Source: Sneathiella sedimenti (GTDB lineage: Bacteria > Pseudomonadota > Alphaproteobacteria > Sneathiellales > Sneathiellaceae). From it: a DNA stretch of 64,000 bases. The DNA lies in contig NZ_JAFLNC010000001.1 of the NCBI RefSeq assembly GCF_017313765.1, positions 682,001-746,000 of the forward strand. The letters run 5' to 3'. Below the pieces are notes generated by a model. That model was not told where the DNA came from. It ran no database searches and saw only the letters and a program-made list of their open reading frames with translations. The position numbers were made by a program, and so were the translations under genes. Of the stretch, positions 1 through 64,000 are shown one piece after another. Within the stretch, counting starts at the first letter, position 1; each line of letters opens with the position of its first letter.

Positions 1-1
1 C

Positions 2-235
2 GGCTGGGTAATTTTCGATGTTATCGGCGACAGCCTAAGCCCGCTGCTGGAGCGGATTTGCAACCTGAATGTCAACGCCATGTCAGATGGCGATGCCACA
101 CGATGTCTGATTGAACATCTCGGCTGCTTGATCATTTGTCGTGAATCAGGTAGGAACATCTCAATCTTCGGGCCCCGTTCCTCGGCGGCCTCACTTCACC
201 ATATTCTCGTCACGGCGGCAAAAAGCGTCGCCTGA
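2..235 (+). CDS. soxG: Sarcosine oxidase gamma subunit, C-terminal part (cut by window edge)
   Basis: An open frame runs from the left edge to TGA at 233-235 and gives 77 residues. The tail resembles the end of SoxG: a GDSLSPLL-type GP/ALL segment, a central CNLNV motif, then an ATRCLIEHLG strand and the closing SSAASLHHIL helix (known SoxG proteins end in a similar ..RSYA..LW.. helix). SoxG is the small subunit of heterotetrameric sarcosine oxidase, which demethylates sarcosine to glycine and passes the C1 unit to tetrahydrofolate. The next gene, purU, begins 31 bases later on the same strand, and soxBDAG-purU operons are known in alphaproteobacteria; this context is the strongest support. 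The 5' part and the other subunits lie outside the window. Confidence 0.68.
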   Translation, partial: GWVIFDVIGDSLSPLLERICNLNVNAMSDGDATRCLIEHLGCLIICRESGRNISIFGPRSSAASLHHILVTAAKSVA

Positions 236-266
236 CATCTGGTTTATTCAGGAAAGTGTTTCCGAC

Positions 267-1151
267 ATGCAGACTTTTGCGCTCACCGTAAAATGTAAAT
301 CCACGCGAGGAATTGTCGCCGCCATTTCTGCCTTTCTTGCGGCAAATGGCTGCAATATTACTGACAGCGCCCAGTTTGATGATCAGGAAACCGGCAATTT
401 CTTTATGCGGATCAGCTTCCAGAGTGAAGAAGGCAAGGACCTCGCTACATTATCAGAGGGATTTGCGGAAATTGGTGAACGTCTCGGCATGGAGTTCAGT
501 TTCCATGATGAATCGGAGAAGATGAAAGTCGTTATCATGGTGTCCCGCTTTGGACATTGCCTCAACGATCTTCTGTATCGCTGGCGGATCGGCGCGCTGC
601 CAATCGAGATTGTCGCGGTGATATCCAATCATTTCGACTATCAGAAGGTTGTCGTGAACCACGATATCCCCTTCCATCATATCAAGGTGACGAAGGAGAA
701 CAAGAAAGAGGCCGAAGCCCGTCAGATGGCAATTGTTGAGGAAACGGGGGCGGAGCTTATTGTCCTTGCGCGCTACATGCAGGTTCTTTCGGATGAAATG
801 TGCCAGAAAATGTCAGGCCGGATCATCAACATTCACCATTCCTTCCTGCCAAGCTTTAAAGGGGCGAACCCTTACAAGCAGGCCTTCGAAAGAGGGGTAA
901 AGCTGATCGGCGCCACCTCTCACTATGTAACCGCGGATCTCGATGAGGGCCCGATTATCGAGCAGGACACGATCCGCGTCAGCCATGCCCAGAGTCCAGC
1001 AGATTATGTCAGTCTTGGTCGCGACGTGGAAAGCCAGGTTCTTTCACGCGCCATCCATGCGCATATCCACCGGCGGGTATTCATTAACGGCAACAAGACG
1101 GTTGTGTTTCCGGCAAGCCCCGGCAGCTATGCCTCAGAGCGGATGGGGTAG
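267..1151 (+). CDS. purU: Formyltetrahydrofolate deformylase
   Basis: A 294-residue protein that hydrolyses 10-formyl-tetrahydrofolate to formate and tetrahydrofolate, in the cytoplasm. The first ~85 residues form an ACT domain (start MQTFALTV, with a GCNITDSAQF segment). The C-terminal part is the formyltransferase fold with the INIHHSFLPSFKGANPY signature, followed by GATSHYV and DEGPIIEQD, which carry the catalytic Asn/His/Asp set of this family. I chose ATG 267 rather than the upstream ATG 141 because family similarity starts at MQTF, a GGAAAG-type ribosome-binding site lies at 251, and the longer form would overlap the soxG frame. Its position after sarcosine oxidase suggests it recycles the C1 units made by sarcosine demethylation. 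Confidence 0.95.
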   Translation: MQTFALTVKCKSTRGIVAAISAFLAANGCNITDSAQFDDQETGNFFMRISFQSEEGKDLATLSEGFAEIGERLGMEFSFHDESEKMKVVIMVSRFGHCLNDLLYRWRIGALPIEIVAVISNHFDYQKVVVNHDIPFHHIKVTKENKKEAEARQMAIVEETGAELIVLARYMQVLSDEMCQKMSGRIINIHHSFLPSFKGANPYKQAFERGVKLIGATSHYVTADLDEGPIIEQDTIRVSHAQSPADYVSLGRDVESQVLSRAIHAHIHRRVFINGNKTVVFPASPGSYASERMG

Positions 1152-1207
1152 GAAACGTATTCCCTTCCGCTGTCTATTTGAACTGGATGCGACAGGACCG
1201 CTGCGCG

Positions 1208-2095
1208 CTACACTGACTTGATGCTTACGGGGGGTGCGCTTACTCGTTCGGGCCGCTCCAGTTTCTTTAAAGGACCAAGCTTGGTCTGGAAATATGACCG
1301 CCCTTTGGGGTCATATTGCGGAAAAGCAATCTTTGAGTCCCTGAAGCTTTTCAGCGGTTGACCCAAGCCTTTTATTCCCTCTTCTCGGGTTCGACGCACG
1401 AGATCGAAATCTAGAAAAACCGGAATGATTTCCGCTCCTCTTCCGGCCTGGTGAAGAACATCCCCTTCGGGACTGAAAATGGCAGATCGACCATATCCCA
1501 GCCTGCCGGTATTATTTATATCGACAAAATAAAGCTGATTAATTCCAGCTGTTGCACGGCTGACCGAAAGTTCAAAATCGCGGTCAATGGTATTTGTCAG
1601 GGTTGGATGCAGGATTACTTCCGCGCCGAGCGAAGCCAGCGCCCTGGACGTTTCCGGAAACCAGCTGTCATAACAGATGGAAAGCCCGAACCGCCCGACT
1701 TCGGGGACATCGAATACTGTATGTTCAAGTCCACCGGTCACGCCTTGCTCGTAAGGCTGGAAAGGGTAAATTTTGCGGTGCCTCGTAACCACTTCACCTG
1801 CTGGATTGATAACAGGCGAAGTGTTGTGGATCTGGCCTTCATGAACTTCATAGAACGATCCCGGGATAAGCCAGATACCGTGTTTTCGGGCAAGGGAACA
1901 AAAATACTCTTCTGCCGGCCCCGGCATCGGTTGGGCGGCCTGCAGGTCTGGTCCGAAAGCACAGAGTTCCCCAAACATAATCATCTCGACCCAGGGAAAA
2001 CGGGCCACGGCGATCCCAATTTCCCTGCCCATCAAGCCAAGATTGTCACCGAATGGCGCATCCATCTGGATTCCCGCAATAGCAAAAGTCGTCAT
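1208..2095 (-). CDS. Carbon-nitrogen hydrolase (nitrilase superfamily)
   Basis: A 295-residue protein with the nitrilase-superfamily triad in the usual order: Glu43 in MFGELCAFG, Lys108 in RHRKIYPF and Cys141 in LSICYDSWFPE. Members hydrolyse amides, nitriles or N-carbamoyl compounds through a cysteine thioester. The start ATG at 2095-2093 overlaps the TAA of the ABC ATPase gene upstream by one base (TAATG), so the two are probably translationally coupled. A longer frame from 2221 would run inside the ATPase gene and is rejected. It is the last gene of the peptide-type ABC operon, so it probably processes what that transporter imports. The substrate cannot be read from sequence; the CYDSWFPE region is amidase-like rather than that of a classical nitrilase. 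Confidence 0.87.
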   Translation of the reverse strand: MTTFAIAGIQMDAPFGDNLGLMGREIGIAVARFPWVEMIMFGELCAFGPDLQAAQPMPGPAEEYFCSLARKHGIWLIPGSFYEVHEGQIHNTSPVINPAGEVVTRHRKIYPFQPYEQGVTGGLEHTVFDVPEVGRFGLSICYDSWFPETSRALASLGAEVILHPTLTNTIDRDFELSVSRATAGINQLYFVDINNTGRLGYGRSAIFSPEGDVLHQAGRGAEIIPVFLDFDLVRRTREEGIKGLGQPLKSFRDSKIAFPQYDPKGRSYFQTKLGPLKKLERPERVSAPPVSIKSV

Positions 2096-3054
2096 TAATC
2101 TTCTTCTCCTTGGATCGGGTGATGGCAGGCAACGGCCCAAGCCTCGCTTTTTGATAATAAATCTGGTCGTAATGTCCGGCAAAGGTCGCTCGCGTAGGGA
2201 CAACGATTCGCAAACGCGCATCCGGCAGGCAGGCTGAGGGGACTTGGAACCTCACCGCTTAACGCGACGAGCTGATTTTTCTTTAAAGGATCCAGCGACG
2301 GAATAGATGCCAGAAGTGCCTGTGTATAGGGGTGCGCCGGACTGGAAAATATGGAGTGAACAGGCCCGCTTTCAACAATACGTCCAAGATACATCACCAT
2401 GACTCGATCAGCGATGTAGTTCACCGTCGCAAGGTTATGGGAAATGAAAAGAAAGCTGAGGCCATGCTTCGCCTGCAGCTCTTTCAGAAGGTTCAGCACC
2501 TGGGCCTGCACAGACACATCAAGCGCCGCAGTCGGTTCATCAAGAATAAGCATTCTTGGTTCCAGGGCGAGCGCCCGGGCAATCGCAATTCGCTGGCGCT
2601 GTCCACCCGAAAACTCATGTGGATAGCGTTTCAGATGCTCCCGACCGAGACCAACGTCACGCAAATGCTGTGCGACCCGTTCCTCCAGTTTCGAGCCTTT
2701 CAGACCGAACACCGTTTTTAAAGGCTCGCCAACAATATCGCGAACACGCATCTTCGGGTTGAGAGAAGAAAAGGGATTCTGGAAAACGATGCTGAGTTTC
2801 TTTCGAAACTGCTGCCTCTGTTGATCGCTCAACGACGTGAAATCGGTTCCATCAAAATGCACTGTCCCACCGTCCGACGAAATGAGCTGGAGTAGGGAAA
2901 GAGCAATACTGCTTTTGCCGCAACCACTTTCCCCAACGAGCGCAACTGTCTCGCCGGCAGCGACATCAAATGAAACATCATCCACCGCCTTGATCATCCC
3001 GACTTTTGTCGGATAGACTTTCTGCAGGTTTTTTACCGAAAGCAGTGCATTCAT
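2095..3054 (-). CDS. Peptide/nickel-type ABC transporter ATPase (DppF/OppF-like)
   Basis: A 319-residue ATP-binding subunit of a family-5 (dipeptide/oligopeptide/nickel) importer, on the inner face of the membrane. It has Walker A GESGCGKS at 41-48, the Q-loop FQNPFSSLNP, the signature SGGQRQR at 149-155 and Walker B MLILDEP at 168-174. The C-terminal oligopeptide-transport extension has Cys residues (CAFANRCPY...LC), seen in members that can carry an iron-sulfur cluster. The ATG overlaps the TGA of the preceding ATPase gene (ATGA, 3051-3054). It probably forms the heterodimeric motor with that neighbour. Confidence 0.94.
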   Translation of the reverse strand: MNALLSVKNLQKVYPTKVGMIKAVDDVSFDVAAGETVALVGESGCGKSSIALSLLQLISSDGGTVHFDGTDFTSLSDQQRQQFRKKLSIVFQNPFSSLNPKMRVRDIVGEPLKTVFGLKGSKLEERVAQHLRDVGLGREHLKRYPHEFSGGQRQRIAIARALALEPRMLILDEPTAALDVSVQAQVLNLLKELQAKHGLSFLFISHNLATVNYIADRVMVMYLGRIVESGPVHSIFSSPAHPYTQALLASIPSLDPLKKNQLVALSGEVPSPLSLPAGCAFANRCPYASDLCRTLRPDLLSKSEAWAVACHHPIQGEED

Positions 3055-4055
3055 AACCGGCCTCCCGCGACGATTTCATCAAGAGCGACCGGACCGCTGG
3101 CATTATGGCAGAAAGAAAATTGATCGGTAAGCACGGCCCGCCGCGGCGGCGCCTGCTTATGGCAAACCTCACTGACCTTTGTGCAACGTTCCGCGAAAGC
3201 GCAGCCGATTATCGGAACAGACATATCTGGTACCTGACCTGGAATATAGCTTAGGTCGTCTTTTGTCTGTCCAAGCGCAGGCACAGTTTTCATCAGAGCT
3301 GAAGTATAAGGATGCGAGGGAGTAGCCAATACATCCACAACAGGCCCACTTTCGACAACCATGCCCGCATACATGACGGCGACCCGGTCACAAAGGGCGG
3401 CAACGACCCCGAGGTCATGGGTGATAAAGAGGATGCTCAAGTTTTTCTTCGCCACCAGTTCCCTCAGCAACAGGATAATCTGAGCCTGAACAGTGACGTC
3501 GAGTGCAGTCGTCGGCTCATCCGCAATCAGCAACTCCGGTTCACAGACCAGAGCCATCGCAATCATTACCCGTTGAAGCTGGCCGCCCGACATTTGATGG
3601 GGATATCTATTGAAGGCAATCTCGGGATCAGGAAGGCGAACGTCCTTAAAGGCCTGAAACACCCGTTTCCTGGCTTCCTCTTTCGACATGAAATGGCTAT
3701 TGAGCAAGGCATCCATTACCTGTCTGCCCACCTGGAAGAATGGGTTGAGCGCCGTAAACGGATTTTGAAATATCATCGCGACCTTACGGCCCCGAATTTC
3801 CTGGAGCTCCGCCTCACTCCGGTCAATTATCTCACGGCCGACAACACGTATATTGCCTTTCACACGCGCTGACGAACCGAGCAGCCCGAGAGCTGCCATG
3901 CTGGTTACGGATTTGCCGCTACCAGATTCCCCGACCAGTCCCAGAATTTCACCCCGGTTTACATGCAACGTACAATTTCGTATCGCATGTACATTCCGCT
4001 CGAGAGACGGGAAAGTGACATTCAGGTTTCTGATCTCCAGCACTTTGTCACTCAT
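3051..4055 (-). CDS. Peptide/nickel-type ABC transporter ATPase (DppD/OppD-like)
   Basis: A 334-residue ATPase subunit starting MSDKVLEIRNLNV. It shows Walker A GESGSGKS, signature MSGGQLQRV, Walker B ELLIADEP and the C-terminal oligo_HPY extension (GCAFAERCTKVSEVC). The start at 4055 is chosen because it gives an ATGA overlap with the TGA of the permease upstream (4052-4055) and matches where the family begins; a longer frame from 4211 lies inside the permease gene. It pairs with the ATPase at 2095-3054. Confidence 0.94.
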   Translation of the reverse strand: MSDKVLEIRNLNVTFPSLERNVHAIRNCTLHVNRGEILGLVGESGSGKSVTSMAALGLLGSSARVKGNIRVVGREIIDRSEAELQEIRGRKVAMIFQNPFTALNPFFQVGRQVMDALLNSHFMSKEEARKRVFQAFKDVRLPDPEIAFNRYPHQMSGGQLQRVMIAMALVCEPELLIADEPTTALDVTVQAQIILLLRELVAKKNLSILFITHDLGVVAALCDRVAVMYAGMVVESGPVVDVLATPSHPYTSALMKTVPALGQTKDDLSYIPGQVPDMSVPIIGCAFAERCTKVSEVCHKQAPPRRAVLTDQFSFCHNASGPVALDEIVAGGRL

Positions 4056-4939
4056 CGCCCGCTCCTGTATTTCGGATCGAGCATATCGCGAATGCCATCT
4101 CCCAGCAGATTGACCGCAAGAACCGTCACAAAAATAGCGAGGCCCGGAAATGCTGCCGTCCACCAGTAATCGAGGAATTTTGAGCGAGAGAGCGCGACCA
4201 TGAGACCCCACTCTATGGTTGGCGGTTTGGCGCCTATGCCGATAAAACTCAAGGAGGCAGCTGCAAGAATGGTATACCCGAAATCCATAGATCCCTGCAC
4301 AATGGCGGGCGTCCAGGAGTTGGGAAGGGCATGACGGAACATAATACGGAGTGAACCGACACCCATTGCCCTTGCGGCATCAATATAAAGTTCCTTGCGG
4401 ATCGCCATTACCGAGCCGCGAACAATGCGTGCGTACCAGGGAAACCATGAAATCGCGAGAGCAAGCATCGCATTGAAGAGGCCGGCTCCTAGGGCTGCCG
4501 TAATCGCTATCGGTAGCAACAGGGGTGGAAAGGCAAGGAAAATATCGGAAATACGCATTAGCAGCATATCGACCTTGCCGCCAAAGTATCCCGCCGCCAA
4601 ACCAATGGGCACCCCGATAGCCATCGAAATCGCCAGTACAGTAATGCCGATAATCAGGGAAGTTTGCGCGCCATAAACAACCCTGGAAAATATATCCCGC
4701 CCCAGTGCGTCCGTTCCCATCAGGTGCTCGAGACTAGGAGCGAGCAGTTTGTGGCTGAAATCTATCTTGTTGGGCTCGAACGGTACGATCCAGGGAGCGA
4801 ATAGCGCCGCCAGAATAATCAGAAGAAAAATTCCTCCGCCGACGAACAACAGAGTGTTTGTTGACGCAAAATGGGAAATGCGGCGTGTCCAACTCGGTTG
4901 GAGAGCGGGGTTTGCCTGAAATCCGTCAAGACTGCTCAT
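4052..4939 (-). CDS. Peptide-type ABC transporter permease (DppC/OppC-like)
   Basis: A 295-residue inner-membrane permease. The first membrane segment (about 28-52) follows an N-terminal tail, then comes the conserved HLMGTDALGRDIFSRVVYGAQTSL region typical of DppC/OppC, and five further hydrophobic segments. The EAA-like loop, DAARAMGVGSLRIMFRHALPN, contacts the ATPases. The ATG overlaps the stop of the dppB-like gene by four bases (4936-4939). It ends LDPKYRSGR, as this family commonly does. Confidence 0.94.
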   Translation of the reverse strand: MSSLDGFQANPALQPSWTRRISHFASTNTLLFVGGGIFLLIILAALFAPWIVPFEPNKIDFSHKLLAPSLEHLMGTDALGRDIFSRVVYGAQTSLIIGITVLAISMAIGVPIGLAAGYFGGKVDMLLMRISDIFLAFPPLLLPIAITAALGAGLFNAMLALAISWFPWYARIVRGSVMAIRKELYIDAARAMGVGSLRIMFRHALPNSWTPAIVQGSMDFGYTILAAASLSFIGIGAKPPTIEWGLMVALSRSKFLDYWWTAAFPGLAIFVTVLAVNLLGDGIRDMLDPKYRSGR

Positions 4940-5952
4940 GTCGCCCTCAATCGCGGATCAACGAGATAGTACAGAAGGTCAATCACCAGATTGACGGACA
5001 GATATATGGTCGAGAGAAAGAGTGTTACTCCCATTACTGCGGGGAAATCGTTCTTGGTAATGGCCCCGACAACGTAACCTCCAAGGCCGGGCCAATCGAA
5101 CACATACTCCACGACGACAGATCCGCCGAGCATGAAGCCATAAGTCAACCCGATAACAGTCAGCATGGGGATTAGCGTGGCTTTTAGCGCATAGAGGAAA
5201 TAGATCCGTCTTTTTCTCATGCCATAGGCCTTTAGGGTAAGGATATAATCCTGAGCAAGTACCTCCACCATGGTGTTGCGGGTAATTCGTGTAACCACAG
5301 CAAGGGAGGCAATACTGAGCGTAAGAACGGGAAGCACCAGATGCGCGGCGGCACTTTTAAAGGCGAGCCACTGGCCTGCCAACAGGGTATCAATCAGATA
5401 CAGACCGGTTACCCGGGGAAATTCGTAATCCAGAAGAATCTCACTATTCATCCGACCTTGCAGGGGCAGCCATGAAAGCTCGCCATAGAAAAGCATTTGC
5501 AGCATCATGCCGATCAGAAATACCGGCAGGGCCATACCGGCAATCGAGAAACTTCGGGCCCCATGATCGACCAGATGATTCTGCTTGACCGCAGAAAGAA
5601 CGCCCAAAGGCACGCCAACCAGGACAACGAGGATTACGGCCAGCGTGGTGACTTCAAACGTTGCGGTCATACGCTCCAGTACATCTTCCAGTACCGGGCG
5701 GCCAGTTCTCAGGCTTTCTCCGAAGTCTCCGCGCACCATGTCGGCGACATAATAGCTGAACTGGGTATAGATAGGCTCGTCGACATGAAGCTTGGCCCTG
5801 GCAAGATCGATCTGCTCCTGTGTGGGCCGGTGGCCCAGCATCATTTCTATGGGTGATCCCGGCAAGACGCGGCTCAGCGCGAAGGTGACGACCATTACTC
5901 CTGCGAGTATTACAATCATCAACGCCAGACGCTGAGCCACATATTTGATCAT
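4936..5952 (-). CDS. Peptide-type ABC transporter permease (DppB/OppB-like)
   Basis: A 338-residue permease starting MIKYVAQRLALMIVILAGVMVVTFAL, the standard DppB start with the first membrane helix. It has the LPGSPIEMMLG stretch, about six membrane segments, an EAA-type loop (LKAYGMRKRRIYFLYALKATLIPM) and the ending LVDPRLRAT. It forms the channel with the DppC-like permease. The gap from the binding-protein stop codon (5974) to this start is 21 bases, the widest in the operon, a common position for processing that gives the binding protein a higher yield; that effect is not shown here. Confidence 0.94.
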   Translation of the reverse strand: MIKYVAQRLALMIVILAGVMVVTFALSRVLPGSPIEMMLGHRPTQEQIDLARAKLHVDEPIYTQFSYYVADMVRGDFGESLRTGRPVLEDVLERMTATFEVTTLAVILVVLVGVPLGVLSAVKQNHLVDHGARSFSIAGMALPVFLIGMMLQMLFYGELSWLPLQGRMNSEILLDYEFPRVTGLYLIDTLLAGQWLAFKSAAAHLVLPVLTLSIASLAVVTRITRNTMVEVLAQDYILTLKAYGMRKRRIYFLYALKATLIPMLTVIGLTYGFMLGGSVVVEYVFDWPGLGGYVVGAITKNDFPAVMGVTLFLSTIYLSVNLVIDLLYYLVDPRLRAT

Positions 5953-5973
5953 GCCGGGATATTAACCTTTCGC

Positions 5974-7527
5974 CTATTTGCGCGTGACTTTGTGGAAGAA
6001 GACAGCGGCATAAGCCGGATTTGCCTCAAGGCCTTCCAGGTTTGACTGGCGGGCAATACGCGTCATTATATCCGCATAGAAAATCGCGACGGCGTCATCT
6101 ATCAGAATCTGCTGGGCTTCATGATACTTCTTGATGGCAGCATCCCGATCGGACCCTTCCAGTTCAACGCCAGCGTCCAGTACTTTGTCATATTCCGGAT
6201 TGGAATAATGCGAAAGATTGAACAGGGCTTTATCTTCGGTTCGGAAAAGGCCGATCAACCAGTCATTTGGCGTCGGGTACGTTGGCCACCATGTCATAGA
6301 CTGCAAGTTGGGCGCCGTCTCCAGGTTCTTTGCCCGATCCCAGATCACCCCCCATTCACCCGGCAGCAGTTCAACCTCCACGCCAACCTGACGTGCATTC
6401 TCCTGAAACAGGAGGGCCGAGTTTTTATAGGCTTCTGAAGTACCGATATAGGCAATCGTTATTTTGCGCTGATCTTCGGGTACGCCGGAGTCTTCTATCA
6501 GCTTTTTGGCGAGTTCAAGATCAAACGCCGGTGGCTCGATATTGGCGTTGTGGCCCCACATCGTGGCGGGTACGGCACCACGGGCTACTTCTGCATGGCC
6601 CGCAAGAATATCATTCACCACTGTATCGTAATCCCAGATATGGGTAAGTGCCTGTCGAAATTTCTTGTTGTTGGTTGGCGCTTTCTGGGTGTTGATCAGG
6701 AACTGAGAGTTTTTCCAAGACGGAACAGTATATGCGCTGATTCCTTCTTCCTTATTCAAGCTGTCGACGATATCGGCCGGCACCAGCGAGATGAAATCCG
6801 CTTCACCACTCTTCAGCATTTGTACCTGTGTTGCATTTTCGGTCACGACTTTCAGGATAATCCGGTCAAAGTTTCCTTCTTTCCATCCACCGTGAAATTC
6901 CGGGTTTTTCTCCAGAACAACCTGTTGGTCCTTTACCCATTGACGCAACTTGTAGGGGCCCGTTCCCGCCGCGTTTCCCTCATTAAACCAGTCGGTGCCT
7001 TTTTCTGCGGCCTTTGGTGAAAACATGTAGGCGCCATATTGGGAAGAGGCAATCAGGTCAATCGGTTGTGGTTTCTTGGTCTTTATGACCAGCGTCGTGT
7101 CGTCAGGGGCCTCGATCGAGTCTACAGATGCCCAGATGTACCACGCGCCCTTTTTCATGGATTTGGTCCGTTCAATCGACGCTTTCGCAGCGGCGGCGTT
7201 AAACGGCTCCCCATCATGGAATTTTACACCTTCGCGAAGCTTGAATGTCCATGTAAGGCCATCGTCGCTGACAGACCAGCTGGTCGCAAGTGCAGGAGAA
7301 AACTGCTCTTCGCTTTCCGGCGGATTGTACCAGAGAAGTGGTTCGTAGACATTGGCAAGCATCATAACTTCCAGGGAAAAGGCGATTGAAGGATCCCAAT
7401 CCTTTATATCGCCATACATGGCATAGGTTGCCGTGTTCGTCTTTGCCTCCGCTTGTGAGAGGGGGCTGGTCAGTGACGCCGCCATGACCATAGTCACGGC
7501 CAGCACCACTTTCATCAATGATTTCAT
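5974..7527 (-). CDS. Family-5 extracellular solute-binding protein
   Basis: A 517-residue periplasmic binding protein (SBP_bac_5) for the ABC importer encoded next. A Sec signal peptide with a basic start and hydrophobic core ends near residue 28 (SQAEA). The mature part has the family pattern: NVYEPLLWYNP, then PALATSWSVSDDGLTWTFKL, REGVKFHDGEPFNA, and GTGPYKL. An almost perfect ribosome-binding site, AAGGAGGTA (7531-7539), sits five bases before the ATG, suggesting strong translation, as expected for the binding protein. It is the first gene of the six-gene operon and lies about 60 bases downstream of a sigma-54 type promoter. Ligand unknown: peptides, opines, glutathione and amides are all possible. 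Confidence 0.94.
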   Translation of the reverse strand: MKSLMKVVLAVTMVMAASLTSPLSQAEAKTNTATYAMYGDIKDWDPSIAFSLEVMMLANVYEPLLWYNPPESEEQFSPALATSWSVSDDGLTWTFKLREGVKFHDGEPFNAAAAKASIERTKSMKKGAWYIWASVDSIEAPDDTTLVIKTKKPQPIDLIASSQYGAYMFSPKAAEKGTDWFNEGNAAGTGPYKLRQWVKDQQVVLEKNPEFHGGWKEGNFDRIILKVVTENATQVQMLKSGEADFISLVPADIVDSLNKEEGISAYTVPSWKNSQFLINTQKAPTNNKKFRQALTHIWDYDTVVNDILAGHAEVARGAVPATMWGHNANIEPPAFDLELAKKLIEDSGVPEDQRKITIAYIGTSEAYKNSALLFQENARQVGVEVELLPGEWGVIWDRAKNLETAPNLQSMTWWPTYPTPNDWLIGLFRTEDKALFNLSHYSNPEYDKVLDAGVELEGSDRDAAIKKYHEAQQILIDDAVAIFYADIMTRIARQSNLEGLEANPAYAAVFFHKVTRK

Positions 7528-7530
7528 TTT

Positions 7531-7539
7531 TACCTCCTT
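7531..7539 (-). promoter_or_regulatory. Strong ribosome-binding site of the binding-protein gene
   Basis: The minus-strand sequence AAGGAGGTA followed by AAA and the ATG at 7527 is close to the full anti-16S consensus. It is stronger than the other sites I inspected in this operon, whose genes mostly rely on overlapping stop/start codons. Confidence 0.8.
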
Positions 7540-7589
7540 GCGACGCGGTTCAGGTTTTTCATTAGCTCTTCCGCTGATCTAAGTAAGAA

Positions 7590-7604
7590 GCAAGGTTAAT
7601 GCCA
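7590..7604 (-). promoter_or_regulatory. Sigma-54 (RpoN) type -24/-12 promoter of the ABC-hydrolase operon
   Basis: Read on the minus strand the sequence is TGGCATTAACCTTGC. It matches the RpoN consensus TGGCAC-N5-TTGC at every key base (GG at -24, GC at -12, ten bases between them); only the C of TGGCAC is changed to T. Transcription would start near 7578, leaving a leader of about 50 bases before the strong ribosome-binding site. The neighbouring upstream gene encodes a sigma-54 activator with an intact GAFTGA loop, which gives independent support. Confidence 0.82.
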
Positions 7605-7631
7605 GTTTCGGAGTTTGAAATAATCTAATTA

Positions 7632-7643
7632 AAACAATTGTTT
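7632..7643. promoter_or_regulatory. Perfect 12-bp palindrome, possible activator site
   Basis: AAACAATTGTTT is a perfect palindrome centred about 35 bases upstream of the -24 element. It could be a second binding site for the activator or a site for another regulator. The surrounding DNA is AT-rich, so chance occurrence is possible. Confidence 0.35.
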
Positions 7644-7664
7644 ATGGAATTTTAGCATAGCCTG

Positions 7665-7686
7665 AATTATTCTATATTGAATAATT
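7665..7686. promoter_or_regulatory. Inverted repeat, candidate upstream activator sequence
   Basis: AATTATTC, six bases, GAATAATT: two perfect 8-base half-sites. It lies about 75-95 bases upstream of the -12 box, a usual distance for sites of sigma-54 activators, and between the promoter and the activator gene. It is not followed by a T-run on the minus strand, so it is unlikely to be the terminator of the activator gene. Confidence 0.5.
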
Positions 7687-7698
7687 TTTGCTTTTTAT

Positions 7699-9120
7699 TC
7701 ACTTTTGAATGTTTCCGCCGGGCCTCAGCCCATGTTTTTTCAACAGCCTGGCTACCGTCGGCTGCGACACCCCGATTTCCGCCGCAATATCCACTTGCCG
7801 GCGGTGTTGCTTGCAGGCCCGCTTCAAGAACAGATACTCTATTTCACTTACGGCAGCATCTAATGTCATCCCGTCATATCCAAACTGCCGTGGCGGTACA
7901 GCCTGCAAACGGACTGCTTCTGGTAAATGGAGGGCGGTCAGCACGTCTTCTGTTCCGCTCATAACGAAGGCATGCTCCAGTATATTATCCAGCTCCCGAA
8001 CATTTCCCGGAAATGCATACCGGTTAAGGAGAGCCATCGCCTCAGGGTCCAATTGCTTTCGTACTCCATATCGCTCGGAAAGGGACTGGATAAACTGCCG
8101 GATCAAATTTGGCAGGTCCTGTCGCCGCTCACCTAATGTAGGCAGCCGGACTGGCACTACATTTAGCCTGAACCACAGGTCTTCGCGAAATTCACCGGCC
8201 ACCACCTTTTCCTTCAGGTTCTTATTGGTAGCGGCAATCAGACGAACATTCACTTGTTTGACCCGTGTATCTCCGACAGGGATAAAGCCCTGAGTATCAA
8301 GAAAGGTAAGGAGCTTTACCTGCATCTCCAGTGGGAACGCATCGATCTCATCGAGAAAAAGAGTGCCGTTATGGGCCGCCTGAATCAGGCCGATTTTGCC
8401 TTCTGCGAGCGCGCCAGTGAATGCACCCCCCTTATATCCAAAAAGCTCTGCTTCCATCAGTGACGACGGAATCGCGCCACAATTTAGGGAGAGAAACGCC
8501 TGATCCCGCCGCGAAGATCCTTCGTGGATGACACGGGCAATCATACTTTTCCCCGTACCGGAAGCGCCACTCAACAAAACAGTCGTATCGAAGTCAGCAA
8601 CACGGAAAACAGTATCCATGACCTGCTCCATGGCCTCACTGACCGCTACGATCTCCTTCATTTTAAGGTCCCGGAGTTTCATCGCCAGCAGTTCTGACTG
8701 CATGCGAGAATGCAGTTTCTCCTTTTCCTCAAGTTCAATGCGCAAAAGATTGAGCTCGGTCAGGTCTCGCTCGCTCCCGACAACAAGAGAAACGTCCCCC
8801 TTCTCATCGAACACCGGAACACCATTGACCAAAAGGGTTCGACCGGATTTTACTTTCTGAATAATCGCCACAGGTTTCTTGCTATTCAAGACGCGATGGG
8901 TAACATCAGTGTCGAAGTTCCCCTGGCCTAACAGCTCCTCCACGGTCTTCCCGCAGACTTCCTCCCGCCGGATGTCATTTAGTTCTTCGCACGCCGAATT
9001 GATCCAGAGCAGTTTAGGAGTGGCGTCACATACCCAAACACCATCTGCCATGGCCTCGAAGACAGCTTCCATCTGCGCTTCAAAAAACGGGGTGACAGCG
9101 TGTTTTGCATGGGATGGCAT
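7699..9120 (-). CDS. Sigma-54-dependent transcriptional activator with PAS sensor
   Basis: A 473-residue activator. An N-terminal PAS domain (about 12-122) is joined by a predicted coiled coil (about 122-155) to an AAA+ domain: Walker A GASGTGKS at 185-192, the sigma-54 contact loop GAFTGA at 232-237, Walker B LFLDEID at 254-260 and arginine-finger region FREDLWFRLNV. The C-terminal Fis-type helix-turn-helix lies at about 441-462 (RRQVDIAAEIGVSQPTVARL). The GAFTGA loop shows it should act on RpoN holoenzyme. There is no receiver domain, so it is likely controlled by a small ligand or redox signal through PAS rather than by phosphorylation. It lies directly upstream of the ABC operon, whose promoter is of sigma-54 type. 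Confidence 0.93.
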   Translation of the reverse strand: MPSHAKHAVTPFFEAQMEAVFEAMADGVWVCDATPKLLWINSACEELNDIRREEVCGKTVEELLGQGNFDTDVTHRVLNSKKPVAIIQKVKSGRTLLVNGVPVFDEKGDVSLVVGSERDLTELNLLRIELEEKEKLHSRMQSELLAMKLRDLKMKEIVAVSEAMEQVMDTVFRVADFDTTVLLSGASGTGKSMIARVIHEGSSRRDQAFLSLNCGAIPSSLMEAELFGYKGGAFTGALAEGKIGLIQAAHNGTLFLDEIDAFPLEMQVKLLTFLDTQGFIPVGDTRVKQVNVRLIAATNKNLKEKVVAGEFREDLWFRLNVVPVRLPTLGERRQDLPNLIRQFIQSLSERYGVRKQLDPEAMALLNRYAFPGNVRELDNILEHAFVMSGTEDVLTALHLPEAVRLQAVPPRQFGYDGMTLDAAVSEIEYLFLKRACKQHRRQVDIAAEIGVSQPTVARLLKKHGLRPGGNIQK

Positions 9121-9340
9121 TGGGCTTCTCGTCAGTTATTCAGAAGTGAATACCAACCTGCCTGAGCATTGCGCCAAGTTCAAGTTCTTTCGAGAAGAAC
9201 AGGATTGGCTGCATCAACAACCGCCTACTCTTGCCGAGCAAATGGGTACGTCGTTAAAATTTCTTGAGAGGACCTGCGGCGACCCTGATACAAAGACTCA
9301 GCGTCGGAAGGTAACAAATTGGATCGAAAACTGAAAAGAA

Positions 9341-9416
9341 TGGTGCCGCTGGGGTGACTCGAACACCCGACCTACGCATTACGAATGCGGTGCTCTACCA
9401 ACTGAGCTACAGCGGC
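9341..9416 (-). tRNA. tRNA-Thr (anticodon CGT)
   Basis: On the minus strand, acceptor GCCGCTG pairs with CAGCGGC and a CCA end is encoded. The D arm is GCTC/GAGC, the T arm GGGTG-TTCGAGT-CACCC, and the anticodon loop TTCGTAA gives CGT, reading ACG. The anticodon stem (CCGCA/TGCGT) has an apparent C-T mismatch at its outermost pair (27-43); the other four pairs are standard. Length with CCA is 76. Confidence 0.95.
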
Positions 9417-9498
9417 ACATCGTGAATTTCGGCAACATATAGTCTGTCCCGAAAAGAAGAGCAAGCGTTTCGTGCGGCTATTCTCACATGTCCCGCAA

Positions 9499-10851
9499 TT
9501 AGCTGCCCGTGCTGATCTCGCGGACGATCTCCGCCTCGATCACGTCCGGATTATGGGGCCCGCGATCTGCTGTCCGCCAAGAGAAACTGTCAAAGCTGTC
9601 GCAGGCCGGGCAATGGGCGTGCCATTTTTCTTCCTGCCTGCCGCAGGCGTTGCAAATCCATAGTGGATCCTGCGGCGCGACCGAGCTTTTGACGATCCAT
9701 TCACGCGCAGCAAATGCATCGGCATTGGCTTTTTCCTCCAACTCCGCCAGCATCCGCAAAATACTTGCAGAAGGATTATCTCCTCCCGCCCTCATCAGAT
9801 GCTCGCGCGCCGGGCCCCAGTCGTTGGACGCCAGCGCCGCCTTGGCCAGCATTAGGTGTGTTTCGACATGATCAGGATTATGCGGTGCCACAGTCTCCTT
9901 TGCGCGACGGAACCAGTCGGAGGGCTGTTCACCGGAGACCGTGTTGCGAATTGCTTCCGCCAAATCACGGTGTGGCGCATTTTTCCAGGTCTCCCCGATC
10001 AGCTTATGCAATTTGCGTGTTGATCCCTGTTCGGCCGTCAGTTTCACATCAAGCACGGCGGCGGGGACGAAAGACGGGTCGATCTCATGGGCCTGCTGTG
10101 CAAGGGACAAGGCATCCGACTCGCGTTTTTCTTTTACCGCCGTAAGGGCCTGCTGATAGGTAATCACGGTTCTGGCGCGGCGGACTGCCTCCCCTTTTGC
10201 AGCTTTCCCTCGGGCAAGCCGTGTGAGCGCACTCTCTGCCCCTTCCCAATCGCGGAGTTTCAAGGAGAGCTCATAGAGTTCCTTTGTCACCCAGTCCGTG
10301 CCAGGACGCAACTCATCCGCTCTTTTGGCAAGGCTTCGCGCTTTTTCAACGTCGCCCTCCTTAATCGCCCGATTTATCAGTCCGCGCAGGCCCAGGAACT
10401 CTGTATCCTGACGCGACATCATCCGATCATAATATATGCTCGCCGCACGATTATCGTCATTTAGCTCAGCGGCCTGCGCTGCGAGCAAAAGCGTCATGGG
10501 TTCCCCCGAAAGATGCTTTTCCGCAGCGACTGCCTGACGACGGGCTTCAACCGCATCCCCGGCCGCAATGGCGACCATACCGCTTGAGATCGCCTCGAGC
10601 CCCTTGTTGCGGCGGCGTTCCGAAAAAACAGCGCCTATCCGCCCGGGACCATGCTTCAACCAAACCCAGAAGCGGTAAAAGAGCGCGACCAGCACGGCAA
10701 AAACAAGCACCGCCGCCCCGACGACGACGACTGAAGTCTCGACGACATAACCGCCCCAGGTCAGGCGGACATCTCCCGGATAATCCGAGAGCCAGACCGC
10801 TGCGATCGCTATCAGAACAATCAGGGCGAAGACAAAGATTGTGCGTATCAT
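9499..10851 (-). CDS. hemY: HemY-like membrane TPR protein of the heme operon
   Basis: A 450-residue protein with two N-terminal membrane segments (about 3-22 and 38-60, with the conserved WLSDYPGDVRLTWGGYVVET between them), followed by a tetratricopeptide-rich region. The C-terminal segment has CNACG and CPAC pairs, resembling a zinc ribbon as in alphaproteobacterial HemY. The start at 10851 (MIRTIFVF) is chosen over an upstream frame that would overlap the preceding gene. It follows the HemD-mitofilin gene after ten bases and probably shares its transcript. This is the proteobacterial TPR HemY, not protoporphyrinogen oxidase; its exact role in heme synthesis is not settled. Confidence 0.9.
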   Translation of the reverse strand: MIRTIFVFALIVLIAIAAVWLSDYPGDVRLTWGGYVVETSVVVVGAAVLVFAVLVALFYRFWVWLKHGPGRIGAVFSERRRNKGLEAISSGMVAIAAGDAVEARRQAVAAEKHLSGEPMTLLLAAQAAELNDDNRAASIYYDRMMSRQDTEFLGLRGLINRAIKEGDVEKARSLAKRADELRPGTDWVTKELYELSLKLRDWEGAESALTRLARGKAAKGEAVRRARTVITYQQALTAVKEKRESDALSLAQQAHEIDPSFVPAAVLDVKLTAEQGSTRKLHKLIGETWKNAPHRDLAEAIRNTVSGEQPSDWFRRAKETVAPHNPDHVETHLMLAKAALASNDWGPAREHLMRAGGDNPSASILRMLAELEEKANADAFAAREWIVKSSVAPQDPLWICNACGRQEEKWHAHCPACDSFDSFSWRTADRGPHNPDVIEAEIVREISTGS

Positions 10852-10861
10852 GTCGGCCCCT

Positions 10862-12943
10862 CTAGTTGGACGTTGGCTGGGAAATGGCCGTCGTGGTTGC
10901 CTCCTGCAGCAATCCGGCAATGGATTGTTCGACCGTCAGGCGGGTTTTGGCCTTGTCGAGCCAGGACGCCGCCACCTCTGCCGGGGCGCCCGAAAGCTTT
11001 TCAATTTCCGCAACGGCGTTATCGAGATCGTTCTCAGCAAGGTCCTGCTCCGCCCGAGCGACCACCGCATCCACGTCATTCCCCTCCATATCATCGACCC
11101 GCCGGAACTTGACGGCAGATGCAATACGGTGAAGTGCTTCTCCGTACCAGGTCTCCTCCGACGGAAGCCGTGCCGACTGGCTGATATCTGAAGCAATTAC
11201 AGTGAAATCCTTTTGCAAGCTCGCCAGCGTCGGCGCGCCAACCGGGGCAATCGGCTGCAGCTTTTCGATTAGCCCGTTGAACTTATCATCGGCAACAGCG
11301 GCCACCTGCTTCAGGCCATTTTCAAACGGTTCGTTTCCGCGGGTTTCCCGCTGAAGCTGGCTGATGGCAAGCAGCATCAGGGTGCGCTGGTTTTCCGCCT
11401 CCCCTTCCGATTTGCTTGCGATCTCCGCCTTCAGCGTGCCCTCAAGCGAGGACAGCTGCGCCGCCTGTGATTTAACTGCCTCCCGATCACTCGTGATTGT
11501 CGTTTCAAGGCTGGTAATCTGCCTTTTTATATCCAGCAGCGCTGTCTTGAGGTCGACGATCTCGCTCTGTATTTCCGGACTCGGATCAGCGACAACCGGA
11601 TCAGCATTTTCAAGCTTTCCGAGGTTTTCCTTTTGCTGGTTAAGCTCTTCCAGCGCGGCGGAAAGCTTTTTCTGTTGTTCTGCAAGCTCACTGGATAGCC
11701 CGCTAAGCTCTTCCTTTAATGACCCCGATAGCGCCGTTAGCTTGCCGTCATCTACCCCAGGGCTTGTATTCACCACCGGAGCTGAATTTTCAATCTTGGA
11801 GACCCGCTCTGACAGGGAAGCATAGTCCGATTTCAGATTGTCCCGGATCGCCTCAATCGCGGCCGTCGCATCTGACATATCCGAGCCGGACGACTTTCCA
11901 AACTGACCGGAAATAATTGCCGCCGTTTCAGTCGGCAGATAGGGCTCCAACTTCGGATAAAGAAGGGGCCATGCTGCAAGACCAAGACAAAACACAACGA
12001 TCAACAGCAGAAACACAAGTCCGGCGCGGGATTTCGGCGCCGCAGGTTCTGGTGTTACAGGGGATTCCGTTCGCGCAGTATCCTTATTGTCCGCTTGTGC
12101 GTCCCCGGTCTTTTTCCTATCCGTACCGGCAGAGGGTACAGCAGCTTTGCCTTCATCCTCGGTCTTGCCAGACTTTTTATCGGACATGTTTCGCTCCCTT
12201 GGCATATCGGCAGTATTTTCCTGAGTCCTAGCTTGGCTGACAGCCGCAAGCAAGGCAAGCAGGTTTTCCTGATCGGGCTCCGCCGCAACATGGATACCCG
12301 CAAATGACAGTGGTTCAAGTTTGTCGGCAACGGCCTGACTTAAACAGTAAGCCGTTATCTCTTTCATATACGGCGTGAGACCCGCCGTCGTTACCAGGTC
12401 GACAAAAATCGCCGCTGTACGCGGGGAATAGAAAAGCACAGCCGAAATGACGCCACTTTTTAATTCCCTCACAACCTCTCCGTCCAAAGACGTTACAGGC
12501 AATGCTTCATATAGGACGACGCGCGCGCACTGAAACCCCTTTTCCGAAAGCATCCCGGCTAGATCCCCGGCAACTTCGGAACCGGCAACATGAATAAGCC
12601 GGCCGTTTTCCGGCAGACATTCAGCGATCACCTTGGCGGCAAGTGAGTTGACCTCCCCACCCGCGGCGTGAACATCTTTAAAGCCCTCATGGCGAACCGC
12701 TTCGGCCGTCGCGGCACCAACGGCAAAAACCTTTATATCCCGGGGCTTCAAAGCCCGACCCAATGCCCGTGCGCCATTTGCGCTTGTCACCAGGAGCGCC
12801 TGAGCGCCGGTGATATCCACCTGCTTTCCGCGTAGGTTTTCGATATGCATCATCGGCGCAAGGCGTGTTTCGTGCTCCATTTTCTTCAAAATGCGGGCTA
12901 GACGGCTGCCGTCCGGTTCGGGTCTGGTAATCAGTATTTTCAT
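10862..12943 (-). CDS. hemD: Uroporphyrinogen-III synthase fused to a mitofilin (Mic60)-like protein
   Basis: One uninterrupted 693-residue frame. Residues 1-240 are uroporphyrinogen-III synthase (HemD; start MKILITRPEPDGSRLA, SANGARAL, and YSPRTAAIF), which closes and isomerises hydroxymethylbilane. Residues 253-693 look like alphaproteobacterial Mic60/mitofilin: a Lys/Glu-rich cytoplasmic stretch, one membrane helix (about 308-328), a long coiled coil (about 370-530) and a helical C-terminal mitofilin domain. Most alphaproteobacteria carry these as neighbouring separate genes between hemC and hemY; here no stop codon separates them. At the joint, an AAGGGAGC ribosome-binding site five bases before Met253 (12187) would allow the Mic60 part to be made alone. 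So the product may be a fusion, two proteins, or both. Confidence 0.9.
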   Translation of the reverse strand: MKILITRPEPDGSRLARILKKMEHETRLAPMMHIENLRGKQVDITGAQALLVTSANGARALGRALKPRDIKVFAVGAATAEAVRHEGFKDVHAAGGEVNSLAAKVIAECLPENGRLIHVAGSEVAGDLAGMLSEKGFQCARVVLYEALPVTSLDGEVVRELKSGVISAVLFYSPRTAAIFVDLVTTAGLTPYMKEITAYCLSQAVADKLEPLSFAGIHVAAEPDQENLLALLAAVSQARTQENTADMPRERNMSDKKSGKTEDEGKAAVPSAGTDRKKTGDAQADNKDTARTESPVTPEPAAPKSRAGLVFLLLIVVFCLGLAAWPLLYPKLEPYLPTETAAIISGQFGKSSGSDMSDATAAIEAIRDNLKSDYASLSERVSKIENSAPVVNTSPGVDDGKLTALSGSLKEELSGLSSELAEQQKKLSAALEELNQQKENLGKLENADPVVADPSPEIQSEIVDLKTALLDIKRQITSLETTITSDREAVKSQAAQLSSLEGTLKAEIASKSEGEAENQRTLMLLAISQLQRETRGNEPFENGLKQVAAVADDKFNGLIEKLQPIAPVGAPTLASLQKDFTVIASDISQSARLPSEETWYGEALHRIASAVKFRRVDDMEGNDVDAVVARAEQDLAENDLDNAVAEIEKLSGAPAEVAASWLDKAKTRLTVEQSIAGLLQEATTTAISQPTSN
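12185..12200 (-). promoter_or_regulatory. Internal ribosome-binding site and start codon inside the hemD-mic60 fusion
   Basis: On the minus strand AAGGGAGC, five bases, then ATG (codon 253 of the fused frame), which opens MSDKKSGKTED, a typical start for the cytoplasmic tail of a Mic60 protein. Such a good site at the domain boundary is unlikely to be an accident and suggests separate translation of the second domain. Confidence 0.6.
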
Positions 12944-12954
12944 TACAGTTCAGT

Positions 12955-13896
12955 TTACAACCCAAAAGACAAATTGGCACCCTTTGCCTGATTCTTTAGA
13001 TTATGGCCAATATCCTGGCCAAGTCTAACGGCATCAGCGATATCTCCCCGCCCGCTGGCATCCAGCCGGATAGAGCCATCCTCCGCAAGGAGGCTTGCCT
13101 GTAAATAAAGACTGTTCCCGTCTACAAGTTCCGCATAGCCTGCAATAGGCGTGTGACAGGAACCGTCAAGCACCTCCAGCATGGCGCGTTCACAGTAAAT
13201 TCGGGACCGACTGACCGAATCATTGATCGGCGCGAGCAAAGTGGCCACCTCCTCAGCCGTCTCCCGACGTTCAATCCCGATCGCACCTTGTGCCACGGCA
13301 GGCAACATATCTTCCACATTGAGAAGTTCCGTGATGACGCTCTCGTTGCCAAGCCGCTTGAGACCTGCCAGCGCCAGCATGGTGGCCTCTGCCTGACCTT
13401 CCGCAAGCTTGCGAAGTCGCGTCTGGACGCTGCCGCGGAAAATACCCACCCGAAGGTCGGGGCGCCGGTTAAGAACCTGCGCCTGACGGCGAAGGCTGGA
13501 TGTGCCAACGAGCGCTCCCGCCGGCAACTCGGCGAGGCTCCTACCGGTCGCGGAAATAAAAGCGTCACGCGCATCTTCACGTGGCAGGATGCAATCAATA
13601 ACAAGGCCTGCTGGCAGCCGCGTCTCCATGTCTTTCATGGAATGCACGGCGAAATCTATCTTGTTTGCGAGCAAAGCTTCTTCGATCTCTTTAACGAATA
13701 ATCCTTTGCCCCCGACTTCCCTGAGCGCGCGATCCTGAATCTGATCCCCCGTCGTCTTGATGACTACGATCTCCAGCTGCGCCGGATCAAGGGCGTCCTT
13801 GTGCGCCTCTAAAAGCCGCGTGCGTGTCTCCTCGGCCTGCGCGAGTGCAAGAGGGCTTCCCCGGGTTCCAATCCTGTATTTTTTGACAAAGGTCAT
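12955..13896 (-). CDS. hemC: Hydroxymethylbilane synthase (porphobilinogen deaminase)
   Basis: A 313-residue enzyme that links four porphobilinogens into hydroxymethylbilane, the substrate of the HemD domain encoded 11 bases downstream. It starts RIGTRGSPLALAQA and has SMKD, the RRQAQ segment, and DGSCHTPIAG with the cysteine that binds the dipyrromethane cofactor. I placed the start at 13896 (MTFVKKYRIG), where family similarity begins; ATG 13929 is an alternative. A start at 13983 would overlap divergent tsaD and is unlikely. The 67-base gap to tsaD must hold both promoters. Confidence 0.95.
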   Translation of the reverse strand: MTFVKKYRIGTRGSPLALAQAEETRTRLLEAHKDALDPAQLEIVVIKTTGDQIQDRALREVGGKGLFVKEIEEALLANKIDFAVHSMKDMETRLPAGLVIDCILPREDARDAFISATGRSLAELPAGALVGTSSLRRQAQVLNRRPDLRVGIFRGSVQTRLRKLAEGQAEATMLALAGLKRLGNESVITELLNVEDMLPAVAQGAIGIERRETAEEVATLLAPINDSVSRSRIYCERAMLEVLDGSCHTPIAGYAELVDGNSLYLQASLLAEDGSIRLDASGRGDIADAVRLGQDIGHNLKNQAKGANLSFGL

Positions 13897-13963
13897 GTTG
13901 CGGGATATTCCGTCAGATGTTAGAGCCATATGCAATTTTGCACCGCCTTGTAATAGATAACAA

Positions 13964-15034
13964 ATGCCAAACAAACAAGTCATCGTCCTCGGGCTGGAGA
14001 GCAGCTGCGACGAAACAGCGGCCGCGGTCGTGACAGGGGAGAAGGAAATTCTCTCTAATGTCGTGCTGTCGCAGAACGACGCCCATGCCCCCTTTGGCGG
14101 CGTTGTGCCAGAAATTGCTGCGCGCGCTCATGTAACGGAAATGGACAGGTTGGTCGATCAGGCAATGACGGAGGCCGGGGTGTCCTATTCAGACCTGTCC
14201 GCCGTGGCCGCAACGGCCGGGCCGGGCCTTATTGGCGGCGTTCTTGTCGGGCTGATGACGGCAAAGGCAATCGCCTCGGTCGCTGGCGTGCCGCTGATCG
14301 GTGTCAATCACCTGGAGGGCCATGCGTTGACAGCGCGGCTTACGGACGATGTCGCGTTTCCCTATCTCCTTTTACTGGTTTCCGGCGGGCATTCGCAAGT
14401 GCTGGTGGTCGAAGGCGTGGGACAATACCGTCGCCTCGGCACTACCATTGACGATGCGGTCGGTGAGGCCTTTGATAAAACCGCGAAGATGCTGGGACTT
14501 GGTTTCCCCGGCGGCCCGGCTGTTGAAAAGGCTGCGGCATCTGGAAATCCAGATCGATTCGACTTTCCCCGGCCCATGAAAGGACGTGAAGGATGTAATT
14601 TTTCCTTCTCCGGACTTAAGACGGCGGTTCGACAGGCACGCGAAAAACTGGGGGAAGAGGCGGGCGAAACGGATATCGCCGATCTCGCCGCCAGCTTTCA
14701 GAAGGCTGCTGTGGAAAGCCTGATGGATCGCGTAGCCAAGGCTCTTGACCTCTTCGTTGAGGATCACGGCAATGGCGGGACGCTGGTCGTCGCGGGCGGG
14801 GTTGCCGCCAATCAATATTTGAAAGGCGCGTTGGAACGGCTCGCACATGACAAGGGCATACAGTTGAAAGTACCCCCGCCGAGACTTTGCACCGATAACG
14901 GCGCGATGATTGCCTGGGCGGGTATCGAGCGTTTGAAAGCCGGATTTACGGATGGTCTGGACCTCATGGCCCGCGCCCGATGGCCGCTGGATCCCGATGC
15001 AGAACCCGCACCCTTTGCAGGCTATAAAGCCTAA
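13964..15034 (+). CDS. tsaD: tRNA N6-adenosine threonylcarbamoyltransferase
   Basis: A 356-residue TsaD/Kae1 protein, which transfers the threonylcarbamoyl group to A37 of ANN-decoding tRNAs together with TsaB and TsaE (not encoded here). It shows ESSCDET at 12-18, the metal-binding pair His116/His120 in NHLEGH, SGGHSQ, and the C-terminal ASFQKA and TDNGAMIAW motifs. It is divergent from hemC, a common alphaproteobacterial arrangement, and is followed by rpiA after 22 bases. Confidence 0.97.
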
Positions 15035-15056
15035 AACACAAAACTGGAATTTTAGA

Positions 15057-15752
15057 ATGACTGAAGACGAACAGAAACAGGCCGCCGCAGAAAAAGCCGT
15101 TGAATATATCAAGGATGGCATGGTCGTCGGCCTCGGCACAGGATCCTGCGCGGCAAAGATGGTCGACCTCGTGGGCGCAATGGTTGCAAAGGGTTTGAAG
15201 ATCACTGGCGTACCGACTTCGGAAGCAACAACCGCTCAGGCGCGTAGCCTTGGTATTCCTGTCGTTGGTCTTGACGAGGTAAACGTCATTGATCTCACAA
15301 TTGACGGCACCGATGAAGTGGATCCGCAAGGACGCCTGATCAAGGGTGGCGGCGGTGCGCATCTTAGGGAGAAGATTGTCGCCTCCCTCTCAGACAGGAT
15401 GGTTGTGATCGCCGAAGCCAAAAAGAAAGTCGCACAACTCGGCGCTTTCAAGTTGCCGGTAGAGGTGATCCGCTTTGCCGCGCCCGCATTGCAACCACGG
15501 CTCGAAGCGCTCGGCTCGACCCCAACACTCCGCCTCGCAAAAGACGGCACTCCCTTCACTACGGATGAAGGCAACTACATCTATGATTGCGATTTTGGAA
15601 AAATTGACGAGCCAGAAGATCTGGCCCTGACCCTCAGTACGATGCCGGGCGTAGTCGAGCACGGCCTGTTTATCGGTTTCGCCGATATAGTCCTCATCGG
15701 AACGGATGCAGGCGTTGAGGTCATCGAGATCGCGGGCGAGCCGTCCAGTTGA
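15057..15752 (+). CDS. rpiA: Ribose-5-phosphate isomerase A
   Basis: A 231-residue enzyme interconverting ribose-5-phosphate and ribulose-5-phosphate. It has GLGTGSCA at 25-32 (phosphate site), DGTDEVD, KGGGGAHLREKI and DCDFGKI in the RpiA order. ATG 15057 is the family start; the frame extending upstream to 14952 lies in tsaD. The gene stands between tsaD and gpsA, which are often direct neighbours in related bacteria. rpe, the other pentose-phosphate isomer enzyme, is 8 kb away. Confidence 0.96.
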   Translation: MTEDEQKQAAAEKAVEYIKDGMVVGLGTGSCAAKMVDLVGAMVAKGLKITGVPTSEATTAQARSLGIPVVGLDEVNVIDLTIDGTDEVDPQGRLIKGGGGAHLREKIVASLSDRMVVIAEAKKKVAQLGAFKLPVEVIRFAAPALQPRLEALGSTPTLRLAKDGTPFTTDEGNYIYDCDFGKIDEPEDLALTLSTMPGVVEHGLFIGFADIVLIGTDAGVEVIEIAGEPSS

Positions 15753-15860
15753 CAATGGCAGGCTTCGGCCAAAGACCGCTATTCAGCACTTCTTGTTGCG
15801 TGCGGTTCATGTTAATCAATCCCTATCTTGAATGCTGACATGTCAGGACATGCTGGGTAG

Positions 15861-16862
15861 ATGACTAAGGTAAGTGTTATTGGCGCGGGCGCGTGGGGTA
15901 CGGCGTTGGCGATAGTCGCCAGGAAGGGCGGCAATGATGTGCAGCTCTGGACGCGGCACCCAGACCATGCAGATGCGCTCAATCGGGAAAAAACCAACCG
16001 GAAGTATCTTGAAAATGTCCCGCTTACGCCCGGTATAGTGGCAACTAGCGATCTCGCCCGGACCGGGGATGCGGATATCCTCCTGCTGGTCGTACCGGCC
16101 CAACAGGTCCGTGGAATCCTGACACAGCTCAAGCCGTCGCTGGCGCGCGAGACAGTCCTAGTCATGTGCGCCAAGGGGATTGAGCAGGACAGCGGACGCC
16201 TGATGAGCGAGGTGATACAGGATGTAACCCCCGACAATCCTCTCGCGATCCTGTCCGGGCCCAATTTCGCAAAGGAAATTGCGGTTGGGCTACCCGCTGC
16301 AGCCACCCTTGCGATCAGTGACAGAGAGATCGGCGAAAACCTGGTCAAGGCAATCGGCCTGCCGACTTTTCGACCCTATCTTACCGATGATATTGTTGGC
16401 GCCCAGATCGGCGGGGCAGTGAAGAATGTGCTGGCCATTGCCTGTGGCGTCGTCTCCGGCGGCAAGCTCGGTGAAAATGCCCGCGCCGCCCTGATCACGC
16501 GCGGCATGGCGGAAATATTGCGGCTGGGTGAAAAGCTGGGCGCGCGCGCCGAAACACTGATGGGGCTCTCCGGCCTTGGCGACCTGGTATTGACCTGCAG
16601 CTCCCCCGCCTCCCGAAACTTTTCCCTCGGGGCTGCCCTCGGCCAGGGCGATATCCTTGGCGAGATATTACAACAGCGCACTGCCGTGACCGAAGGTGTT
16701 TACACCGCCTCTGCCATTTGCCGCCTCGCAGAAAAATTCAATATCGAAATGCCGATTTGCTGTGCGGTTGACGAAATTCTTAATGGAGGCGTTGCCGTCT
16801 CCAGCGCAGTTGAAGAATTACTGGCCCGACCGTTCAGGGACGAGCGGCTTGCGGGCTTTTAG
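15861..16862 (+). CDS. gpsA: Glycerol-3-phosphate dehydrogenase [NAD(P)+]
   Basis: A 333-residue enzyme that reduces dihydroxyacetone phosphate to sn-glycerol-3-phosphate for phospholipid synthesis. It has Rossmann motif GAGAWGTA at 8-15, CAKGIE, the LSGPNFA motif, the lysine in GAVKNVLAIACG and the GLSGLGDLVLTC motif. The 5' untranslated stretch has only a weak ribosome-binding site. It is followed closely by the YciI gene (21 bases). Confidence 0.97.
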   Translation: MTKVSVIGAGAWGTALAIVARKGGNDVQLWTRHPDHADALNREKTNRKYLENVPLTPGIVATSDLARTGDADILLLVVPAQQVRGILTQLKPSLARETVLVMCAKGIEQDSGRLMSEVIQDVTPDNPLAILSGPNFAKEIAVGLPAAATLAISDREIGENLVKAIGLPTFRPYLTDDIVGAQIGGAVKNVLAIACGVVSGGKLGENARAALITRGMAEILRLGEKLGARAETLMGLSGLGDLVLTCSSPASRNFSLGAALGQGDILGEILQQRTAVTEGVYTASAICRLAEKFNIEMPICCAVDEILNGGVAVSSAVEELLARPFRDERLAGF

Positions 16863-16883
16863 AAACTATAGAAGGAGAAAATA

Positions 16884-17171
16884 ATGCTGTTCATTGCCCA
16901 TTGCACGGATAAGGCTGACCATTTGCAGGTCCGTCTCGATACCCGGCCAGATCATCTGGAGTTTCTCAAGGCGAAAGGCGACGCCCTAAAAATTGCAGGA
17001 CCTACATTGGACGCGGACGGGGAAACGCCGAATGGCAGCTTGCTGATATTCGAGGATAAAGACCTGGAAGCAGCAAAAGCATGGGCAGCAAGCGACCCTT
17101 ACGCCGCCGCAGGGCTTTTTGAGAATGTGACTGTAAAGCCTTGGAAACACGCAATCGGCGGTGGTCTTTAA
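16884..17171 (+). CDS. YciI family protein
   Basis: A 95-residue protein of the YciI (YCII) family, a small ferredoxin-like alpha/beta fold. It starts MLFIAHCTDKADHLQVRLDTRPDHLEFL and has the GPTLDADGETPNGSLLIFE and DPYAAAGLFENVTVKPW segments typical of the family. It lies 21 bases after gpsA behind a GAAGGAG ribosome-binding site (16870). The gpsA-yciI-EVE order is common in alphaproteobacteria. No specific substrate is known for this type. Confidence 0.9.
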   Translation: MLFIAHCTDKADHLQVRLDTRPDHLEFLKAKGDALKIAGPTLDADGETPNGSLLIFEDKDLEAAKAWAASDPYAAAGLFENVTVKPWKHAIGGGL

Positions 17172-17213
17172 TCACCATAGCGATGATTGCGTTCCACAAT
17201 ATATTATGATGTA

Positions 17214-17256
17214 GTGGCCACCATGAATAATAATAAAAAACCAAAAAGGTGGTCAC
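17214..17256 (+). promoter_or_regulatory. Stem-loop that covers the ribosome-binding site of the acyl-CoA dehydrogenase gene
   Basis: GTGGCCACC (17214-17222) pairs with GGTGGTCAC (17248-17256) over nine pairs, one of them G-U in RNA. The 25-base loop is almost only A and T. The 3' arm contains the AGGTGGT ribosome-binding site and ends immediately before ATG 17257. In RNA this would hide the site until opened by heat, a protein or an upstream ribosome. A DNA-level operator is the alternative. Confidence 0.5.
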
Positions 17257-18417
17257 ATGCAGTTTTCAGAAGAGCATATCGCGCTCAAAAATACCGTCAC
17301 CCGGATAATTGACGAGCATATAAATCCGAACGTCGATGCATGGGAGAAAGAGGGGATGTTCCCTGCCCATGAGGTCATGAAACGCATGGCGGACGCGGGA
17401 TTACTCGGCATCGGAAAGCCTGTTCAGTATGGCGGACTGGATCTTGATTTCTCCTATGAAATGGTCTTCGCAGAAGCCCTTGGCAGTATCCGCGCGAACG
17501 GCGTTTCCACGTCTATCGGTGTGCAGACCACCATGTGCACTCCCGCCCTCACCCAATTTGGAAGTGAGGAGTTGAAACAGGAATTCCTGATACCGACTAT
17601 CGCAGGCGATTTGGTCGGCTGTATCGGCGTGAGCGAGGAATCGGCCGGTTCGGATGTCGCCAATACCCGTACCTTCGCGAAACGAGACGGAGACGACTAC
17701 ATTATCAACGGCTCGAAAATGTGGATCACGAATGGGGTACAAGGCGACTGGATCTGTCTTTTGGTAAATACCTCACAGGAAGGCGGACCGCATCGCAACA
17801 AATCCTTGATTATCGTCCCGCTTAAAACGAAAGGTGTTTCCGTCGCTCGCAAACTCGATAAGCTCGGGTTACATTGCTCCGACACGGCGCAGCTGTTCTT
17901 CGATGATGTCCGCGTACCTGCCCGCAATCTGATCGGCGAGGAGAACAAGGGCTTTACCTACCAGATGCAGCAATTCCAGGAAGAACGGCTGTTCGTTGCG
18001 GCGCGGGCCCTTCGCGGTATGGAGATGGCAATCGAAGATACGATCGAGTATACGGGCCAGCGAAAGGCCTTCAACGGCACCATCCTCGATAACCAGGTCG
18101 TTTATCACAAGATGGCGGAGATGCAGAGCGAGATTGAAGCAGCCCGGGCATTGCTGTACCGGACAACCGAGCAATATGTCTCGGGAGAGGATGTTACCAA
18201 ACTAGCCTCCATGACCAAATTCATGATGGGAACACTTGCCAATAAAATCCCAAGCGCCTGCTTGCAATATTGGGGCGGACAAGGCTTTATGTCGGAGAAC
18301 TGGATTTCCCGTGCCTATCGGGATCTGCGTCTGACCGGTATCGGTGGCGGTGCCAACGAGATTATGCTCGAAATTATCGCTAAACAGATGGGAATCCATC
18401 CGGGAAAAAGAAACTAA
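17257..18417 (+). CDS. Acyl-CoA dehydrogenase family protein
   Basis: A 386-residue flavoprotein of the acyl-CoA dehydrogenase family, which oxidises acyl-CoA thioesters to 2-enoyl-CoA and passes electrons to ETF. The three usual parts are visible: an N-terminal helical domain, a beta domain with GVSEESAGSDVANTRTFA and the KMWITNG motif, and a C-terminal helical domain ending YRDLRLTGIGGGANEIML. It resembles short/branched-chain and citronellyl-type members. It stands alone between YciI and EVE, which are neighbours in many relatives, so it looks inserted. The start is fixed by the hairpin-covered ribosome-binding site. Confidence 0.93.
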   Translation: MQFSEEHIALKNTVTRIIDEHINPNVDAWEKEGMFPAHEVMKRMADAGLLGIGKPVQYGGLDLDFSYEMVFAEALGSIRANGVSTSIGVQTTMCTPALTQFGSEELKQEFLIPTIAGDLVGCIGVSEESAGSDVANTRTFAKRDGDDYIINGSKMWITNGVQGDWICLLVNTSQEGGPHRNKSLIIVPLKTKGVSVARKLDKLGLHCSDTAQLFFDDVRVPARNLIGEENKGFTYQMQQFQEERLFVAARALRGMEMAIEDTIEYTGQRKAFNGTILDNQVVYHKMAEMQSEIEAARALLYRTTEQYVSGEDVTKLASMTKFMMGTLANKIPSACLQYWGGQGFMSENWISRAYRDLRLTGIGGGANEIMLEIIAKQMGIHPGKRN

Positions 18418-18437
18418 CTGCCGTCAAAGGAGAGTTA

Positions 18438-18851
18438 ATGAAATACTGGCTTGTAAAATCGGAACCGGGAACCTGGTCCTGGCAGGACCAACTTGACGCT
18501 GGAGAAGAGGGTACCTTCTGGGACGGGGTGCGGAATTATCAAGCGTCGAACAACATGAAGGAAATGAAATTCGGCGATCAGTGCTTCTTTTATCATTCAG
18601 TGAAGGAAAAGCAGATTGTCGGCATCGTCGAGGTGATCAAGGAATATTATCCCGATCACACGGACGAGAAGGGTCGTTTCGGCATGGTGGATGTCAAGGC
18701 GGTCAAATCCATGCCAACGCCAGTAACGCTCGCGGATATCAAGGCGGAGCCGCGTCTGGAGAATCTCGCACTGGTCCGCCAGAGCCGCCTTTCCGTGGTT
18801 CCGGTGGATGAACCATCCTGGAATCTGATCTGCAAGATGGGCGGCCTCTAA
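18438..18851 (+). CDS. EVE domain protein
   Basis: A 137-residue single-domain EVE protein (PUA-like fold; family includes human thymocyte nuclear protein 1). It starts MKYWLVKSEPGTWSWQDQ and has WDGVRNYQASNNMKEM, FYHSVKEKQIVGIVEV and LVRQSRLSVVPV, all diagnostic. EVE domains bind modified bases in DNA or RNA; the target here is unknown. It is 20 bases after the acyl-CoA dehydrogenase gene, with an AAAGGAGAG ribosome-binding site. Confidence 0.94.
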   Translation: MKYWLVKSEPGTWSWQDQLDAGEEGTFWDGVRNYQASNNMKEMKFGDQCFFYHSVKEKQIVGIVEVIKEYYPDHTDEKGRFGMVDVKAVKSMPTPVTLADIKAEPRLENLALVRQSRLSVVPVDEPSWNLICKMGGL

Positions 18852-18945
18852 CCAGTCATCCATTCCGGCTTTTCCCCGTCGCGCTTGACGGAGCTATGGG
18901 CAACCCATAGTATTTTCCAAGCATAATCGCGCGGGGGGAGCTGGG

Positions 18946-20694
18946 ATGGACAACCAGATCAACGAAGTTACGATAGTTGGCGGAGGGACAGCGGGATGGC
19001 TGACGGCCGCATTTCTCGTCCGCTTCATGAACCTGCGGAACAAAGATAATCCTACTAAAGTCACCCTGATTGAATCTCCGAACGTGCCTACCATCGGTGT
19101 CGGCGAGGCCACGGTACCGACAATGCCGGCCTTGCTGAAAAGCCTTGGAATTTCGGAGAAAGAGTTTTTTATTCGGTGTAATGCCTCCTTCAAGCTTGGG
19201 GTGCGATTTACTAACTGGAACCATGATGACAAGGGACGTGCAACGTCCTTTATACACCCGTTCGAAGCCATCCGGACACAACTCGGCGGCCAAAATCCTG
19301 CTTATCATTTCCATAAATATGGCGGCCCGCAAGGTCGCAAAAACCTTGATGATTGCATGGCGTTCTGCGGTTCCGCCATCAGGGCAAAGCTGGGTCCTAA
19401 ATTGCTCACACATGGCGATTACGAATCCAAACTGAATTATGCCTATCATCTCGATGCCGGTAAGTTTGCAGAGTTCCTGCGCGAGGTTTCAATTGAACGC
19501 GGTGTCAATCATGTACTCGATGATGTCGAGGAGGTGGAACAGGACGAACGGGGATTTATTTCTGCCCTCAAGTTGCAGCGGCAGGGTCGTCGTCCCGTCG
19601 AGCTGGTCATTGATTGCACTGGATTCAAAGGCGTTATCATCAACAAGGTGCTGGGCGTTCCCTTCCGGGATTACAGCAAGTATCTCCTGAACAACCGGGC
19701 ACTGGCGGTCCAGATTCCGCATCAGGATGTCCGGCAGATCGAACCCTGCACAAATTCAACCGCGCTCGGGGCAGGCTGGGTCTGGCGGGTCCCGCTCTAT
19801 AACCGGATTGGGACAGGCTACGTCTTCTCTAGTCATTTCCGCACCGATGACGAGGCGCGTGAGGAGTTTCTCAACCATCTAGGCGATGAAGTCAAAGACG
19901 CCGACCCTCGCGTCATCCCGATCCGTATTGGCCGCATGGAACGGGCCTGGGAGAAAAACTGTATCGCGATTGGTCTTTCCGCCGGCTTTATAGAACCGCT
20001 TGAATCAACGGCGATCTATATGATCGATAATTTTGTAAAGCTTCTTTTGCTCAATTTCCCCGACAAAAGCTTCGCACCCGTCCTCGCCAAGCGATTCAAT
20101 GAGACGACCGAGAAGATGATGCAGACTATCCGTGACTTCATCATCCTGCATTACTGCACTAACAACCGGGAAGACAGCGACTATTGGCGAACCGCACGGG
20201 AGGAAATGGTAATCCCCGACAGCCTCAAGGACCTGCTCGAGGAATACCGCCATACCCTGCCAATCAATACGGATTTCGACGGCGTTTATTTGTTCAATTA
20301 TTTCAGCTATAACGTGGTCCTCTTCGCAAAAGGTTATCTGAAGGACGTTCAGTACCCTGCGGAAAGGTTTATCGCCCGCGAAGACTGGGACAAACGCATG
20401 GCAGAATTTATCCGTTACGAACAAAAGGAACTCGCCGGGCTGCCAAATCACTATGAGTTGCTTCGGAAAATACGCGGCGAGGACGATATACCGGCCCAGC
20501 ATAGTGGTGCTTCCTTCGGCGGATTTAATGCTGCGGCGTTCGGCGCTCAACCAGGCGGCATTCAAATTCCGCAAGCGACGGTGCAGATTGGCGCGGGCCA
20601 GATAAAGCCAAGTATCAAGTTTGCCCTGAAGAAAGACAAAAAGCAGGAGACAGAAGTAGATCAGGACGATCTCTCCGGCTCACATATCCTCTAG
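18946..20694 (+). CDS. Flavin-dependent tryptophan halogenase homologue
   Basis: A 582-residue protein of the tryptophan 7-halogenase (PrnA/RebH) family. It has the FAD motif GGGTAGW at 12-18, the lysine of the FKLG motif (Lys83) matching the catalytic PrnA Lys79, the GWVWRVP motif at 277-283 corresponding to GWxWxIP, and Glu353 in PLEST matching PrnA Glu346. All catalytic landmarks are therefore present. Residues about 510-582 form an extra Gly/Ala/Gln and then Lys/Asp-rich tail. No partner flavin reductase, peptide synthetase or polyketide gene is nearby, so the substrate is unknown. Many marine bacteria have such orphan halogenases. Confidence 0.92.
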   Translation: MDNQINEVTIVGGGTAGWLTAAFLVRFMNLRNKDNPTKVTLIESPNVPTIGVGEATVPTMPALLKSLGISEKEFFIRCNASFKLGVRFTNWNHDDKGRATSFIHPFEAIRTQLGGQNPAYHFHKYGGPQGRKNLDDCMAFCGSAIRAKLGPKLLTHGDYESKLNYAYHLDAGKFAEFLREVSIERGVNHVLDDVEEVEQDERGFISALKLQRQGRRPVELVIDCTGFKGVIINKVLGVPFRDYSKYLLNNRALAVQIPHQDVRQIEPCTNSTALGAGWVWRVPLYNRIGTGYVFSSHFRTDDEAREEFLNHLGDEVKDADPRVIPIRIGRMERAWEKNCIAIGLSAGFIEPLESTAIYMIDNFVKLLLLNFPDKSFAPVLAKRFNETTEKMMQTIRDFIILHYCTNNREDSDYWRTAREEMVIPDSLKDLLEEYRHTLPINTDFDGVYLFNYFSYNVVLFAKGYLKDVQYPAERFIAREDWDKRMAEFIRYEQKELAGLPNHYELLRKIRGEDDIPAQHSGASFGGFNAAAFGAQPGGIQIPQATVQIGAGQIKPSIKFALKKDKKQETEVDQDDLSGSHIL

Positions 20695-20779
20695 AAAACA
20701 AGCCCTCTTAAAAGCGGTTGGCGATCGCAACCTTATCGCTTAAGGTCGATCTCCATCCTTGGTATTCACCGGAAGTCAC

Positions 20780-21694
20780 ATGCCCCCAACAGAACCCATG
20801 GCGAACCAGGCCTCGAACATGCGCGCCTATCTGCTTTTGACCTTGACGACGACATGTTGGGGGATGAACGCCGTATTGGGTCGGCTCGCCGTTGGGGAGA
20901 TTTCCCCAATGATGCTGGTCTGCATGCGCTGGCTCCTTGTGGTCCTAATTCTGTCCCTGGTCTCATATCGCCATCTTCGGAACGACTGGGCTGTCATCAA
21001 GAAATACATCGGTTATATGCTGGCAATGGGCGCATTCGGCTTTACTGGCTTCAATATGCTGTTCTACCTTGCCGCCCATTCGACAACCGCCGTGAATATC
21101 GGCATTCTGCAGGGATCCATCCCCGTTTTTGTCCTGATCGGGGCTTTTCTGGTGTTTCGGACCCGAGTCTCACTTTTGCAGTCTGTTGGGGTATCCGTCA
21201 CAATCATCGGCGTGGGGATTGTTGCATCTGGAGGCTCTTTCGCACGTCTGGCAACCTTTGAGATCAATCAGGGCGATGCCCTGATGCTTCTCGCCTGTGT
21301 TTTATATTCGGGCTACACCGTAGCACTCCGTTACCGGCCCGAAATCTCGGCGCTGTCCTTCCTTACAGTAATGGCGACCTCAGCATTTTTAACGTCCATT
21401 CCCTTTGTCTGGATTGAAATGGGGCTCGATCACTTTCTCGCCCCGACATTTGAAGGATGGATAATCGTTGCTGTCGCATCATTCTTTCCATCCATCATTG
21501 CCCAGATTTCCTTCATTGCCGGCGTAAGAATCCTGGGGCCCGGGCGGGCCGGTATATTTGTCAATCTGGTGCCGATCTTTGCGTCAATTTTCGCCGTTAC
21601 ATTCCTTAATGAACCGTTCGAGCTCTTTCATGGCGCAGCGCTTGCGCTTGTATTATTTGGAATCTGGCTGTCGGAAAAAGGGAAGCCCGCCTGA
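20780..21694 (+). CDS. EamA/DMT family transporter
   Basis: A 304-residue inner-membrane protein with about ten hydrophobic helices in two EamA repeats. The first repeat starts LLLTLTTTCWGMNAVLGRL, and the second (about 160 on) starts GDALMLLACVLYSGYTVALRYR. Drug/metabolite transporters of this type export amino acids, nucleosides or metabolites; the substrate cannot be read. ATG 20780 is preferred because GGAAG lies five bases upstream; ATG 20798 is possible. It follows the halogenase on the same strand after 85 bases that contain two short inverted repeats. Confidence 0.9.
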   Translation: MPPTEPMANQASNMRAYLLLTLTTTCWGMNAVLGRLAVGEISPMMLVCMRWLLVVLILSLVSYRHLRNDWAVIKKYIGYMLAMGAFGFTGFNMLFYLAAHSTTAVNIGILQGSIPVFVLIGAFLVFRTRVSLLQSVGVSVTIIGVGIVASGGSFARLATFEINQGDALMLLACVLYSGYTVALRYRPEISALSFLTVMATSAFLTSIPFVWIEMGLDHFLAPTFEGWIIVAVASFFPSIIAQISFIAGVRILGPGRAGIFVNLVPIFASIFAVTFLNEPFELFHGAALALVLFGIWLSEKGKPA

Positions 21695-21706
21695 CAGGCG
21701 CCGCAT

Positions 21707-21865
21707 TTAGAAATCGCTGACGATACCCTTACGCTCCCAATCACCATAGCGCGTCGGCTCCAGCCCGGACGGTCCGCCGATTTCTCCCTTTGCCTGTTTC
21801 TGCTTGATGGCAGGATCTTTCTTGTCTTTCTTTTCAAGATCGCGATCTGTCTTTTTCTCGGTCAT
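21707..21865 (-). CDS. DUF1674 small protein (SDHAF4-type succinate dehydrogenase assembly factor family)
   Basis: A 52-residue gene. After a Lys/Asp-rich start (MTEKKTDRDLEKKDKK) comes the conserved block GGPSGLEPTRYGDWERKG and the terminal IVSDF, matching the DUF1674 signature (GGPxGPEPTRYGDWxxKGxxxDF). The eukaryotic relative SDHAF4/Sdh8 protects flavinylated SdhA before complex II assembly; the bacterial function is inferred from that. It is divergent from rsmB, a pairing seen in other alphaproteobacteria, and convergent with the DMT gene. Confidence 0.88.
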   Translation of the reverse strand: MTEKKTDRDLEKKDKKDPAIKQKQAKGEIGGPSGLEPTRYGDWERKGIVSDF

Positions 21866-21973
21866 TTGGGTCTATCGTCCGGTTGTAGGGTGGCACTAAA
21901 ATAGATTTGCTTACCTTTTAGTATTTCGGAACCATCTATAGACCGCAAGGCAATTTTCAGCTAGAAGCCGCAG

Positions 21974-23260
21974 ATGACAACACCATCAGCCAATTCACGC
22001 GCCGCCTCTGTCCGGCTCCTCTCTCGCGTGCTTCAAAAGCAGCAACCACTGGAAGAGGCGCTCGATCCCGTATTGCGCGGATTTCCACCCCGTGACAGGG
22101 CACTGGCCCGGGCCATCACGTCAACGGCACTCCGCCATCTTGGTGTGATCGACGCGCTGATAGATAAAATGCTGGATCGGCCTTTGCCTGAAAAAGCACA
22201 GGATGTCCGTCATATATTACGGATCGGCATCACGCAGATTCTCTATTTGAACATCCCGTCCCATGCGGCTGTCCATGATACGGTCGCCCTCGTGCCGGAC
22301 CGCAGCAAACACAAGGGGTTGGTAAATGCACTCCTCCGCCGGATTGACCGGCAGGGCGAAAAGCTGCTTTCAAAAATCGATATTCCGCGGACCAACACGC
22401 CAAGCTGGCTTTGGCAGTCATGGACAGGCCATTATGGCGAGGAAGCCACAAGGCGGATTGCCGAAGCACACCTGACCGAAGCTGCACTTGATATATCCGT
22501 CAAAAGCAATCCGGAAAAATGGGCTGCGGACCTCGATGCGGAAGTGTTGCCGACGGGCACGCTCCGGCGAGCAACGATAACCTCTCTGGCCGACCTTCCG
22601 GGTTTTGATGAGGGAGAATGGTGGGTCCAGGATGCGTCGGCGGCATTGCCCGCAGCGCTTCTTGGCGATGTTACCGGGAAACTAATCGTCGATCTATGCG
22701 CGGCGCCGGGAGGCAAAACTGCACAACTTGCCGCGGCAGGCGCGGAAGTCATCGCCCTTGACCGCTCCAAAAATCGTCTGAAGCGGCTTGAAGAGAATAT
22801 GGCGCGGCTGCGCCTGCCCGTTACAGTCAAAGTGGGCGACGCCGAAAATTTTGCGCCCGAGCGGCAGCCGGACGGCATTCTACTCGATGCACCCTGCTCC
22901 AGTACCGGTACGCTCCGCCGTCACCCTGATGTTGCCTATCTCAAATCCCAGGCGGATGTTGACAAGCTGAGCCAGTTACAGGCCCGCCTGCTGGACAGCG
23001 CGGCGCAAGCGCTAAAACCCGGAGGTCTGCTGGTTTATAGTGTCTGTTCCTTGCAACCAGAAGAGGGAGAGGCACAGATCGCGGCTCTGCTTAGCCGGAA
23101 CCCGGCTCTGAAGCGGGAACCAGTCCAGGCGAATGAGATCGGCGGCGTCGGCGATCTTCTAAACCCCGAGGGTGATCTTCGCTCCCTGCCATTTCATCTT
23201 GGCGGCATGGATGGGTTTTATGCAGCGCGTCTTCGCAAAATATCTACGCCCTCCGCTTGA
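21974..23260 (+). CDS. rsmB: 16S rRNA (cytosine-967 C5) methyltransferase
   Basis: A 428-residue RsmB/Sun protein. Residues about 10-140 are a NusB-like RNA-binding domain (ALARAITSTALRHLGVID). The methyltransferase half has the SAM site CAAPGGKTAQLA, DAPCSSTGTLRRHPD with one active cysteine, and YSVCSLQPEEGE with the second. Start and length agree with the family. Confidence 0.95.
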   Translation: MTTPSANSRAASVRLLSRVLQKQQPLEEALDPVLRGFPPRDRALARAITSTALRHLGVIDALIDKMLDRPLPEKAQDVRHILRIGITQILYLNIPSHAAVHDTVALVPDRSKHKGLVNALLRRIDRQGEKLLSKIDIPRTNTPSWLWQSWTGHYGEEATRRIAEAHLTEAALDISVKSNPEKWAADLDAEVLPTGTLRRATITSLADLPGFDEGEWWVQDASAALPAALLGDVTGKLIVDLCAAPGGKTAQLAAAGAEVIALDRSKNRLKRLEENMARLRLPVTVKVGDAENFAPERQPDGILLDAPCSSTGTLRRHPDVAYLKSQADVDKLSQLQARLLDSAAQALKPGGLLVYSVCSLQPEEGEAQIAALLSRNPALKREPVQANEIGGVGDLLNPEGDLRSLPFHLGGMDGFYAARLRKISTPSA

Positions 23261-23336
23261 GCGCCCTATTTTGTCGTGGTAAACACTAGTTTAACTGGCG
23301 CCACTGAAAAAGAAATTTTGGTTTGAAGGACCCCCT

Positions 23337-24002
23337 ATGCGTAAACCGGTCAGAATTGCCCCCTCCATCCTAGCCGCCGATTTTGCAAAGCTCGGCGAGG
23401 AAGTCAGCAATGTAGCGCGAGCAGGGGCGGATTTTATCCACGTAGATGTCATGGATGGTCATTTCGTGCCGAATATCAGCTTTGGCCCGGCGGCAACCAA
23501 ATCCGTGCGCGGCTATACGGATATACCCTTCGACTGCCATCTGATGATTACACCGGTCGATCCGTTCATCGCCGAATTTGTTGACGCGGGCGCGAATATC
23601 ATCACCCTGCATCAGGAAGCAGGCCCGCATCTTCATCGCAGCCTGCAACTGATCAAATCCCACGGCATCAAGGCTGGTGTCTCGCTGAACCCCTCCACCC
23701 CGGCTTCAACGCTGGAACATGTTTTGGATGAGGTGGACCTAATTCTGGTCATGAGTGTCAATCCCGGGTTCGGTGGACAGAAGTTCATACCTTCCCAGCT
23801 TGAAAAAATCCGCACCATTCGCGAAATGATCGATGCTTCGGGCCGGGATATCGATCTTGAGGTCGATGGCGGGATCAATGCCGAGACCGCCCCAAAGGTG
23901 ATCGAAGCGGGCGCGGATCTTTTGGTCGCAGGTAGTGCCGTCTTCAAGGGCGGGCCGGAACAATATGCCGCTAACATCAACGCGGTGCTGGGTCGGACAT
24001 GA
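23337..24002 (+). CDS. rpe: Ribulose-phosphate 3-epimerase
   Basis: A 221-residue TIM-barrel enzyme converting ribulose-5-phosphate and xylulose-5-phosphate. It has [32 protein letters not shown], the catalytic aspartate in [12 protein letters not shown], and [11 protein letters not shown]. The TGA overlaps the ATG of the heparinase-like gene (ATGA, 23999-24002), so these two are co-translated. Confidence 0.97.
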
Positions 24003-25651
24003 GCAAAGCGGCGATAACGCCTGCGAAAGGAGGCTTACCGTCGCGGCGACTTATTTCCGATGTGATTTATGCAAGCGGCGCCTATCAGGCCCTGCTGAAA
24101 AGCCGGGTGCCGAAGCGCCTCACCCATTCACCCATTGATATTTTCCCCGGCAACGGAGAACGTGCCGACAATATTTATCAGGGACATTTCGAATTTGCAG
24201 GCTTTAGTCTCGAACAAAGCAATCAGGAGCCGTGGGATGCCGAAGGGATGCCCCTCGCCTGGCATAAGGAGCTGCACGAATTCGCCTGGCTTCGCGATTT
24301 TTCTGCAAATGGCACAGAGGCAGCGCGGCGTCATTCCCGCGCGCTAATTCTTTCCTGGATCGAAAAATTCGATGCCTATCGGCCCTATGTCTGGGATGAA
24401 TTTGTGATCGCGCGGCGCCTCGTTGCCTGGTTCTGCTACAGTCGTTTCCTTCTCGAAAAAGAGGAAAGCGAGTTCAATTTCAGATTTCTACGCTCGCTGC
24501 GCCGTCAATATGTCCATTTAAGCCGTATCACGAAAAACAAGGAGTTGGGTGTAGACCGGGTGACGAGCTGGCAGGCCTTGTTGTATGGCGCGCTCTCCTT
24601 TCCAGATATGGGAAAAAACAGCGGAAAGTATCTTGCCTCCCTCGAGACTGAGCTCAACCGCGTCGTTCTGGCAGACGGCTGTCATATTTCCCGCAACCCG
24701 GAACGTCATCTGTTGCTGCTTGGTGATCTTATCGGTATCCGCAATACATTGATGGCAGCGAACGAGATGGTGCCTGTCGCGATCAACAACGCCATAGACC
24801 GGCTCGCACCGGCAATCCGGTTTTTCCAGCATGGCGACGGTCGGCTCGCGCTCTTTAATGGTGGTCTCAAGCTGCCGGAAGGCTATTGCGACAATATTCT
24901 CTCCCTCTCGGATGCGACGGGACGCGCACCACAGCGCTTTCCGCAGGGCGGGTTCGAACGGATGAAGGCGGGCCGCGCCCTGCTTATTCTCGAAAGTGGC
25001 GAGGGGGGCCGTCGTACGGACGAATTATCCCATGCCGGATTAATGGGTTTCGAGTTCAGTTATGGGCGGGAACGGCTGATCGTGAACTGCGGGGGCGTAA
25101 GTGATCCCGAATCTGCCTGGGGCAAGGCCCTCGCGGCGACGGCCGCGCACTCTACTCTCGGGTTTGACAATATCAATGCTGTTTTCCCGCCGCGCAATAC
25201 ATCGGTTGAGGAACAGAGCAAAGTGATCCGTAATGAGGACGACGGGAATATCTGGCTCGATCTTGAAAGCAATGGCTATCTCGAGACAGTCGGCGTACTC
25301 CATCGGCGACGCCTCTATCTCGATGCCAGCGGCCTTGCCTTACGCGGCGAAGACCAGATCATCCCAGAAAGAATGCCGCCTTCGGGCCGGTCACACTTCA
25401 GCCTGCGGTTTCATCTGCACCCGGATCTGAGCATTTCCCGGAGCGCCAGCGGAAAGAATATCCTAATCCGCACAGCGAGCGGGACGGGATGGAAGTTTCT
25501 GACCGCCGCCCCACGGCTTTCACTGGAAGAAAGCGTCTATTGCAGCGAGCTGGGAGAGCGCCGCCATAATCAGCAGATTGTCATCACAGGCCAGCTCATT
25601 GATCAGGAACCGATCCTGATCAAGTGGGCACTGACTCGTCTTTCAGACTAA
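23999..25651 (+). CDS. Heparinase II/III-like protein
   Basis: A 550-residue protein. The N-terminal half (about 60-330) is an alpha/alpha toroid typical of heparinase II/III-type polysaccharide lyases ([47 protein letters not shown]). The C-terminal half has the heparinase II/III beta-sandwich ([27 protein letters not shown]). No signal peptide is seen, which is unusual for a lyase acting on outside sugars. Alphaproteobacteria commonly keep this gene near rsmB and purH, and its function there is not established; cell-envelope or capsule polymer turnover is possible. The start overlaps the rpe stop. Confidence 0.85.
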
Positions 25652-25654
25652 GAG

Positions 25655-26965
25655 TTAAAGCTGCCAGCGCTTGATTTTCGGGGAAAATTCCGTATTGCGC
25701 CAGATCCCCTTTACATCAGCAAGCAGGCCTTCTCCTCCTATCATCTCCTCTAGTGCCGCAGGAGAAAGGTCTCGATAGACTGAATGGGCAACCGCACACA
25801 CAATGGAATCATAACCGCTCAGGTCGGAGAGGCTCTCGATGAGGTCAATTCCCAGAAACTGCTGCGCCTCGTCTTTGTCGGCTAGCGGATCATGCACATC
25901 AACCTCATGGCCATGTTCGCGCAGCACGCTGATGATATCGACAACCTTTGTATTACGAAGGTCCGGAACATTCTCCTTGAAGGTCACGCCGAGAACAAGA
26001 ATCTTGCTTTTTCCATTTAGATTTTCATGGACACTGTCAGCGATGAACTTGCCCATATTCTCATTGATCCGGCGACCGGTCAAAATCAGGTCCGCGAAAT
26101 GACCGACTTCATTGGCCCGATGCGCAAGATAGAAAGGATCAACACCAATGCAATGCCCCCCGACAAGACCCGGTGTGAAATTCAGGAAATTCCATTTCGT
26201 GCCCGCCGTTTCCAGAACATCATAGGCGGAAATGCCAAGCTTCTGAAAAATCATCGTCGCTTCATTGACGAAGGCGATATTGATGTCACGCTGTGCGTTC
26301 TCGATTACCTTCGCCGCCTCGGCGGTCTTGATATTGCGGGCGCGATAGGTTCCGCCAGTCGTCGCCTTGCCATAAACGTCAGCGAGAATGTCGGTCACTT
26401 GCTCGGTCTGGCCGGAAACGACCTTGATGATCTTGTCCACCGTATGAACTTTATCACCGGGGTTGATCCTTTCCGGCGAATAGCCGAGATAGAAATCCAC
26501 GCCCGATGTCATCCCCGAGGTTTCCTCCAGGATCGGGCCGCAGACATCTTCGGTCACGCCCGGGTAAACCGTGCTTTCAACGACAACGATCGCGCCCTTT
26601 TTCAAAACCGGGCCGACCGCCTTGCACGCGCCTTTCAACGGCTCAAGATCCGGCTTGTCCTCTTCATCGACCGGTGTCGGTACAGTCACGATATGGATAT
26701 CGGCATCGCGCGTATCATTGATGTCCGTTGTGAAGCGCACACTGCTGGCCCGCAGGGCCGGGGTATCGATCTCCATCGTCCGATCATGACCATGGCGAAG
26801 CTCCTTGACCCGACCTTCATTGACATCGAAACCGATCACGTCAAAGCTTCTCGCCAGCGCAACAGCAAGAGGAAGTCCGACATAACCGAGACCCACAATC
26901 GAAATTTTGGTTTTGCCGCTAACCTTGTCATGCTCTTTAAGAGCCGCCGGTGTTGAATTCGCCAT
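25655..26965 (-). CDS. UDP-sugar 6-dehydrogenase (TviB/WbpA type)
   Basis: A 436-residue nucleotide-sugar dehydrogenase, which oxidises C6 of a UDP-hexose (in this subgroup often UDP-GlcNAc or UDP-GalNAc) to a uronic acid with two NAD+. It has the Rossmann motif VGLGYVGLPLA, TPVDEEDKPDL, ESTVYPGVTED, YSPERINPGD, KWNFLNFTPGLVGGHC with catalytic Cys272, then GVDPFYL and GRRINENMG. The product would be a building block for an acidic surface polysaccharide, such as the one implied by the cluster at 41.9-64 kb. It is convergent with the heparinase-like gene (three bases apart) and divergent from purH, so it separates two genes that are near each other in many relatives. Confidence 0.93.
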   Translation of the reverse strand: MANSTPAALKEHDKVSGKTKISIVGLGYVGLPLAVALARSFDVIGFDVNEGRVKELRHGHDRTMEIDTPALRASSVRFTTDINDTRDADIHIVTVPTPVDEEDKPDLEPLKGACKAVGPVLKKGAIVVVESTVYPGVTEDVCGPILEETSGMTSGVDFYLGYSPERINPGDKVHTVDKIIKVVSGQTEQVTDILADVYGKATTGGTYRARNIKTAEAAKVIENAQRDINIAFVNEATMIFQKLGISAYDVLETAGTKWNFLNFTPGLVGGHCIGVDPFYLAHRANEVGHFADLILTGRRINENMGKFIADSVHENLNGKSKILVLGVTFKENVPDLRNTKVVDIISVLREHGHEVDVHDPLADKDEAQQFLGIDLIESLSDLSGYDSIVCAVAHSVYRDLSPAALEEMIGGEGLLADVKGIWRNTEFSPKIKRWQL

Positions 26966-27122
26966 AGGATATTTTGTCCTGTAAAAATTACGTCCGTTGT
27001 TGGTAACGCCGGGATATTAGTTTGTCCAAGTTTTTTTTTCGTTAAAAGGTTCCGCTAATTCGCCTTGCGTGCTATAGGGCGCTTACTCCCGCAACACCTG
27101 TTTCAGAGGATATATTCCGTCG

Positions 27123-28721
27123 ATGTCCCGCACCGATCTGCAACCCGTTTCCCGCGCCCTTATTTCCGTTTCTGATAAATCCGGCCTAATCGATCTTGGT
27201 AAGGCGCTGGCTGCGCTGGATGTAGAGATTCTCTCCACTGGCGGTAGCGCCAAGATGCTTATGGAAGCAGGGATAAAGGTGACAGAAGTCGCTGACCACA
27301 CCGGCTTTCCCGAAATGATGGACGGCCGGGTCAAGACACTGCATCCATCAATTCATGGCGGCATTCTTGCACTTCGTGACAACACCGATCATGTAAAAGC
27401 GATGACGGATCACGATATCGGTGGTATCGACTTGGTCGTGGTCAATCTCTACCCGTTCGAGGAAACGGTTGCCAAGGGTGCGGATTTCCATACCTGCATC
27501 GAGAATATCGATATTGGCGGACCCGCAATGATCCGATCCGCCGCCAAGAACTATGGCTTCGTCAATGTCGTCGTCGATACGAGGGACTATCAGACGGTCG
27601 TTGACGAACTTAACGAGACCGGCGGCAAGACGAGCCTTGAGCTTCGCAAGAAGCTTGCCGCAAAGGCCTATGCACGTACCGGTGCCTATGACGCCGCCAT
27701 CTCCGACTGGTATGCCGCGCAATTGGGCGAGACCTATCCGGATCGCCTGGTCCTTGCCGGATCGCGCCAGCAGCTTCTCCGTTATGGAGAGAACCCCCAC
27801 CAGTCCGCGGCGTTTTATGCGAATGACGAGAAACGCGTTGGCGTTGCAACGGCGGTTCAGGTGCAGGGGAAAGAACTTTCCTACAACAATTTCAATGATA
27901 CGGATGCCGCGTTCGAGCTGGTCGCTGAATTCGACCCGAAAGTGAGTGGTCCGGCCTGCGCCATCATCAAGCATGCCAATCCTTGCGGTGTTGCCACGGC
28001 GCCAACCCTCGCAGATGCCTATAGAACTGCCTTCGCCTGCGATACCACCTCGGCTTTCGGCGGGATTATCGCCCTCAACCAGACGCTGGATGCGGCGACC
28101 GCCGAGGAAATCGTGAAAATCTTTACAGAAGTAATCATTGCGCCGGACGCGGATGATGCCGCGAAAGCGATCATCGCGGCGAAAAAAAACCTGCGTCTGC
28201 TGCTGACCGGGGGCCTGCCCGATCCGAGCGTTCCAGGACGGCTCGTGAAATCACTGGCGAGTGGTTATCTCATCCAGGATCGCGACAATGCCCTGACTGC
28301 CTCCCCCGAGCTTAAAGTTGTCACCAAGCGGGCCCCGAGCGATCAGGAAATGAAAGATCTCAAATTCGCCTTCACCGTCGCAAAACATGTGAAATCGAAC
28401 GCCATTGTCTATGTCCGAAATGGTGCCACAGTGGGCGTCGGCGCCGGGCAGATGAGCCGGGTAGATTCATCCAAGATTGCTGCGGCCAAATCACTTGAAG
28501 CCGCGCAAAATGCCGGAGAGACCACCGCCTGGGCCAAGGGCTCGGTCGTCGCGTCGGACGCCTTCTTCCCCTTCGCGGACGGTCTGCTCGCCGCAGCGGA
28601 AGCAGGGGCAACCGCGGTGATCCAGCCCGGTGGTTCCATGCGCGACGATGAAGTCATTGCTGCCGCTGATGACGCCGGGCTTGCCATGGTCTTTACCGGC
28701 ATGCGACATTTCCGCCATTGA
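27123..28721 (+). CDS. purH: Bifunctional AICAR formyltransferase / IMP cyclohydrolase
   Basis: A 532-residue enzyme for the last two steps of IMP synthesis. The N-terminal IMP cyclohydrolase domain begins [20 protein letters not shown] and has STGGSAKML and the [12 protein letters not shown] motif. The C-terminal AICAR transformylase domain has [22 protein letters not shown] and [10 protein letters not shown]. The final [10 protein letters not shown]...[11 protein letters not shown] is the classical end. Confidence 0.97.
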
Positions 28722-28746
28722 TATTTCAAGTGAGAGGAGCGCGGCG

Positions 28747-29061
28747 ATGATTATTACCACTACCGGGTCTGTTGAGGGACATTCCATTGCGTCCTATCTG
28801 GGCGTAGTTGGCGGCGAGGCTGTCATGGGGTCCAACTTTATCCGCGATTTCTTCGCGCGGGTAACTGATACACTGGGCGGGAGGTCCGATGCCTACCAGA
28901 AGGAAATTCGCAACGCCCGCGCACACGCGCTTTCAGATATGAAGGAAGAAGCCGCCGATATCGGCGCCGACGCCATCGTCGGGATCAGCGTAGATGTCGA
29001 GGTTATCGGCGACAGCATGTTGATGGTCACAGTCGCGGGTACCGCGGTCAAGCTCGCCTAA
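28747..29061 (+). CDS. YbjQ/UPF0145 (DUF74) family protein
   Basis: A 104-residue protein starting [26 protein letters not shown], with [39 protein letters not shown] and [10 protein letters not shown]: the full YbjQ pattern. The family forms pentameric rings; its function is unknown (some members are linked to metal binding or stress). ATG 28747 has a GAGAGGAG site before it. It is 25 bases after purH and could be read through from it. Confidence 0.92.
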
Positions 29062-29064
29062 TGC

Positions 29065-30444
29065 CTAGTCGTGCGCTGGTTCGCGCACGAAACTCATCAG
29101 CGCCGCCCCGATCATCAATAAGGTGAAAATGACGATCATCGCCGGGCGTTGCTGCCCGGTCAGCGAGGTAACAATCCCGATCAGGAGCGGTGCCAAAAAT
29201 GCCGTTGCCTTCCCTGACAATGCAAACAGCCCGAAAAACTCGCCGGCCTTTTCCGGCGGTGCCATGCGGGCAATCAGGGTCCGGCTGGCGGCCTGCGCCG
29301 GTCCGAAGAAAAACCCCATGATAAACGCGAAAACCAAAAAGACCATCTCTGCAGGGCTGGCGAATAATGCCCCCCCTTCAACCGGCATGGCAGCAGGAAG
29401 CCCGAACAGGACCTGACCGTTGCTGATCGACAGCACACCTACAGACGCGAAGGCGAGCCCCAGAACGGAAATAACAATTGTCGGCTTAGAACCAAGTCTG
29501 TCATCCAGGGCTCCGCCAATAAAGCACCCGGCAATGGCAAAGAAATTGATCAGGATGCCGAAAATACCAAGTTCTGTTGTCCCCCACTTAAAGAGTCCCG
29601 CCGCGTAAATGCCGGAGAAACCGATGAGGGCAAGAATGCCGTCATTATAAAACATTCGGGCGATCAGGAAGTAAACAATGTTGCGATAGTCCTTCAGGGA
29701 TCGCAGCGTTACCATCAGTGCCGACAAGCCCTGCCGCACCGCCGCAGTCTTCGATATGCCGCTTGCTGCCCGGTCCGGCGTGAACAGCAGCATCGGAATT
29801 ATGAAGACCAGCAGCCAGATGGCGGACATCGGGCCAGTTATGCGGTCCGGTTCATGCAATTCCTTGCTGAGGCCTAAGAGGGGAACTTCCGGCATAGAGA
29901 ACCCGAACAGCACAATAAACAGCGCGATGAGCCCCCCAATATAGCCCAGACCCCAGCCAAAACCACTGAGGCGACCCATTCGCTGGGGTGACACAAGCGT
30001 CGGCAACATGGCGTTGTTAAAGACGATGCTGAACTCGACACCGATCGTGCCGATGACAATGCCCGCCAATATCCAGAATATGCCGCCCTGCATACCCGGC
30101 ACTGCCCACCAGAGAGAGAAGGCTCCAATCGCGCAGAGGATGGAAAAAAACAGGATCCAGGGCTTTCGGGCGCCACCAGCGTCGGCAATGGAGCCGAAAA
30201 CCGGACTCAATATCGCAATCAACGCACCCGCTATGGCCTGGGTATACCCCCAATAGGCTTGCCCTTCCGCCGGGCTTGACGCCACGAAGGAGGTAAAATA
30301 GGGCGCGAAAATAAAAGTCGTCACCACGGTGAAGAACGGCTGGTTCGCCCAGTCGAACAAGGCCCAGGAAAACTTACCGAGCTTTCCGGTCTCTTGCGGC
30401 ATCCCCTCGCTGATTGCGCTCATGCCTTCCCCCTCATCTTTCAC
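29065..30444 (-). CDS. MFS transporter of the UMF1/Atg22-like family
   Basis: A 459-residue membrane protein with about 12 hydrophobic helices. The opening motif SWALFDWANQPFFTVVTTFIFAPYF is diagnostic for UMF1-type major facilitator proteins. Relatives include yeast vacuolar Atg22; the bacterial substrate is not known. Two starts are possible: ATG 30444 with AGGGTG upstream, or ATG 30423 right after a GGGGGAAGG stretch; the longer is listed. It is 44 bases downstream of the glutamate dehydrogenase gene and may share its transcript. Confidence 0.88.
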   Translation of the reverse strand: MKDEGEGMSAISEGMPQETGKLGKFSWALFDWANQPFFTVVTTFIFAPYFTSFVASSPAEGQAYWGYTQAIAGALIAILSPVFGSIADAGGARKPWILFFSILCAIGAFSLWWAVPGMQGGIFWILAGIVIGTIGVEFSIVFNNAMLPTLVSPQRMGRLSGFGWGLGYIGGLIALFIVLFGFSMPEVPLLGLSKELHEPDRITGPMSAIWLLVFIIPMLLFTPDRAASGISKTAAVRQGLSALMVTLRSLKDYRNIVYFLIARMFYNDGILALIGFSGIYAAGLFKWGTTELGIFGILINFFAIAGCFIGGALDDRLGSKPTIVISVLGLAFASVGVLSISNGQVLFGLPAAMPVEGGALFASPAEMVFLVFAFIMGFFFGPAQAASRTLIARMAPPEKAGEFFGLFALSGKATAFLAPLLIGIVTSLTGQQRPAMIVIFTLLMIGAALMSFVREPAHD

Positions 30445-30488
30445 CCTGTAGATGTCGTCAAGCTACGACAACGAGGCGGAATAGACAA

Positions 30489-33400
30489 TCACGTAATCAT
30501 GGATCGAAACTGCTGAATGGCGAAAACAAGCTTCGAAATATCCAGGCCGCCGGTCGATTTCAGTTCTTTTATTAGTTCAGCGGTACGCTTGATTGCCAGT
30601 TGATTGTTTTTACTCCAAAAATCAAATGCCTCCCGCCCCTTATAACCGTTTGAACCGGCAAAGACCGAGGTGGTAATCGCCCGCTGCTGACCATAAAGAT
30701 CATCGATGATCGCCGTGATCGCGAGCCGGTCCCAATTGTCTCCGGGCTCGATCGACTCTGAGGCGCTGCGCAGCCAATCGAGGTGAAGCTCCGCCCCAAC
30801 AGCAAAATATACCTCGCCAACCTCCGTGATTTTCTGGCCGCACACTTTGCCGGCCTGAATGACATCAAGGGAGGAGCGCAACGGACCGAGTGCCGCCACC
30901 CGCCGCGCCAGCGGTTCAGGCACCCCGTCAGCGACAAGCTCTTTGGTACGGGAAACGAAACGGTTCTTGCCCTCCTCACTCAACAAGCCTTCCAGGCCTT
31001 GTTCAAGCTTGCGCATGTCGGTGGCCAGCGCCTTGACCTCGTCGGCGATATTGTCGCCTTGTGAGAGATGCCGCAGGCACCAGAGCGTCGCCCGCCGGGC
31101 AAGTTTCTGAATAACATCGATCATCCGGCCCTGGACATCCGTACTGACCTTGTTGTCCAGCGCCTCAATCCCGGACCAGATCTTTTCAAGATCGAAAACC
31201 GCGCAGACGATGGCGAACGCCCGCGCCACATCCTGCGCCTCGCAACCCTGTTCTTCCCGCATCTGGAACACAAATGTGGGTCCGCCCCGGTTGATCAGCT
31301 GATTCACAATGATGGTGGTGATGATTTCCCGACGTAGCCGATGTCCTGCCACATATGCCGCATGCTTGACGCGCAGTTGCGGCGGAAAATACTGGGCCAG
31401 CCAGATATCATAATAAGGATCATCGGGCAGGATCGTCTCCAGGATATCCTCATAGAGCGTCATCTTCGCGTATGCCAGGACTACCGATATCTCTGGCCGG
31501 GTAAGGCCAATATTGGCCGCCTGACGTCGGGCAATCTCCTCGTCATCCGGGAGGTTTTCTACAGCCCGGTTCAGCCGGTTCTTTTTTTCAAGATCACGCA
31601 TGAAAAGAACATTGTCGGTGAAATTATCGGCACTTTGCCGTTCGGCCGTGGTCAACGCCTGTGTTTGCAGGTAGTTATCTATCAGGACATGCTCCGCGAC
31701 ATCATCCGTCATTTCGACGAGCAGACGATCACGCTGCTTTTCCGTCATTTCCCCATCGTCGAGAACAGCCCGCAGCAGGATCTTGATATTCACTTCATGG
31801 TCCGAGCAGTCAACACCCGCGGAGTTATCGATAGCGTCTGTATTCAACCGGCCGCCGTTCAGTGCATATTCGATACGGCCCAGCTGGGTTACCCCGAGAT
31901 TTCCGCCTTCGCCAATGACCTTTGCGCGCACTTCCTTGCCATTTACGCGAATGGCGTCGTTGGCGCGATCGCCCACCTCGCCATTGCTTTGGTGCGTGGC
32001 CTTGATATAGGTGCCAATCCCGCCGAACCACAACAAATCAACCTTCATCTTCAAAATGGAGGTAATCAACTCATTCGGCGTGACGGTGTCCCCCTTGATA
32101 TCGAGAAGCTTCTTGATCTCCGGCGTGAGGGAAACGGACTTTGCTTTCCGGTCAAAGATGCCGCCCCCCGCAGAGATCAGTTTTGGGTTGTAATCCTCCC
32201 AGGAGGAGCGGGGCAGTGCGAATATCCGTTCTCGCTCCTTATAGCTTTTGGCGGTGTCCGGCGTCGGGTCGATAAATATATTGCGATGATCGAAGGCCGC
32301 GACAAGCCGGATTTTCTTCGATAGCAACATACCATTGCCAAAGACATCCCCGGACATGTCGCCAATGCCCGCAACATCGAATTCCTGGCTTTGGGTGTCG
32401 ATCCCCATTTCGCGGAAATGACGTTTTACGGACTCCCAGGCGCCGCGTGCGGTAATGCCCATTTTCTTGTGATCATATCCCGCTGCACCGCCGGAGGCGA
32501 AAGCGTCCCCAAGCCAGAAACCATAGGAGATGGCCACAGCATTTGCGATATCCGAGAAAGTCGCTGTCCCCTTGTCCGCCGCGACGACAAGATAGGGATC
32601 ATCGCCATCATGCCGGACGACATTTTTCGGCGGCACCACTTCGCTACCAACGTAGTTATCCGTGATATCCAGCAAGCCGGAAATGAAAATCTTGTAGCAG
32701 TTGATACCTTCGGCAAGATACTCTTCGCGCGATCCCGCCGACGGCAGGTTCTTGGGATAAAAGCCACCCTTCGAACCGACCGGCACAATTACCGTGTTCT
32801 TTACCATCTGGGCCTTCATCAGGCCAAGAACTTCTGTTCTGAAATCCTCTCTCCGGTCTGACCAGCGCAACCCGCCACGGGCCACCTTGCCGCCGCGCAG
32901 ATGCACACCTTCCACCCGTGGACTGTAAACAAATATCTCGACAAACGGTCGTGGCAGCGGGAGTTCCTCCAGCTTCTGACTATCGAGCTTGAATGAATAA
33001 TAGGGCTTTTCCTGCTCATCCAGACGGTTCTGGAAAACGTTTGTTCGCAGGGTATTGACGATCAGGTTGACGAAACGGCGCAGGATCCTGTCTTCATCCA
33101 GGCTAGAAACCTCATCAAGCAGTTGCCAAATCTCATCGACGATGCGGACGACATTTTCATCACGGTTATCCTCTTGTGCAGGATTGCATCGGGCGTGGAA
33201 CAGCTCGATCAACCGTCGGGAAATCTTCGGGTTACCCGACAGCGTATTCATCATATAGGTCTGGCTGAAGGTGATGCCAGCCTGACGCAGGTATTTTGCG
33301 TATGCGCGGAGGACGACTACACTAGACCAGTCCAGTCCCGCCCGCATCACCAGCCGGTTGAAGCCGTCATTCTCCATATTGCCGGTCCAGACACGGCGGA

Positions 33401-35324
33401 AGGTTTCTTCAAACTTCGCTTTCAGGTCATGCAGATCCAGGGCGTAGCCGCCAGGCTCAATCAGTTCGAAATCATGAATCCAGACCTTACCATTGAGATC
33501 CTCCGACGCGACGAGATAGGGATTCTCGGAAAGGACCTTCAATCCCATGTTCTCAAGCATCGGCAGGCAATCGGACAGTGTCAAAGGGGTCTCGCGGCTA
33601 TATACCTTGAACCGGACCTTGTTTTCCGGATCTTCAACCCAGCGATAGAGATTGAGACCCAGTTCCTTTGACCTGAAAACCGCTTCTATCTTTTCAATGT
33701 CGTAAAGCGCGAGGTCCGCATTAAAGCGTTCCTTGTAGCCGGCAGGAAATGCATTGCCGTAGCGCGTCCGCAGATGCAGGCCTTTTTCCTCGCCCCATTT
33801 TTCAAGCAGCGCATCCATGAGGTCATCCGCCCAGTCGCGGGAGGCCTCAATCAGCCGCCGCTCCAGATCCTCTTCATCGACAACCGGCTTATGCTTGCTT
33901 TTAAGGGCGATGATATAGTGAATCCGTGCGAGCAGATCGTCGCCGACAAGCGCGTAATGGGAGGATAGCGACCCGTTATGTTCTTCGGCGAGCAATTCGC
34001 CAAACTTCCGGCGGAGGTCCGTATTGAATTTTTCCCGCGGGATATAAATGATGGCCGAGACAAACCGCTCAAACCGGTCGCGTCGCAACAAGACACCAAT
34101 GCGTGGACGTTCCTGCAATGACTTGATCTTGGTTGCATTTTCGAACAGGTCCTCGACCGAAATCTGGAACAGTTCATCCCGTGGATAGCTCTCCAGTATA
34201 TGGGTGAAAGCTTTTTCATCATGGCTGTTTTTCGGAAAATCAGCCACTTCCAGAGTCTGGTTCACCTTTCGGCGCAAATAAGGAATATCCCGGGGAATCC
34301 GGTTATAGGCAGCCGACGTGAATAGGCCCGTAAAGCGGTGTTCCCCGATGACCTCGCCTTTGTCATTGAATTTTTTCACCCCCACATAGTCAAGGTGGAC
34401 CGCCCGATGTACGGTGGAACGGACATTGGCCTTGGTGACGATGATCAGTTCACGGCGGCGCAGAAAATCTTTTACTTCCGGTGACATTTCCGTCCCGCCG
34501 GACATGATCCTGCGCGTGGGATCACGCAGGATTCCAAGCCCGGATCCATCTACCAGTTTCCATTTATCTGACCGGCCCTTGCCTTCGTCAGCAAATTCAA
34601 ACTCCCGGTAACCCAGAAAAGTAAAATGATTGTCCGACATCCAGTGCAGCAGGGCCAGGGCTTCATCAATTTCTTCTTTGGGCAGCGGTGGCGGGTTCTT
34701 CTTCAAGTTGGCGCTAATCGAATCCACATGGGCCAGGATCGGCTTCCAATCGGCAACCGATACGCGGACATCAGCGAGGGTCTCCAGAAGTCCGTTTTCA
34801 ATTTCAGAAAGCACTTTCGGATCTGATTGCTCATCAATCTCGAAGTGCATGATGCTTTCACGAATGTTCTTTTGCTTACCCTTTGGCTCACCCGCATAGG
34901 TGCGAATACGGTTTCCGTCCCTGTCACGCTCCACATAGACGACCGGGTGGATAACCTGGTGAACGTTGAGACCACGGCGGTTCAATGCCGCCGTAACACT
35001 GTCGACAAGAAAGGGCATGTCGTCATTGACGATTTCAATCACGGAATGGGTGGTCTTCCACCCATGCTCTTCTATATCGGGCGTGAAAACCCGGACTTTT
35101 GCCGTTCCCGGCACCCTGACGGATGCAAACTTGTACAGCGAGACACCTGAGCCATAGAGATGTTCCGGTGGGGTCCCGAGAAGGTCTTCTGGCGCCGGAC
35201 GCTCATAGAAGAGGCGCACGAAATTTACAGCATCTTCCGCTGTCTTCTTGTCCAGCCGGCTCTCAACTATTGCGAGAACTTTTTCTATATGCTCTGATTT
35301 GAGCTCTTGCGCCTTTGTGACCAT
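30489..35324 (-). CDS. NAD-specific glutamate dehydrogenase, large (GDH-180) type
   Basis: A 1,611-residue enzyme that deaminates glutamate to 2-oxoglutarate with NAD+. It belongs to the ~180 kDa class: a long N-terminal regulatory part with ACT-like modules (about 1-690), a catalytic region near 720-1230 (GGKVARGGLRWSDR, MVKNTVIVPVGSKGGFYPKNLP, GIGDMSGDVFGNGMLLS, VIGEGGNLGVTQLGR) and a C-terminal extension. Length matches the family, with no frameshift. In this class arginine, amino acids or citrate often regulate activity. It probably acts catabolically, feeding glutamate carbon to the TCA cycle, which suits a bacterium equipped for peptide and sarcosine uptake. Confidence 0.97.
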   Translation of the reverse strand: MVTKAQELKSEHIEKVLAIVESRLDKKTAEDAVNFVRLFYERPAPEDLLGTPPEHLYGSGVSLYKFASVRVPGTAKVRVFTPDIEEHGWKTTHSVIEIVNDDMPFLVDSVTAALNRRGLNVHQVIHPVVYVERDRDGNRIRTYAGEPKGKQKNIRESIMHFEIDEQSDPKVLSEIENGLLETLADVRVSVADWKPILAHVDSISANLKKNPPPLPKEEIDEALALLHWMSDNHFTFLGYREFEFADEGKGRSDKWKLVDGSGLGILRDPTRRIMSGGTEMSPEVKDFLRRRELIIVTKANVRSTVHRAVHLDYVGVKKFNDKGEVIGEHRFTGLFTSAAYNRIPRDIPYLRRKVNQTLEVADFPKNSHDEKAFTHILESYPRDELFQISVEDLFENATKIKSLQERPRIGVLLRRDRFERFVSAIIYIPREKFNTDLRRKFGELLAEEHNGSLSSHYALVGDDLLARIHYIIALKSKHKPVVDEEDLERRLIEASRDWADDLMDALLEKWGEEKGLHLRTRYGNAFPAGYKERFNADLALYDIEKIEAVFRSKELGLNLYRWVEDPENKVRFKVYSRETPLTLSDCLPMLENMGLKVLSENPYLVASEDLNGKVWIHDFELIEPGGYALDLHDLKAKFEETFRRVWTGNMENDGFNRLVMRAGLDWSSVVVLRAYAKYLRQAGITFSQTYMMNTLSGNPKISRRLIELFHARCNPAQEDNRDENVVRIVDEIWQLLDEVSSLDEDRILRRFVNLIVNTLRTNVFQNRLDEQEKPYYSFKLDSQKLEELPLPRPFVEIFVYSPRVEGVHLRGGKVARGGLRWSDRREDFRTEVLGLMKAQMVKNTVIVPVGSKGGFYPKNLPSAGSREEYLAEGINCYKIFISGLLDITDNYVGSEVVPPKNVVRHDGDDPYLVVAADKGTATFSDIANAVAISYGFWLGDAFASGGAAGYDHKKMGITARGAWESVKRHFREMGIDTQSQEFDVAGIGDMSGDVFGNGMLLSKKIRLVAAFDHRNIFIDPTPDTAKSYKERERIFALPRSSWEDYNPKLISAGGGIFDRKAKSVSLTPEIKKLLDIKGDTVTPNELITSILKMKVDLLWFGGIGTYIKATHQSNGEVGDRANDAIRVNGKEVRAKVIGEGGNLGVTQLGRIEYALNGGRLNTDAIDNSAGVDCSDHEVNIKILLRAVLDDGEMTEKQRDRLLVEMTDDVAEHVLIDNYLQTQALTTAERQSADNFTDNVLFMRDLEKKNRLNRAVENLPDDEEIARRQAANIGLTRPEISVVLAYAKMTLYEDILETILPDDPYYDIWLAQYFPPQLRVKHAAYVAGHRLRREIITTIIVNQLINRGGPTFVFQMREEQGCEAQDVARAFAIVCAVFDLEKIWSGIEALDNKVSTDVQGRMIDVIQKLARRATLWCLRHLSQGDNIADEVKALATDMRKLEQGLEGLLSEEGKNRFVSRTKELVADGVPEPLARRVAALGPLRSSLDVIQAGKVCGQKITEVGEVYFAVGAELHLDWLRSASESIEPGDNWDRLAITAIIDDLYGQQRAITTSVFAGSNGYKGREAFDFWSKNNQLAIKRTAELIKELKSTGGLDISKLVFAIQQFRSMIT

Positions 35325-35710
35325 TTCCTGAATCCCACTTCTTCAGATATTGCGGTTACTTTAACAGAGTGTGACAATATACGCTTAAGTTATCTCCTAA
35401 GAGTTAATTTGAAAAGAATTATAGCTGAATAAATTTTGTATTTTTTTCAATACGTTATTTGAACTATGTCCTTAATTTTTCATGCCAGGGTTTGCCGTTC
35501 CCACACGGTTAAGGCAATCGTGCATCAAGCGTTATTTATGGAAAGGGTATCATATTGGATTCGGCAGATCAGTAAGTGTCCGCCCTTACATAAGAGAATT
35601 GTTCGATAAAAATAACGAACGTTTGCTTTAAATCATCGCTATTGAGGTCATCCCAAAATGGGCGATTGCGACACCCTGCATTCAGGTCAGGGGTCAAGCT
35701 AAATAGATCG
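35325..35710. other. Gene-free spacer upstream of the glutamate dehydrogenase gene
   Basis: About 385 bases that are AT-rich compared with the flanking genes. They must contain the promoter for the glutamate dehydrogenase gene and the 3' end of the hydrolase transcript. A weak TTGCC...GGCAA inverted repeat is present (35492-35518). No convincing gene, RNA or terminator was seen; the short minus frame that starts at 35850 mostly overlaps the end of the hydrolase gene and is not convincing. Confidence 0.6.
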
Positions 35711-36907
35711 TTATTCGCAGCCCGGCTTGCTGCGTGATATTTTATAAAGATGGGTCGCGTATGGCCCGAAATTATCCCGAAAGCTACTCTCAACGAGAGG
35801 AAGGACGCGAGCCTCGTCAAGCACTTCAACATGGCCTGTGTCGACACCATCCTGGATGCCGAATTGGACTTCAGTGGAAAATTTACTCAGTGAGCCCGTG
35901 AAAATATACAGATGGCAGTCATCCTGTTTTACCAGCGCCGACACCGCATTGTCAGACTCGGCATTGGGCTCAATGGAGACGACTCCCGGCAAGCTCTCGC
36001 TTTTCAGGACGCCGGCCAGATTTTGCAGGCGCTGATTTATGGCTTTAACGGCGGCACGGAGGGGGTCATTCTCCAAAAGAGACGCTTCCACAAACCCCGG
36101 CGTAAACTGGTGTACGAAATAGATAATACCCTCTGCGCCATGGATGATGCTGAGCCAAACCAGATTCCGCACCTGGTCCCCCGTTGGCAGGATGTGGGCG
36201 CTAGATACCCGGCTTGCTTCGATCACGCTCCATACCGGCTTGGCTCCATCTGTCCAGCCAATCAGCCGGTCGACACCACGGGCGACATAATCCAGCCGGC
36301 CGCGAATACCGCCGTCAGGATGCGTGATCGGATAAATATCAAAGGAAAGAATATCCGCTGCCTTGACGTAGTCTTCATAATCCTCCGGATGGTTGGTACG
36401 CGTCCCACGTCCGTGCCATTGATCCCAGGCGACACCCTGTCCGAGGTTGAGAAGGATTGGCCTATTTGGATCGCGCTCTTTCATGGTTCGATACAGGTGG
36501 ATCAGATCATCGGGTAAAACTGGAGGACCCAGCCCGCCTCCGGCGCGCGTCTGTGCGTTGTCAGGCTCGTCCGGCATCATCCATCCGGCGATAATGTCGT
36601 TATACCTTTTCCCCAGCGCGAGATCGTTCTGAGGTGCGAAAACGGGCATCTTTGCCGCTTGTAGCTGCTTGAGTTGCCGTTCTGTCGGGCCATCCCATAG
36701 GCCTGCATAAAAATTTATTCCGATGGCTTTGAAACGGACCGCATTTTCTGGATCCTGCAGCCAAACCCCTACAGGGAAGATGTCTGGCTGATCGAGAAAC
36801 CCGGCGGGGAGAGACGCATCGTCCTGTGCCGATGCCGGTGCTTGTAACGTGAATGCAATGAAGGAGAGCAGGCTCAATGCCACAATAAGACAAAGCCGCA
36901 CCCTCAT
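35711..36907 (-). CDS. Secreted TIM-barrel glycoside-hydrolase-like protein
   Basis: A 398-residue protein with a Sec signal peptide (residues 1-28, cut after PASAQ or near it). The mature part reads like a (beta/alpha)8 glycoside hydrolase: VGVWLQDPENAVRFKAIGINFYAGLW, GWMMPDEPDN with Glu114, LSFDIYPITHPD, VWSVIEASR with Glu230, and RNLVWLSIIHGAEGIIYFVHQF. The two glutamates lie where the acid/base and nucleophile of clan-A hydrolases would be. I cannot place it in a named family, and the polymer attacked is unknown. Its ATG overlaps the phosphatase stop (ATGA, 36904-36907), so they are co-translated. Confidence 0.72.
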   Translation of the reverse strand: MRVRLCLIVALSLLSFIAFTLQAPASAQDDASLPAGFLDQPDIFPVGVWLQDPENAVRFKAIGINFYAGLWDGPTERQLKQLQAAKMPVFAPQNDLALGKRYNDIIAGWMMPDEPDNAQTRAGGGLGPPVLPDDLIHLYRTMKERDPNRPILLNLGQGVAWDQWHGRGTRTNHPEDYEDYVKAADILSFDIYPITHPDGGIRGRLDYVARGVDRLIGWTDGAKPVWSVIEASRVSSAHILPTGDQVRNLVWLSIIHGAEGIIYFVHQFTPGFVEASLLENDPLRAAVKAINQRLQNLAGVLKSESLPGVVSIEPNAESDNAVSALVKQDDCHLYIFTGSLSKFSTEVQFGIQDGVDTGHVEVLDEARVLPLVESSFRDNFGPYATHLYKISRSKPGCE

Positions 36908-37701
36908 AGGATTTCCTTGGAATCCCCTTCCAGAACAAGGCAGGTGAGAACGTTCGAGTAGAAAGCCCCCGTGTCGATACCAATACGGTTTTCCTTGAAT
37001 TCAGGTTCCGGAATGATGCTATGCCCATGAACGATGACCTTTTCGAACAGGCCGGTGTGCTCCAGAAAATCGTCGCGTATCCACAGGAGGTCGTGCTCCT
37101 TCTGGTCATCTATCGGCCGTCCGGGTTCGATTCCCGCATGAACAAACAAGTAATCGCCCATTACATGGCTCGCCTCGAGAGAGCTGATAAACTGCAAATG
37201 GGAATCGGGCAGGTTTTTTTTGAGTTTCTGTCCGGCTTTCCTGATTTTTTCTTCCGTTAGTTCCGCGAGCACCAGATCAATGCCGTAACTTCTAAGAGTC
37301 GCATCGCCCCCGTAATGAAGCCAGCGCTTGCCTTTCATGGGGTCCTGGAGAAAGGACATCATCGCCGACTCATGGTTTCCCTTCAACGTGATGACATTCT
37401 TTTCCGATCGCTTCAGGTCCAGCAGCAGGTCGATGACATCCGAACTGCCGGGGCCTCGGTCCACATAATCGCCCAGAAAAATAAGATGCGTTTCCGCGTC
37501 CTCGCGCTGCGTCCGGTCTTTGGCTATCCGCGCCAACAAGGAGGCCAACAGATCCTGACGGCCATGAACATCGCCAATTACATAGGCCCGCTGCCCATTC
37601 GGCATTCCCGCGGCTGAAACAGAGACCTGCACGGGTAGGGCGGGCTCTGTCTCCTCCGTCGACCGTCTTGAAATAAATCTGTTAAGCCGGGTTAATGGCA
37701 T
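36904..37701 (-). CDS. PPP-family serine/threonine protein phosphatase (metallophosphoesterase)
   Basis: A 265-residue cytoplasmic phosphoesterase with the three PPP metal motifs: GDVHGR at 43-48, GDYVDRG at 77-83 and GNHE at 108-111, followed by the HYGGDATLRSYGID and FVHAG segments. It resembles bacterial ApaH/PrpE-like protein phosphatases. A polar N-terminal stretch of ~35 residues precedes the domain. The pairing with a secreted hydrolase through overlapping codons is unusual; it might regulate a capsule or exopolysaccharide kinase, but that is speculation. Confidence 0.9.
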   Translation of the reverse strand: MPLTRLNRFISRRSTEETEPALPVQVSVSAAGMPNGQRAYVIGDVHGRQDLLASLLARIAKDRTQREDAETHLIFLGDYVDRGPGSSDVIDLLLDLKRSEKNVITLKGNHESAMMSFLQDPMKGKRWLHYGGDATLRSYGIDLVLAELTEEKIRKAGQKLKKNLPDSHLQFISSLEASHVMGDYLFVHAGIEPGRPIDDQKEHDLLWIRDDFLEHTGLFEKVIVHGHSIIPEPEFKENRIGIDTGAFYSNVLTCLVLEGDSKEIL

Positions 37702-37813
37702 TCAATTCTTCTTTCAGTTTTCCAGCAGTGAGAATTGTCTTTATCCATTCGTGTCCAAACCGCTAGGCTAGCGCTATCTTATATAGAATTCCACTTACAT
37801 GATTGTGAACAAC

Positions 37814-37846
37814 AAAAAAAAGTGGTGGCCTCACGACCACCACTTT
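37814..37846 (-). terminator. Rho-independent terminator of the sorting-signal protein gene
   Basis: On the minus strand AAAGTGGTGG, eight bases, CCACCACTTT forms a perfect 10-pair stem followed by a run of eight T in total. It lies about 100 bases after the stop of the 37943-38296 gene. The matching A-run on the other side is too short to act strongly on the plus strand. Confidence 0.85.
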
Positions 37847-37942
37847 ATATAGGTACTGAAATGGTACTTTTGAAGCATCACCCGACAAAGGCTTGCTTCC
37901 TATTGAAAATTTACTTCTTTAAAATTCCGTCTGTATCGAAAT

Positions 37943-38296
37943 TCATTGCTCCCAGTCCGGGTTTTCCGCTTTACGGCGTCGACCGAGCCACAAAATTGCG
38001 CCCAGTGCACCGCCGAACAGCAATAGCGCCGGTGACAGTGGAATCGAGTTCATAAGTCCGCCACCGTTCTTACTCTCGACGAGATTGCTGGTTGGTTTGT
38101 CGTTGAGAAGAGCAAAGGCCGACGCCTGATGCGTTGACGCGATGTTCTTATCGACTGGCTGTTTGACACTGGTGACGCCCGCGACGGCTTTTTCAGCCAC
38201 AGTTCCATCAAGTGCTAGCGGCGCTCCAACGGCCACAGGCATATAAGCAAACAACATGGTCAGCATGACAATTGCTACTTTACGAAATACCACCAT
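37943..38296 (-). CDS. Small secreted protein with exosortase-type (PEP-CTERM/VPLPA-like) C-terminal sorting signal
   Basis: A 117-residue protein. It has a Sec signal peptide (1-25, ending AVGA), a short polar middle, and a C-terminal tripartite signal: SIPLSP (84-89), a hydrophobic helix ALLLFGGALGAILWL (90-104) and a basic GRRRK cluster (105-109). This is the layout of exosortase substrates; the IPLSP motif is closest to the VPLPA variant. An eight-residue acidic tail (AENPDWEQ) follows the basic cluster, longer than usual. It is the only such substrate seen in the window. It has its own terminator and a leader with two dyads. The alternative is an ordinary single-span membrane protein, but the neighbouring exosortase-associated genes favour sorting. 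Confidence 0.7.
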   Translation of the reverse strand: MVVFRKVAIVMLTMLFAYMPVAVGAPLALDGTVAEKAVAGVTSVKQPVDKNIASTHQASAFALLNDKPTSNLVESKNGGGLMNSIPLSPALLLFGGALGAILWLGRRRKAENPDWEQ

Positions 38297-39132
38297 TTCA
38301 CTCCCAGTTTCTAGGCCGGTTCATGGTCGTCCGGCGGATAGGATTAATTCCAATTAGGTATATGAATATGATGGCGTGCTAGATCACGCATCCCTCATAT
38401 GGGGGATGGGAATAAAAAAAATGCAACCAACGAGTTAACGCCTAAATTCCCGAATTCATAAAAACCAAAAAATATTTCTGGTTTTTGCCGCGAAATGAGG
38501 CGCAGACGTCATATAGTCTGGCCCAGTCTAGCTCAATAGTTTTAGCCATATTTCAGCGCCAGAAACGTAAAAAAATTTATGTTTGAAGCCCTACTATATA
38601 TTCAGCAAAAAAATTCAAGAAATAGAACAATAATCCCCGAAATCAAAAATTTTATTTGATTCAACTTACTTGTAAAAGTATTCCTGTAACAGTGAAAAAG
38701 TTCATATTTTAACAAAAAATTTACCTACAATTACAATTCTTTAAATAAAAAACTAATTTTTTAAGAAGAAATCATTATATTAACAAAAGGTTTATAAAAC
38801 AAGGAGCCCTAAAAAGCCCCCTGAAGTGCCATATTCTAGCCTTATTCATAGAGATACTGGCAAAATCTTAAATCTATCTGATGTTTTCAACTTCGTATAA
38901 GTGACAGTAATTTCGGGAAGAAGAAAAAACAGAAACATTTATGAAGTTTTTATTAATATTGAGTAGAACGCTCAAGTAAAGGTTATAAAATTAATTTCAT
39001 GTTAATAAATATACTGTTTATTAGAAGCACCGCAAATGAAGCTGATCTATTAACGATTTATAGTAAAAGTGCTGCTGATTTTCAGATTTAATTAATTCCG
39101 GACTATTCTGGTAAAGAGCGAGCAAAAACAAA
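38297..39132. other. AT-rich gene-free island between the sorting-signal gene and the beta-helix gene
   Basis: Over 800 bases, strongly AT-rich (for example around 38630-38800), in contrast to neighbouring coding DNA. No frame of useful length and no tRNA or known RNA pattern was found. It must hold divergent promoters for the genes at 38296 and 39133. Visible structures are the dyads at 38374-38408 and an inverted repeat AAAAACCA...TGGTTTTT (38460-38486). The AT-rich character would suit silencing by an H-NS/MucR/Ros-type protein; this is inference. Confidence 0.65.
38374..38408. promoter_or_regulatory. Two adjacent dyads upstream of the sorting-signal gene
   Basis: GCGTG-6-CACGC (38374-38389) abuts CATCCCTCATATGGGGGATG (38389-38408), a 20-base near-palindrome with one mismatched pair. 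They lie about 80-110 bases upstream of the 38296 start codon, where a regulator would bind. The CCxxCATATGxxGG core is of the kind bound by LuxR/NarL-type proteins; no regulator is assigned. Confidence 0.5.
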
Positions 39133-41853
39133 ATGGCAAATACGACAATTACAGTCTCAAGTAGTGCAGAGCTCAGTGCCGCACTTAATAACGCCACCGG
39201 CGGTGAAACTATTGTATTGAATAGTGGCTATTATGGCGATTTGAATATTTATAACGCGAATTTCAATTCGGAAGTAACTATCGTTTCCGCCAACCCTGAT
39301 AATATGGCGGTTTTCGAGACAGTTACGCTAAACAATTCTTCAAACATTACGTTTGATACCATCGAGGTTGATTTCAACCCCACAGTAAATACCTACTCGC
39401 ATGAAAGCTCCGTGCTGATATCGAATTCGTCAGACATCACGGTTCGCAATTCACATATCGAAGGCGACGTCGCCACCCAGAACGGTGTCGGCAGCGTTGC
39501 AGGGTATCCGGTTGCACGCGGTATAACGGCAGAATATTCCCAGAATATCACCTTTGAAAATAACGATATTTCATACTTCCAGAAGGGTATTATCCTTATC
39601 GAAGCCGTGAACATCGATATTCTCAATAACTCGATCGAGAACCTTCGCCTGTCGCATATCGCCGGTGCCGATGTTCATGACGTTAATATCGACGGCAACT
39701 ATCTTGGTGCCGTAACGCCATACAACTATGGCGGTGCGGGAGACCATGGCGACTACATCCATTTCTGGATCAACACCGGACAGTCGCAGAACAGCAGCGA
39801 TATCGTCATCACCGACAACTTCTTTGCTGAAGCCGAAGGTGACCGGATGATGGGCATCTATCTTGAAGACCACTGGGGTGAGAGCGCTTCTTTCGAAGAT
39901 GTCGTGATTGACAACAATGTTTTCCACCTTGCCGACCACCAGACCATTCTGGTCGAAGGGGCGCAAGGCATTGACATTACAAACAACACATTGCTGCAAA
40001 GCAGTGGCGCACCGAATGACGCACCAGGTGTTGTCCTGTCACTGGGTGTTAAAGACGCGGTTATCAACAACAATATTTTCTCCGCCCCGATCGCAGAACT
40101 TACCAACGATATTCAGATTGTCTCGGAGTCGAACAATATCATTGTTCAGAACACGAACCCAAACGGCGCCAACTATGTTGGCAATCTTTTTGAAAATGCG
40201 CTGGCCTATAACCCAAGCCTCCTCGATCTGCTCCAGTCAGGGAACCTGAACACAGGCGCAAACCTCACCGAAGCTGGCACCGGGTCGTCTAACGGCAACA
40301 ACAACCCGCCGGAAGAACCCACGAACGAAACGCCTGAGGAACCCACGAACGAAACACCGGAAGAACCTACTAACGAGACTCCGGAAGAGCCCACGAACGA
40401 AACCCCTGAAGAGCCTAGCAACCCCAACCAGCCGACCGACGATAACACAGAACCGACAACACCTGTTGAAACGACTGTTCTTATCAAGGCGGCGATGAAC
40501 GGTTCCGCGGCGAACTCGGCCGATGCGAACAGCGATGACGACACTGTTTCGAACAGTGTTTCCTTCGAACAGGTCGGCAACCGGGCTGCGGCGAAGCTAA
40601 ACGATGGGGTCATTATCTATGACGCTGACGATAAATTTATCAACAACGATGCCTACACCCTGACGTTCGACTTCAAAAAAGAAGCCGGCGCAGAGGATGC
40701 ATCCGGATATGCGATCTATTACTCCTCCAGCTTCGTTGTTAAAATCAACGCCGACTCGATCATGGCCGCGATAGTAACGTCGAAGGGTACAAACTGGGTT
40801 ACCATGGACGACGTCGATATCAACAACACCGACTGGCATCAGATGACATTGACCTTCTCCGGGCAAACCGGCGAAGCCGTCTTCTACGTCGATGGCGATG
40901 AAGTCGCGACGGTCTCCGGCCTTGAAGGGACAACCCAGACCGGAAGTGCCTGGCATGATTTTTACGTTGGTGGAGAGTTCGGGGATTCCTTCGATGGCCT
41001 CATCGACAACGTAATGTTTGCGCAGGGCGCCATCACGGCAGATCAGGCAGCAGAGTCATATGAAGCCATGGTCAGCGGCACCGAGTCGCCAAATGACGAT
41101 CCGGTCGACGAAACGCCGGAAGAGCCGACAGATCCGGTTGACGAGACCCCGGAAGAACCGGAAGTGCCCACCGACCCAGTCGACGAAACACCAGAAGAGC
41201 CGACAAACGGTGATGGCGGCAACAATGACGATCCATCACTGGATGAAGAACTTGAAATTGCCGCTCTTAATGTGGCCGCAGCCAATATTGGCGACGGCAT
41301 CATCAACCTCGGGATGGAAGATGACTATTTCGGGATGGATGATTTCACGGCGAGTATCACCTTCGCGCTCGATAGCCTGGATGACGGACGCCAGAGGCTG
41401 CTCTGGAACCATACCAACTACGGTGTTCAGATTGAGGACGATGACCTCGTTGTCTATTTTGCCGAAGAAGGTGGACAGTTGAAGGTTTATACCTTTGAAA
41501 ATGCCATTACCGACACGGACTGGCACGATGTTCAGCTCGTCCTTGATGACGATGCGGATACCTTCTCCATCTATCTGGATGGACAAGCCCTGAGGGTTGA
41601 CGACGCTGTAACCGGCGGTATTGCCGACGCCTCATGGTGGAATGTCACAGTTGGTGGAACCGAGTTCCAGAACACGGACGAGTTCCATGGCAAGATTGCC
41701 GATTATTCAATTATCGACGAAGCCCTTTATATCGATGGAAGCCAGTCAGTTTACGAACGGACAGCCTATATCGACTCGTTCGACGAACACAATAGCTCAA
41801 ACCTCGACGTCATTGGCGTCGCCTTGACGGAAGACTCGCTAGACTTCGCCTAA
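39133..41853 (+). CDS. Large beta-helix protein with two LamG-like domains, likely type I secreted
   Basis: A 906-residue protein. Residues 1-385 form a right-handed parallel beta-helix with Asn/Asp ladders (NNATGGETIVLNSGYYGDL; ITFENNDI; VNIDILNNSIENL; DITNNTLL), as in pectate lyases and alginate epimerases. An EEPTNETP repeat linker (394-440) leads to a first LamG/concanavalin-like domain (about 446-645), a second ETPEEP linker (655-692) and a second LamG domain (about 700-880). There is no N-terminal signal peptide: it starts MANTTITVSSSAELSAAL. The C-terminus NLDVIGVALTEDSLDFA is acidic/hydrophobic, as in type I secretion substrates, and an ABC/HlyD exporter is encoded 3.5 kb away. No RTX repeats are present. 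It probably binds or cuts polysaccharide in the matrix. Confidence 0.82.
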   Translation: MANTTITVSSSAELSAALNNATGGETIVLNSGYYGDLNIYNANFNSEVTIVSANPDNMAVFETVTLNNSSNITFDTIEVDFNPTVNTYSHESSVLISNSSDITVRNSHIEGDVATQNGVGSVAGYPVARGITAEYSQNITFENNDISYFQKGIILIEAVNIDILNNSIENLRLSHIAGADVHDVNIDGNYLGAVTPYNYGGAGDHGDYIHFWINTGQSQNSSDIVITDNFFAEAEGDRMMGIYLEDHWGESASFEDVVIDNNVFHLADHQTILVEGAQGIDITNNTLLQSSGAPNDAPGVVLSLGVKDAVINNNIFSAPIAELTNDIQIVSESNNIIVQNTNPNGANYVGNLFENALAYNPSLLDLLQSGNLNTGANLTEAGTGSSNGNNNPPEEPTNETPEEPTNETPEEPTNETPEEPTNETPEEPSNPNQPTDDNTEPTTPVETTVLIKAAMNGSAANSADANSDDDTVSNSVSFEQVGNRAAAKLNDGVIIYDADDKFINNDAYTLTFDFKKEAGAEDASGYAIYYSSSFVVKINADSIMAAIVTSKGTNWVTMDDVDINNTDWHQMTLTFSGQTGEAVFYVDGDEVATVSGLEGTTQTGSAWHDFYVGGEFGDSFDGLIDNVMFAQGAITADQAAESYEAMVSGTESPNDDPVDETPEEPTDPVDETPEEPEVPTDPVDETPEEPTNGDGGNNDDPSLDEELEIAALNVAAANIGDGIINLGMEDDYFGMDDFTASITFALDSLDDGRQRLLWNHTNYGVQIEDDDLVVYFAEEGGQLKVYTFENAITDTDWHDVQLVLDDDADTFSIYLDGQALRVDDAVTGGIADASWWNVTVGGTEFQNTDEFHGKIADYSIIDEALYIDGSQSVYERTAYIDSFDEHNSSNLDVIGVALTEDSLDFA
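40312..40407 (+). repeat. Tandem 24-base repeats coding for EEPTNETP
   Basis: Four direct 24-base units encode EEPTNETP in the linker between the beta-helix and the first LamG domain, and a degenerate fifth (EEPSNPNQ) follows. Units differ at third codon positions, so the protein sequence is kept under selection while the DNA drifts. Copy number is likely to vary between strains. Confidence 0.9.
41095..41208 (+). repeat. Second Pro/Glu/Thr-rich repeat linker (DPVDETPEEP units)
   Basis: Three copies of a DPVDETPEEP-type unit, separated by TD-V or EVPT spacers, join the two LamG-like domains. The composition resembles the first linker and indicates flexible spacers between folded domains. Confidence 0.85.
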
Positions 41854-41884
41854 GTCGCAGCAACAGGCCAAGAGACTGTAAAAG

Positions 41885-41935
41885 GCGGTCCGGTGAACAC
41901 CAGGTTTTGGTTTGTTCACCGGGCCGTTTTTCTTT
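41885..41935 (+). terminator. Rho-independent terminator of the beta-helix/LamG gene
   Basis: CGGTCCGGTGAAC and GTTCACCGGGCCG form a strong stem around a 15-base loop (one mismatch-type pair), followed by TTTTTCTTT, about 30 bases after the stop codon. The next genes are convergent, and the stem could also slow transcription from the other side. Confidence 0.88.
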
Positions 41936-41944
41936 GGATTATTG

Positions 41945-42922
41945 TTATTTGATGATACTGCCCCGCCAGTCATCGCTATTTTGCTCTTGCTTCCGGTAAG
42001 AAATACCGAGCGCAATAAGGATCAACAGGGCTAGCGTTTTCAGACTGGGGCAATCCCGGAATTCCTTCGCAAGTACCTTTATCGCCTGCATGCGTCTTCC
42101 GGACTTCGCGAGAATTTTACCGCAATATCGTACCGACGCGTGCTGGTTATTCCTCAACAGCTTTCGTGCCCGCGGAGAGGACGATTTCGCGGATGATGTT
42201 TCCAGCACCGCTTTCAGGCTGTCCACACGGCTTTCCCATAGTGCAAGTTGATCCTGGGACATACTGTTCGGCCTGAGCCTCCAGATCCCGCACGGATTTT
42301 CAATAGTAACAAGGTTGAACTGAAGGAACAGCTCAAGCAGGTAATTGAAATCTACAGTCAGTTTGATGGTTGGATCGAAGACAAGGCCATCTTTCAGGAT
42401 TTTTTCAATCGCCTGGCGCCGGACTATCCCAAAATTAATCAGTGGTGACGTCGCATCATACAAATATGCGGGTAAAATTTCTTCTGGCCTGTAGAAACGG
42501 ACATCCGGTGAAATGGGAATACTCCGATCCTTAATATCAGAGAACTGATGATCGTAGGCACTATGAAATGCGCCAAAGCAGAGCGAAACATCCGGCCTTT
42601 CGCTCAGGAGACGGGCTCCAATCTCGATGAACTGCGGAAAGTAAACATCATCCGCATCAAGAAAAGCTACCAGGCTACCTGTTGATGCCAGGAAGCCGGT
42701 ATTACGCGCGCCGCCAACGCCCTTGTTTCTTTCATGACGGATATATTTAACCCGTCCCATCCTGCCGCCAAGTGCGGCGACAACGTCATCGGGCCCGCAG
42801 TCATCAACAACAATGATTTCATCAGGGACGCGCGTCTGATTCAATACGGAATCAACCGTCTCGCAAATGGTCGCCGAGGAATTATACGCGGGGATAACGA
42901 CGGAAATTGTTTCTGTACTCAT
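41945..42922 (-). CDS. Glycosyltransferase family 2
   Basis: A 325-residue GT-A fold enzyme: ISVVIPAYNSSATICETVDSVLNQ, VVDDCGPDD, NKGVGGARNTGF, and the metal-binding FLDADDVYFPQF. The C-terminal ~100 residues are helical and Lys/Arg-rich. It closely resembles the next gene upstream and follows it after nine bases, so the pair arose by tandem duplication. It probably adds a sugar to the exopolysaccharide repeat unit; donor and linkage are unknown. Confidence 0.9.
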   Translation of the reverse strand: MSTETISVVIPAYNSSATICETVDSVLNQTRVPDEIIVVDDCGPDDVVAALGGRMGRVKYIRHERNKGVGGARNTGFLASTGSLVAFLDADDVYFPQFIEIGARLLSERPDVSLCFGAFHSAYDHQFSDIKDRSIPISPDVRFYRPEEILPAYLYDATSPLINFGIVRRQAIEKILKDGLVFDPTIKLTVDFNYLLELFLQFNLVTIENPCGIWRLRPNSMSQDQLALWESRVDSLKAVLETSSAKSSSPRARKLLRNNQHASVRYCGKILAKSGRRMQAIKVLAKEFRDCPSLKTLALLILIALGISYRKQEQNSDDWRGSIIK

Positions 42923-42931
42923 TGGTTAGCT

Positions 42932-43891
42932 CTAATATTCCGCGCCGCCATATTCAATCTTCTTTTTTTGCAGGCCAAAGAAAATTAGAAACATAAGGGC
43001 CAACGTTTTAATCTCCGGTGATCGCTTGAACTCATTGAACAGATGTTCCGAGGCCTGTTTCCGCGCACCATTATTCGCAAGAACCCTTGCATACAGCCGG
43101 GCGGCAGACGCTCTCATCTTCTTCAGAAAGGCAATATGAAAACCCGAAAGCTTGAGCTCATCCGAAATCTCAATCAATGAATCAACGGCATCTGCGCGGG
43201 ACGACCATATTTTGGCCTGATCTCGCGAAATACTGTTTGGTTGCAAAAAATAGACCCCCATCGGATTTTCGATGTGGAGAATATCAAACATTGCAACAAC
43301 ACGCGCAAACATCTGAAAATCCTCGTTACTGACAAGCTTTGTCGAAAACAGCTCGCCGTCCCGACATATAGCCTCAAGCGCAGATCTGCGAAAAATGCTG
43401 AAGGAAGGGATAAAGGCGCCGGTATTATTCAAATAAAAGGTGAGGCCTTCGGGCTTGGAAAACGCCGTAATCTCGGGCGGTATTTCCCTATGCCGTTCCA
43501 GAAATGGTGCGGCATTTCCATCGAAACATTTGTAAAAGCTCCCAAAGGCCGCCGCCGCATCCGGATTCTCCTCTAGGGCGCCAAGCATCACTTTCAGGAA
43601 CTCCGGGCACAGGATATCATCTGCGTCCAGAAAGAAGATATAGTCGCCGCTCACCTCAGAAAAGCCGGTATTGCGGGCATATTGAACGCCTTTGTTCGTT
43701 TCATGACGGATTACACGCACGTCTGGATAGCGATCCCCAAGGACCTCCGTTACAGGCTTGATACCATGATCATCGACAACGATAATTTCGTCCGGCGTCC
43801 GCTGCTGATTTAATAGGGAATCAAGCGTCATGCAGATCGTTGCCTCACTATTATACGCCGGTATTACAACAGAAATCCGGTTGTTCGACAT
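42932..43891 (-). CDS. Glycosyltransferase family 2 (tandem paralogue)
   Basis: A 319-residue GT2 enzyme: ISVVIPAYNSEATICMTLDSLLNQ, VVDDHGIKP, NKGVQYARNTGF and FLDADDILCPEF. The shared architecture with the downstream neighbour, including the LCFGAF/AAFGSF and PNS(M/I)S segments and a matching C-terminal helical part, marks them as duplicates that have diverged. It lies in the same minus-strand group as the family-4 glycosyltransferase gene upstream (65-base gap). Confidence 0.9.
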   Translation of the reverse strand: MSNNRISVVIPAYNSEATICMTLDSLLNQQRTPDEIIVVDDHGIKPVTEVLGDRYPDVRVIRHETNKGVQYARNTGFSEVSGDYIFFLDADDILCPEFLKVMLGALEENPDAAAAFGSFYKCFDGNAAPFLERHREIPPEITAFSKPEGLTFYLNNTGAFIPSFSIFRRSALEAICRDGELFSTKLVSNEDFQMFARVVAMFDILHIENPMGVYFLQPNSISRDQAKIWSSRADAVDSLIEISDELKLSGFHIAFLKKMRASAARLYARVLANNGARKQASEHLFNEFKRSPEIKTLALMFLIFFGLQKKKIEYGGAEY

Positions 43892-43956
43892 TTTCTAACT
43901 GCCCAATAATCTGGTTTAAGGAATTAATTGTTCCGTGATCTGCCGCGCGTCACCGC

Positions 43957-45123
43957 TTAACCCACAGAAGCCTTTTTTGGCGGGACCGTTTGTAAAGTTT
44001 CGAGTAGGCAAGCAAAATCCTCCCGCCATTTATCCCAGTTCAATTCATCTTTAAATTTGCCGCGGGCGTAGGTCGCCATCTCCTGCAGCCTTTCCTTATC
44101 TTTCCATAAAGCAAGGATCGTTTCTGCATATTCCTTTCCCTCTGCCGAAAGCGGCAACAGGACCCCTGATTTTCCATCATCGACGACGGACGGGATCCCG
44201 CCGGTATTCGGCGCAATCACCGGAGTCGCAAAAGCGGCCGCCTCCGCGAACACCAGACCATAAGCCTCCGCACGGGTTGGCAGTACAAATAGAGAGGCCT
44301 CTGAAAAGAGCTTGTTATAGAGGGCGAACTGCTCCGGATCGCTTTTTTTGATGAATTCGTGAACCGTTACACCTTCGGGCGGACTTCCCGAAAACGGATT
44401 GCAGCCCACGATATATAGATGTGCATCCACGCCAGCGTTCTGAATATGCTTATACGCAGACAGAATAATATCGCCACCCTTGCGACCCCATTCTTTCCCC
44501 ATAAACAGAATATTACATCTGGTATTAAACTTGGTTGCCAGATACTCCTCATTCACTGTCGGCAGGGTACCGACATTTGCCCCGAGCCGGATAAACCGCA
44601 GCTTTTCCGAATTTGCATTATAATCCTTTCGCGCGGAATCCATTGCCCAGTCAGAGGGAAAAATGGAAAAGGAAGAATTTTCAATTACCTTACGCTCGAT
44701 CTCATTGCCCTCCCGCAAGAGCCACTGCGGGACGCGACTCACTTCCGGGTAATAATCGGTCATAATGGCGAAAGTCGCATCGGAGATGTGCAAAATAGGG
44801 ACAGATACTTTCACATTGGCAAGCTCGGGCGAAGCAGCAATCCCGACAACAACATCCGGATTTACACGATCCAGCTGTTTCTGGATTTCCTTACCAGCCG
44901 CCTTGCTGTAGGCCTCGGTGACGGATAAATCAATGCTCGATCCGAGTTGCTTGAAGATGTAGCGACATACCTTCGTCAGCGCCAAGACCCACGAAAGCTT
45001 TGTCGCCCTCACAATGACTACATCATCAGAAATTTTCCGTATTTCACGCGTAATAAAATATGGCGTCCCCGACCATGCGGAAACGTTCGTCGGGTCATGG
45101 CGTGAAACTATCGCGATTTTCAT
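43957..45123 (-). CDS. Glycosyltransferase family 4 (group 1)
   Basis: A 388-residue GT-B fold enzyme starting MKIAIVSRHDPTNVSAWSGTPYF. The C-terminal nucleotide-sugar half shows LFMGKEWGRKGGDIILSAY, LYIVG, LFSEASLFVLPTRAEAYGLVFAEAAAFATPVIAPNTGGIPSVV (the EX7E-type motif). Start 45123 is chosen because similarity begins there; ATG 45153 adds ten residues. It is probably a retaining glycosyltransferase in exopolysaccharide assembly. Confidence 0.92.
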   Translation of the reverse strand: MKIAIVSRHDPTNVSAWSGTPYFITREIRKISDDVVIVRATKLSWVLALTKVCRYIFKQLGSSIDLSVTEAYSKAAGKEIQKQLDRVNPDVVVGIAASPELANVKVSVPILHISDATFAIMTDYYPEVSRVPQWLLREGNEIERKVIENSSFSIFPSDWAMDSARKDYNANSEKLRFIRLGANVGTLPTVNEEYLATKFNTRCNILFMGKEWGRKGGDIILSAYKHIQNAGVDAHLYIVGCNPFSGSPPEGVTVHEFIKKSDPEQFALYNKLFSEASLFVLPTRAEAYGLVFAEAAAFATPVIAPNTGGIPSVVDDGKSGVLLPLSAEGKEYAETILALWKDKERLQEMATYARGKFKDELNWDKWREDFACLLETLQTVPPKKASVG

Positions 45124-45349
45124 TACTGACGCTTTCAATTCTAGATTCAGCAAAGCACAACCTAGAAGCTTTCTATTTAAAAAGGGTAAAATCGGTACGT
45201 GTCTATTTCGTTATCGGGCCATTCAGGCAAGCCAATGTTACATAAAGATCACGGCCTTACGTCAGAAACACACGAAACTACGACCACTACATTGCGAGAA
45301 AAACTACGGCCTTTCAACTGATAAAAGACAAATTCTCCTCCATTGCCAA

Positions 45350-46633
45350 TCAATCTTCCCGCAACGCTCGATTAAAGCTGAGAATAATCGGATTGATAAA
45401 GTAATCAAGCGCCGTCCGCTCACCGGTCAGGATCATAACATCCGCCTGCATTCCAGGGCGCAGCTGAGTGACCTTTATTTCCGCGTTCTCCAGGTTTTCG
45501 ATCTGGACCCTTGCTAAATAATAGTAATTTCCGGTGCGCTCATCCTCGAGACTGTCAGCCGATACGCTGAGAACCTTGCCCTCTGCCGGCAAGGAAAACC
45601 GCTGGCTGAAAGCTGGAAACCGAATTTGGGCACGGGCGTCAATGTACACCGAGTCGATATCTTTGGTATTGACCTGTGCCTCCACAATCAATTGCACATT
45701 ATCCGGGACTATATCAAGGACTGTCTCCCCGGGCTTAATCACACCCCCGGTCGTATGAACCTGCAGGTTGACGACATATCCGTCCGTCGGCGCCCGGATT
45801 TCCGTTCTATCGAACACATCTTCCGAGGCGCGGGTCTGTTCCTCCAGATCAAATATCTGAGCCTGGACATCCCTGAGTTCCGAAACCACCTCATCGATCA
45901 TGGCATTGGACAGCTCGTTTATCTGGAGCTCCACCTCACCAATGGCCTGCCGGGTTTGCGCAATTCTCGAAATATTCTGACTGCGGTTGCCGCTGAGTTC
46001 CGCAAGATTGCGTTGCAGGGCGCGAAGACGGGGCCGTTTCGCAAGGTTCTTTTTAACGAGACTCTCGACGTCTTTAATTTCCTCGCTGATAAGTGCGATC
46101 TGCCGATCAGAAGAGGTAATCTGTCCTTCCAGCCCCTTAATTTCCTCTTCCAGCTGTGAAGCTTTTTGTTTCAGGATGGTAATTTGCCCATCGCGCGATA
46201 TGCGGCGGGACTTGAAGATATTCTTCTGGCCCTCCATCGCTTCTTTGATATTAGGCTCGTCCTTACGTTCAAGAAGCCATTCTGGAAATTCAATTTCGTC
46301 CAATCCGTCCCGCTCGGCGATAAGCCGGGCTTTCTGCGCCAGGGCAATTGCCCGGCGGCTACGAACGATTTCCACCGATGCTTTTGACTGCACCTCATCC
46401 AGCACAATCAGTACATCGCCTTTCTTAACGAAGTCACCGTCCTTGACCTTGATTTCCGACACAATGCCACCTTCAAGATGCTGGATCGACTTACGGTTTC
46501 CTTCAACACTGACCACGCCTTGTGCAATGGCCGCACTGCCGAGAGGCGCAAAGGCTGCCCATCCCACAAATGCACCAAAGAACAGGAAGATTATCACCAG
46601 GCCAAAAAGTATTGGCCCGCGTACATTCATCAT
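45350..46633 (-). CDS. Type I secretion periplasmic adaptor (HlyD/PrtE family)
   Basis: A 427-residue membrane-fusion protein. It has a short cytoplasmic start, one membrane helix (about 8-29: ILFGLVIIFLFFGAFVGWAAF), then the lipoyl/beta-barrel half (VVSVEGNRKSIQHLEGGIVSEIKVKDGDFVKKGDVLIVLD), a long alpha-hairpin coiled coil (about 95-265) and the second half with IRAPTDGYVVNLQVHTTGGVIKPGETVLDIVP and a LRPGMQADVMILTGERTALDYFI end. These are the PrtE/HlyD hallmarks. Its ATG overlaps the ABC transporter stop (46630-46633). An outer-membrane TolC partner is not encoded here and is presumably elsewhere. Confidence 0.94.
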   Translation of the reverse strand: MMNVRGPILFGLVIIFLFFGAFVGWAAFAPLGSAAIAQGVVSVEGNRKSIQHLEGGIVSEIKVKDGDFVKKGDVLIVLDEVQSKASVEIVRSRRAIALAQKARLIAERDGLDEIEFPEWLLERKDEPNIKEAMEGQKNIFKSRRISRDGQITILKQKASQLEEEIKGLEGQITSSDRQIALISEEIKDVESLVKKNLAKRPRLRALQRNLAELSGNRSQNISRIAQTRQAIGEVELQINELSNAMIDEVVSELRDVQAQIFDLEEQTRASEDVFDRTEIRAPTDGYVVNLQVHTTGGVIKPGETVLDIVPDNVQLIVEAQVNTKDIDSVYIDARAQIRFPAFSQRFSLPAEGKVLSVSADSLEDERTGNYYYLARVQIENLENAEIKVTQLRPGMQADVMILTGERTALDYFINPIILSFNRALRED

Positions 46634-48789
46634 TGTTTGATTTCCTCAATATATTTCAAAGCACCTTCCTGATCGCCCTGGACGAAAAGAGAGTATATTT
46701 TCGAAATATCTGCGTCGGTTAGAGGTTGCGGAGTCAGAGACTGGATCTTGGCCTTGATTTTCTCGCTCGGCCCCATGGTCAGAACAGCCGCCCGCTTTGG
46801 CGTTTTTGACTTGCCATTTACATGCGTCCCATTCGCCTTTTGTGGCGTCGAAGCCATCATCGGCTCGCGATAGGATGGCGGCGTAAATTTCTTTGAAACC
46901 TTGATATCGGAAGAGGGCGGTTGTTCCGTTTTCCTCGCCCTCGCCATAGTGGGGGGTGCGCCTTTTTCCGCATTCTTCTTGACCTGTATCGCCTTGTTAC
47001 CAGGTCCCGGTAACGCTCTTTGTACGCCCTGCAGCTTCATCATCACGTCGTCACGCGGTCCGAATTCCTGCATCACGCCGTCTTTCAGGACGAGGATCTT
47101 GTCGACATGTTTCAATATATTCGGTCGATGCGCGATGACAACAATAGTCATGCCTTCTGCCCGGAGATTGTCCATCGCGCGCATCAGTGCCGACTCGCCG
47201 ACGCTGTCGAGATTGGCATTCGGTTCGTCCAGGACAAGAAGGCTGGGGTTTCCGTATAGGGCGCGGGCAAGCGCGATACGCTGACGCTGACCGCCAGAAA
47301 GTGCCGCGCCCCCTTCGCCGATTTCCGTCTCGTACCCCTTGTCCATGCGCAGGACCATGTCATGAATGCCGGCCTTCTTCGCCGCGGCAATAACCAGCGC
47401 AGGATCGCCGTCATTCATCCGCGCGATGTTCTCGCGTATGGTGCCGGAGAACAGCTCGATATCCTGCGGCAGATAGCCAATATACTGGCCGCGGTCATCC
47501 GCACTCCATTCGGCCACGTCCATTTCATCAAGGCGGGCATGGCCGAAACGAGGCTTCAGGTTTCCGACAAGCAACCGTACGAGTGTGGTTTTGCCCGCAG
47601 CTGTTGGTCCGATAATGCCAAGAATTTCGCCGGGCTCAATCCGGAAATTGATATTACGGAGGATCGGTTCCTTGGTGTTCGGGTGCGTATAACTCAAGCC
47701 TTCGACCGACACAGCGCCCTGCGGGCGGGGAAGCGGCATCAGATCCGTTCCCGGTGGCGGGCTCTGTTCCAGTTGCGCTTTCAGTCGGCTATAGGCTGCC
47801 CGCGCGCCGAGAAATCCTTTCCAGGACCCAATTGCCTGCTCAACCGGAGCCAGCGCACGGCCCATGATAATCGAGCCGGCAATCATTGCCCCCGGGCTCA
47901 TTTCGGCCTGTATTACCAGCCAGGCTCCCGCACCGGTTACGCCGATTTGCAGCATAACACGCACAAATTTGGACGCCGCCGAGATAACACCGCCGCGATC
48001 GCTTGCCTGGGCCTGCAGCGCAAGTGAGTCCGCGTGGCGGACATTCCAGCGATTAATCAGCTGCGGCATCATGCCCATTGCCTCGATCACGTCGGCATTG
48101 CGGGACGCAGTCTCCGCCTGCTTCATCGCCACCATCTGCTGGCCGTTCGATTCAGCGAGCAACTTTCGTGTCGCCCGTTCATTTATGATGCCCAGCGTCA
48201 ACAGAATGACCGCACCGATAAGGGCGATCCAGCCCAGAACCGGATGAAGCAGAAACATAACGCCGAGGAAAATCGGTGCAAAAGGCGCATCCAAAATGGG
48301 GAAGATACCGGGACCAGTCAGAAAGGACCGGAAATTACCCAGGTCCCGGAGCGCCTGAATGCTGGCCTCCCGACCCGTGGTTAAAGTCGACATGATGCTG
48401 GCGGTGAGAGCCGCGCCGCCAATCTGGCCATCCAGCCAGCGGCTCATGCGCACGAGAATGAATGTGCGAACCCCTTCCAGGATTGCCATTGTTAACAACG
48501 CGAGGCCCGCGATCAGCATCAATAGCATAAGCGTATCGGTATTGCGGCTGGTAATGACCCTGTCAAACACCTGCATCATGAAAAGTGGCGCCGTTAACAG
48601 CAGAAGGTTAATGGCAAGGCCGAACACCGCCAGGATTATGAAGACCCTGGAACATCTATCCAAAGTTTCCTTCAGAAGCGGGTTATTTTGTATGCTCACG
48701 CGTCCCTCTAGTAAGTCGTCACCAACTCTTGCTGGATCATATTGATTGACAGCGTCTTTGCCAATGCCCGATGGCACACCATCGTACAT
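46630..48789 (-). CDS. Type I secretion ABC permease/ATPase (PrtD family) with long C-terminal extension
   Basis: A 719-residue inner-membrane exporter. After ~45 polar residues comes a six-helix membrane domain (ILAVFGLAINLLLLTAPLFMMQVFDRVITSRNTDTL; GGAALTASIMSTL), then the ATPase with Walker A GPTAAGKT, LSGGQRQRIALARAL, and LLVLDEPNANLD. Ordinary PrtD proteins have about 560-580 residues; this one carries ~130 more at the C-terminus, Lys/Pro-rich (QVKKNAEKGAPPTMARA, SSDIKVSKKFTPPSY) and ending DADISKIYSLFVQGDQEGAL, a new small helical module. No N-terminal C39 peptidase or C39-like domain is present. The substrate is likely the 906-residue beta-helix/LamG protein nearby. Confidence 0.93.
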   Translation of the reverse strand: MYDGVPSGIGKDAVNQYDPARVGDDLLEGRVSIQNNPLLKETLDRCSRVFIILAVFGLAINLLLLTAPLFMMQVFDRVITSRNTDTLMLLMLIAGLALLTMAILEGVRTFILVRMSRWLDGQIGGAALTASIMSTLTTGREASIQALRDLGNFRSFLTGPGIFPILDAPFAPIFLGVMFLLHPVLGWIALIGAVILLTLGIINERATRKLLAESNGQQMVAMKQAETASRNADVIEAMGMMPQLINRWNVRHADSLALQAQASDRGGVISAASKFVRVMLQIGVTGAGAWLVIQAEMSPGAMIAGSIIMGRALAPVEQAIGSWKGFLGARAAYSRLKAQLEQSPPPGTDLMPLPRPQGAVSVEGLSYTHPNTKEPILRNINFRIEPGEILGIIGPTAAGKTTLVRLLVGNLKPRFGHARLDEMDVAEWSADDRGQYIGYLPQDIELFSGTIRENIARMNDGDPALVIAAAKKAGIHDMVLRMDKGYETEIGEGGAALSGGQRQRIALARALYGNPSLLVLDEPNANLDSVGESALMRAMDNLRAEGMTIVVIAHRPNILKHVDKILVLKDGVMQEFGPRDDVMMKLQGVQRALPGPGNKAIQVKKNAEKGAPPTMARARKTEQPPSSDIKVSKKFTPPSYREPMMASTPQKANGTHVNGKSKTPKRAAVLTMGPSEKIKAKIQSLTPQPLTDADISKIYSLFVQGDQEGALKYIEEIKQ

Positions 48790-48989
48790 AAAAATGCTGA
48801 AATTAGGATTAAAATATTAACTGGTAAACGTCCTAAACCGAGTTGCTGTGATATTACCGCGGCAAGGAGCGTATAAACTAATGTTGCATTATGGCCATTT
48901 TTAGGGAAATACTGGAAAAAAATATGACGTTACCCTTAGAAATAGCGTAAAGGCTATGTTACAAAGCGTTATTGTAGATTTCAACCGAC

Positions 48990-49007
48990 TCTGATAACCA
49001 TATCAGA
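48990..49007 (+). promoter_or_regulatory. Inverted repeat in the leader of the polysaccharide export operon
   Basis: TCTGATA-4-TATCAGA is a perfect 7-base inverted repeat ending 28 bases before the GTG start of the Wza-like gene and just before its GGGGGAGG ribosome-binding site. It may be an operator or a small leader hairpin. The gap with the divergent secretion gene (48790-49035) is otherwise AT-rich and unremarkable; no sigma-54 motif was found in it. Confidence 0.45.
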
Positions 49008-49035
49008 AGCATTTTGATAAGGGGGAGGCACTTAC

Positions 49036-49668
49036 GTGTTTACACTTCTAAAGATAAAGTCCGTTGCCACCCGGACAATCTTGATTTCACTGGCACTGTT
49101 TGTTTCAGCTTGTGCGGCACAAAACCAGGCTGCCTCTGACGCTCCCGCGTCTTTAGGGACTGCGCCCCAGTATGTTATTGGACCGCAGGATGAGTTGGAT
49201 GTTTTCGTATGGCAGAATCCGGATCTATCGGTCACTGTGCCGGTTCGCCCCGATGGCCGCATTTCAACTCCGTTGGTTGACGATATGATGGCGGCCTCCA
49301 AAACGTCACAGGAGCTTGCTCGTGATCTGGAAAAGGTCCTCGCCAAATATGTTAAGGATCCGCTTGTAACTGTAACGATCAGGTCCTTTAACGGCCCGTA
49401 TGATCAGCAGATTCGCATTGTCGGACAGGCGGCTGAACCGAAAGCCATTCCTTACCGCAATGACATGACGGTTCTTGACGCCATTATCGCCGTCGGCGGT
49501 ATGACTGAATTTGCCGCCGGGAACCGCGCGGTTATTGTCAGAAATGAGGGTGGAGAAAAGAAATCCTACGGCGTTCGCCTTGATGACCTGATTATCGATG
49601 GCGATGTATCGGCAAACGTGCCGCTGTTGCCCGGCGATATTCTCATCATCCCGCAAAGCTGGTTCTAG
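49036..49668 (+). CDS. Polysaccharide export lipoprotein (Wza/KpsD-like, exosortase-associated type)
   Basis: A 210-residue outer-membrane export protein. A lipoprotein signal ends LFVSAC with lipid-modified Cys26. The mature part has the Poly_export start YVIGPQDELDVFVWQNPDLSVTVPVRPDGRISTPLVDD, then a SLBB-type domain (DQQIRIVGQAAEPKAIPYRNDMTVLDAIIAVGG) and a short end, LPGDILIIPQSWF. This short form is typical of export proteins in exosortase A (PEP-CTERM) clusters. It starts with GTG behind a strong GGGGGAGG site. It is the first gene of a two-gene transcript with the beta-barrel gene. Confidence 0.93.
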   Translation: MFTLLKIKSVATRTILISLALFVSACAAQNQAASDAPASLGTAPQYVIGPQDELDVFVWQNPDLSVTVPVRPDGRISTPLVDDMMAASKTSQELARDLEKVLAKYVKDPLVTVTIRSFNGPYDQQIRIVGQAAEPKAIPYRNDMTVLDAIIAVGGMTEFAAGNRAVIVRNEGGEKKSYGVRLDDLIIDGDVSANVPLLPGDILIIPQSWF

Positions 49669-49730
49669 GATTGACGGCAATTTTGATTGCCGTTTGTTGA
49701 GGGTGGAATCAAATAGAAGGTAGTCGCATT

Positions 49731-51194
49731 GTGCTAAATGCAAACCAGCTAGTTTTCGGAAAAAAATCACGCATGTCGTTGGCGGTCGGGTGTATCGTCG
49801 CCGGCGGTATGCTGGTTTCATCGGGAAACGCCCAGGCCGCGGAATGGATGTTCAGTCCTTATATCGGCTTGAGTGAAACATACACCGATAATGCTTTCGG
49901 CACCTCTTCAGACAGAAAAGATGACTTTATAACAAACCTGAGTGCCGGTTTTATGATCGAAGGTGTGGGACGACGCCTGCAACTCACCGCTTCCTATGAC
50001 CTTGGTTACGATATATATGGGCGCTATTCAGACCTGAACGGATTTACGCATAACCTGCTGGCGTCCGCAAACACTGAACTCCTCCAGGAGCATCTGTTCC
50101 TCGATACGGAAATCGCCCTGACGGAAGAACGCTTTTCCAGCGACGGGGATACGTCCTTTTCTGACCGGACGACATCCGGCGACAGTACCCGCGTTCTGAA
50201 CGCGCGGATCAGCCCCTATTATCAGCATGACTTTGGCGGTTTTGCGACCGGTGTCGCGCGCTATAGCTACAGCCTGGTTGACTTTACGGATACGAATTCC
50301 GATATCGCCTCTTCTGAACCATCTGATACCCAAACCCACCGAGTTGACCTCAGCCTGCTGAGCGGTCGCGAATTTGCCCGCACGAAATGGGCGGCGGAAG
50401 CCTTTGCTCTCGACAACCAGGTCAAAAACGGTGACGATCTTAAACGCGCGACTTTCAAGGGCTCCGGACAGATGCCGATTAATCGGTATGTGGCACTGCT
50501 CGCGTCAGCCGGTTGGGATGAATTTGACGGCGAGAATATTGATAACGAGCAAATCAGTGGCGCCTTTTACAGCGGTGGCGTCCGCCTGACACCCGGTCCA
50601 AGAACAGATCTAAGTGTTCAGGTCGGCCATCGCTTCGGCGGTGGCATCGTGGATGCGGATCTGACGTATCAGATCTCAAGCGAAGCAAGCCTGATCGGTG
50701 GATACCATGTTGATGTCGCGGGCTCCGGGGACTCCTTCGCCAATACGCGCGTTCTTGATACAAACGGCCGTCTCGTCAATCCGAACTATTTCCCGGGCGG
50801 CTATACGGATGCCATTACCAAGTCGAAAACAGCATCGTTAGGCTTAACCGGAGAAAAGGGCCGCAATACTTATACTGCCGCCGCCAGCTATATCGTCCGC
50901 GATTTTCTTGATGATGGCACGGATGAAGAGGTGGTCTCATTTGACGGCCGATATTCAAGACAGCTGTCGCGCCGTCTTGAATGGTCCCTGCTCGGCGGTT
51001 ATTCCGAAATCCTTGATCCACAGGTTTCCGGCGGTAAGGAAAAAGCATATTACGGCCAGACAGGAATTAACTACCAGTTTTCGGCCAGTCTGATCGGGGA
51101 GCTTTCCTACGGCTATTACAACCGTGATAGCGACACTGATGGCAACGACCTTCGGGAAAACACGGTTTCCGTCTCTGTCAGAAAAGAATTCTAG
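49731..51194 (+). CDS. Outer-membrane beta-barrel protein, exosortase/EPS-associated
   Basis: A 487-residue protein with a signal peptide ending AQAAEW (near 37). The mature part has alternating amphipathic strands with aromatic ends (FSPYIGLSETYTDNAFG; LQLTASYDLGYDIYGRY; RLEWSLLGGYSEI; SLIGELSYGYYNRD) and ends VSVSVRKEF, a terminal phenylalanine as in barrel proteins. It resembles the TIGR03016 group (PEP-CTERM-system-associated barrels). It is probably an outer-membrane partner for polymer export. GTG start. 62 bases separate it from the export-lipoprotein gene, and a terminator follows. Confidence 0.85.
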   Translation: MLNANQLVFGKKSRMSLAVGCIVAGGMLVSSGNAQAAEWMFSPYIGLSETYTDNAFGTSSDRKDDFITNLSAGFMIEGVGRRLQLTASYDLGYDIYGRYSDLNGFTHNLLASANTELLQEHLFLDTEIALTEERFSSDGDTSFSDRTTSGDSTRVLNARISPYYQHDFGGFATGVARYSYSLVDFTDTNSDIASSEPSDTQTHRVDLSLLSGREFARTKWAAEAFALDNQVKNGDDLKRATFKGSGQMPINRYVALLASAGWDEFDGENIDNEQISGAFYSGGVRLTPGPRTDLSVQVGHRFGGGIVDADLTYQISSEASLIGGYHVDVAGSGDSFANTRVLDTNGRLVNPNYFPGGYTDAITKSKTASLGLTGEKGRNTYTAAASYIVRDFLDDGTDEEVVSFDGRYSRQLSRRLEWSLLGGYSEILDPQVSGGKEKAYYGQTGINYQFSASLIGELSYGYYNRDSDTDGNDLRENTVSVSVRKEF

Positions 51195-51207
51195 GCTCTA
51201 CAAGAAC

Positions 51208-51263
51208 GAACGCCCGAAGCAAATTTGCGGTCCTTGCCGCCAGGTTGCTCCGGGCGTTTTCTT
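51208..51263 (+). terminator. Terminator between convergent barrel and ATPase genes
   Basis: AACGCCCG and CGGGCGTT flank a 36-base stretch with its own GCGG...CCGC helix, followed by TTCTTT. It ends the plus-strand transcript. The inner T-run on the other strand is poor, so bidirectional use is uncertain. Confidence 0.75.
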
Positions 51264-51271
51264 TGTGAGAC

Positions 51272-52222
51272 TTAACCGAGGTTTTGTAATTTCTTGACGA
51301 TCAGCTTCGCAAGCTCTTTGTCGTGAATCACGAGTGCCGGTTTCTCCTCTTCCACTTCTTCTCTTGACTGAACGGGCAGGCGGCGTGTGTCCTCCGCGCC
51401 CTTCGGCGCGCCGACATCGAAAATGCCATGGGTTCGCTTGTCCCGGATCACTTCTTCGACAATTCCGCCGTCGATTTCCGGTGCCATACGGGCAAATCCA
51501 TACACCAGGCAGGTATCGGCCAGGATATTGATAATACGCGGAATACCCCGGCTCGCTTCAAACAGTGCTTCACAGGCATCCATGGTGAACAATGGCAAAT
51601 CCCGCCCCGCTATGGAAAGACGGTGCTTGATGTAGGCATCGATATCTTCTGCTGTCAGAGGCGCAAGGTGGAAATCCGAGGCGATACGCTGCGCGAACTG
51701 GGTAAGTTCTGGTGCCTGCAACAATCCCTTCAACTGCGGCTGGCCCACCAGAATTAACTGGAGGAGCTGGTCATTGTCGGCATTGATGTTGGAAAGCAGC
51801 CGGAGCTGCTCTAGGAGCTTTGGGCCAAGGTTCTGGGCTTCGTCCACAATAAGGATTGTCCGGCGACCTTCCGCATATTCGCGGATCAGGAACTGCTGCA
51901 ACTCATCATGCAGTCCAACGTGGGATTTTCCCTCATAGGTTTGACCAAAAGCCATCAGAACCCACTGCAACAGGTCTCCATCCTGTATATTGGACACCAG
52001 CCCGACGGTGAATTCCTCATCCAGCCGGTCGAGAAGATGACGGATAAGCGTTGTCTTCCCGCACCCGATTTCGCCAGTGACAACCGTAAAGCCGGCCCGG
52101 TTCATCACCCCGTATTCGAGCATCGAATAGGCGAGCGAGTGGCTGTGCCCCCAATACAGGTAATTTGGGTCGGGCAGGATGGAAAAGGGTTTCTGCTCTA
52201 ACCCGTAGAATTCTCTATACAT
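51272..52222 (-). CDS. AAA secretion ATPase, exosortase A-associated type
   Basis: A 316-residue ATPase. It opens MYREFYGLEQKPFSILPDPNYLYWG, the standard start of the XrtA/PEP-CTERM-locus ATPases (ExeA/GspA-like). Walker A GEIGCGKTT at 50-58, Walker B TILIVDEAQNLGP, and the sensor-like GIPRIINILADTCLVY are present. No membrane helix is seen. The likely role is energising or regulating EPS export together with PrsT, encoded just upstream (51-base gap), with which it forms a minus-strand operon. Confidence 0.92.
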   Translation of the reverse strand: MYREFYGLEQKPFSILPDPNYLYWGHSHSLAYSMLEYGVMNRAGFTVVTGEIGCGKTTLIRHLLDRLDEEFTVGLVSNIQDGDLLQWVLMAFGQTYEGKSHVGLHDELQQFLIREYAEGRRTILIVDEAQNLGPKLLEQLRLLSNINADNDQLLQLILVGQPQLKGLLQAPELTQFAQRIASDFHLAPLTAEDIDAYIKHRLSIAGRDLPLFTMDACEALFEASRGIPRIINILADTCLVYGFARMAPEIDGGIVEEVIRDKRTHGIFDVGAPKGAEDTRRLPVQSREEVEEEKPALVIHDKELAKLIVKKLQNLG

Positions 52223-52273
52223 TTAAATCTGCTTTCACCCGTTAATTCGGCGTAATCAATATACTATTACAAA

Positions 52274-54709
52274 TCAGTTTGTTTTTGGCATCGCACGGAG
52301 TTCCACAAGCGCTTTTTCCGCATCCACGTTCTCCGGAAAATGTTGCGACTTACCTAACGCTAGCGCTTGTTCAAGCTCCTTTATAGCTTTGCCCCGATTG
52401 CCTTCCGCTTTATAGGCCATCCCGAGATGATAGCGCAGGATCGCCATATTTGGCTCTTTTTCGACCGCGCTCCGTAGCAACGGGGTCGCCATGTCATATT
52501 CTTTCAGCCGGTAGTGAATCCAACCGAGCGTATCCTGGAAATAAGGTACTTTAGAGTTTCTGAACCGCTTCGCAAGGGTGTAAGCCCCCTGCAATTCCAC
52601 TTCATTCTCGGCATTCTCTGCAATCAGGCTGGCGAGGTTATTGACCACAATTTCCGAGTTCGGCCGGCTTTCTAGCAGCTTCTCATAAACTGCGATGGCG
52701 GCGGAAATGTCGCCGTCCACTTCATAAATGCCCGCCTGCATCATATTCAGCATGAACCCGTCAGGGATTGCCCTCAGGCCTTCACTTAGGACTTCAGAGG
52801 CGTCTTTCTTTTTGCCGACCGACAGAAAATACTTTGCCAGAATGACGTAACCCGATTCCTCCTGCGGGTCGCCGGCGATGGCATCCCGGATCAGCTTCAC
52901 AGCCTCCTCAGGCTGGTTCTTGCTAAATTTTATTTCGGCAAGAAACCTGCTGGCGAGATAGTTCCTCTGGCTGTTGGCGAGCACATTGCTGAGAAAATTT
53001 TCCGCCTTCTCAACATCCCCGTCGCGAAGATAGGCCTGGACCAGCGATTTCATCGCCTGCCCTGCTTCGGGTGTCACTTCATAAGCCTTCTCGAACGCGC
53101 TCCGGCTTTCCTCGAGATTTTGCAAGCCTGCCAGCGCCGCACCGCTAATCTGATATCCTGCCGAATCCGCACCATCGAGCGCCTGCAGGCGTTCGGCGAT
53201 TTCCTCCGCCGCAACCCAATCCTGCTTTCTCAGCTTTACCTCGGCCAACATCTTCAAGACGCCCGTTTCATTCGGGTTATTTTCTGCGATCTTTTCAAGC
53301 AGCCGTTCAGCCCTCTGCATCTCACCATGACGAATGAAAAACTGGGCGTAGACCGTGCCGACCCGTGGCGCCTGATTGCTAAAGCGATACGCCGCCGCAA
53401 AGCGATCTTCAGCAAGTTCCATACTGCCGTTGATTTCATGAGCCTTTGCAAGAAGAAGTGAAGCCCGGACAGAACGTGGCTGCTGACGCATGGAAGAACG
53501 CAGGTTCGCGATAGCCGCGTCTATCTCACCCCGATCAATCTGCATGGCACCAACAAGGACCAGCGCATCCGTACTGGATGGATCAATATTGAGCACATCC
53601 CCGGCAAGGCTCTCTGCTTCCTTGTAATCCCCTCGCGAGAAATGAAGCTGTGCCAGCTTGTTTCTGGCAGCAATCTCATCTTCAACCGTACTCGCCCGAT
53701 CAATAATTGATCCGAGAATGACCATGGCCCGCTCGTCGTCTTTTCCTGCCTCCGCAAGCGCCGCCAGCGCAAAGCGATAGTCGACGACATTCGGATATTT
53801 CTCGATCAGCTGCTCCAACTCGTGGGCCGCCGCATCATCGCCCTTCGTTGATTTGACAAAACGGACGACATCCAGATTGGCGGTAACATCCTCCGGATGT
53901 TCCATTGCAATTTTGCGAATTTCTTCTTCTGCCTTTTCCTGTCGGTCATTCTTCAGATAGAAACGGACAAGGCTTTTGCGAAAGGCGGCATTATCCGGAT
54001 TATCAGCGATAAGCTGGGAAAACACCTCAATAATGTCTTCCGTTCGCCCGAGATTTTCGAGTGCCCGGATCTTTACGACCTGCAGCTGAGCATTCCCCTT
54101 GTTGTGGACAAGGCCTTCATCGAGAATTTTTACGGCGGCGGTTGCATCTCCTGTAGAAAGTTTTTCCGCTGATAGAATAAGGATCGCGTCAATATTTGAC
54201 GGGTCAATCTCCAACGCCTTTTCCGCGGCTGCGATTGCCCCTGTTTTATCGCCCAACCGGAACATGACCGCAGATTTCAAGGCCAGGGCATCCGGGTTGT
54301 CCGGGGCCAGCTCCATGACAAGGCCACTGGTTTCCAGCGCATTCTCCAATTTGCCCGACAGCAGCATAATCTTGCCGTAACGTACCTGCGCCTTCAGATG
54401 TTTTGGATCAATCTCGATCGCCTTGAGGATATCGCCTGCATATTTCCGCCAGTTTCCCTCGCTCTCCTCGACGAGGGCGAGCCCATACCAGCCGTCAGCG
54501 AAGTTTTCCTTGAGTTGCAGGGCATTCCGAAATTCAATTCCCGCCTTAACGAAGTTACCTTGCTCGACAAATGTCATTCCGGCGGTGAAATGAGCCTGCG
54601 CCTTTTCCTCAGGCGAATCGCAGGCGGAAAGGGTGAAAACGATTATAACTAGTGCGGCAACACTTGTTAGTCGTGACTTAAAAGACCCGAATATACTTCC
54701 AAGTGTCAT
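52274..54709 (-). CDS. prsT: TPR lipoprotein PrsT, exosortase/EPS-associated
   Basis: An 811-residue protein. It has a lipoprotein signal ending TLSAC with Cys30, followed by about 20 tetratricopeptide repeats (AHFTAGMTFVEQGNFVKAGIEFRNALQLKENFADGWYGLALV is the first). This matches the PEP-CTERM TPR lipoprotein family (TIGR02917), though it is somewhat shorter than the ~900-residue typical form. TPR lipoproteins act as scaffolds for polymer export (compare AlgK, PelB). It heads the operon with the secretion ATPase. Confidence 0.9.
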   Translation of the reverse strand: MTLGSIFGSFKSRLTSVAALVIIVFTLSACDSPEEKAQAHFTAGMTFVEQGNFVKAGIEFRNALQLKENFADGWYGLALVEESEGNWRKYAGDILKAIEIDPKHLKAQVRYGKIMLLSGKLENALETSGLVMELAPDNPDALALKSAVMFRLGDKTGAIAAAEKALEIDPSNIDAILILSAEKLSTGDATAAVKILDEGLVHNKGNAQLQVVKIRALENLGRTEDIIEVFSQLIADNPDNAAFRKSLVRFYLKNDRQEKAEEEIRKIAMEHPEDVTANLDVVRFVKSTKGDDAAAHELEQLIEKYPNVVDYRFALAALAEAGKDDERAMVILGSIIDRASTVEDEIAARNKLAQLHFSRGDYKEAESLAGDVLNIDPSSTDALVLVGAMQIDRGEIDAAIANLRSSMRQQPRSVRASLLLAKAHEINGSMELAEDRFAAAYRFSNQAPRVGTVYAQFFIRHGEMQRAERLLEKIAENNPNETGVLKMLAEVKLRKQDWVAAEEIAERLQALDGADSAGYQISGAALAGLQNLEESRSAFEKAYEVTPEAGQAMKSLVQAYLRDGDVEKAENFLSNVLANSQRNYLASRFLAEIKFSKNQPEEAVKLIRDAIAGDPQEESGYVILAKYFLSVGKKKDASEVLSEGLRAIPDGFMLNMMQAGIYEVDGDISAAIAVYEKLLESRPNSEIVVNNLASLIAENAENEVELQGAYTLAKRFRNSKVPYFQDTLGWIHYRLKEYDMATPLLRSAVEKEPNMAILRYHLGMAYKAEGNRGKAIKELEQALALGKSQHFPENVDAEKALVELRAMPKTN

Positions 54710-54765
54710 TGTTAAACCTTCTGTCCCTTTTCATTTACGCTGGATAACCAGTATTACACATATAT

Positions 54766-54802
54766 AAAATGAATTGTTGCTTCAATCAGGCAATTTCATT
54801 TT
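54766..54802. promoter_or_regulatory. Inverted repeat upstream of prsT
   Basis: AAAATGAATTG (54766-54776) and CAATTTCATTTT (54791-54802) form an 11-pair stem with one bulged base and a 14-base loop. It lies in the 223-base gap between prsT and the Alg13-like gene, about 60-95 bases upstream of the prsT start. It may be an operator or a terminator-like hairpin for the glycosyltransferase operon reading in from upstream. Confidence 0.4.
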
Positions 54803-54932
54803 ACCGCTACACATTCCATCAAACAGCTCATGGTACAAAAGCAAGCGCATGGATAAGTCGGTTCGTGATAGCCACCAATTTATCGGCGATTTCTCAAGAT
54901 ATGTTTAATGGTTCCCTCGGTATTTTCCGAGT

Positions 54933-55448
54933 TTACAAGCCTTTTGGTGCCCGTCCGTCATAAATGAAATTGCGGATGGACTGAAGCAGTTGCGGCTCGG
55001 CAAACTCGCTGGCGGCCTCATTGATTTTGGAGGGAGGATTGGCAATCAATTCATCAAGAACAGGACCCAGTTCCGTCTCATCCTTGGCTACATAAATCCC
55101 GCTTCGCCGGGCGAATTGTTCCGCCGTAGCAATCTGGTGATCGTTGCGAGTCTCTTTAAGCGCTCCCTTGCGCGGCATGATCAGCAGTGGTTTCTTCATC
55201 GTCAGAGCGGTAATGATTGTTCCCATGCCGGCATGGGCGACAATCAGGTCCGCTCCCTCAAACCTGCTTTTGAAGTTATCGGGATCGAGAAAGCTCTGCC
55301 AGGCGAAATTGCGGGGTTTGTACCCTTCCTCACCAAGTTCTGCGACCTGTGCGAATATATCTTTATAGCCAGAGTCCAGCGCCCAGTTATCAAGTCCCTT
55401 GATCAGGCGGTCAAAGCGAAGCTCATGGCCAACGGTTACAAATATCAT
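54933..55448 (-). CDS. Split glycosyltransferase, catalytic half (Alg13/PssE-like)
   Basis: A 171-residue protein equal to the C-terminal, donor-binding half of a GT28-type enzyme: MIFVTVGHELRFDRLIKGLD, then ADLIVAHAGMGTIITALTMKKPLLIMPR with the conserved His/Gly of the UDP-sugar site, and DHQIATAEQF. In eukaryotes Alg13 works only with its membrane anchor Alg14; bacterial pairs (PssD/PssE, EpsE/F-like) transfer glucuronic acid or GlcNAc onto a lipid-linked sugar. The anchor half is encoded upstream with a four-base overlap (55445-55448). Confidence 0.9.
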   Translation of the reverse strand: MIFVTVGHELRFDRLIKGLDNWALDSGYKDIFAQVAELGEEGYKPRNFAWQSFLDPDNFKSRFEGADLIVAHAGMGTIITALTMKKPLLIMPRKGALKETRNDHQIATAEQFARRSGIYVAKDETELGPVLDELIANPPSKINEAASEFAEPQLLQSIRNFIYDGRAPKGL

Positions 55449-55939
55449 ACGACTGACCCCTTGAATTCCGGACCTTTTTTACCCGTCTCGCCGGTGGCCA
55501 GGTGCTCCCATTGCGTGAGCCAGAGGTCGGCGCAACCGCCGGCTTTCTGGCCGGACAAGGATAAGGCTCCGGCGTTGGCGATACTGTCTACCCAGATGGT
55601 GCGCGCACCCATAAGCCGGCCAATCTTAAGAGCGAAAAACCCTGCTGCCGCACCGGTCGAGACAACCACGTCGGGCCGTTCGCGGATCAGGATCATCAAT
55701 ATGCCGACCAACTGCCGCAGAAGACGGAACTTCTGCCACCGGTTGGCATCCACCACCCGGTAAAATTTCGGAATGGATTGCCCCCGGCGTTCCGCATCAG
55801 CCACCAGGTCTTCCCGGTAGCCTTCCTTCGTGGTGACATAGACAGCATCACAATCGTCCCAGGCCGCGCGAAGCCGCTGCAGCTGAACCCAGTGGCCTCC
55901 CGCCGAGGATATCGCCAATACTTTCGGTTTTTCAGACAT
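55445..55939 (-). CDS. Split glycosyltransferase, membrane-anchor half (Alg14/PssD-like)
   Basis: A 164-residue protein: KVLAISSAGGHWVQLQRL is the typical Alg14 start, followed by RERPDVVVSTGAAAGFFALKIGRLMGARTIWVDSIA, the acceptor-half motif. A hydrophobic stretch (RLLRQLVGILMILIR) may attach to the membrane. It works with the next gene as a two-part enzyme, likely adding the second sugar of the exopolysaccharide repeat unit. Confidence 0.9.
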   Translation of the reverse strand: MSEKPKVLAISSAGGHWVQLQRLRAAWDDCDAVYVTTKEGYREDLVADAERRGQSIPKFYRVVDANRWQKFRLLRQLVGILMILIRERPDVVVSTGAAAGFFALKIGRLMGARTIWVDSIANAGALSLSGQKAGGCADLWLTQWEHLATGETGKKGPEFKGSVV

Positions 55940-55973
55940 GAATACTCAATCTCTTTACTTCAAATAATCTACG

Positions 55974-56717
55974 TCAGGCTTGCTGCTGCAGCTGTCCAAA
56001 TGTCCGGACAGAGAAATTTTCCGCCTTTGCCATCTCAAGCAGCTGCCGGGTCGCCTCCAGCACAAACCTGTTTCGGTCCTTGTCGGTCTTGCGTTCGAAA
56101 TCATGCAGGAGGACAACGCCCCCACCGGCGTTCTTGACGGTCTCCGCCAGCTTCTCCGCCGGGATGGTTTCCGGACAGGTATCCGTAGAATCGATTGTCC
56201 ACCACGCCATGCGGCGACCCTTGAACAATGTCTGCAAAAGCGTCGCAAGCGTGATTTTTCCATTTGGCGGCCGGAAATAGGTAATGTCCACCTCGTTGCG
56301 GCTGAGGCAATCTATTCCTGCCTCGATATCATTTGCCACCTTCCATGGAAGATCTTTCCACGCATTCAGATGCGCATAGGAATGGCTGCCGATCTCATGG
56401 CCATTCGCGATAATTTTCGGGACAACTTCCGCATTATTGTCCGCCTGCACCCCAAGCACGAAAAATGTAGCGGACGCGTTATACTCGGCCAGCAAGTCAA
56501 GGAGTTCCGGAGTGAAGTTCGCACTTGGCCCGTCATCATAGGTCAGCACAACCGTTTTGGATTCACGGCAGCGTGCCTGGAGATTTCGGACATTGCCGAG
56601 CCGGTACAAATAGGGAAGAACAATCCAGACCCCCAAAGCGGCAATTATCAACAAACCAACCGTAGTGACTGCAAACATTCCCGAACCCTGACAAATTTTC
56701 TTTATTCCTGACGACAA
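55974..56717 (-). CDS. Polysaccharide deacetylase (NodB domain), membrane-anchored
   Basis: A 247-residue protein. One N-terminal membrane helix (about 14-37) anchors a periplasmic NodB domain (CE4). It has motif 1 TYDDGPS with Asp61/Asp62, motif 2 HSYAH with metal ligands His112/His116, motif 3 FRPPNGK, motif 4 WWTIDSTDT, and motif 5 VVLLHDF. All catalytic residues are present. It likely removes acetyl groups from an N-acetylhexosamine in the exopolysaccharide, which would make a charged polymer. It is upstream of and on the same strand as the split glycosyltransferase genes (34-base gap). Confidence 0.93.
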   Translation of the reverse strand: MSSGIKKICQGSGMFAVTTVGLLIIAALGVWIVLPYLYRLGNVRNLQARCRESKTVVLTYDDGPSANFTPELLDLLAEYNASATFFVLGVQADNNAEVVPKIIANGHEIGSHSYAHLNAWKDLPWKVANDIEAGIDCLSRNEVDITYFRPPNGKITLATLLQTLFKGRRMAWWTIDSTDTCPETIPAEKLAETVKNAGGGVVLLHDFERKTDKDRNRFVLEATRQLLEMAKAENFSVRTFGQLQQQA

Positions 56718-56925
56718 GCTTCAATATAGGTAACAGAATCTCGATAATTAGTTAATTTGTTTAAATTTGCAGTGAAGCAATTACTTTTAATCAGACGGAA
56801 TTCATTTTTTGCAACAGGATTTTAATTAAATTCGGCAATAGTTTGTCCGTCCTGGCGAGATTTACCGGAAAGTCATATCGAATTTCCGTTACAATACATA
56901 AGTTATTTTTTAGGATCTGGAGTTA

Positions 56926-57903
56926 ATGAGCCTTTCATCGCAGCAGAGTACAGAGTTGGCAACGACACCCGCAATTTCGATTATCGTCATCAGTTACAAT
57001 ACCCGTGACATGACACTGAAAGCCCTTGAAACGACTTTTGCGGAAACCCGGGAAACGCCGTTCGAGGTTATCGTGATCGATAATGCGTCAACAGATGGAT
57101 CGGCCGAAGCCCTCACCGAACAGTATGCGGATAAAGCAAAGGTGATGTGCCTGGATGAAAATCTTGGGTTTGCTGCCGCCAACAATCTCGCGGCCAAGGA
57201 GGCGACAGGCGAGTTTTTACTGCTGCTCAATCCGGATACGGAAGTGCTTGACGGTGCGATCGATAAGCTGATGGCCTTCGCCAAAACTTATCCGGATGCC
57301 GGTATCTGGGGAGGGCGGACCGTGTTCGCCGATAAAAGCCTCAACCCAACCTCCTGCTGGTCGAATATGAGCCTCTGGAGTCTTACGAGCCAGGCGCTCG
57401 GCTTTTCCTCCATGTTCCGCAACTCCAGTTTTTTTAATCCAGAGGGCATGGGCAGCTGGGACCGCGACGGCATTCGGCAGGTCGATATCGTGACCGGCTG
57501 TTTCTTCCTAATCCGCCGCGATTTCTGGAATAGCCTTGGCGGGTTCGACAAGGACTTTTTCATGTATGCCGAAGAAGCGGACCTCTGTGCCCGCGCCGCC
57601 AAGGCGGGGGCGACCCCCATGGTCACTTCAGCCGCGACAATCATTCACCATGGCGGCGCATCTGAAACCGTGCAGTCGGATAAACTCGTTCGCCTGATCA
57701 AGGCAAAAATGACACTCATCTACAAGCATTTTCCCGCCGCTACGCGGGGCATGGCCATGTGGTTGATGAAACTCTGGCCGCTGTCACGGTATATGGCACA
57801 TCTTGTTCTTAGCAAGATCGGTCGGCAAAGCTCAAGAGACTCGGTTGCGGTCTGGAAGAGTGTCTGGGATCGACGGAATATCTGGACAAATGTGAGCGAC
57901 TAA
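56926..57903 (+). CDS. Glycosyltransferase family 2 (WbbL/rhamnosyltransferase-like)
   Basis: A 325-residue GT2 enzyme: ISIIVISYNTRDMTLKALE, VIDNASTDGSAEALTEQY, ENLGFAAANNLAAK, LLLNPDTEVLDGAIDKL, and TGCFFLIRRDFWNSLGGFDKDFFMYAEEADLCARA, which is the pattern of dTDP-rhamnosyltransferase WbbL-type proteins. ATG 56926 follows CTGGAG. It is divergent from the deacetylase. The 208-base gap between them is AT-rich with no clear operator. Confidence 0.93.
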   Translation: MSLSSQQSTELATTPAISIIVISYNTRDMTLKALETTFAETRETPFEVIVIDNASTDGSAEALTEQYADKAKVMCLDENLGFAAANNLAAKEATGEFLLLLNPDTEVLDGAIDKLMAFAKTYPDAGIWGGRTVFADKSLNPTSCWSNMSLWSLTSQALGFSSMFRNSSFFNPEGMGSWDRDGIRQVDIVTGCFFLIRRDFWNSLGGFDKDFFMYAEEADLCARAAKAGATPMVTSAATIIHHGGASETVQSDKLVRLIKAKMTLIYKHFPAATRGMAMWLMKLWPLSRYMAHLVLSKIGRQSSRDSVAVWKSVWDRRNIWTNVSD

Positions 57904-58001
57904 GGATAAGGCCACCTGTTCCGCCACTCAAATTTCTAAGGAATTGTGCCAAGCGTGCACTATAATAACATCAATTCATATTACGGGAGGGCAGCAGGAA
58001 C

Positions 58002-59879
58002 GTGGGCATTCGGCATCTGATATATTCATTCACCGCGGTTGTTTGCATTTCAGCGAACCTTGCCGTCGCGCAGGACCTGTTTGTCGATTTTGAAACGGGC
58101 AGCGACGCCAACAGTGGTCTTTCAAAGGAGACCCCCTGGCAGCACGCACCCGGCGACCCGAACGCAGGATCAAAAGCCGGCAGTTACAAGCTGCGCGCGG
58201 GAGACGTCGTCAATTTCAAGGGCGGGAGTGAATATTTTGGCCAGATCTTTGTTCCGGCGGGTGGCTCGGAGACCCAACCCGTCACCTACAGGGGCAATGG
58301 CTGGGGGAAGGAACGCGCCATCCTGAGTGGCGCCAAGGAACTGAAAACCGCCTTCAAGCCCTGCGCGTCCGCCAGTGACTGTTACAATAACCCCAACTGG
58401 AAAAAACTGTTCAAGTCCAGCCTGGAGGACGACGTCAATCCGTTTACGCCCATGTTCCTCTCCAAGGAACGCGTATGGATTGCGCGCGAACCGAATCAGC
58501 CCGATCCCTTCTGGTTTGACGATTATGAGCATTACAATGTGGTCGGCGGGGACGGAGCCGCCTCTGTCATGGGTCGGGATTATATCACCTTGGGCAGTGG
58601 CCTCGATAACACAGACGAGTCCAACTGGTGGAACGCGAGAATTGCGGTCTGGATGAAACCTAATCTGGTATTGTTGACGGAAGTGACCGGGATTGACAAA
58701 ACAACGGGTACGATAAAGTTTAACCCGCCCGGCAACGACCCCTATACCGACCGCGAATCATACTATGCACTGTTTAACCGGCCATCGGATGTCGACCAGC
58801 CCGGTGAGTATTTTATCGATAACGAAGCAGGACAGATTTTGATCTGGCCCGAAAACCCTGGGGCGATGGCGAATAGCCGCCTTTATATCAACGAATTGCC
58901 GGCGGGCTTTAATATCAACGGACAAAGCAACCTCGTCATCGAGGGGTTTCATATCAAACACTATTTTGGCGACCATGACGGCTGGGCCAGCGGAACTGCC
59001 ATCATCAATTCAGAACATCCGGTTCGAAATATTACCATTCGCGATAACTATATTGATCACCTCCGGTCGGTTGAGGGGATAGGCGCCATACAGCTTCATA
59101 AGGCCCAAAATGTAATTGTCAGCAATAATACGATCACCAATAGCCAGAAAAGCTCCGGCATCCGGTTCGGGTATTCGAAAGACATCATCATTCGCGACAA
59201 CGTCATTCACAAGATCGGGCGGACTGGTATCCGGCTTATCGAGACGGAGAATATCCAGGTTACCGGCAACACGCTGTCCGACATTCTCGGCGTCCATGGC
59301 AACGGCATGTCCGTTTACTTGAAGAACAAGACAATCCTTGTCGCCGAGAATATGTTCGATAATGTCCCCTTCGCCTTTACCTACCACGGCACAGGGAATA
59401 TTGACGAAGCCAACAGCATGTGGCTCCTGAGCAATATCTTTCTTGGGCGCGTTCGCAGCTGGGGAAGCCAGTTCGGCTCCATGCACTTCCTACATAACAT
59501 GATGCTGGCGGAAGTGGAGCCCGGTAAATCCATACAGATTCCCGGCGAAGAACCGTCAACGATCATCAAAAACAATATTATAGACGGACTGATCGTTGCC
59601 CCGGCGCCGGAAGACTGGGTTTTCTCGCACAATATCTATTCGGGCCTGAGCTGGCTGCAATCCTCGAAATATGGCTGGAGCCTGGAACCCGGCGGCGATA
59701 TCAATAAGGGTATTCCGGACGAGGTCTGGGGCTTCTTCTCCAAAAAACAGGCGAACGTCGCGCGCGGGATGGGCGACAATATTTATGACCTCCTGCCCGT
59801 CGATCAGTTCAAGGCCTATGACTTCAGCTATTGGAAAGAGGCGCGGCCCATTGGCCCCCGCGTAATTACCAGTCCATAG
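58002..59879 (+). CDS. Secreted right-handed beta-helix protein
   Basis: A 625-residue protein with a Sec signal peptide ending AVAQDL (near 24). The start of the mature part has FVDFETGSDANSGLSKETPWQHAPGDPNAG, a hallmark of secreted pectate-lyase-like proteins. The beta-helix core lies at about 310-480 (NLVIEGFHIKHYFG; NITIRDNYIDHLRSVEGIGAIQLHKAQNVIVSNNTITNSQKSSGIRFG; DIIIRDNVIHKIGRTGIRL). It could be a lyase, epimerase or acetyl-modifying scaffold for the exopolysaccharide; catalytic residues cannot be identified by eye. GTG start after AGCAGGAAC. Confidence 0.87.
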   Translation: MGIRHLIYSFTAVVCISANLAVAQDLFVDFETGSDANSGLSKETPWQHAPGDPNAGSKAGSYKLRAGDVVNFKGGSEYFGQIFVPAGGSETQPVTYRGNGWGKERAILSGAKELKTAFKPCASASDCYNNPNWKKLFKSSLEDDVNPFTPMFLSKERVWIAREPNQPDPFWFDDYEHYNVVGGDGAASVMGRDYITLGSGLDNTDESNWWNARIAVWMKPNLVLLTEVTGIDKTTGTIKFNPPGNDPYTDRESYYALFNRPSDVDQPGEYFIDNEAGQILIWPENPGAMANSRLYINELPAGFNINGQSNLVIEGFHIKHYFGDHDGWASGTAIINSEHPVRNITIRDNYIDHLRSVEGIGAIQLHKAQNVIVSNNTITNSQKSSGIRFGYSKDIIIRDNVIHKIGRTGIRLIETENIQVTGNTLSDILGVHGNGMSVYLKNKTILVAENMFDNVPFAFTYHGTGNIDEANSMWLLSNIFLGRVRSWGSQFGSMHFLHNMMLAEVEPGKSIQIPGEEPSTIIKNNIIDGLIVAPAPEDWVFSHNIYSGLSWLQSSKYGWSLEPGGDINKGIPDEVWGFFSKKQANVARGMGDNIYDLLPVDQFKAYDFSYWKEARPIGPRVITSP

Positions 59880-59890
59880 GCATCGGGAAC

Positions 59891-61783
59891 CTATCCGTCC
59901 ATCATCTGTTCTGCCCATATCTCGGCAGTGAGAAGTTGATAGATCCGTGCGGAATTATCAAGACGCCCTGATTTATGGTCCTTGATGAGCTGCTGCACAT
60001 AGTCGGCATCAAACCAGCCGCGAGCCTTCAGCCGCGCCGGGCTTAACATATCTCCCACCATTTCTGATAGTTCGCCGGAAATCCAGCTGCGGATCGGAAC
60101 GGCGAAGTTTGATTTGGGACGGTAAATAATCTCCTGCGGCAGGTATTTTTCCGCCACTTTCTTCAGCAGGTATTTTGAGGTGCCGTTGGTGTATTTCATA
60201 TGCCCCGGCAGGTTCATGCTGCTGGCGACAAATTCCCTGTCAATGAAAGGCACCCGCACCTCTACTGATTCCGACATCGAGGAACGGTCCGTATAGGTGA
60301 GGTTAAGGCCGCACATAAAGAGCTTGATATCTGTCTGACAAAGCTTGTTATAAGGGTCGTCCTGATAGGCGGATTCCATCACGCCATCATGATAGTCGGC
60401 GAGCGCGCCGAGTGAACTCTCCGCGACATCCGGCATAAGCGCGGACAGGGACTGCTGGTCATACTGCGCATAACTCCTGAGATAGGCTTCATTGGAAGGA
60501 AGCTCTGCGAAGGAGAGGAATTTCTTCGCCCAGCGTCCAAGGCGAAAACCCCGCCCGCCGACCTGAACCGGCAGGGCATCCGTCACTGCACGAATGGGAC
60601 CGCGTATAATTCCTGGCAGTTTGCGGTATTTTTCCGCCATCAGCCAGGCCTTCTGCCGGCGATACCCGAAATGCAATTCATCGGCACCCATACCGGACAA
60701 AAGAACCTTGATTCCCATATCTTTCGCCGACTGGCAGATCAACTTGGTATTGAGCGCGGCAGGATCACCAATGGGCTCATCCAGGCTGTAGATGACTTTT
60801 GGAAGCAGCGACATCAGGTCGGGATTGACGACAATTGACTCGTGATCGAACCCTTCTTTTTCGGCTAGCATTTCCGCATATTTCTGGTCATCGGCCATCT
60901 GCTCAACGCGTTTGTCCGCTTCCGACATGCCGATAGTGAAAGTTTTCAGCTTACCCAGCTTGCGCCGCGCGATGGTGCTGACCAGTGATGAATCAAGGCC
61001 GCCACTCAGGAAACTGCCGACCTCAACATCGGACACCAGATGCCGGTCGATGGAACTCTCGAAGCTTTTTGTCAGCTCTTCCACCGCATCCCGCTCATCT
61101 ATCGGGCCTGCTTGATAATCCGGCAGCTCCCAATAAGTGGTCTCCTTGATACTCCCATCCGTATCGACAACCAGATATTGCCCGGGCTGTACCTTTTGAA
61201 CGCCCTCCAAAATGCAGAAATGATCCGGCAGCCAGAGGAGCTGCATGCTGGCGGCAAGGGCCGAAAAATTCACCGCGAACGGTTCATCAATGATTTTCGC
61301 AATTGTCTTCAGCTCGGAGGAGAAACAGAAATTCTTCCCCTTTTTAAAGAAAAACAGGGGTTTGATGCCGAAATGATCACGGGCCAGAAAAAGTTCCTTT
61401 TTCTCACGGTCATAGATCGCGAAGGCGAACATGCCAATAAACTCTTCAAGGCATTTCGGCCCCTTCAGTCGGAACAGCTCCAGGACCACCTCGGTATCGG
61501 AATTCGTCTTGAACTGGACCCCATATTGCGTCTCAAGCGTCTTTTTAAGCTCTTTATAGTTATAGATCTCGCCATTATAGACGATGACATATTTATCCTT
61601 CTGCATCGGCTGGTCCGACCGCGGATCAACGTCGATGATCGACAGCCGCTGATGAGCAAGCGAAATATTCTCCTCAGACCAGACATCCTGTGAGTCCGGT
61701 CCGCGATGCTGCTGGATAACAGATGCGGCTTTCGCATGATCAACATGGTTCGGGAAATTCAAGAATCCGGCTAAACCGCACAT
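59891..61783 (-). CDS. asnB: Asparagine synthase-type amidotransferase
   Basis: A 630-residue glutamine-dependent amidotransferase. The N-terminal Ntn domain starts MCGLAGFLNF with nucleophile Cys2, and has HRGPDSQD and VYNGEIYNY at 68-76. The synthetase domain has the ATP pyrophosphatase loop SGGLDSS at 260-266, and YSLDEPIGDPAALNT. In exosortase A loci such a gene is a regular member and is thought to amidate a sugar carboxyl in the polysaccharide rather than aspartate. With a UDP-sugar dehydrogenase at 25.7 kb, a uronamide is possible. Convergent with the beta-helix gene, 11 bases apart. Confidence 0.92.
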   Translation of the reverse strand: MCGLAGFLNFPNHVDHAKAASVIQQHRGPDSQDVWSEENISLAHQRLSIIDVDPRSDQPMQKDKYVIVYNGEIYNYKELKKTLETQYGVQFKTNSDTEVVLELFRLKGPKCLEEFIGMFAFAIYDREKKELFLARDHFGIKPLFFFKKGKNFCFSSELKTIAKIIDEPFAVNFSALAASMQLLWLPDHFCILEGVQKVQPGQYLVVDTDGSIKETTYWELPDYQAGPIDERDAVEELTKSFESSIDRHLVSDVEVGSFLSGGLDSSLVSTIARRKLGKLKTFTIGMSEADKRVEQMADDQKYAEMLAEKEGFDHESIVVNPDLMSLLPKVIYSLDEPIGDPAALNTKLICQSAKDMGIKVLLSGMGADELHFGYRRQKAWLMAEKYRKLPGIIRGPIRAVTDALPVQVGGRGFRLGRWAKKFLSFAELPSNEAYLRSYAQYDQQSLSALMPDVAESSLGALADYHDGVMESAYQDDPYNKLCQTDIKLFMCGLNLTYTDRSSMSESVEVRVPFIDREFVASSMNLPGHMKYTNGTSKYLLKKVAEKYLPQEIIYRPKSNFAVPIRSWISGELSEMVGDMLSPARLKARGWFDADYVQQLIKDHKSGRLDNSARIYQLLTAEIWAEQMMDG

Positions 61784-61820
61784 GGCTAAAATCCTAAAAT
61801 CAGCGTATCGCTGAGTAAAT

Positions 61821-62729
61821 TTACGTGTTGGTCCAATATTTATTGGGATCTATATGGTCAAGTCCACTGAAGTAAAATCCCAGCATGATCTTCGCGCGAA
61901 AGAACCGACACCAAAACAATATCAAAATCGACTTCAGCTTGTCTGAAAAATATGGAAGCTTCCGGTCCTTTAAGGCGCGGATACTATGCGGTGCGGCGGA
62001 GGCCGCCGTCGCCACACATAGCGCGGGCCATTTAAGCGCGAAACCCGACTCCTTCTTCCACATATTGAATGTCATCGCCGATTGGCGTTTCCATTTTGCC
62101 CGCAATTCCTCCAGCGTGGCGCGTGCCGGATGCTTGGCAATGCAATCGCCGCCGAAATGGAATTTCGCGCCAATAGCGTAGGCGCGCTGGCACCAATCCG
62201 TATCCTCGGCAACATCCGCGTGGAAGGGGCCGACTTCTTCAAAAAGCACACGGCTCGTCCACATATTACCGGTCGCCGCATCACCTTTCTTGGTATAGCC
62301 TTCCTGATCCATGGAATAGGTAATCTCGAAGGCCTCAACGGCGTTAGGACGGTCATGTTCGGGATAGATGATGATTTCCCCGGCCATCACACTGCGTTCG
62401 CCCTCGTCCTGCATGTGCTTGAGGCCGTTTTTCACAAAATCGGGATCCAGGAGGCAGTCACAATCCGTAAAGGCGAGAAATTTTCCTTTGGCAAGCTTTG
62501 CGCCGGCATTGCGGGCGGGCCCGGCACCGCGGGCGGTCTCGACGACGAGGGTAACATTCAAATCATACGCATCCAGACCAGTAACCGCATCGACAGAGTT
62601 ATTGTCACAGACAATAACCTCGAACCGGCTCTTGTCATAGGTCTGCGCTTCCAGCGTTGCCAGGCATGCCGCCAGGCCGGCCGGATCATTATAATGCGGT
62701 ATAACGACGCTTAGCTCGAGTTCTTCCAT
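61821..62729 (-). CDS. Glycosyltransferase family 2
   Basis: A 302-residue GT2 enzyme: LSVVIPHYNDPAGLAACLATLEAQTYD, VIVCDNNSVDAV, ARNAGAKLAKGKFLAFTDCDCLLDPDFVKNG (the DxD region TDCDC), and EDTDWCQRAYAIGAKFHF. Two or three C-terminal hydrophobic stretches may hold it at the membrane. It lies 37 bases downstream-side of the amidotransferase gene's start and likely shares its transcript. Confidence 0.9.
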   Translation of the reverse strand: MEELELSVVIPHYNDPAGLAACLATLEAQTYDKSRFEVIVCDNNSVDAVTGLDAYDLNVTLVVETARGAGPARNAGAKLAKGKFLAFTDCDCLLDPDFVKNGLKHMQDEGERSVMAGEIIIYPEHDRPNAVEAFEITYSMDQEGYTKKGDAATGNMWTSRVLFEEVGPFHADVAEDTDWCQRAYAIGAKFHFGGDCIAKHPARATLEELRAKWKRQSAMTFNMWKKESGFALKWPALCVATAASAAPHSIRALKDRKLPYFSDKLKSILILFWCRFFRAKIMLGFYFSGLDHIDPNKYWTNT

Positions 62730-62822
62730 TTCGGCCTAAATCCCCTTCGATGCAAACCTAGATCATCTCGAGTTAATTTTTATTAAAAGGCACGCCAGTT
62801 TTAGGCCTCAAAATTCATTCAG

Positions 62823-64000
62823 TTATAACGGCTTAGACACATTCGACGATTGTTGGGCCGTTTGGGCCGTTTCCTGCGGCATTTGCGACGCAGCTGCGGG
62901 CCGCGCCCTTACCGTGACTTCGTTCCACCCGACAGCAGCACTCACCAGCATGCCCAGAAGGATATTGGTCAGCAGCAACGGCTGCTCATACAATCCGACT
63001 GACATACTGGAAACATCCAGCGCAATAAGCGCGGAAATCAGGAAGAAAATCAGCTTCCGACGATAAGGGTCCTTCGACGTTTTCCTGGCCTTTGCCGCGT
63101 AACGCACGGCATTGACGTGGGAGAAAATATACATCAGGAAGGCCGGAATGCCGCCATTAACAGCCACAATCACAAAATGATTGACCAGATCGATATGGCG
63201 CCGACCATCCAGCAGGCCGCCCCAGTAGTTAATGTCTATTCCGCTGGAGCCAACAAGCCAGTAGTCACGCCACTGCGCCACTGCGACCTCTAGCAACCGG
63301 GTCCGGTACCAAGCCGTCGTCGAGTTAAGTGCGAGATAGTCGATGAGATTGTAAAAATGACGGTTCGAAGCCAACTCCAGGAATATGGCGAACGCCAACA
63401 TCACATAAAGCGTTGGCTTGATCAAACTCGGACGCAAAATATACATATTGCAGATGATAAGTGTAACAATCGCAAGCCAGGGACCGCTGGACATGGAGGC
63501 GAGGCCACCTACCGCCGCGAAGAGGGCCGTGAATGTGCTCATCTTGCGTACCCGCGGATTGCTCCGGATCGCCCAGGCAATTCCGGCGATCAGCATCATT
63601 GCCATGCCAAAATAGATATGCACGGAGGTGCTGACCTTCGCCCGCATCATGCCAAGACGAAATTCCGGTTCCTTCGCGATCCAGACCCAGGTCCGGTAGC
63701 TGTCCAGCCCGACATAGGGTGAATTGGTAGTATAGGATTCCTGCCAGCCCATGATGCACATAAAGACGGCAATGCAAAATAAGGGAAACGCCATACCACC
63801 GGCATCCTGAATGGACCGAATGCCCAGCCTTGCGACAAAATACATCAGGACGGTATCAAATCCATAACCGATCATTTCGATGGTTTTACCGGATTCTGCA
63901 CCGCTAAGAACGGTAGCCAAGACGGTCCAGGCCCAGAGAAAGAACACCAGGTAATCAACCGAGCAGACATTCATCTTTATATGTCGGCCCTGAATAATAA
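62823..64000 (-). CDS. O-antigen ligase/polymerase-like membrane protein (5' end cut by window)
   Basis: The frame stays open to the right edge, so the 63974 ATG is probably internal and 392 codons are visible. It has repeated hydrophobic helices (VDYLVFFLWAWTVLATVLSGA; VTLIICNMYIL; PALLLTNILLG-like end) and the large periplasmic loop around 190-265 (TTAWYRTRLLEVAVAQWRDYWLVGSSGIDINYWGG), as in Wzy/WaaL-type polymerases and the ligases near exosortase A. It is likely the polymerase or ligase for the polysaccharide built by the neighbouring genes. The tail is Gln/Ala-rich and cytoplasmic. Confidence 0.8.
   Translation of the reverse strand, partial: IIQGRHIKMNVCSVDYLVFFLWAWTVLATVLSGAESGKTIEMIGYGFDTVLMYFVARLGIRSIQDAGGMAFPLFCIAVFMCIMGWQESYTTNSPYVGLDSYRTWVWIAKEPEFRLGMMRAKVSTSVHIYFGMAMMLIAGIAWAIRSNPRVRKMSTFTALFAAVGGLASMSSGPWLAIVTLIICNMYILRPSLIKPTLYVMLAFAIFLELASNRHFYNLIDYLALNSTTAWYRTRLLEVAVAQWRDYWLVGSSGIDINYWGGLLDGRRHIDLVNHFVIVAVNGGIPAFLMYIFSHVNAVRYAAKARKTSKDPYRRKLIFFLISALIALDVSSMSVGLYEQPLLLTNILLGMLVSAAVGWNEVTVRARPAAASQMPQETAQTAQQSSNVSKPL

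Follow-up and report, generated by a model that had tools for sequence, protein, structure and literature searches.

A maintained HemD-Mic60 fusion in Sneathiella with a putative internal start for free Mic60

Mic60 is a bacterial protein related to the organiser of mitochondrial cristae, and in the locus studied here it sits in a row of heme genes, a placement for which we found no explanation in the portions of the literature available to us. The locus lies in a stretch of 64,000 nucleotides from Sneathiella sedimenti, hereafter called the window, where hemD, the gene for uroporphyrinogen-III synthase, and mic60 are read as one frame. We asked whether this fusion is real and lasting, and whether Mic60 is made there only as the tail of HemD or also as a protein of its own.

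The fused gene is a single open frame of 693 codons on the minus strand (window 10862-12943), coding for 693 residues with a predicted mass of 73.8 kDa. Residues 14-229 (12257-12904, minus strand) match the Pfam family HEM4 (PF02602) at 121.1 bits against a cut-off of 27.5 (E = 5.2e-35) and cover profile positions 2-230 of 231. Residues 474-681 (10901-11524, minus strand) match Mitofilin (PF09731) at 74.1 bits against a cut-off of 27.4 (E = 1.5e-20), and residues 606-683 match the MIC60 chain of a solved structure, PDB 7pv1 (E = 2.8e-5). With an open frame and both domains above their cut-offs, the original prediction that HemD and Mic60 share one frame of 693 codons was borne out. A structure model from a 19-row alignment had a mean pLDDT of 72.8 and a pTM of 0.35; the modelled sequence carried one extra residue at the front and lacked the last residue, and model numbering is one higher. 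The HemD domain was well predicted, in blocks with pLDDT mostly 84-90, and Foldseek matched it to solved HemD structures (4es6, E = 8.6e-12; also 3re1 and 3mw8); all 13 matches at E up to 0.001 are titled uroporphyrinogen-III synthases. No mitofilin structure was among the best 50 Foldseek matches of the fused-protein model. The Mic60 part was modelled as helices 308-336, 359-387, 401-446 and 457-534, that is, a predicted transmembrane helix (11939-12025, minus strand; model helix 308-336 and a hydrophobic segment) followed by long helices of coiled-coil type. Ahead of this helix runs a predicted disordered linker, at about residues 241-305 (12029-12223, minus strand; model residues 242-306, pLDDT under 50).

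The neighbouring genes place the fusion in a heme gene row. Upstream on the minus strand is hemC (12955-13983; TIGR00212, 335.1 bits), with 11 nt between its stop codon and the hemD ATG (12944-12954), and downstream is a hemY-type TPR protein gene (9499-10851, minus strand, ATG at 10851; Pfam HemY_N, E = 4.9e-27). The gene on the opposite strand at 13964-15034 we take to be tsaD. The Shine-Dalgarno (SD) site of hemD is weak, with an energy weaker than -4 kcal/mol in 13 of 19 Sneathiella rows; translation of hemD, with so weak a site and a start 11 nt beyond the hemC stop, may therefore be coupled to hemC translation. The hemY-type protein has a tail resembling the zinc ribbon of LapB (PF18073, at 24.3 bits slightly below the cut-off of 25.7; residues 421-446 of the frame 9499-10920). 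Promoter-like sites numbered 3 against a shuffle mean of 2.1 and terminator-like sites 11 against 6.0; we used neither.

We searched 25 genomes of the family, the window's own included, and 24 matched. The window's genome falls in a genus with the named members S. litorea, S. chungangensis and S. chinensis, and the S. litorea protein is 83% identical to the window protein. HemD and mic60 form one frame in 21 of 24 Sneathiella genomes, counting one with part of HemD (G010), and the fused proteins of the genus reach as low as 33% in identity to that of the window. The other three are a genome whose contig ends after the joint (G019), S. glossodoripedis (G009), where indels break the frame in hemC, hemD and mic60 and the joint itself is open, and a 66% complete genome with no match (G006). 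The joint is open in 23 of the 24 genomes, which are all those whose sequence spans it, S. glossodoripedis included. The only sampled genome of another genus in the family (G024) is fused too, with a linker that holds no SD-preceded ATG. A single HemD match was found in 22 of the 24 genus genomes, one split over two contigs in G010 and none in G006; in the window's genome, the fused gene is the sole HEM4 match. Because each has one HemD, the 23 matching Sneathiella genomes encode HemD only as the fusion. The fusion observation is therefore confirmed, and a joint open across the genus, together with the conserved SD codon pair described below, shows that it is more than chance. The original prediction had considered the fusion recent; we reject a recent loss of the hemD stop codon, since the fusion is found genus-wide, in G024 and beyond the family in other parts of the class.

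In a sample of the class Alphaproteobacteria, mitofilin matches occurred in 194 of 386 genomes. We inspected all listed matches with a frame of at least 525 aa, plus some shorter ones, and took listed frames under 525 aa as too short for a fusion. Among 89 fetched loci, 36 were fused (one genome, G052, counted twice), 48 had the genes apart and 5 were without one part; of 79 named loci, 22 were fused, 52 apart and 5 without one part, and since loci were chosen for long frames or similarity, the proportion fused should not be read as a frequency. Ten of 168 loci lacked HemD or Mic60. Sixteen of the 22 fused named loci are Sneathiella or relatives without a species name, and the others include Terasakiella, Caenispirillum and Rhodovibrio. 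Outside Sneathiella, the fusion is present in at least 34 class-sample genomes plus G024, and a tally of group codes gives at least 22 families with it, Sneathiella's own included. The G052 genome, a single contig (C1; loci L065 and L066), has three copies of the mitofilin match: a pair in opposite directions close to its start and a third close to its end, possibly an assembly artefact. The second G052 copy (L066) and two loci of the S. glossodoripedis genome (L061 and L192) were excluded from linker and frame statistics. A quick tree built from 94 rows (47 of them fused; 12 of the 79 named loci taken) required 18 state changes, of which well-supported branches force only 3. The 98 unfused loci hold 98 different HemD domains, and in 30 of them mic60 lies in the frame of hemD, with exactly one stop between in 15. 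These 15 loci indicate that one mutation can join or part hemD and mic60, so that loss of the hemD stop stands as a plausible route to fusion, if not as a recent event. None of 19 stretches of viral contigs that matched a pattern encodes a relative, and the 16 matching plasmid records each had their best place inside residues 1-236, with coverage of the query below 80% in every case.

A custom profile also detected a helix-turn-helix stretch before the membrane helix in 37 of 164 alphaproteobacterial Mic60 frames, fused or free (L063, L064, L070, L081-L085, L089, L091-L093, L105, L108, L111, L114, L115, L121, L124, L228 and others). The stretch corresponds to the NCBIfam family carph-isopro (NF046037), at 60.0 bits in L093 and 66.6 bits in L228 against a cut-off of 38, and would be a DNA-binding-like domain on membrane-anchored Mic60. 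It was absent from the window protein in Pfam and NCBIfam profile searches (for NCBIfam, among the best 25 families), and a literature search under the domain name carph-isopro found no paper.

Having established the fusion, we turn to whether its Mic60 part has a start of its own. On the minus strand, an SD sequence AAGGGAG (12200-12194) precedes an ATG (12187-12185) by 6 nt. The original prediction had placed a ribosome-binding site at the joint, counted as AAGGGAGC with a spacing of 5; its presence stands, with sequence and spacing as given here. Initiation at this ATG would yield a predicted free Mic60 of 441 aa (10862-12187, minus strand), and the sizes of about 75 and 47 kDa originally proposed for the two products become, as predicted from sequence, 73.8 and 46.9 kDa. 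The model puts the start within the linker predicted to be disordered, with a folded part on either side, and because it falls there the short form would be the whole of Mic60.

The linker was first assessed by a synonymous-codon shuffle scored on the best SD energy, in which P was 0.157 in the window gene and ranged from 0.013 to 0.503 over 21 Sneathiella rows, with 5 of 21 under 0.05; one row (L047) had its best score at a different site. This weak test alone does not support an internal start. It has low power because the residues already demand G-rich codons. The column-wise codon comparison was carried out after it, on 19 Sneathiella genes (33-83% identity to the window protein) threaded with their DNA; G010 and G019 were left out for their contig ends, as was G023, whose contig stops near the 3' end, and G009 (indels) and G006 (no match) were unusable. 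The AGG-GAG codon pair within the SD has a pairwise synonymous identity of 0.981 against a median of 0.374, and ranks first of 382 two-codon windows, which makes a firmer case for a kept site than the original prediction could have made. The codons are AGG 15, GGG 2, GGA 1 and GGC 1 at column -4, and GAG 18 and ATA 1 at column -3 (n = 19 for both). Column -4 is the only one with AGG in 6 or more rows, and elsewhere in the alignment AGG makes up 62 of 569 Arg codons. In the start column 10 rows have ATG and 9 have GTG, and GTG stands there also in G010, G019 and G023, giving ATG or GTG in all 22 genus genes inspected; GTG accounts for 232 of 858 Val codons elsewhere. On a tree built without the linker only two ATG-GTG changes are needed, so the weight of the start column lies in which codons were used over long branches. 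In one genome (G012) the SD is missing from its usual place. The energy of the internal SD is stronger than that of the hemD SD in 19 of 19 rows (medians -7.6 vs -2.2 kcal/mol) and similar to that of hemY (median -7.4 kcal/mol, 18 rows with a start found). A hairpin hiding the SD was considered and rejected: there was no common pattern, and the unpaired probability of the SD ranged from 0.24 to 0.87 over the 19 rows. With a conserved SD and start codon inside one frame, the internal start looks to be under selection, which supports it as a putative source of free Mic60, as originally suggested.

An alternative is that the fused protein is the sole product and that AGGGAG-ATG is a relic of the unfused pair or merely slows ribosomes. 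The weakness of the linker shuffle would suit this explanation, as would the 21 of 41 fused loci outside Sneathiella, G024 among them, in which no linker ATG is preceded by an SD, which suggests that fused-only lineages may exist; the other 20 do have such an ATG. A relic, however, should decay at synonymous positions, yet no codon pair in the gene is better conserved than AGG-GAG, and all 19 rows have kept ATG or GTG as the start codon. We therefore regard a fused-only product as unlikely in Sneathiella. In favour of an internal start, outside the genus an SD precedes 22 of 62 ATGs in linkers vs 17 of 230 within the parts coding for HemD and Mic60 (Fisher P = 1.8e-7). For TTG an excess is doubtful (7 of 32 vs 37 of 358, P = 0.07), and GTG shows no excess (6 of 65 vs 62 of 627, P = 1.0), which slightly lowered our confidence in the overall reading given below.

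The conserved joint could instead be a protein motif, REQxM/VSDK, rather than a translation signal. Conservation of SDK after the start in many rows fits such a motif, but the conservation reaches into codon choice: Arg is AGG in 15 of 15 rows despite six possible codons, Val is GTG in 9 of 9, and two of the four rows in which Arg has become Gly retain GGG-GAG. These patterns make a protein motif very improbable. Finally, a sequencing or assembly error that joined two genes has a negligible probability and is rejected: the locus can be misread, as the frame breaks of S. glossodoripedis (G009, L192) illustrate, but the stop codon or frameshift between the domains that the original prediction had named as a possible assembly error is contradicted by the same one-frame arrangement in 21 genus genomes.

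We consider it quite likely, then, that Mic60 anchors HemD to the membrane and is also made in free form. In this reading, hemD and mic60 of a hemC-hemD-mic60-hemY gene row would have merged into one frame before Sneathiella diversified. Because hemD is without its own stop and the searches gave no second copy, every HemD should be tethered by Mic60, presumably at the cytoplasmic face of the inner membrane. Selection would keep the ribosome-binding site and start codon of Mic60, and because it appears to do so, ribosomes would also start at 12187 and produce free Mic60, perhaps in excess, since the internal SD is stronger than that of hemD. Fused and free chains may co-assemble through their coiled coils, and the resulting Mic60 assemblies would bear HemD units in limited number, close to HemC and HemY. 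The product of HemC is unstable and later steps of the heme pathway are membrane-bound; the likely benefit would be to hold HemD beside both.

From these sequence comparisons we conclude that the fusion is real, maintained, old and of a recurrent kind, and that the conserved putative start inside it is its notable part. A genus in which HemD is encoded only with Mic60, and Mic60 is probably also made alone, offers a genetic handle on the link between heme and Mic60, and the two products, if both are made, could be removed one at a time. More speculatively, and on balance somewhat unlikely, Mic60 may have begun, or long served, as a membrane scaffold for alphaproteobacterial tetrapyrrole synthesis, with repeated fusion to HemD; lineages of the Sneathiella type would use the internal start to set how much Mic60 carries the enzyme relative to how much is bare, and the contact of mitochondrial MICOS with ferrochelatase would be a remnant.

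Several known systems resemble parts of this arrangement. In E. coli, CheA and IF2 are each made in a long and a short form through an internal in-frame start. Likewise, the Sneathiella gene has one frame, a second SD and start, and a putative short form that lacks the N-terminal domain; unlike CheA and IF2, it owes its long form to the joining of two genes, and its short form would correspond to the second gene alone. Fusion of HemD to a membrane protein also has a parallel. The hemX gene adjoins hemD, and in the fused HemD/HemX protein (NCBIfam NF005411, PRK06975) HemD likewise has a membrane protein from the heme gene row as its partner, HemX in place of Mic60. HemX was rejected as the partner in the window, as it was not among 17 Pfam families up to E 1 or among the best 25 NCBIfam families. 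We found no paper on a HemD-Mic60 fusion in the open-licence literature, and domain databases may already list the pair. The closest gene order is the alphaproteobacterial HemC-HemD-mitofilin-HemY operon, head to head with tsaD (PMC7641849), whose order is that of the minus-strand row in the window; the accessible portion of that source gives the genes singly and mentions neither a fusion nor an internal start, whereas the window has both, the start as a putative one. Alphaproteobacterial Mic60 has been described, in the text available, as bending membranes and having a role in intracytoplasmic membranes (PMC12136173). Our findings also bear on reports, as far as their available text goes, that MICOS or Mic60 of mitochondria is associated with ferrochelatase (PMC9133952, PMC9163361). 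Both cases would tie Mic60 or its complex to an enzyme of the heme pathway; in mitochondria the tie is a complex with the last enzyme, whereas in the window it is a covalent link to HemD, an earlier one.
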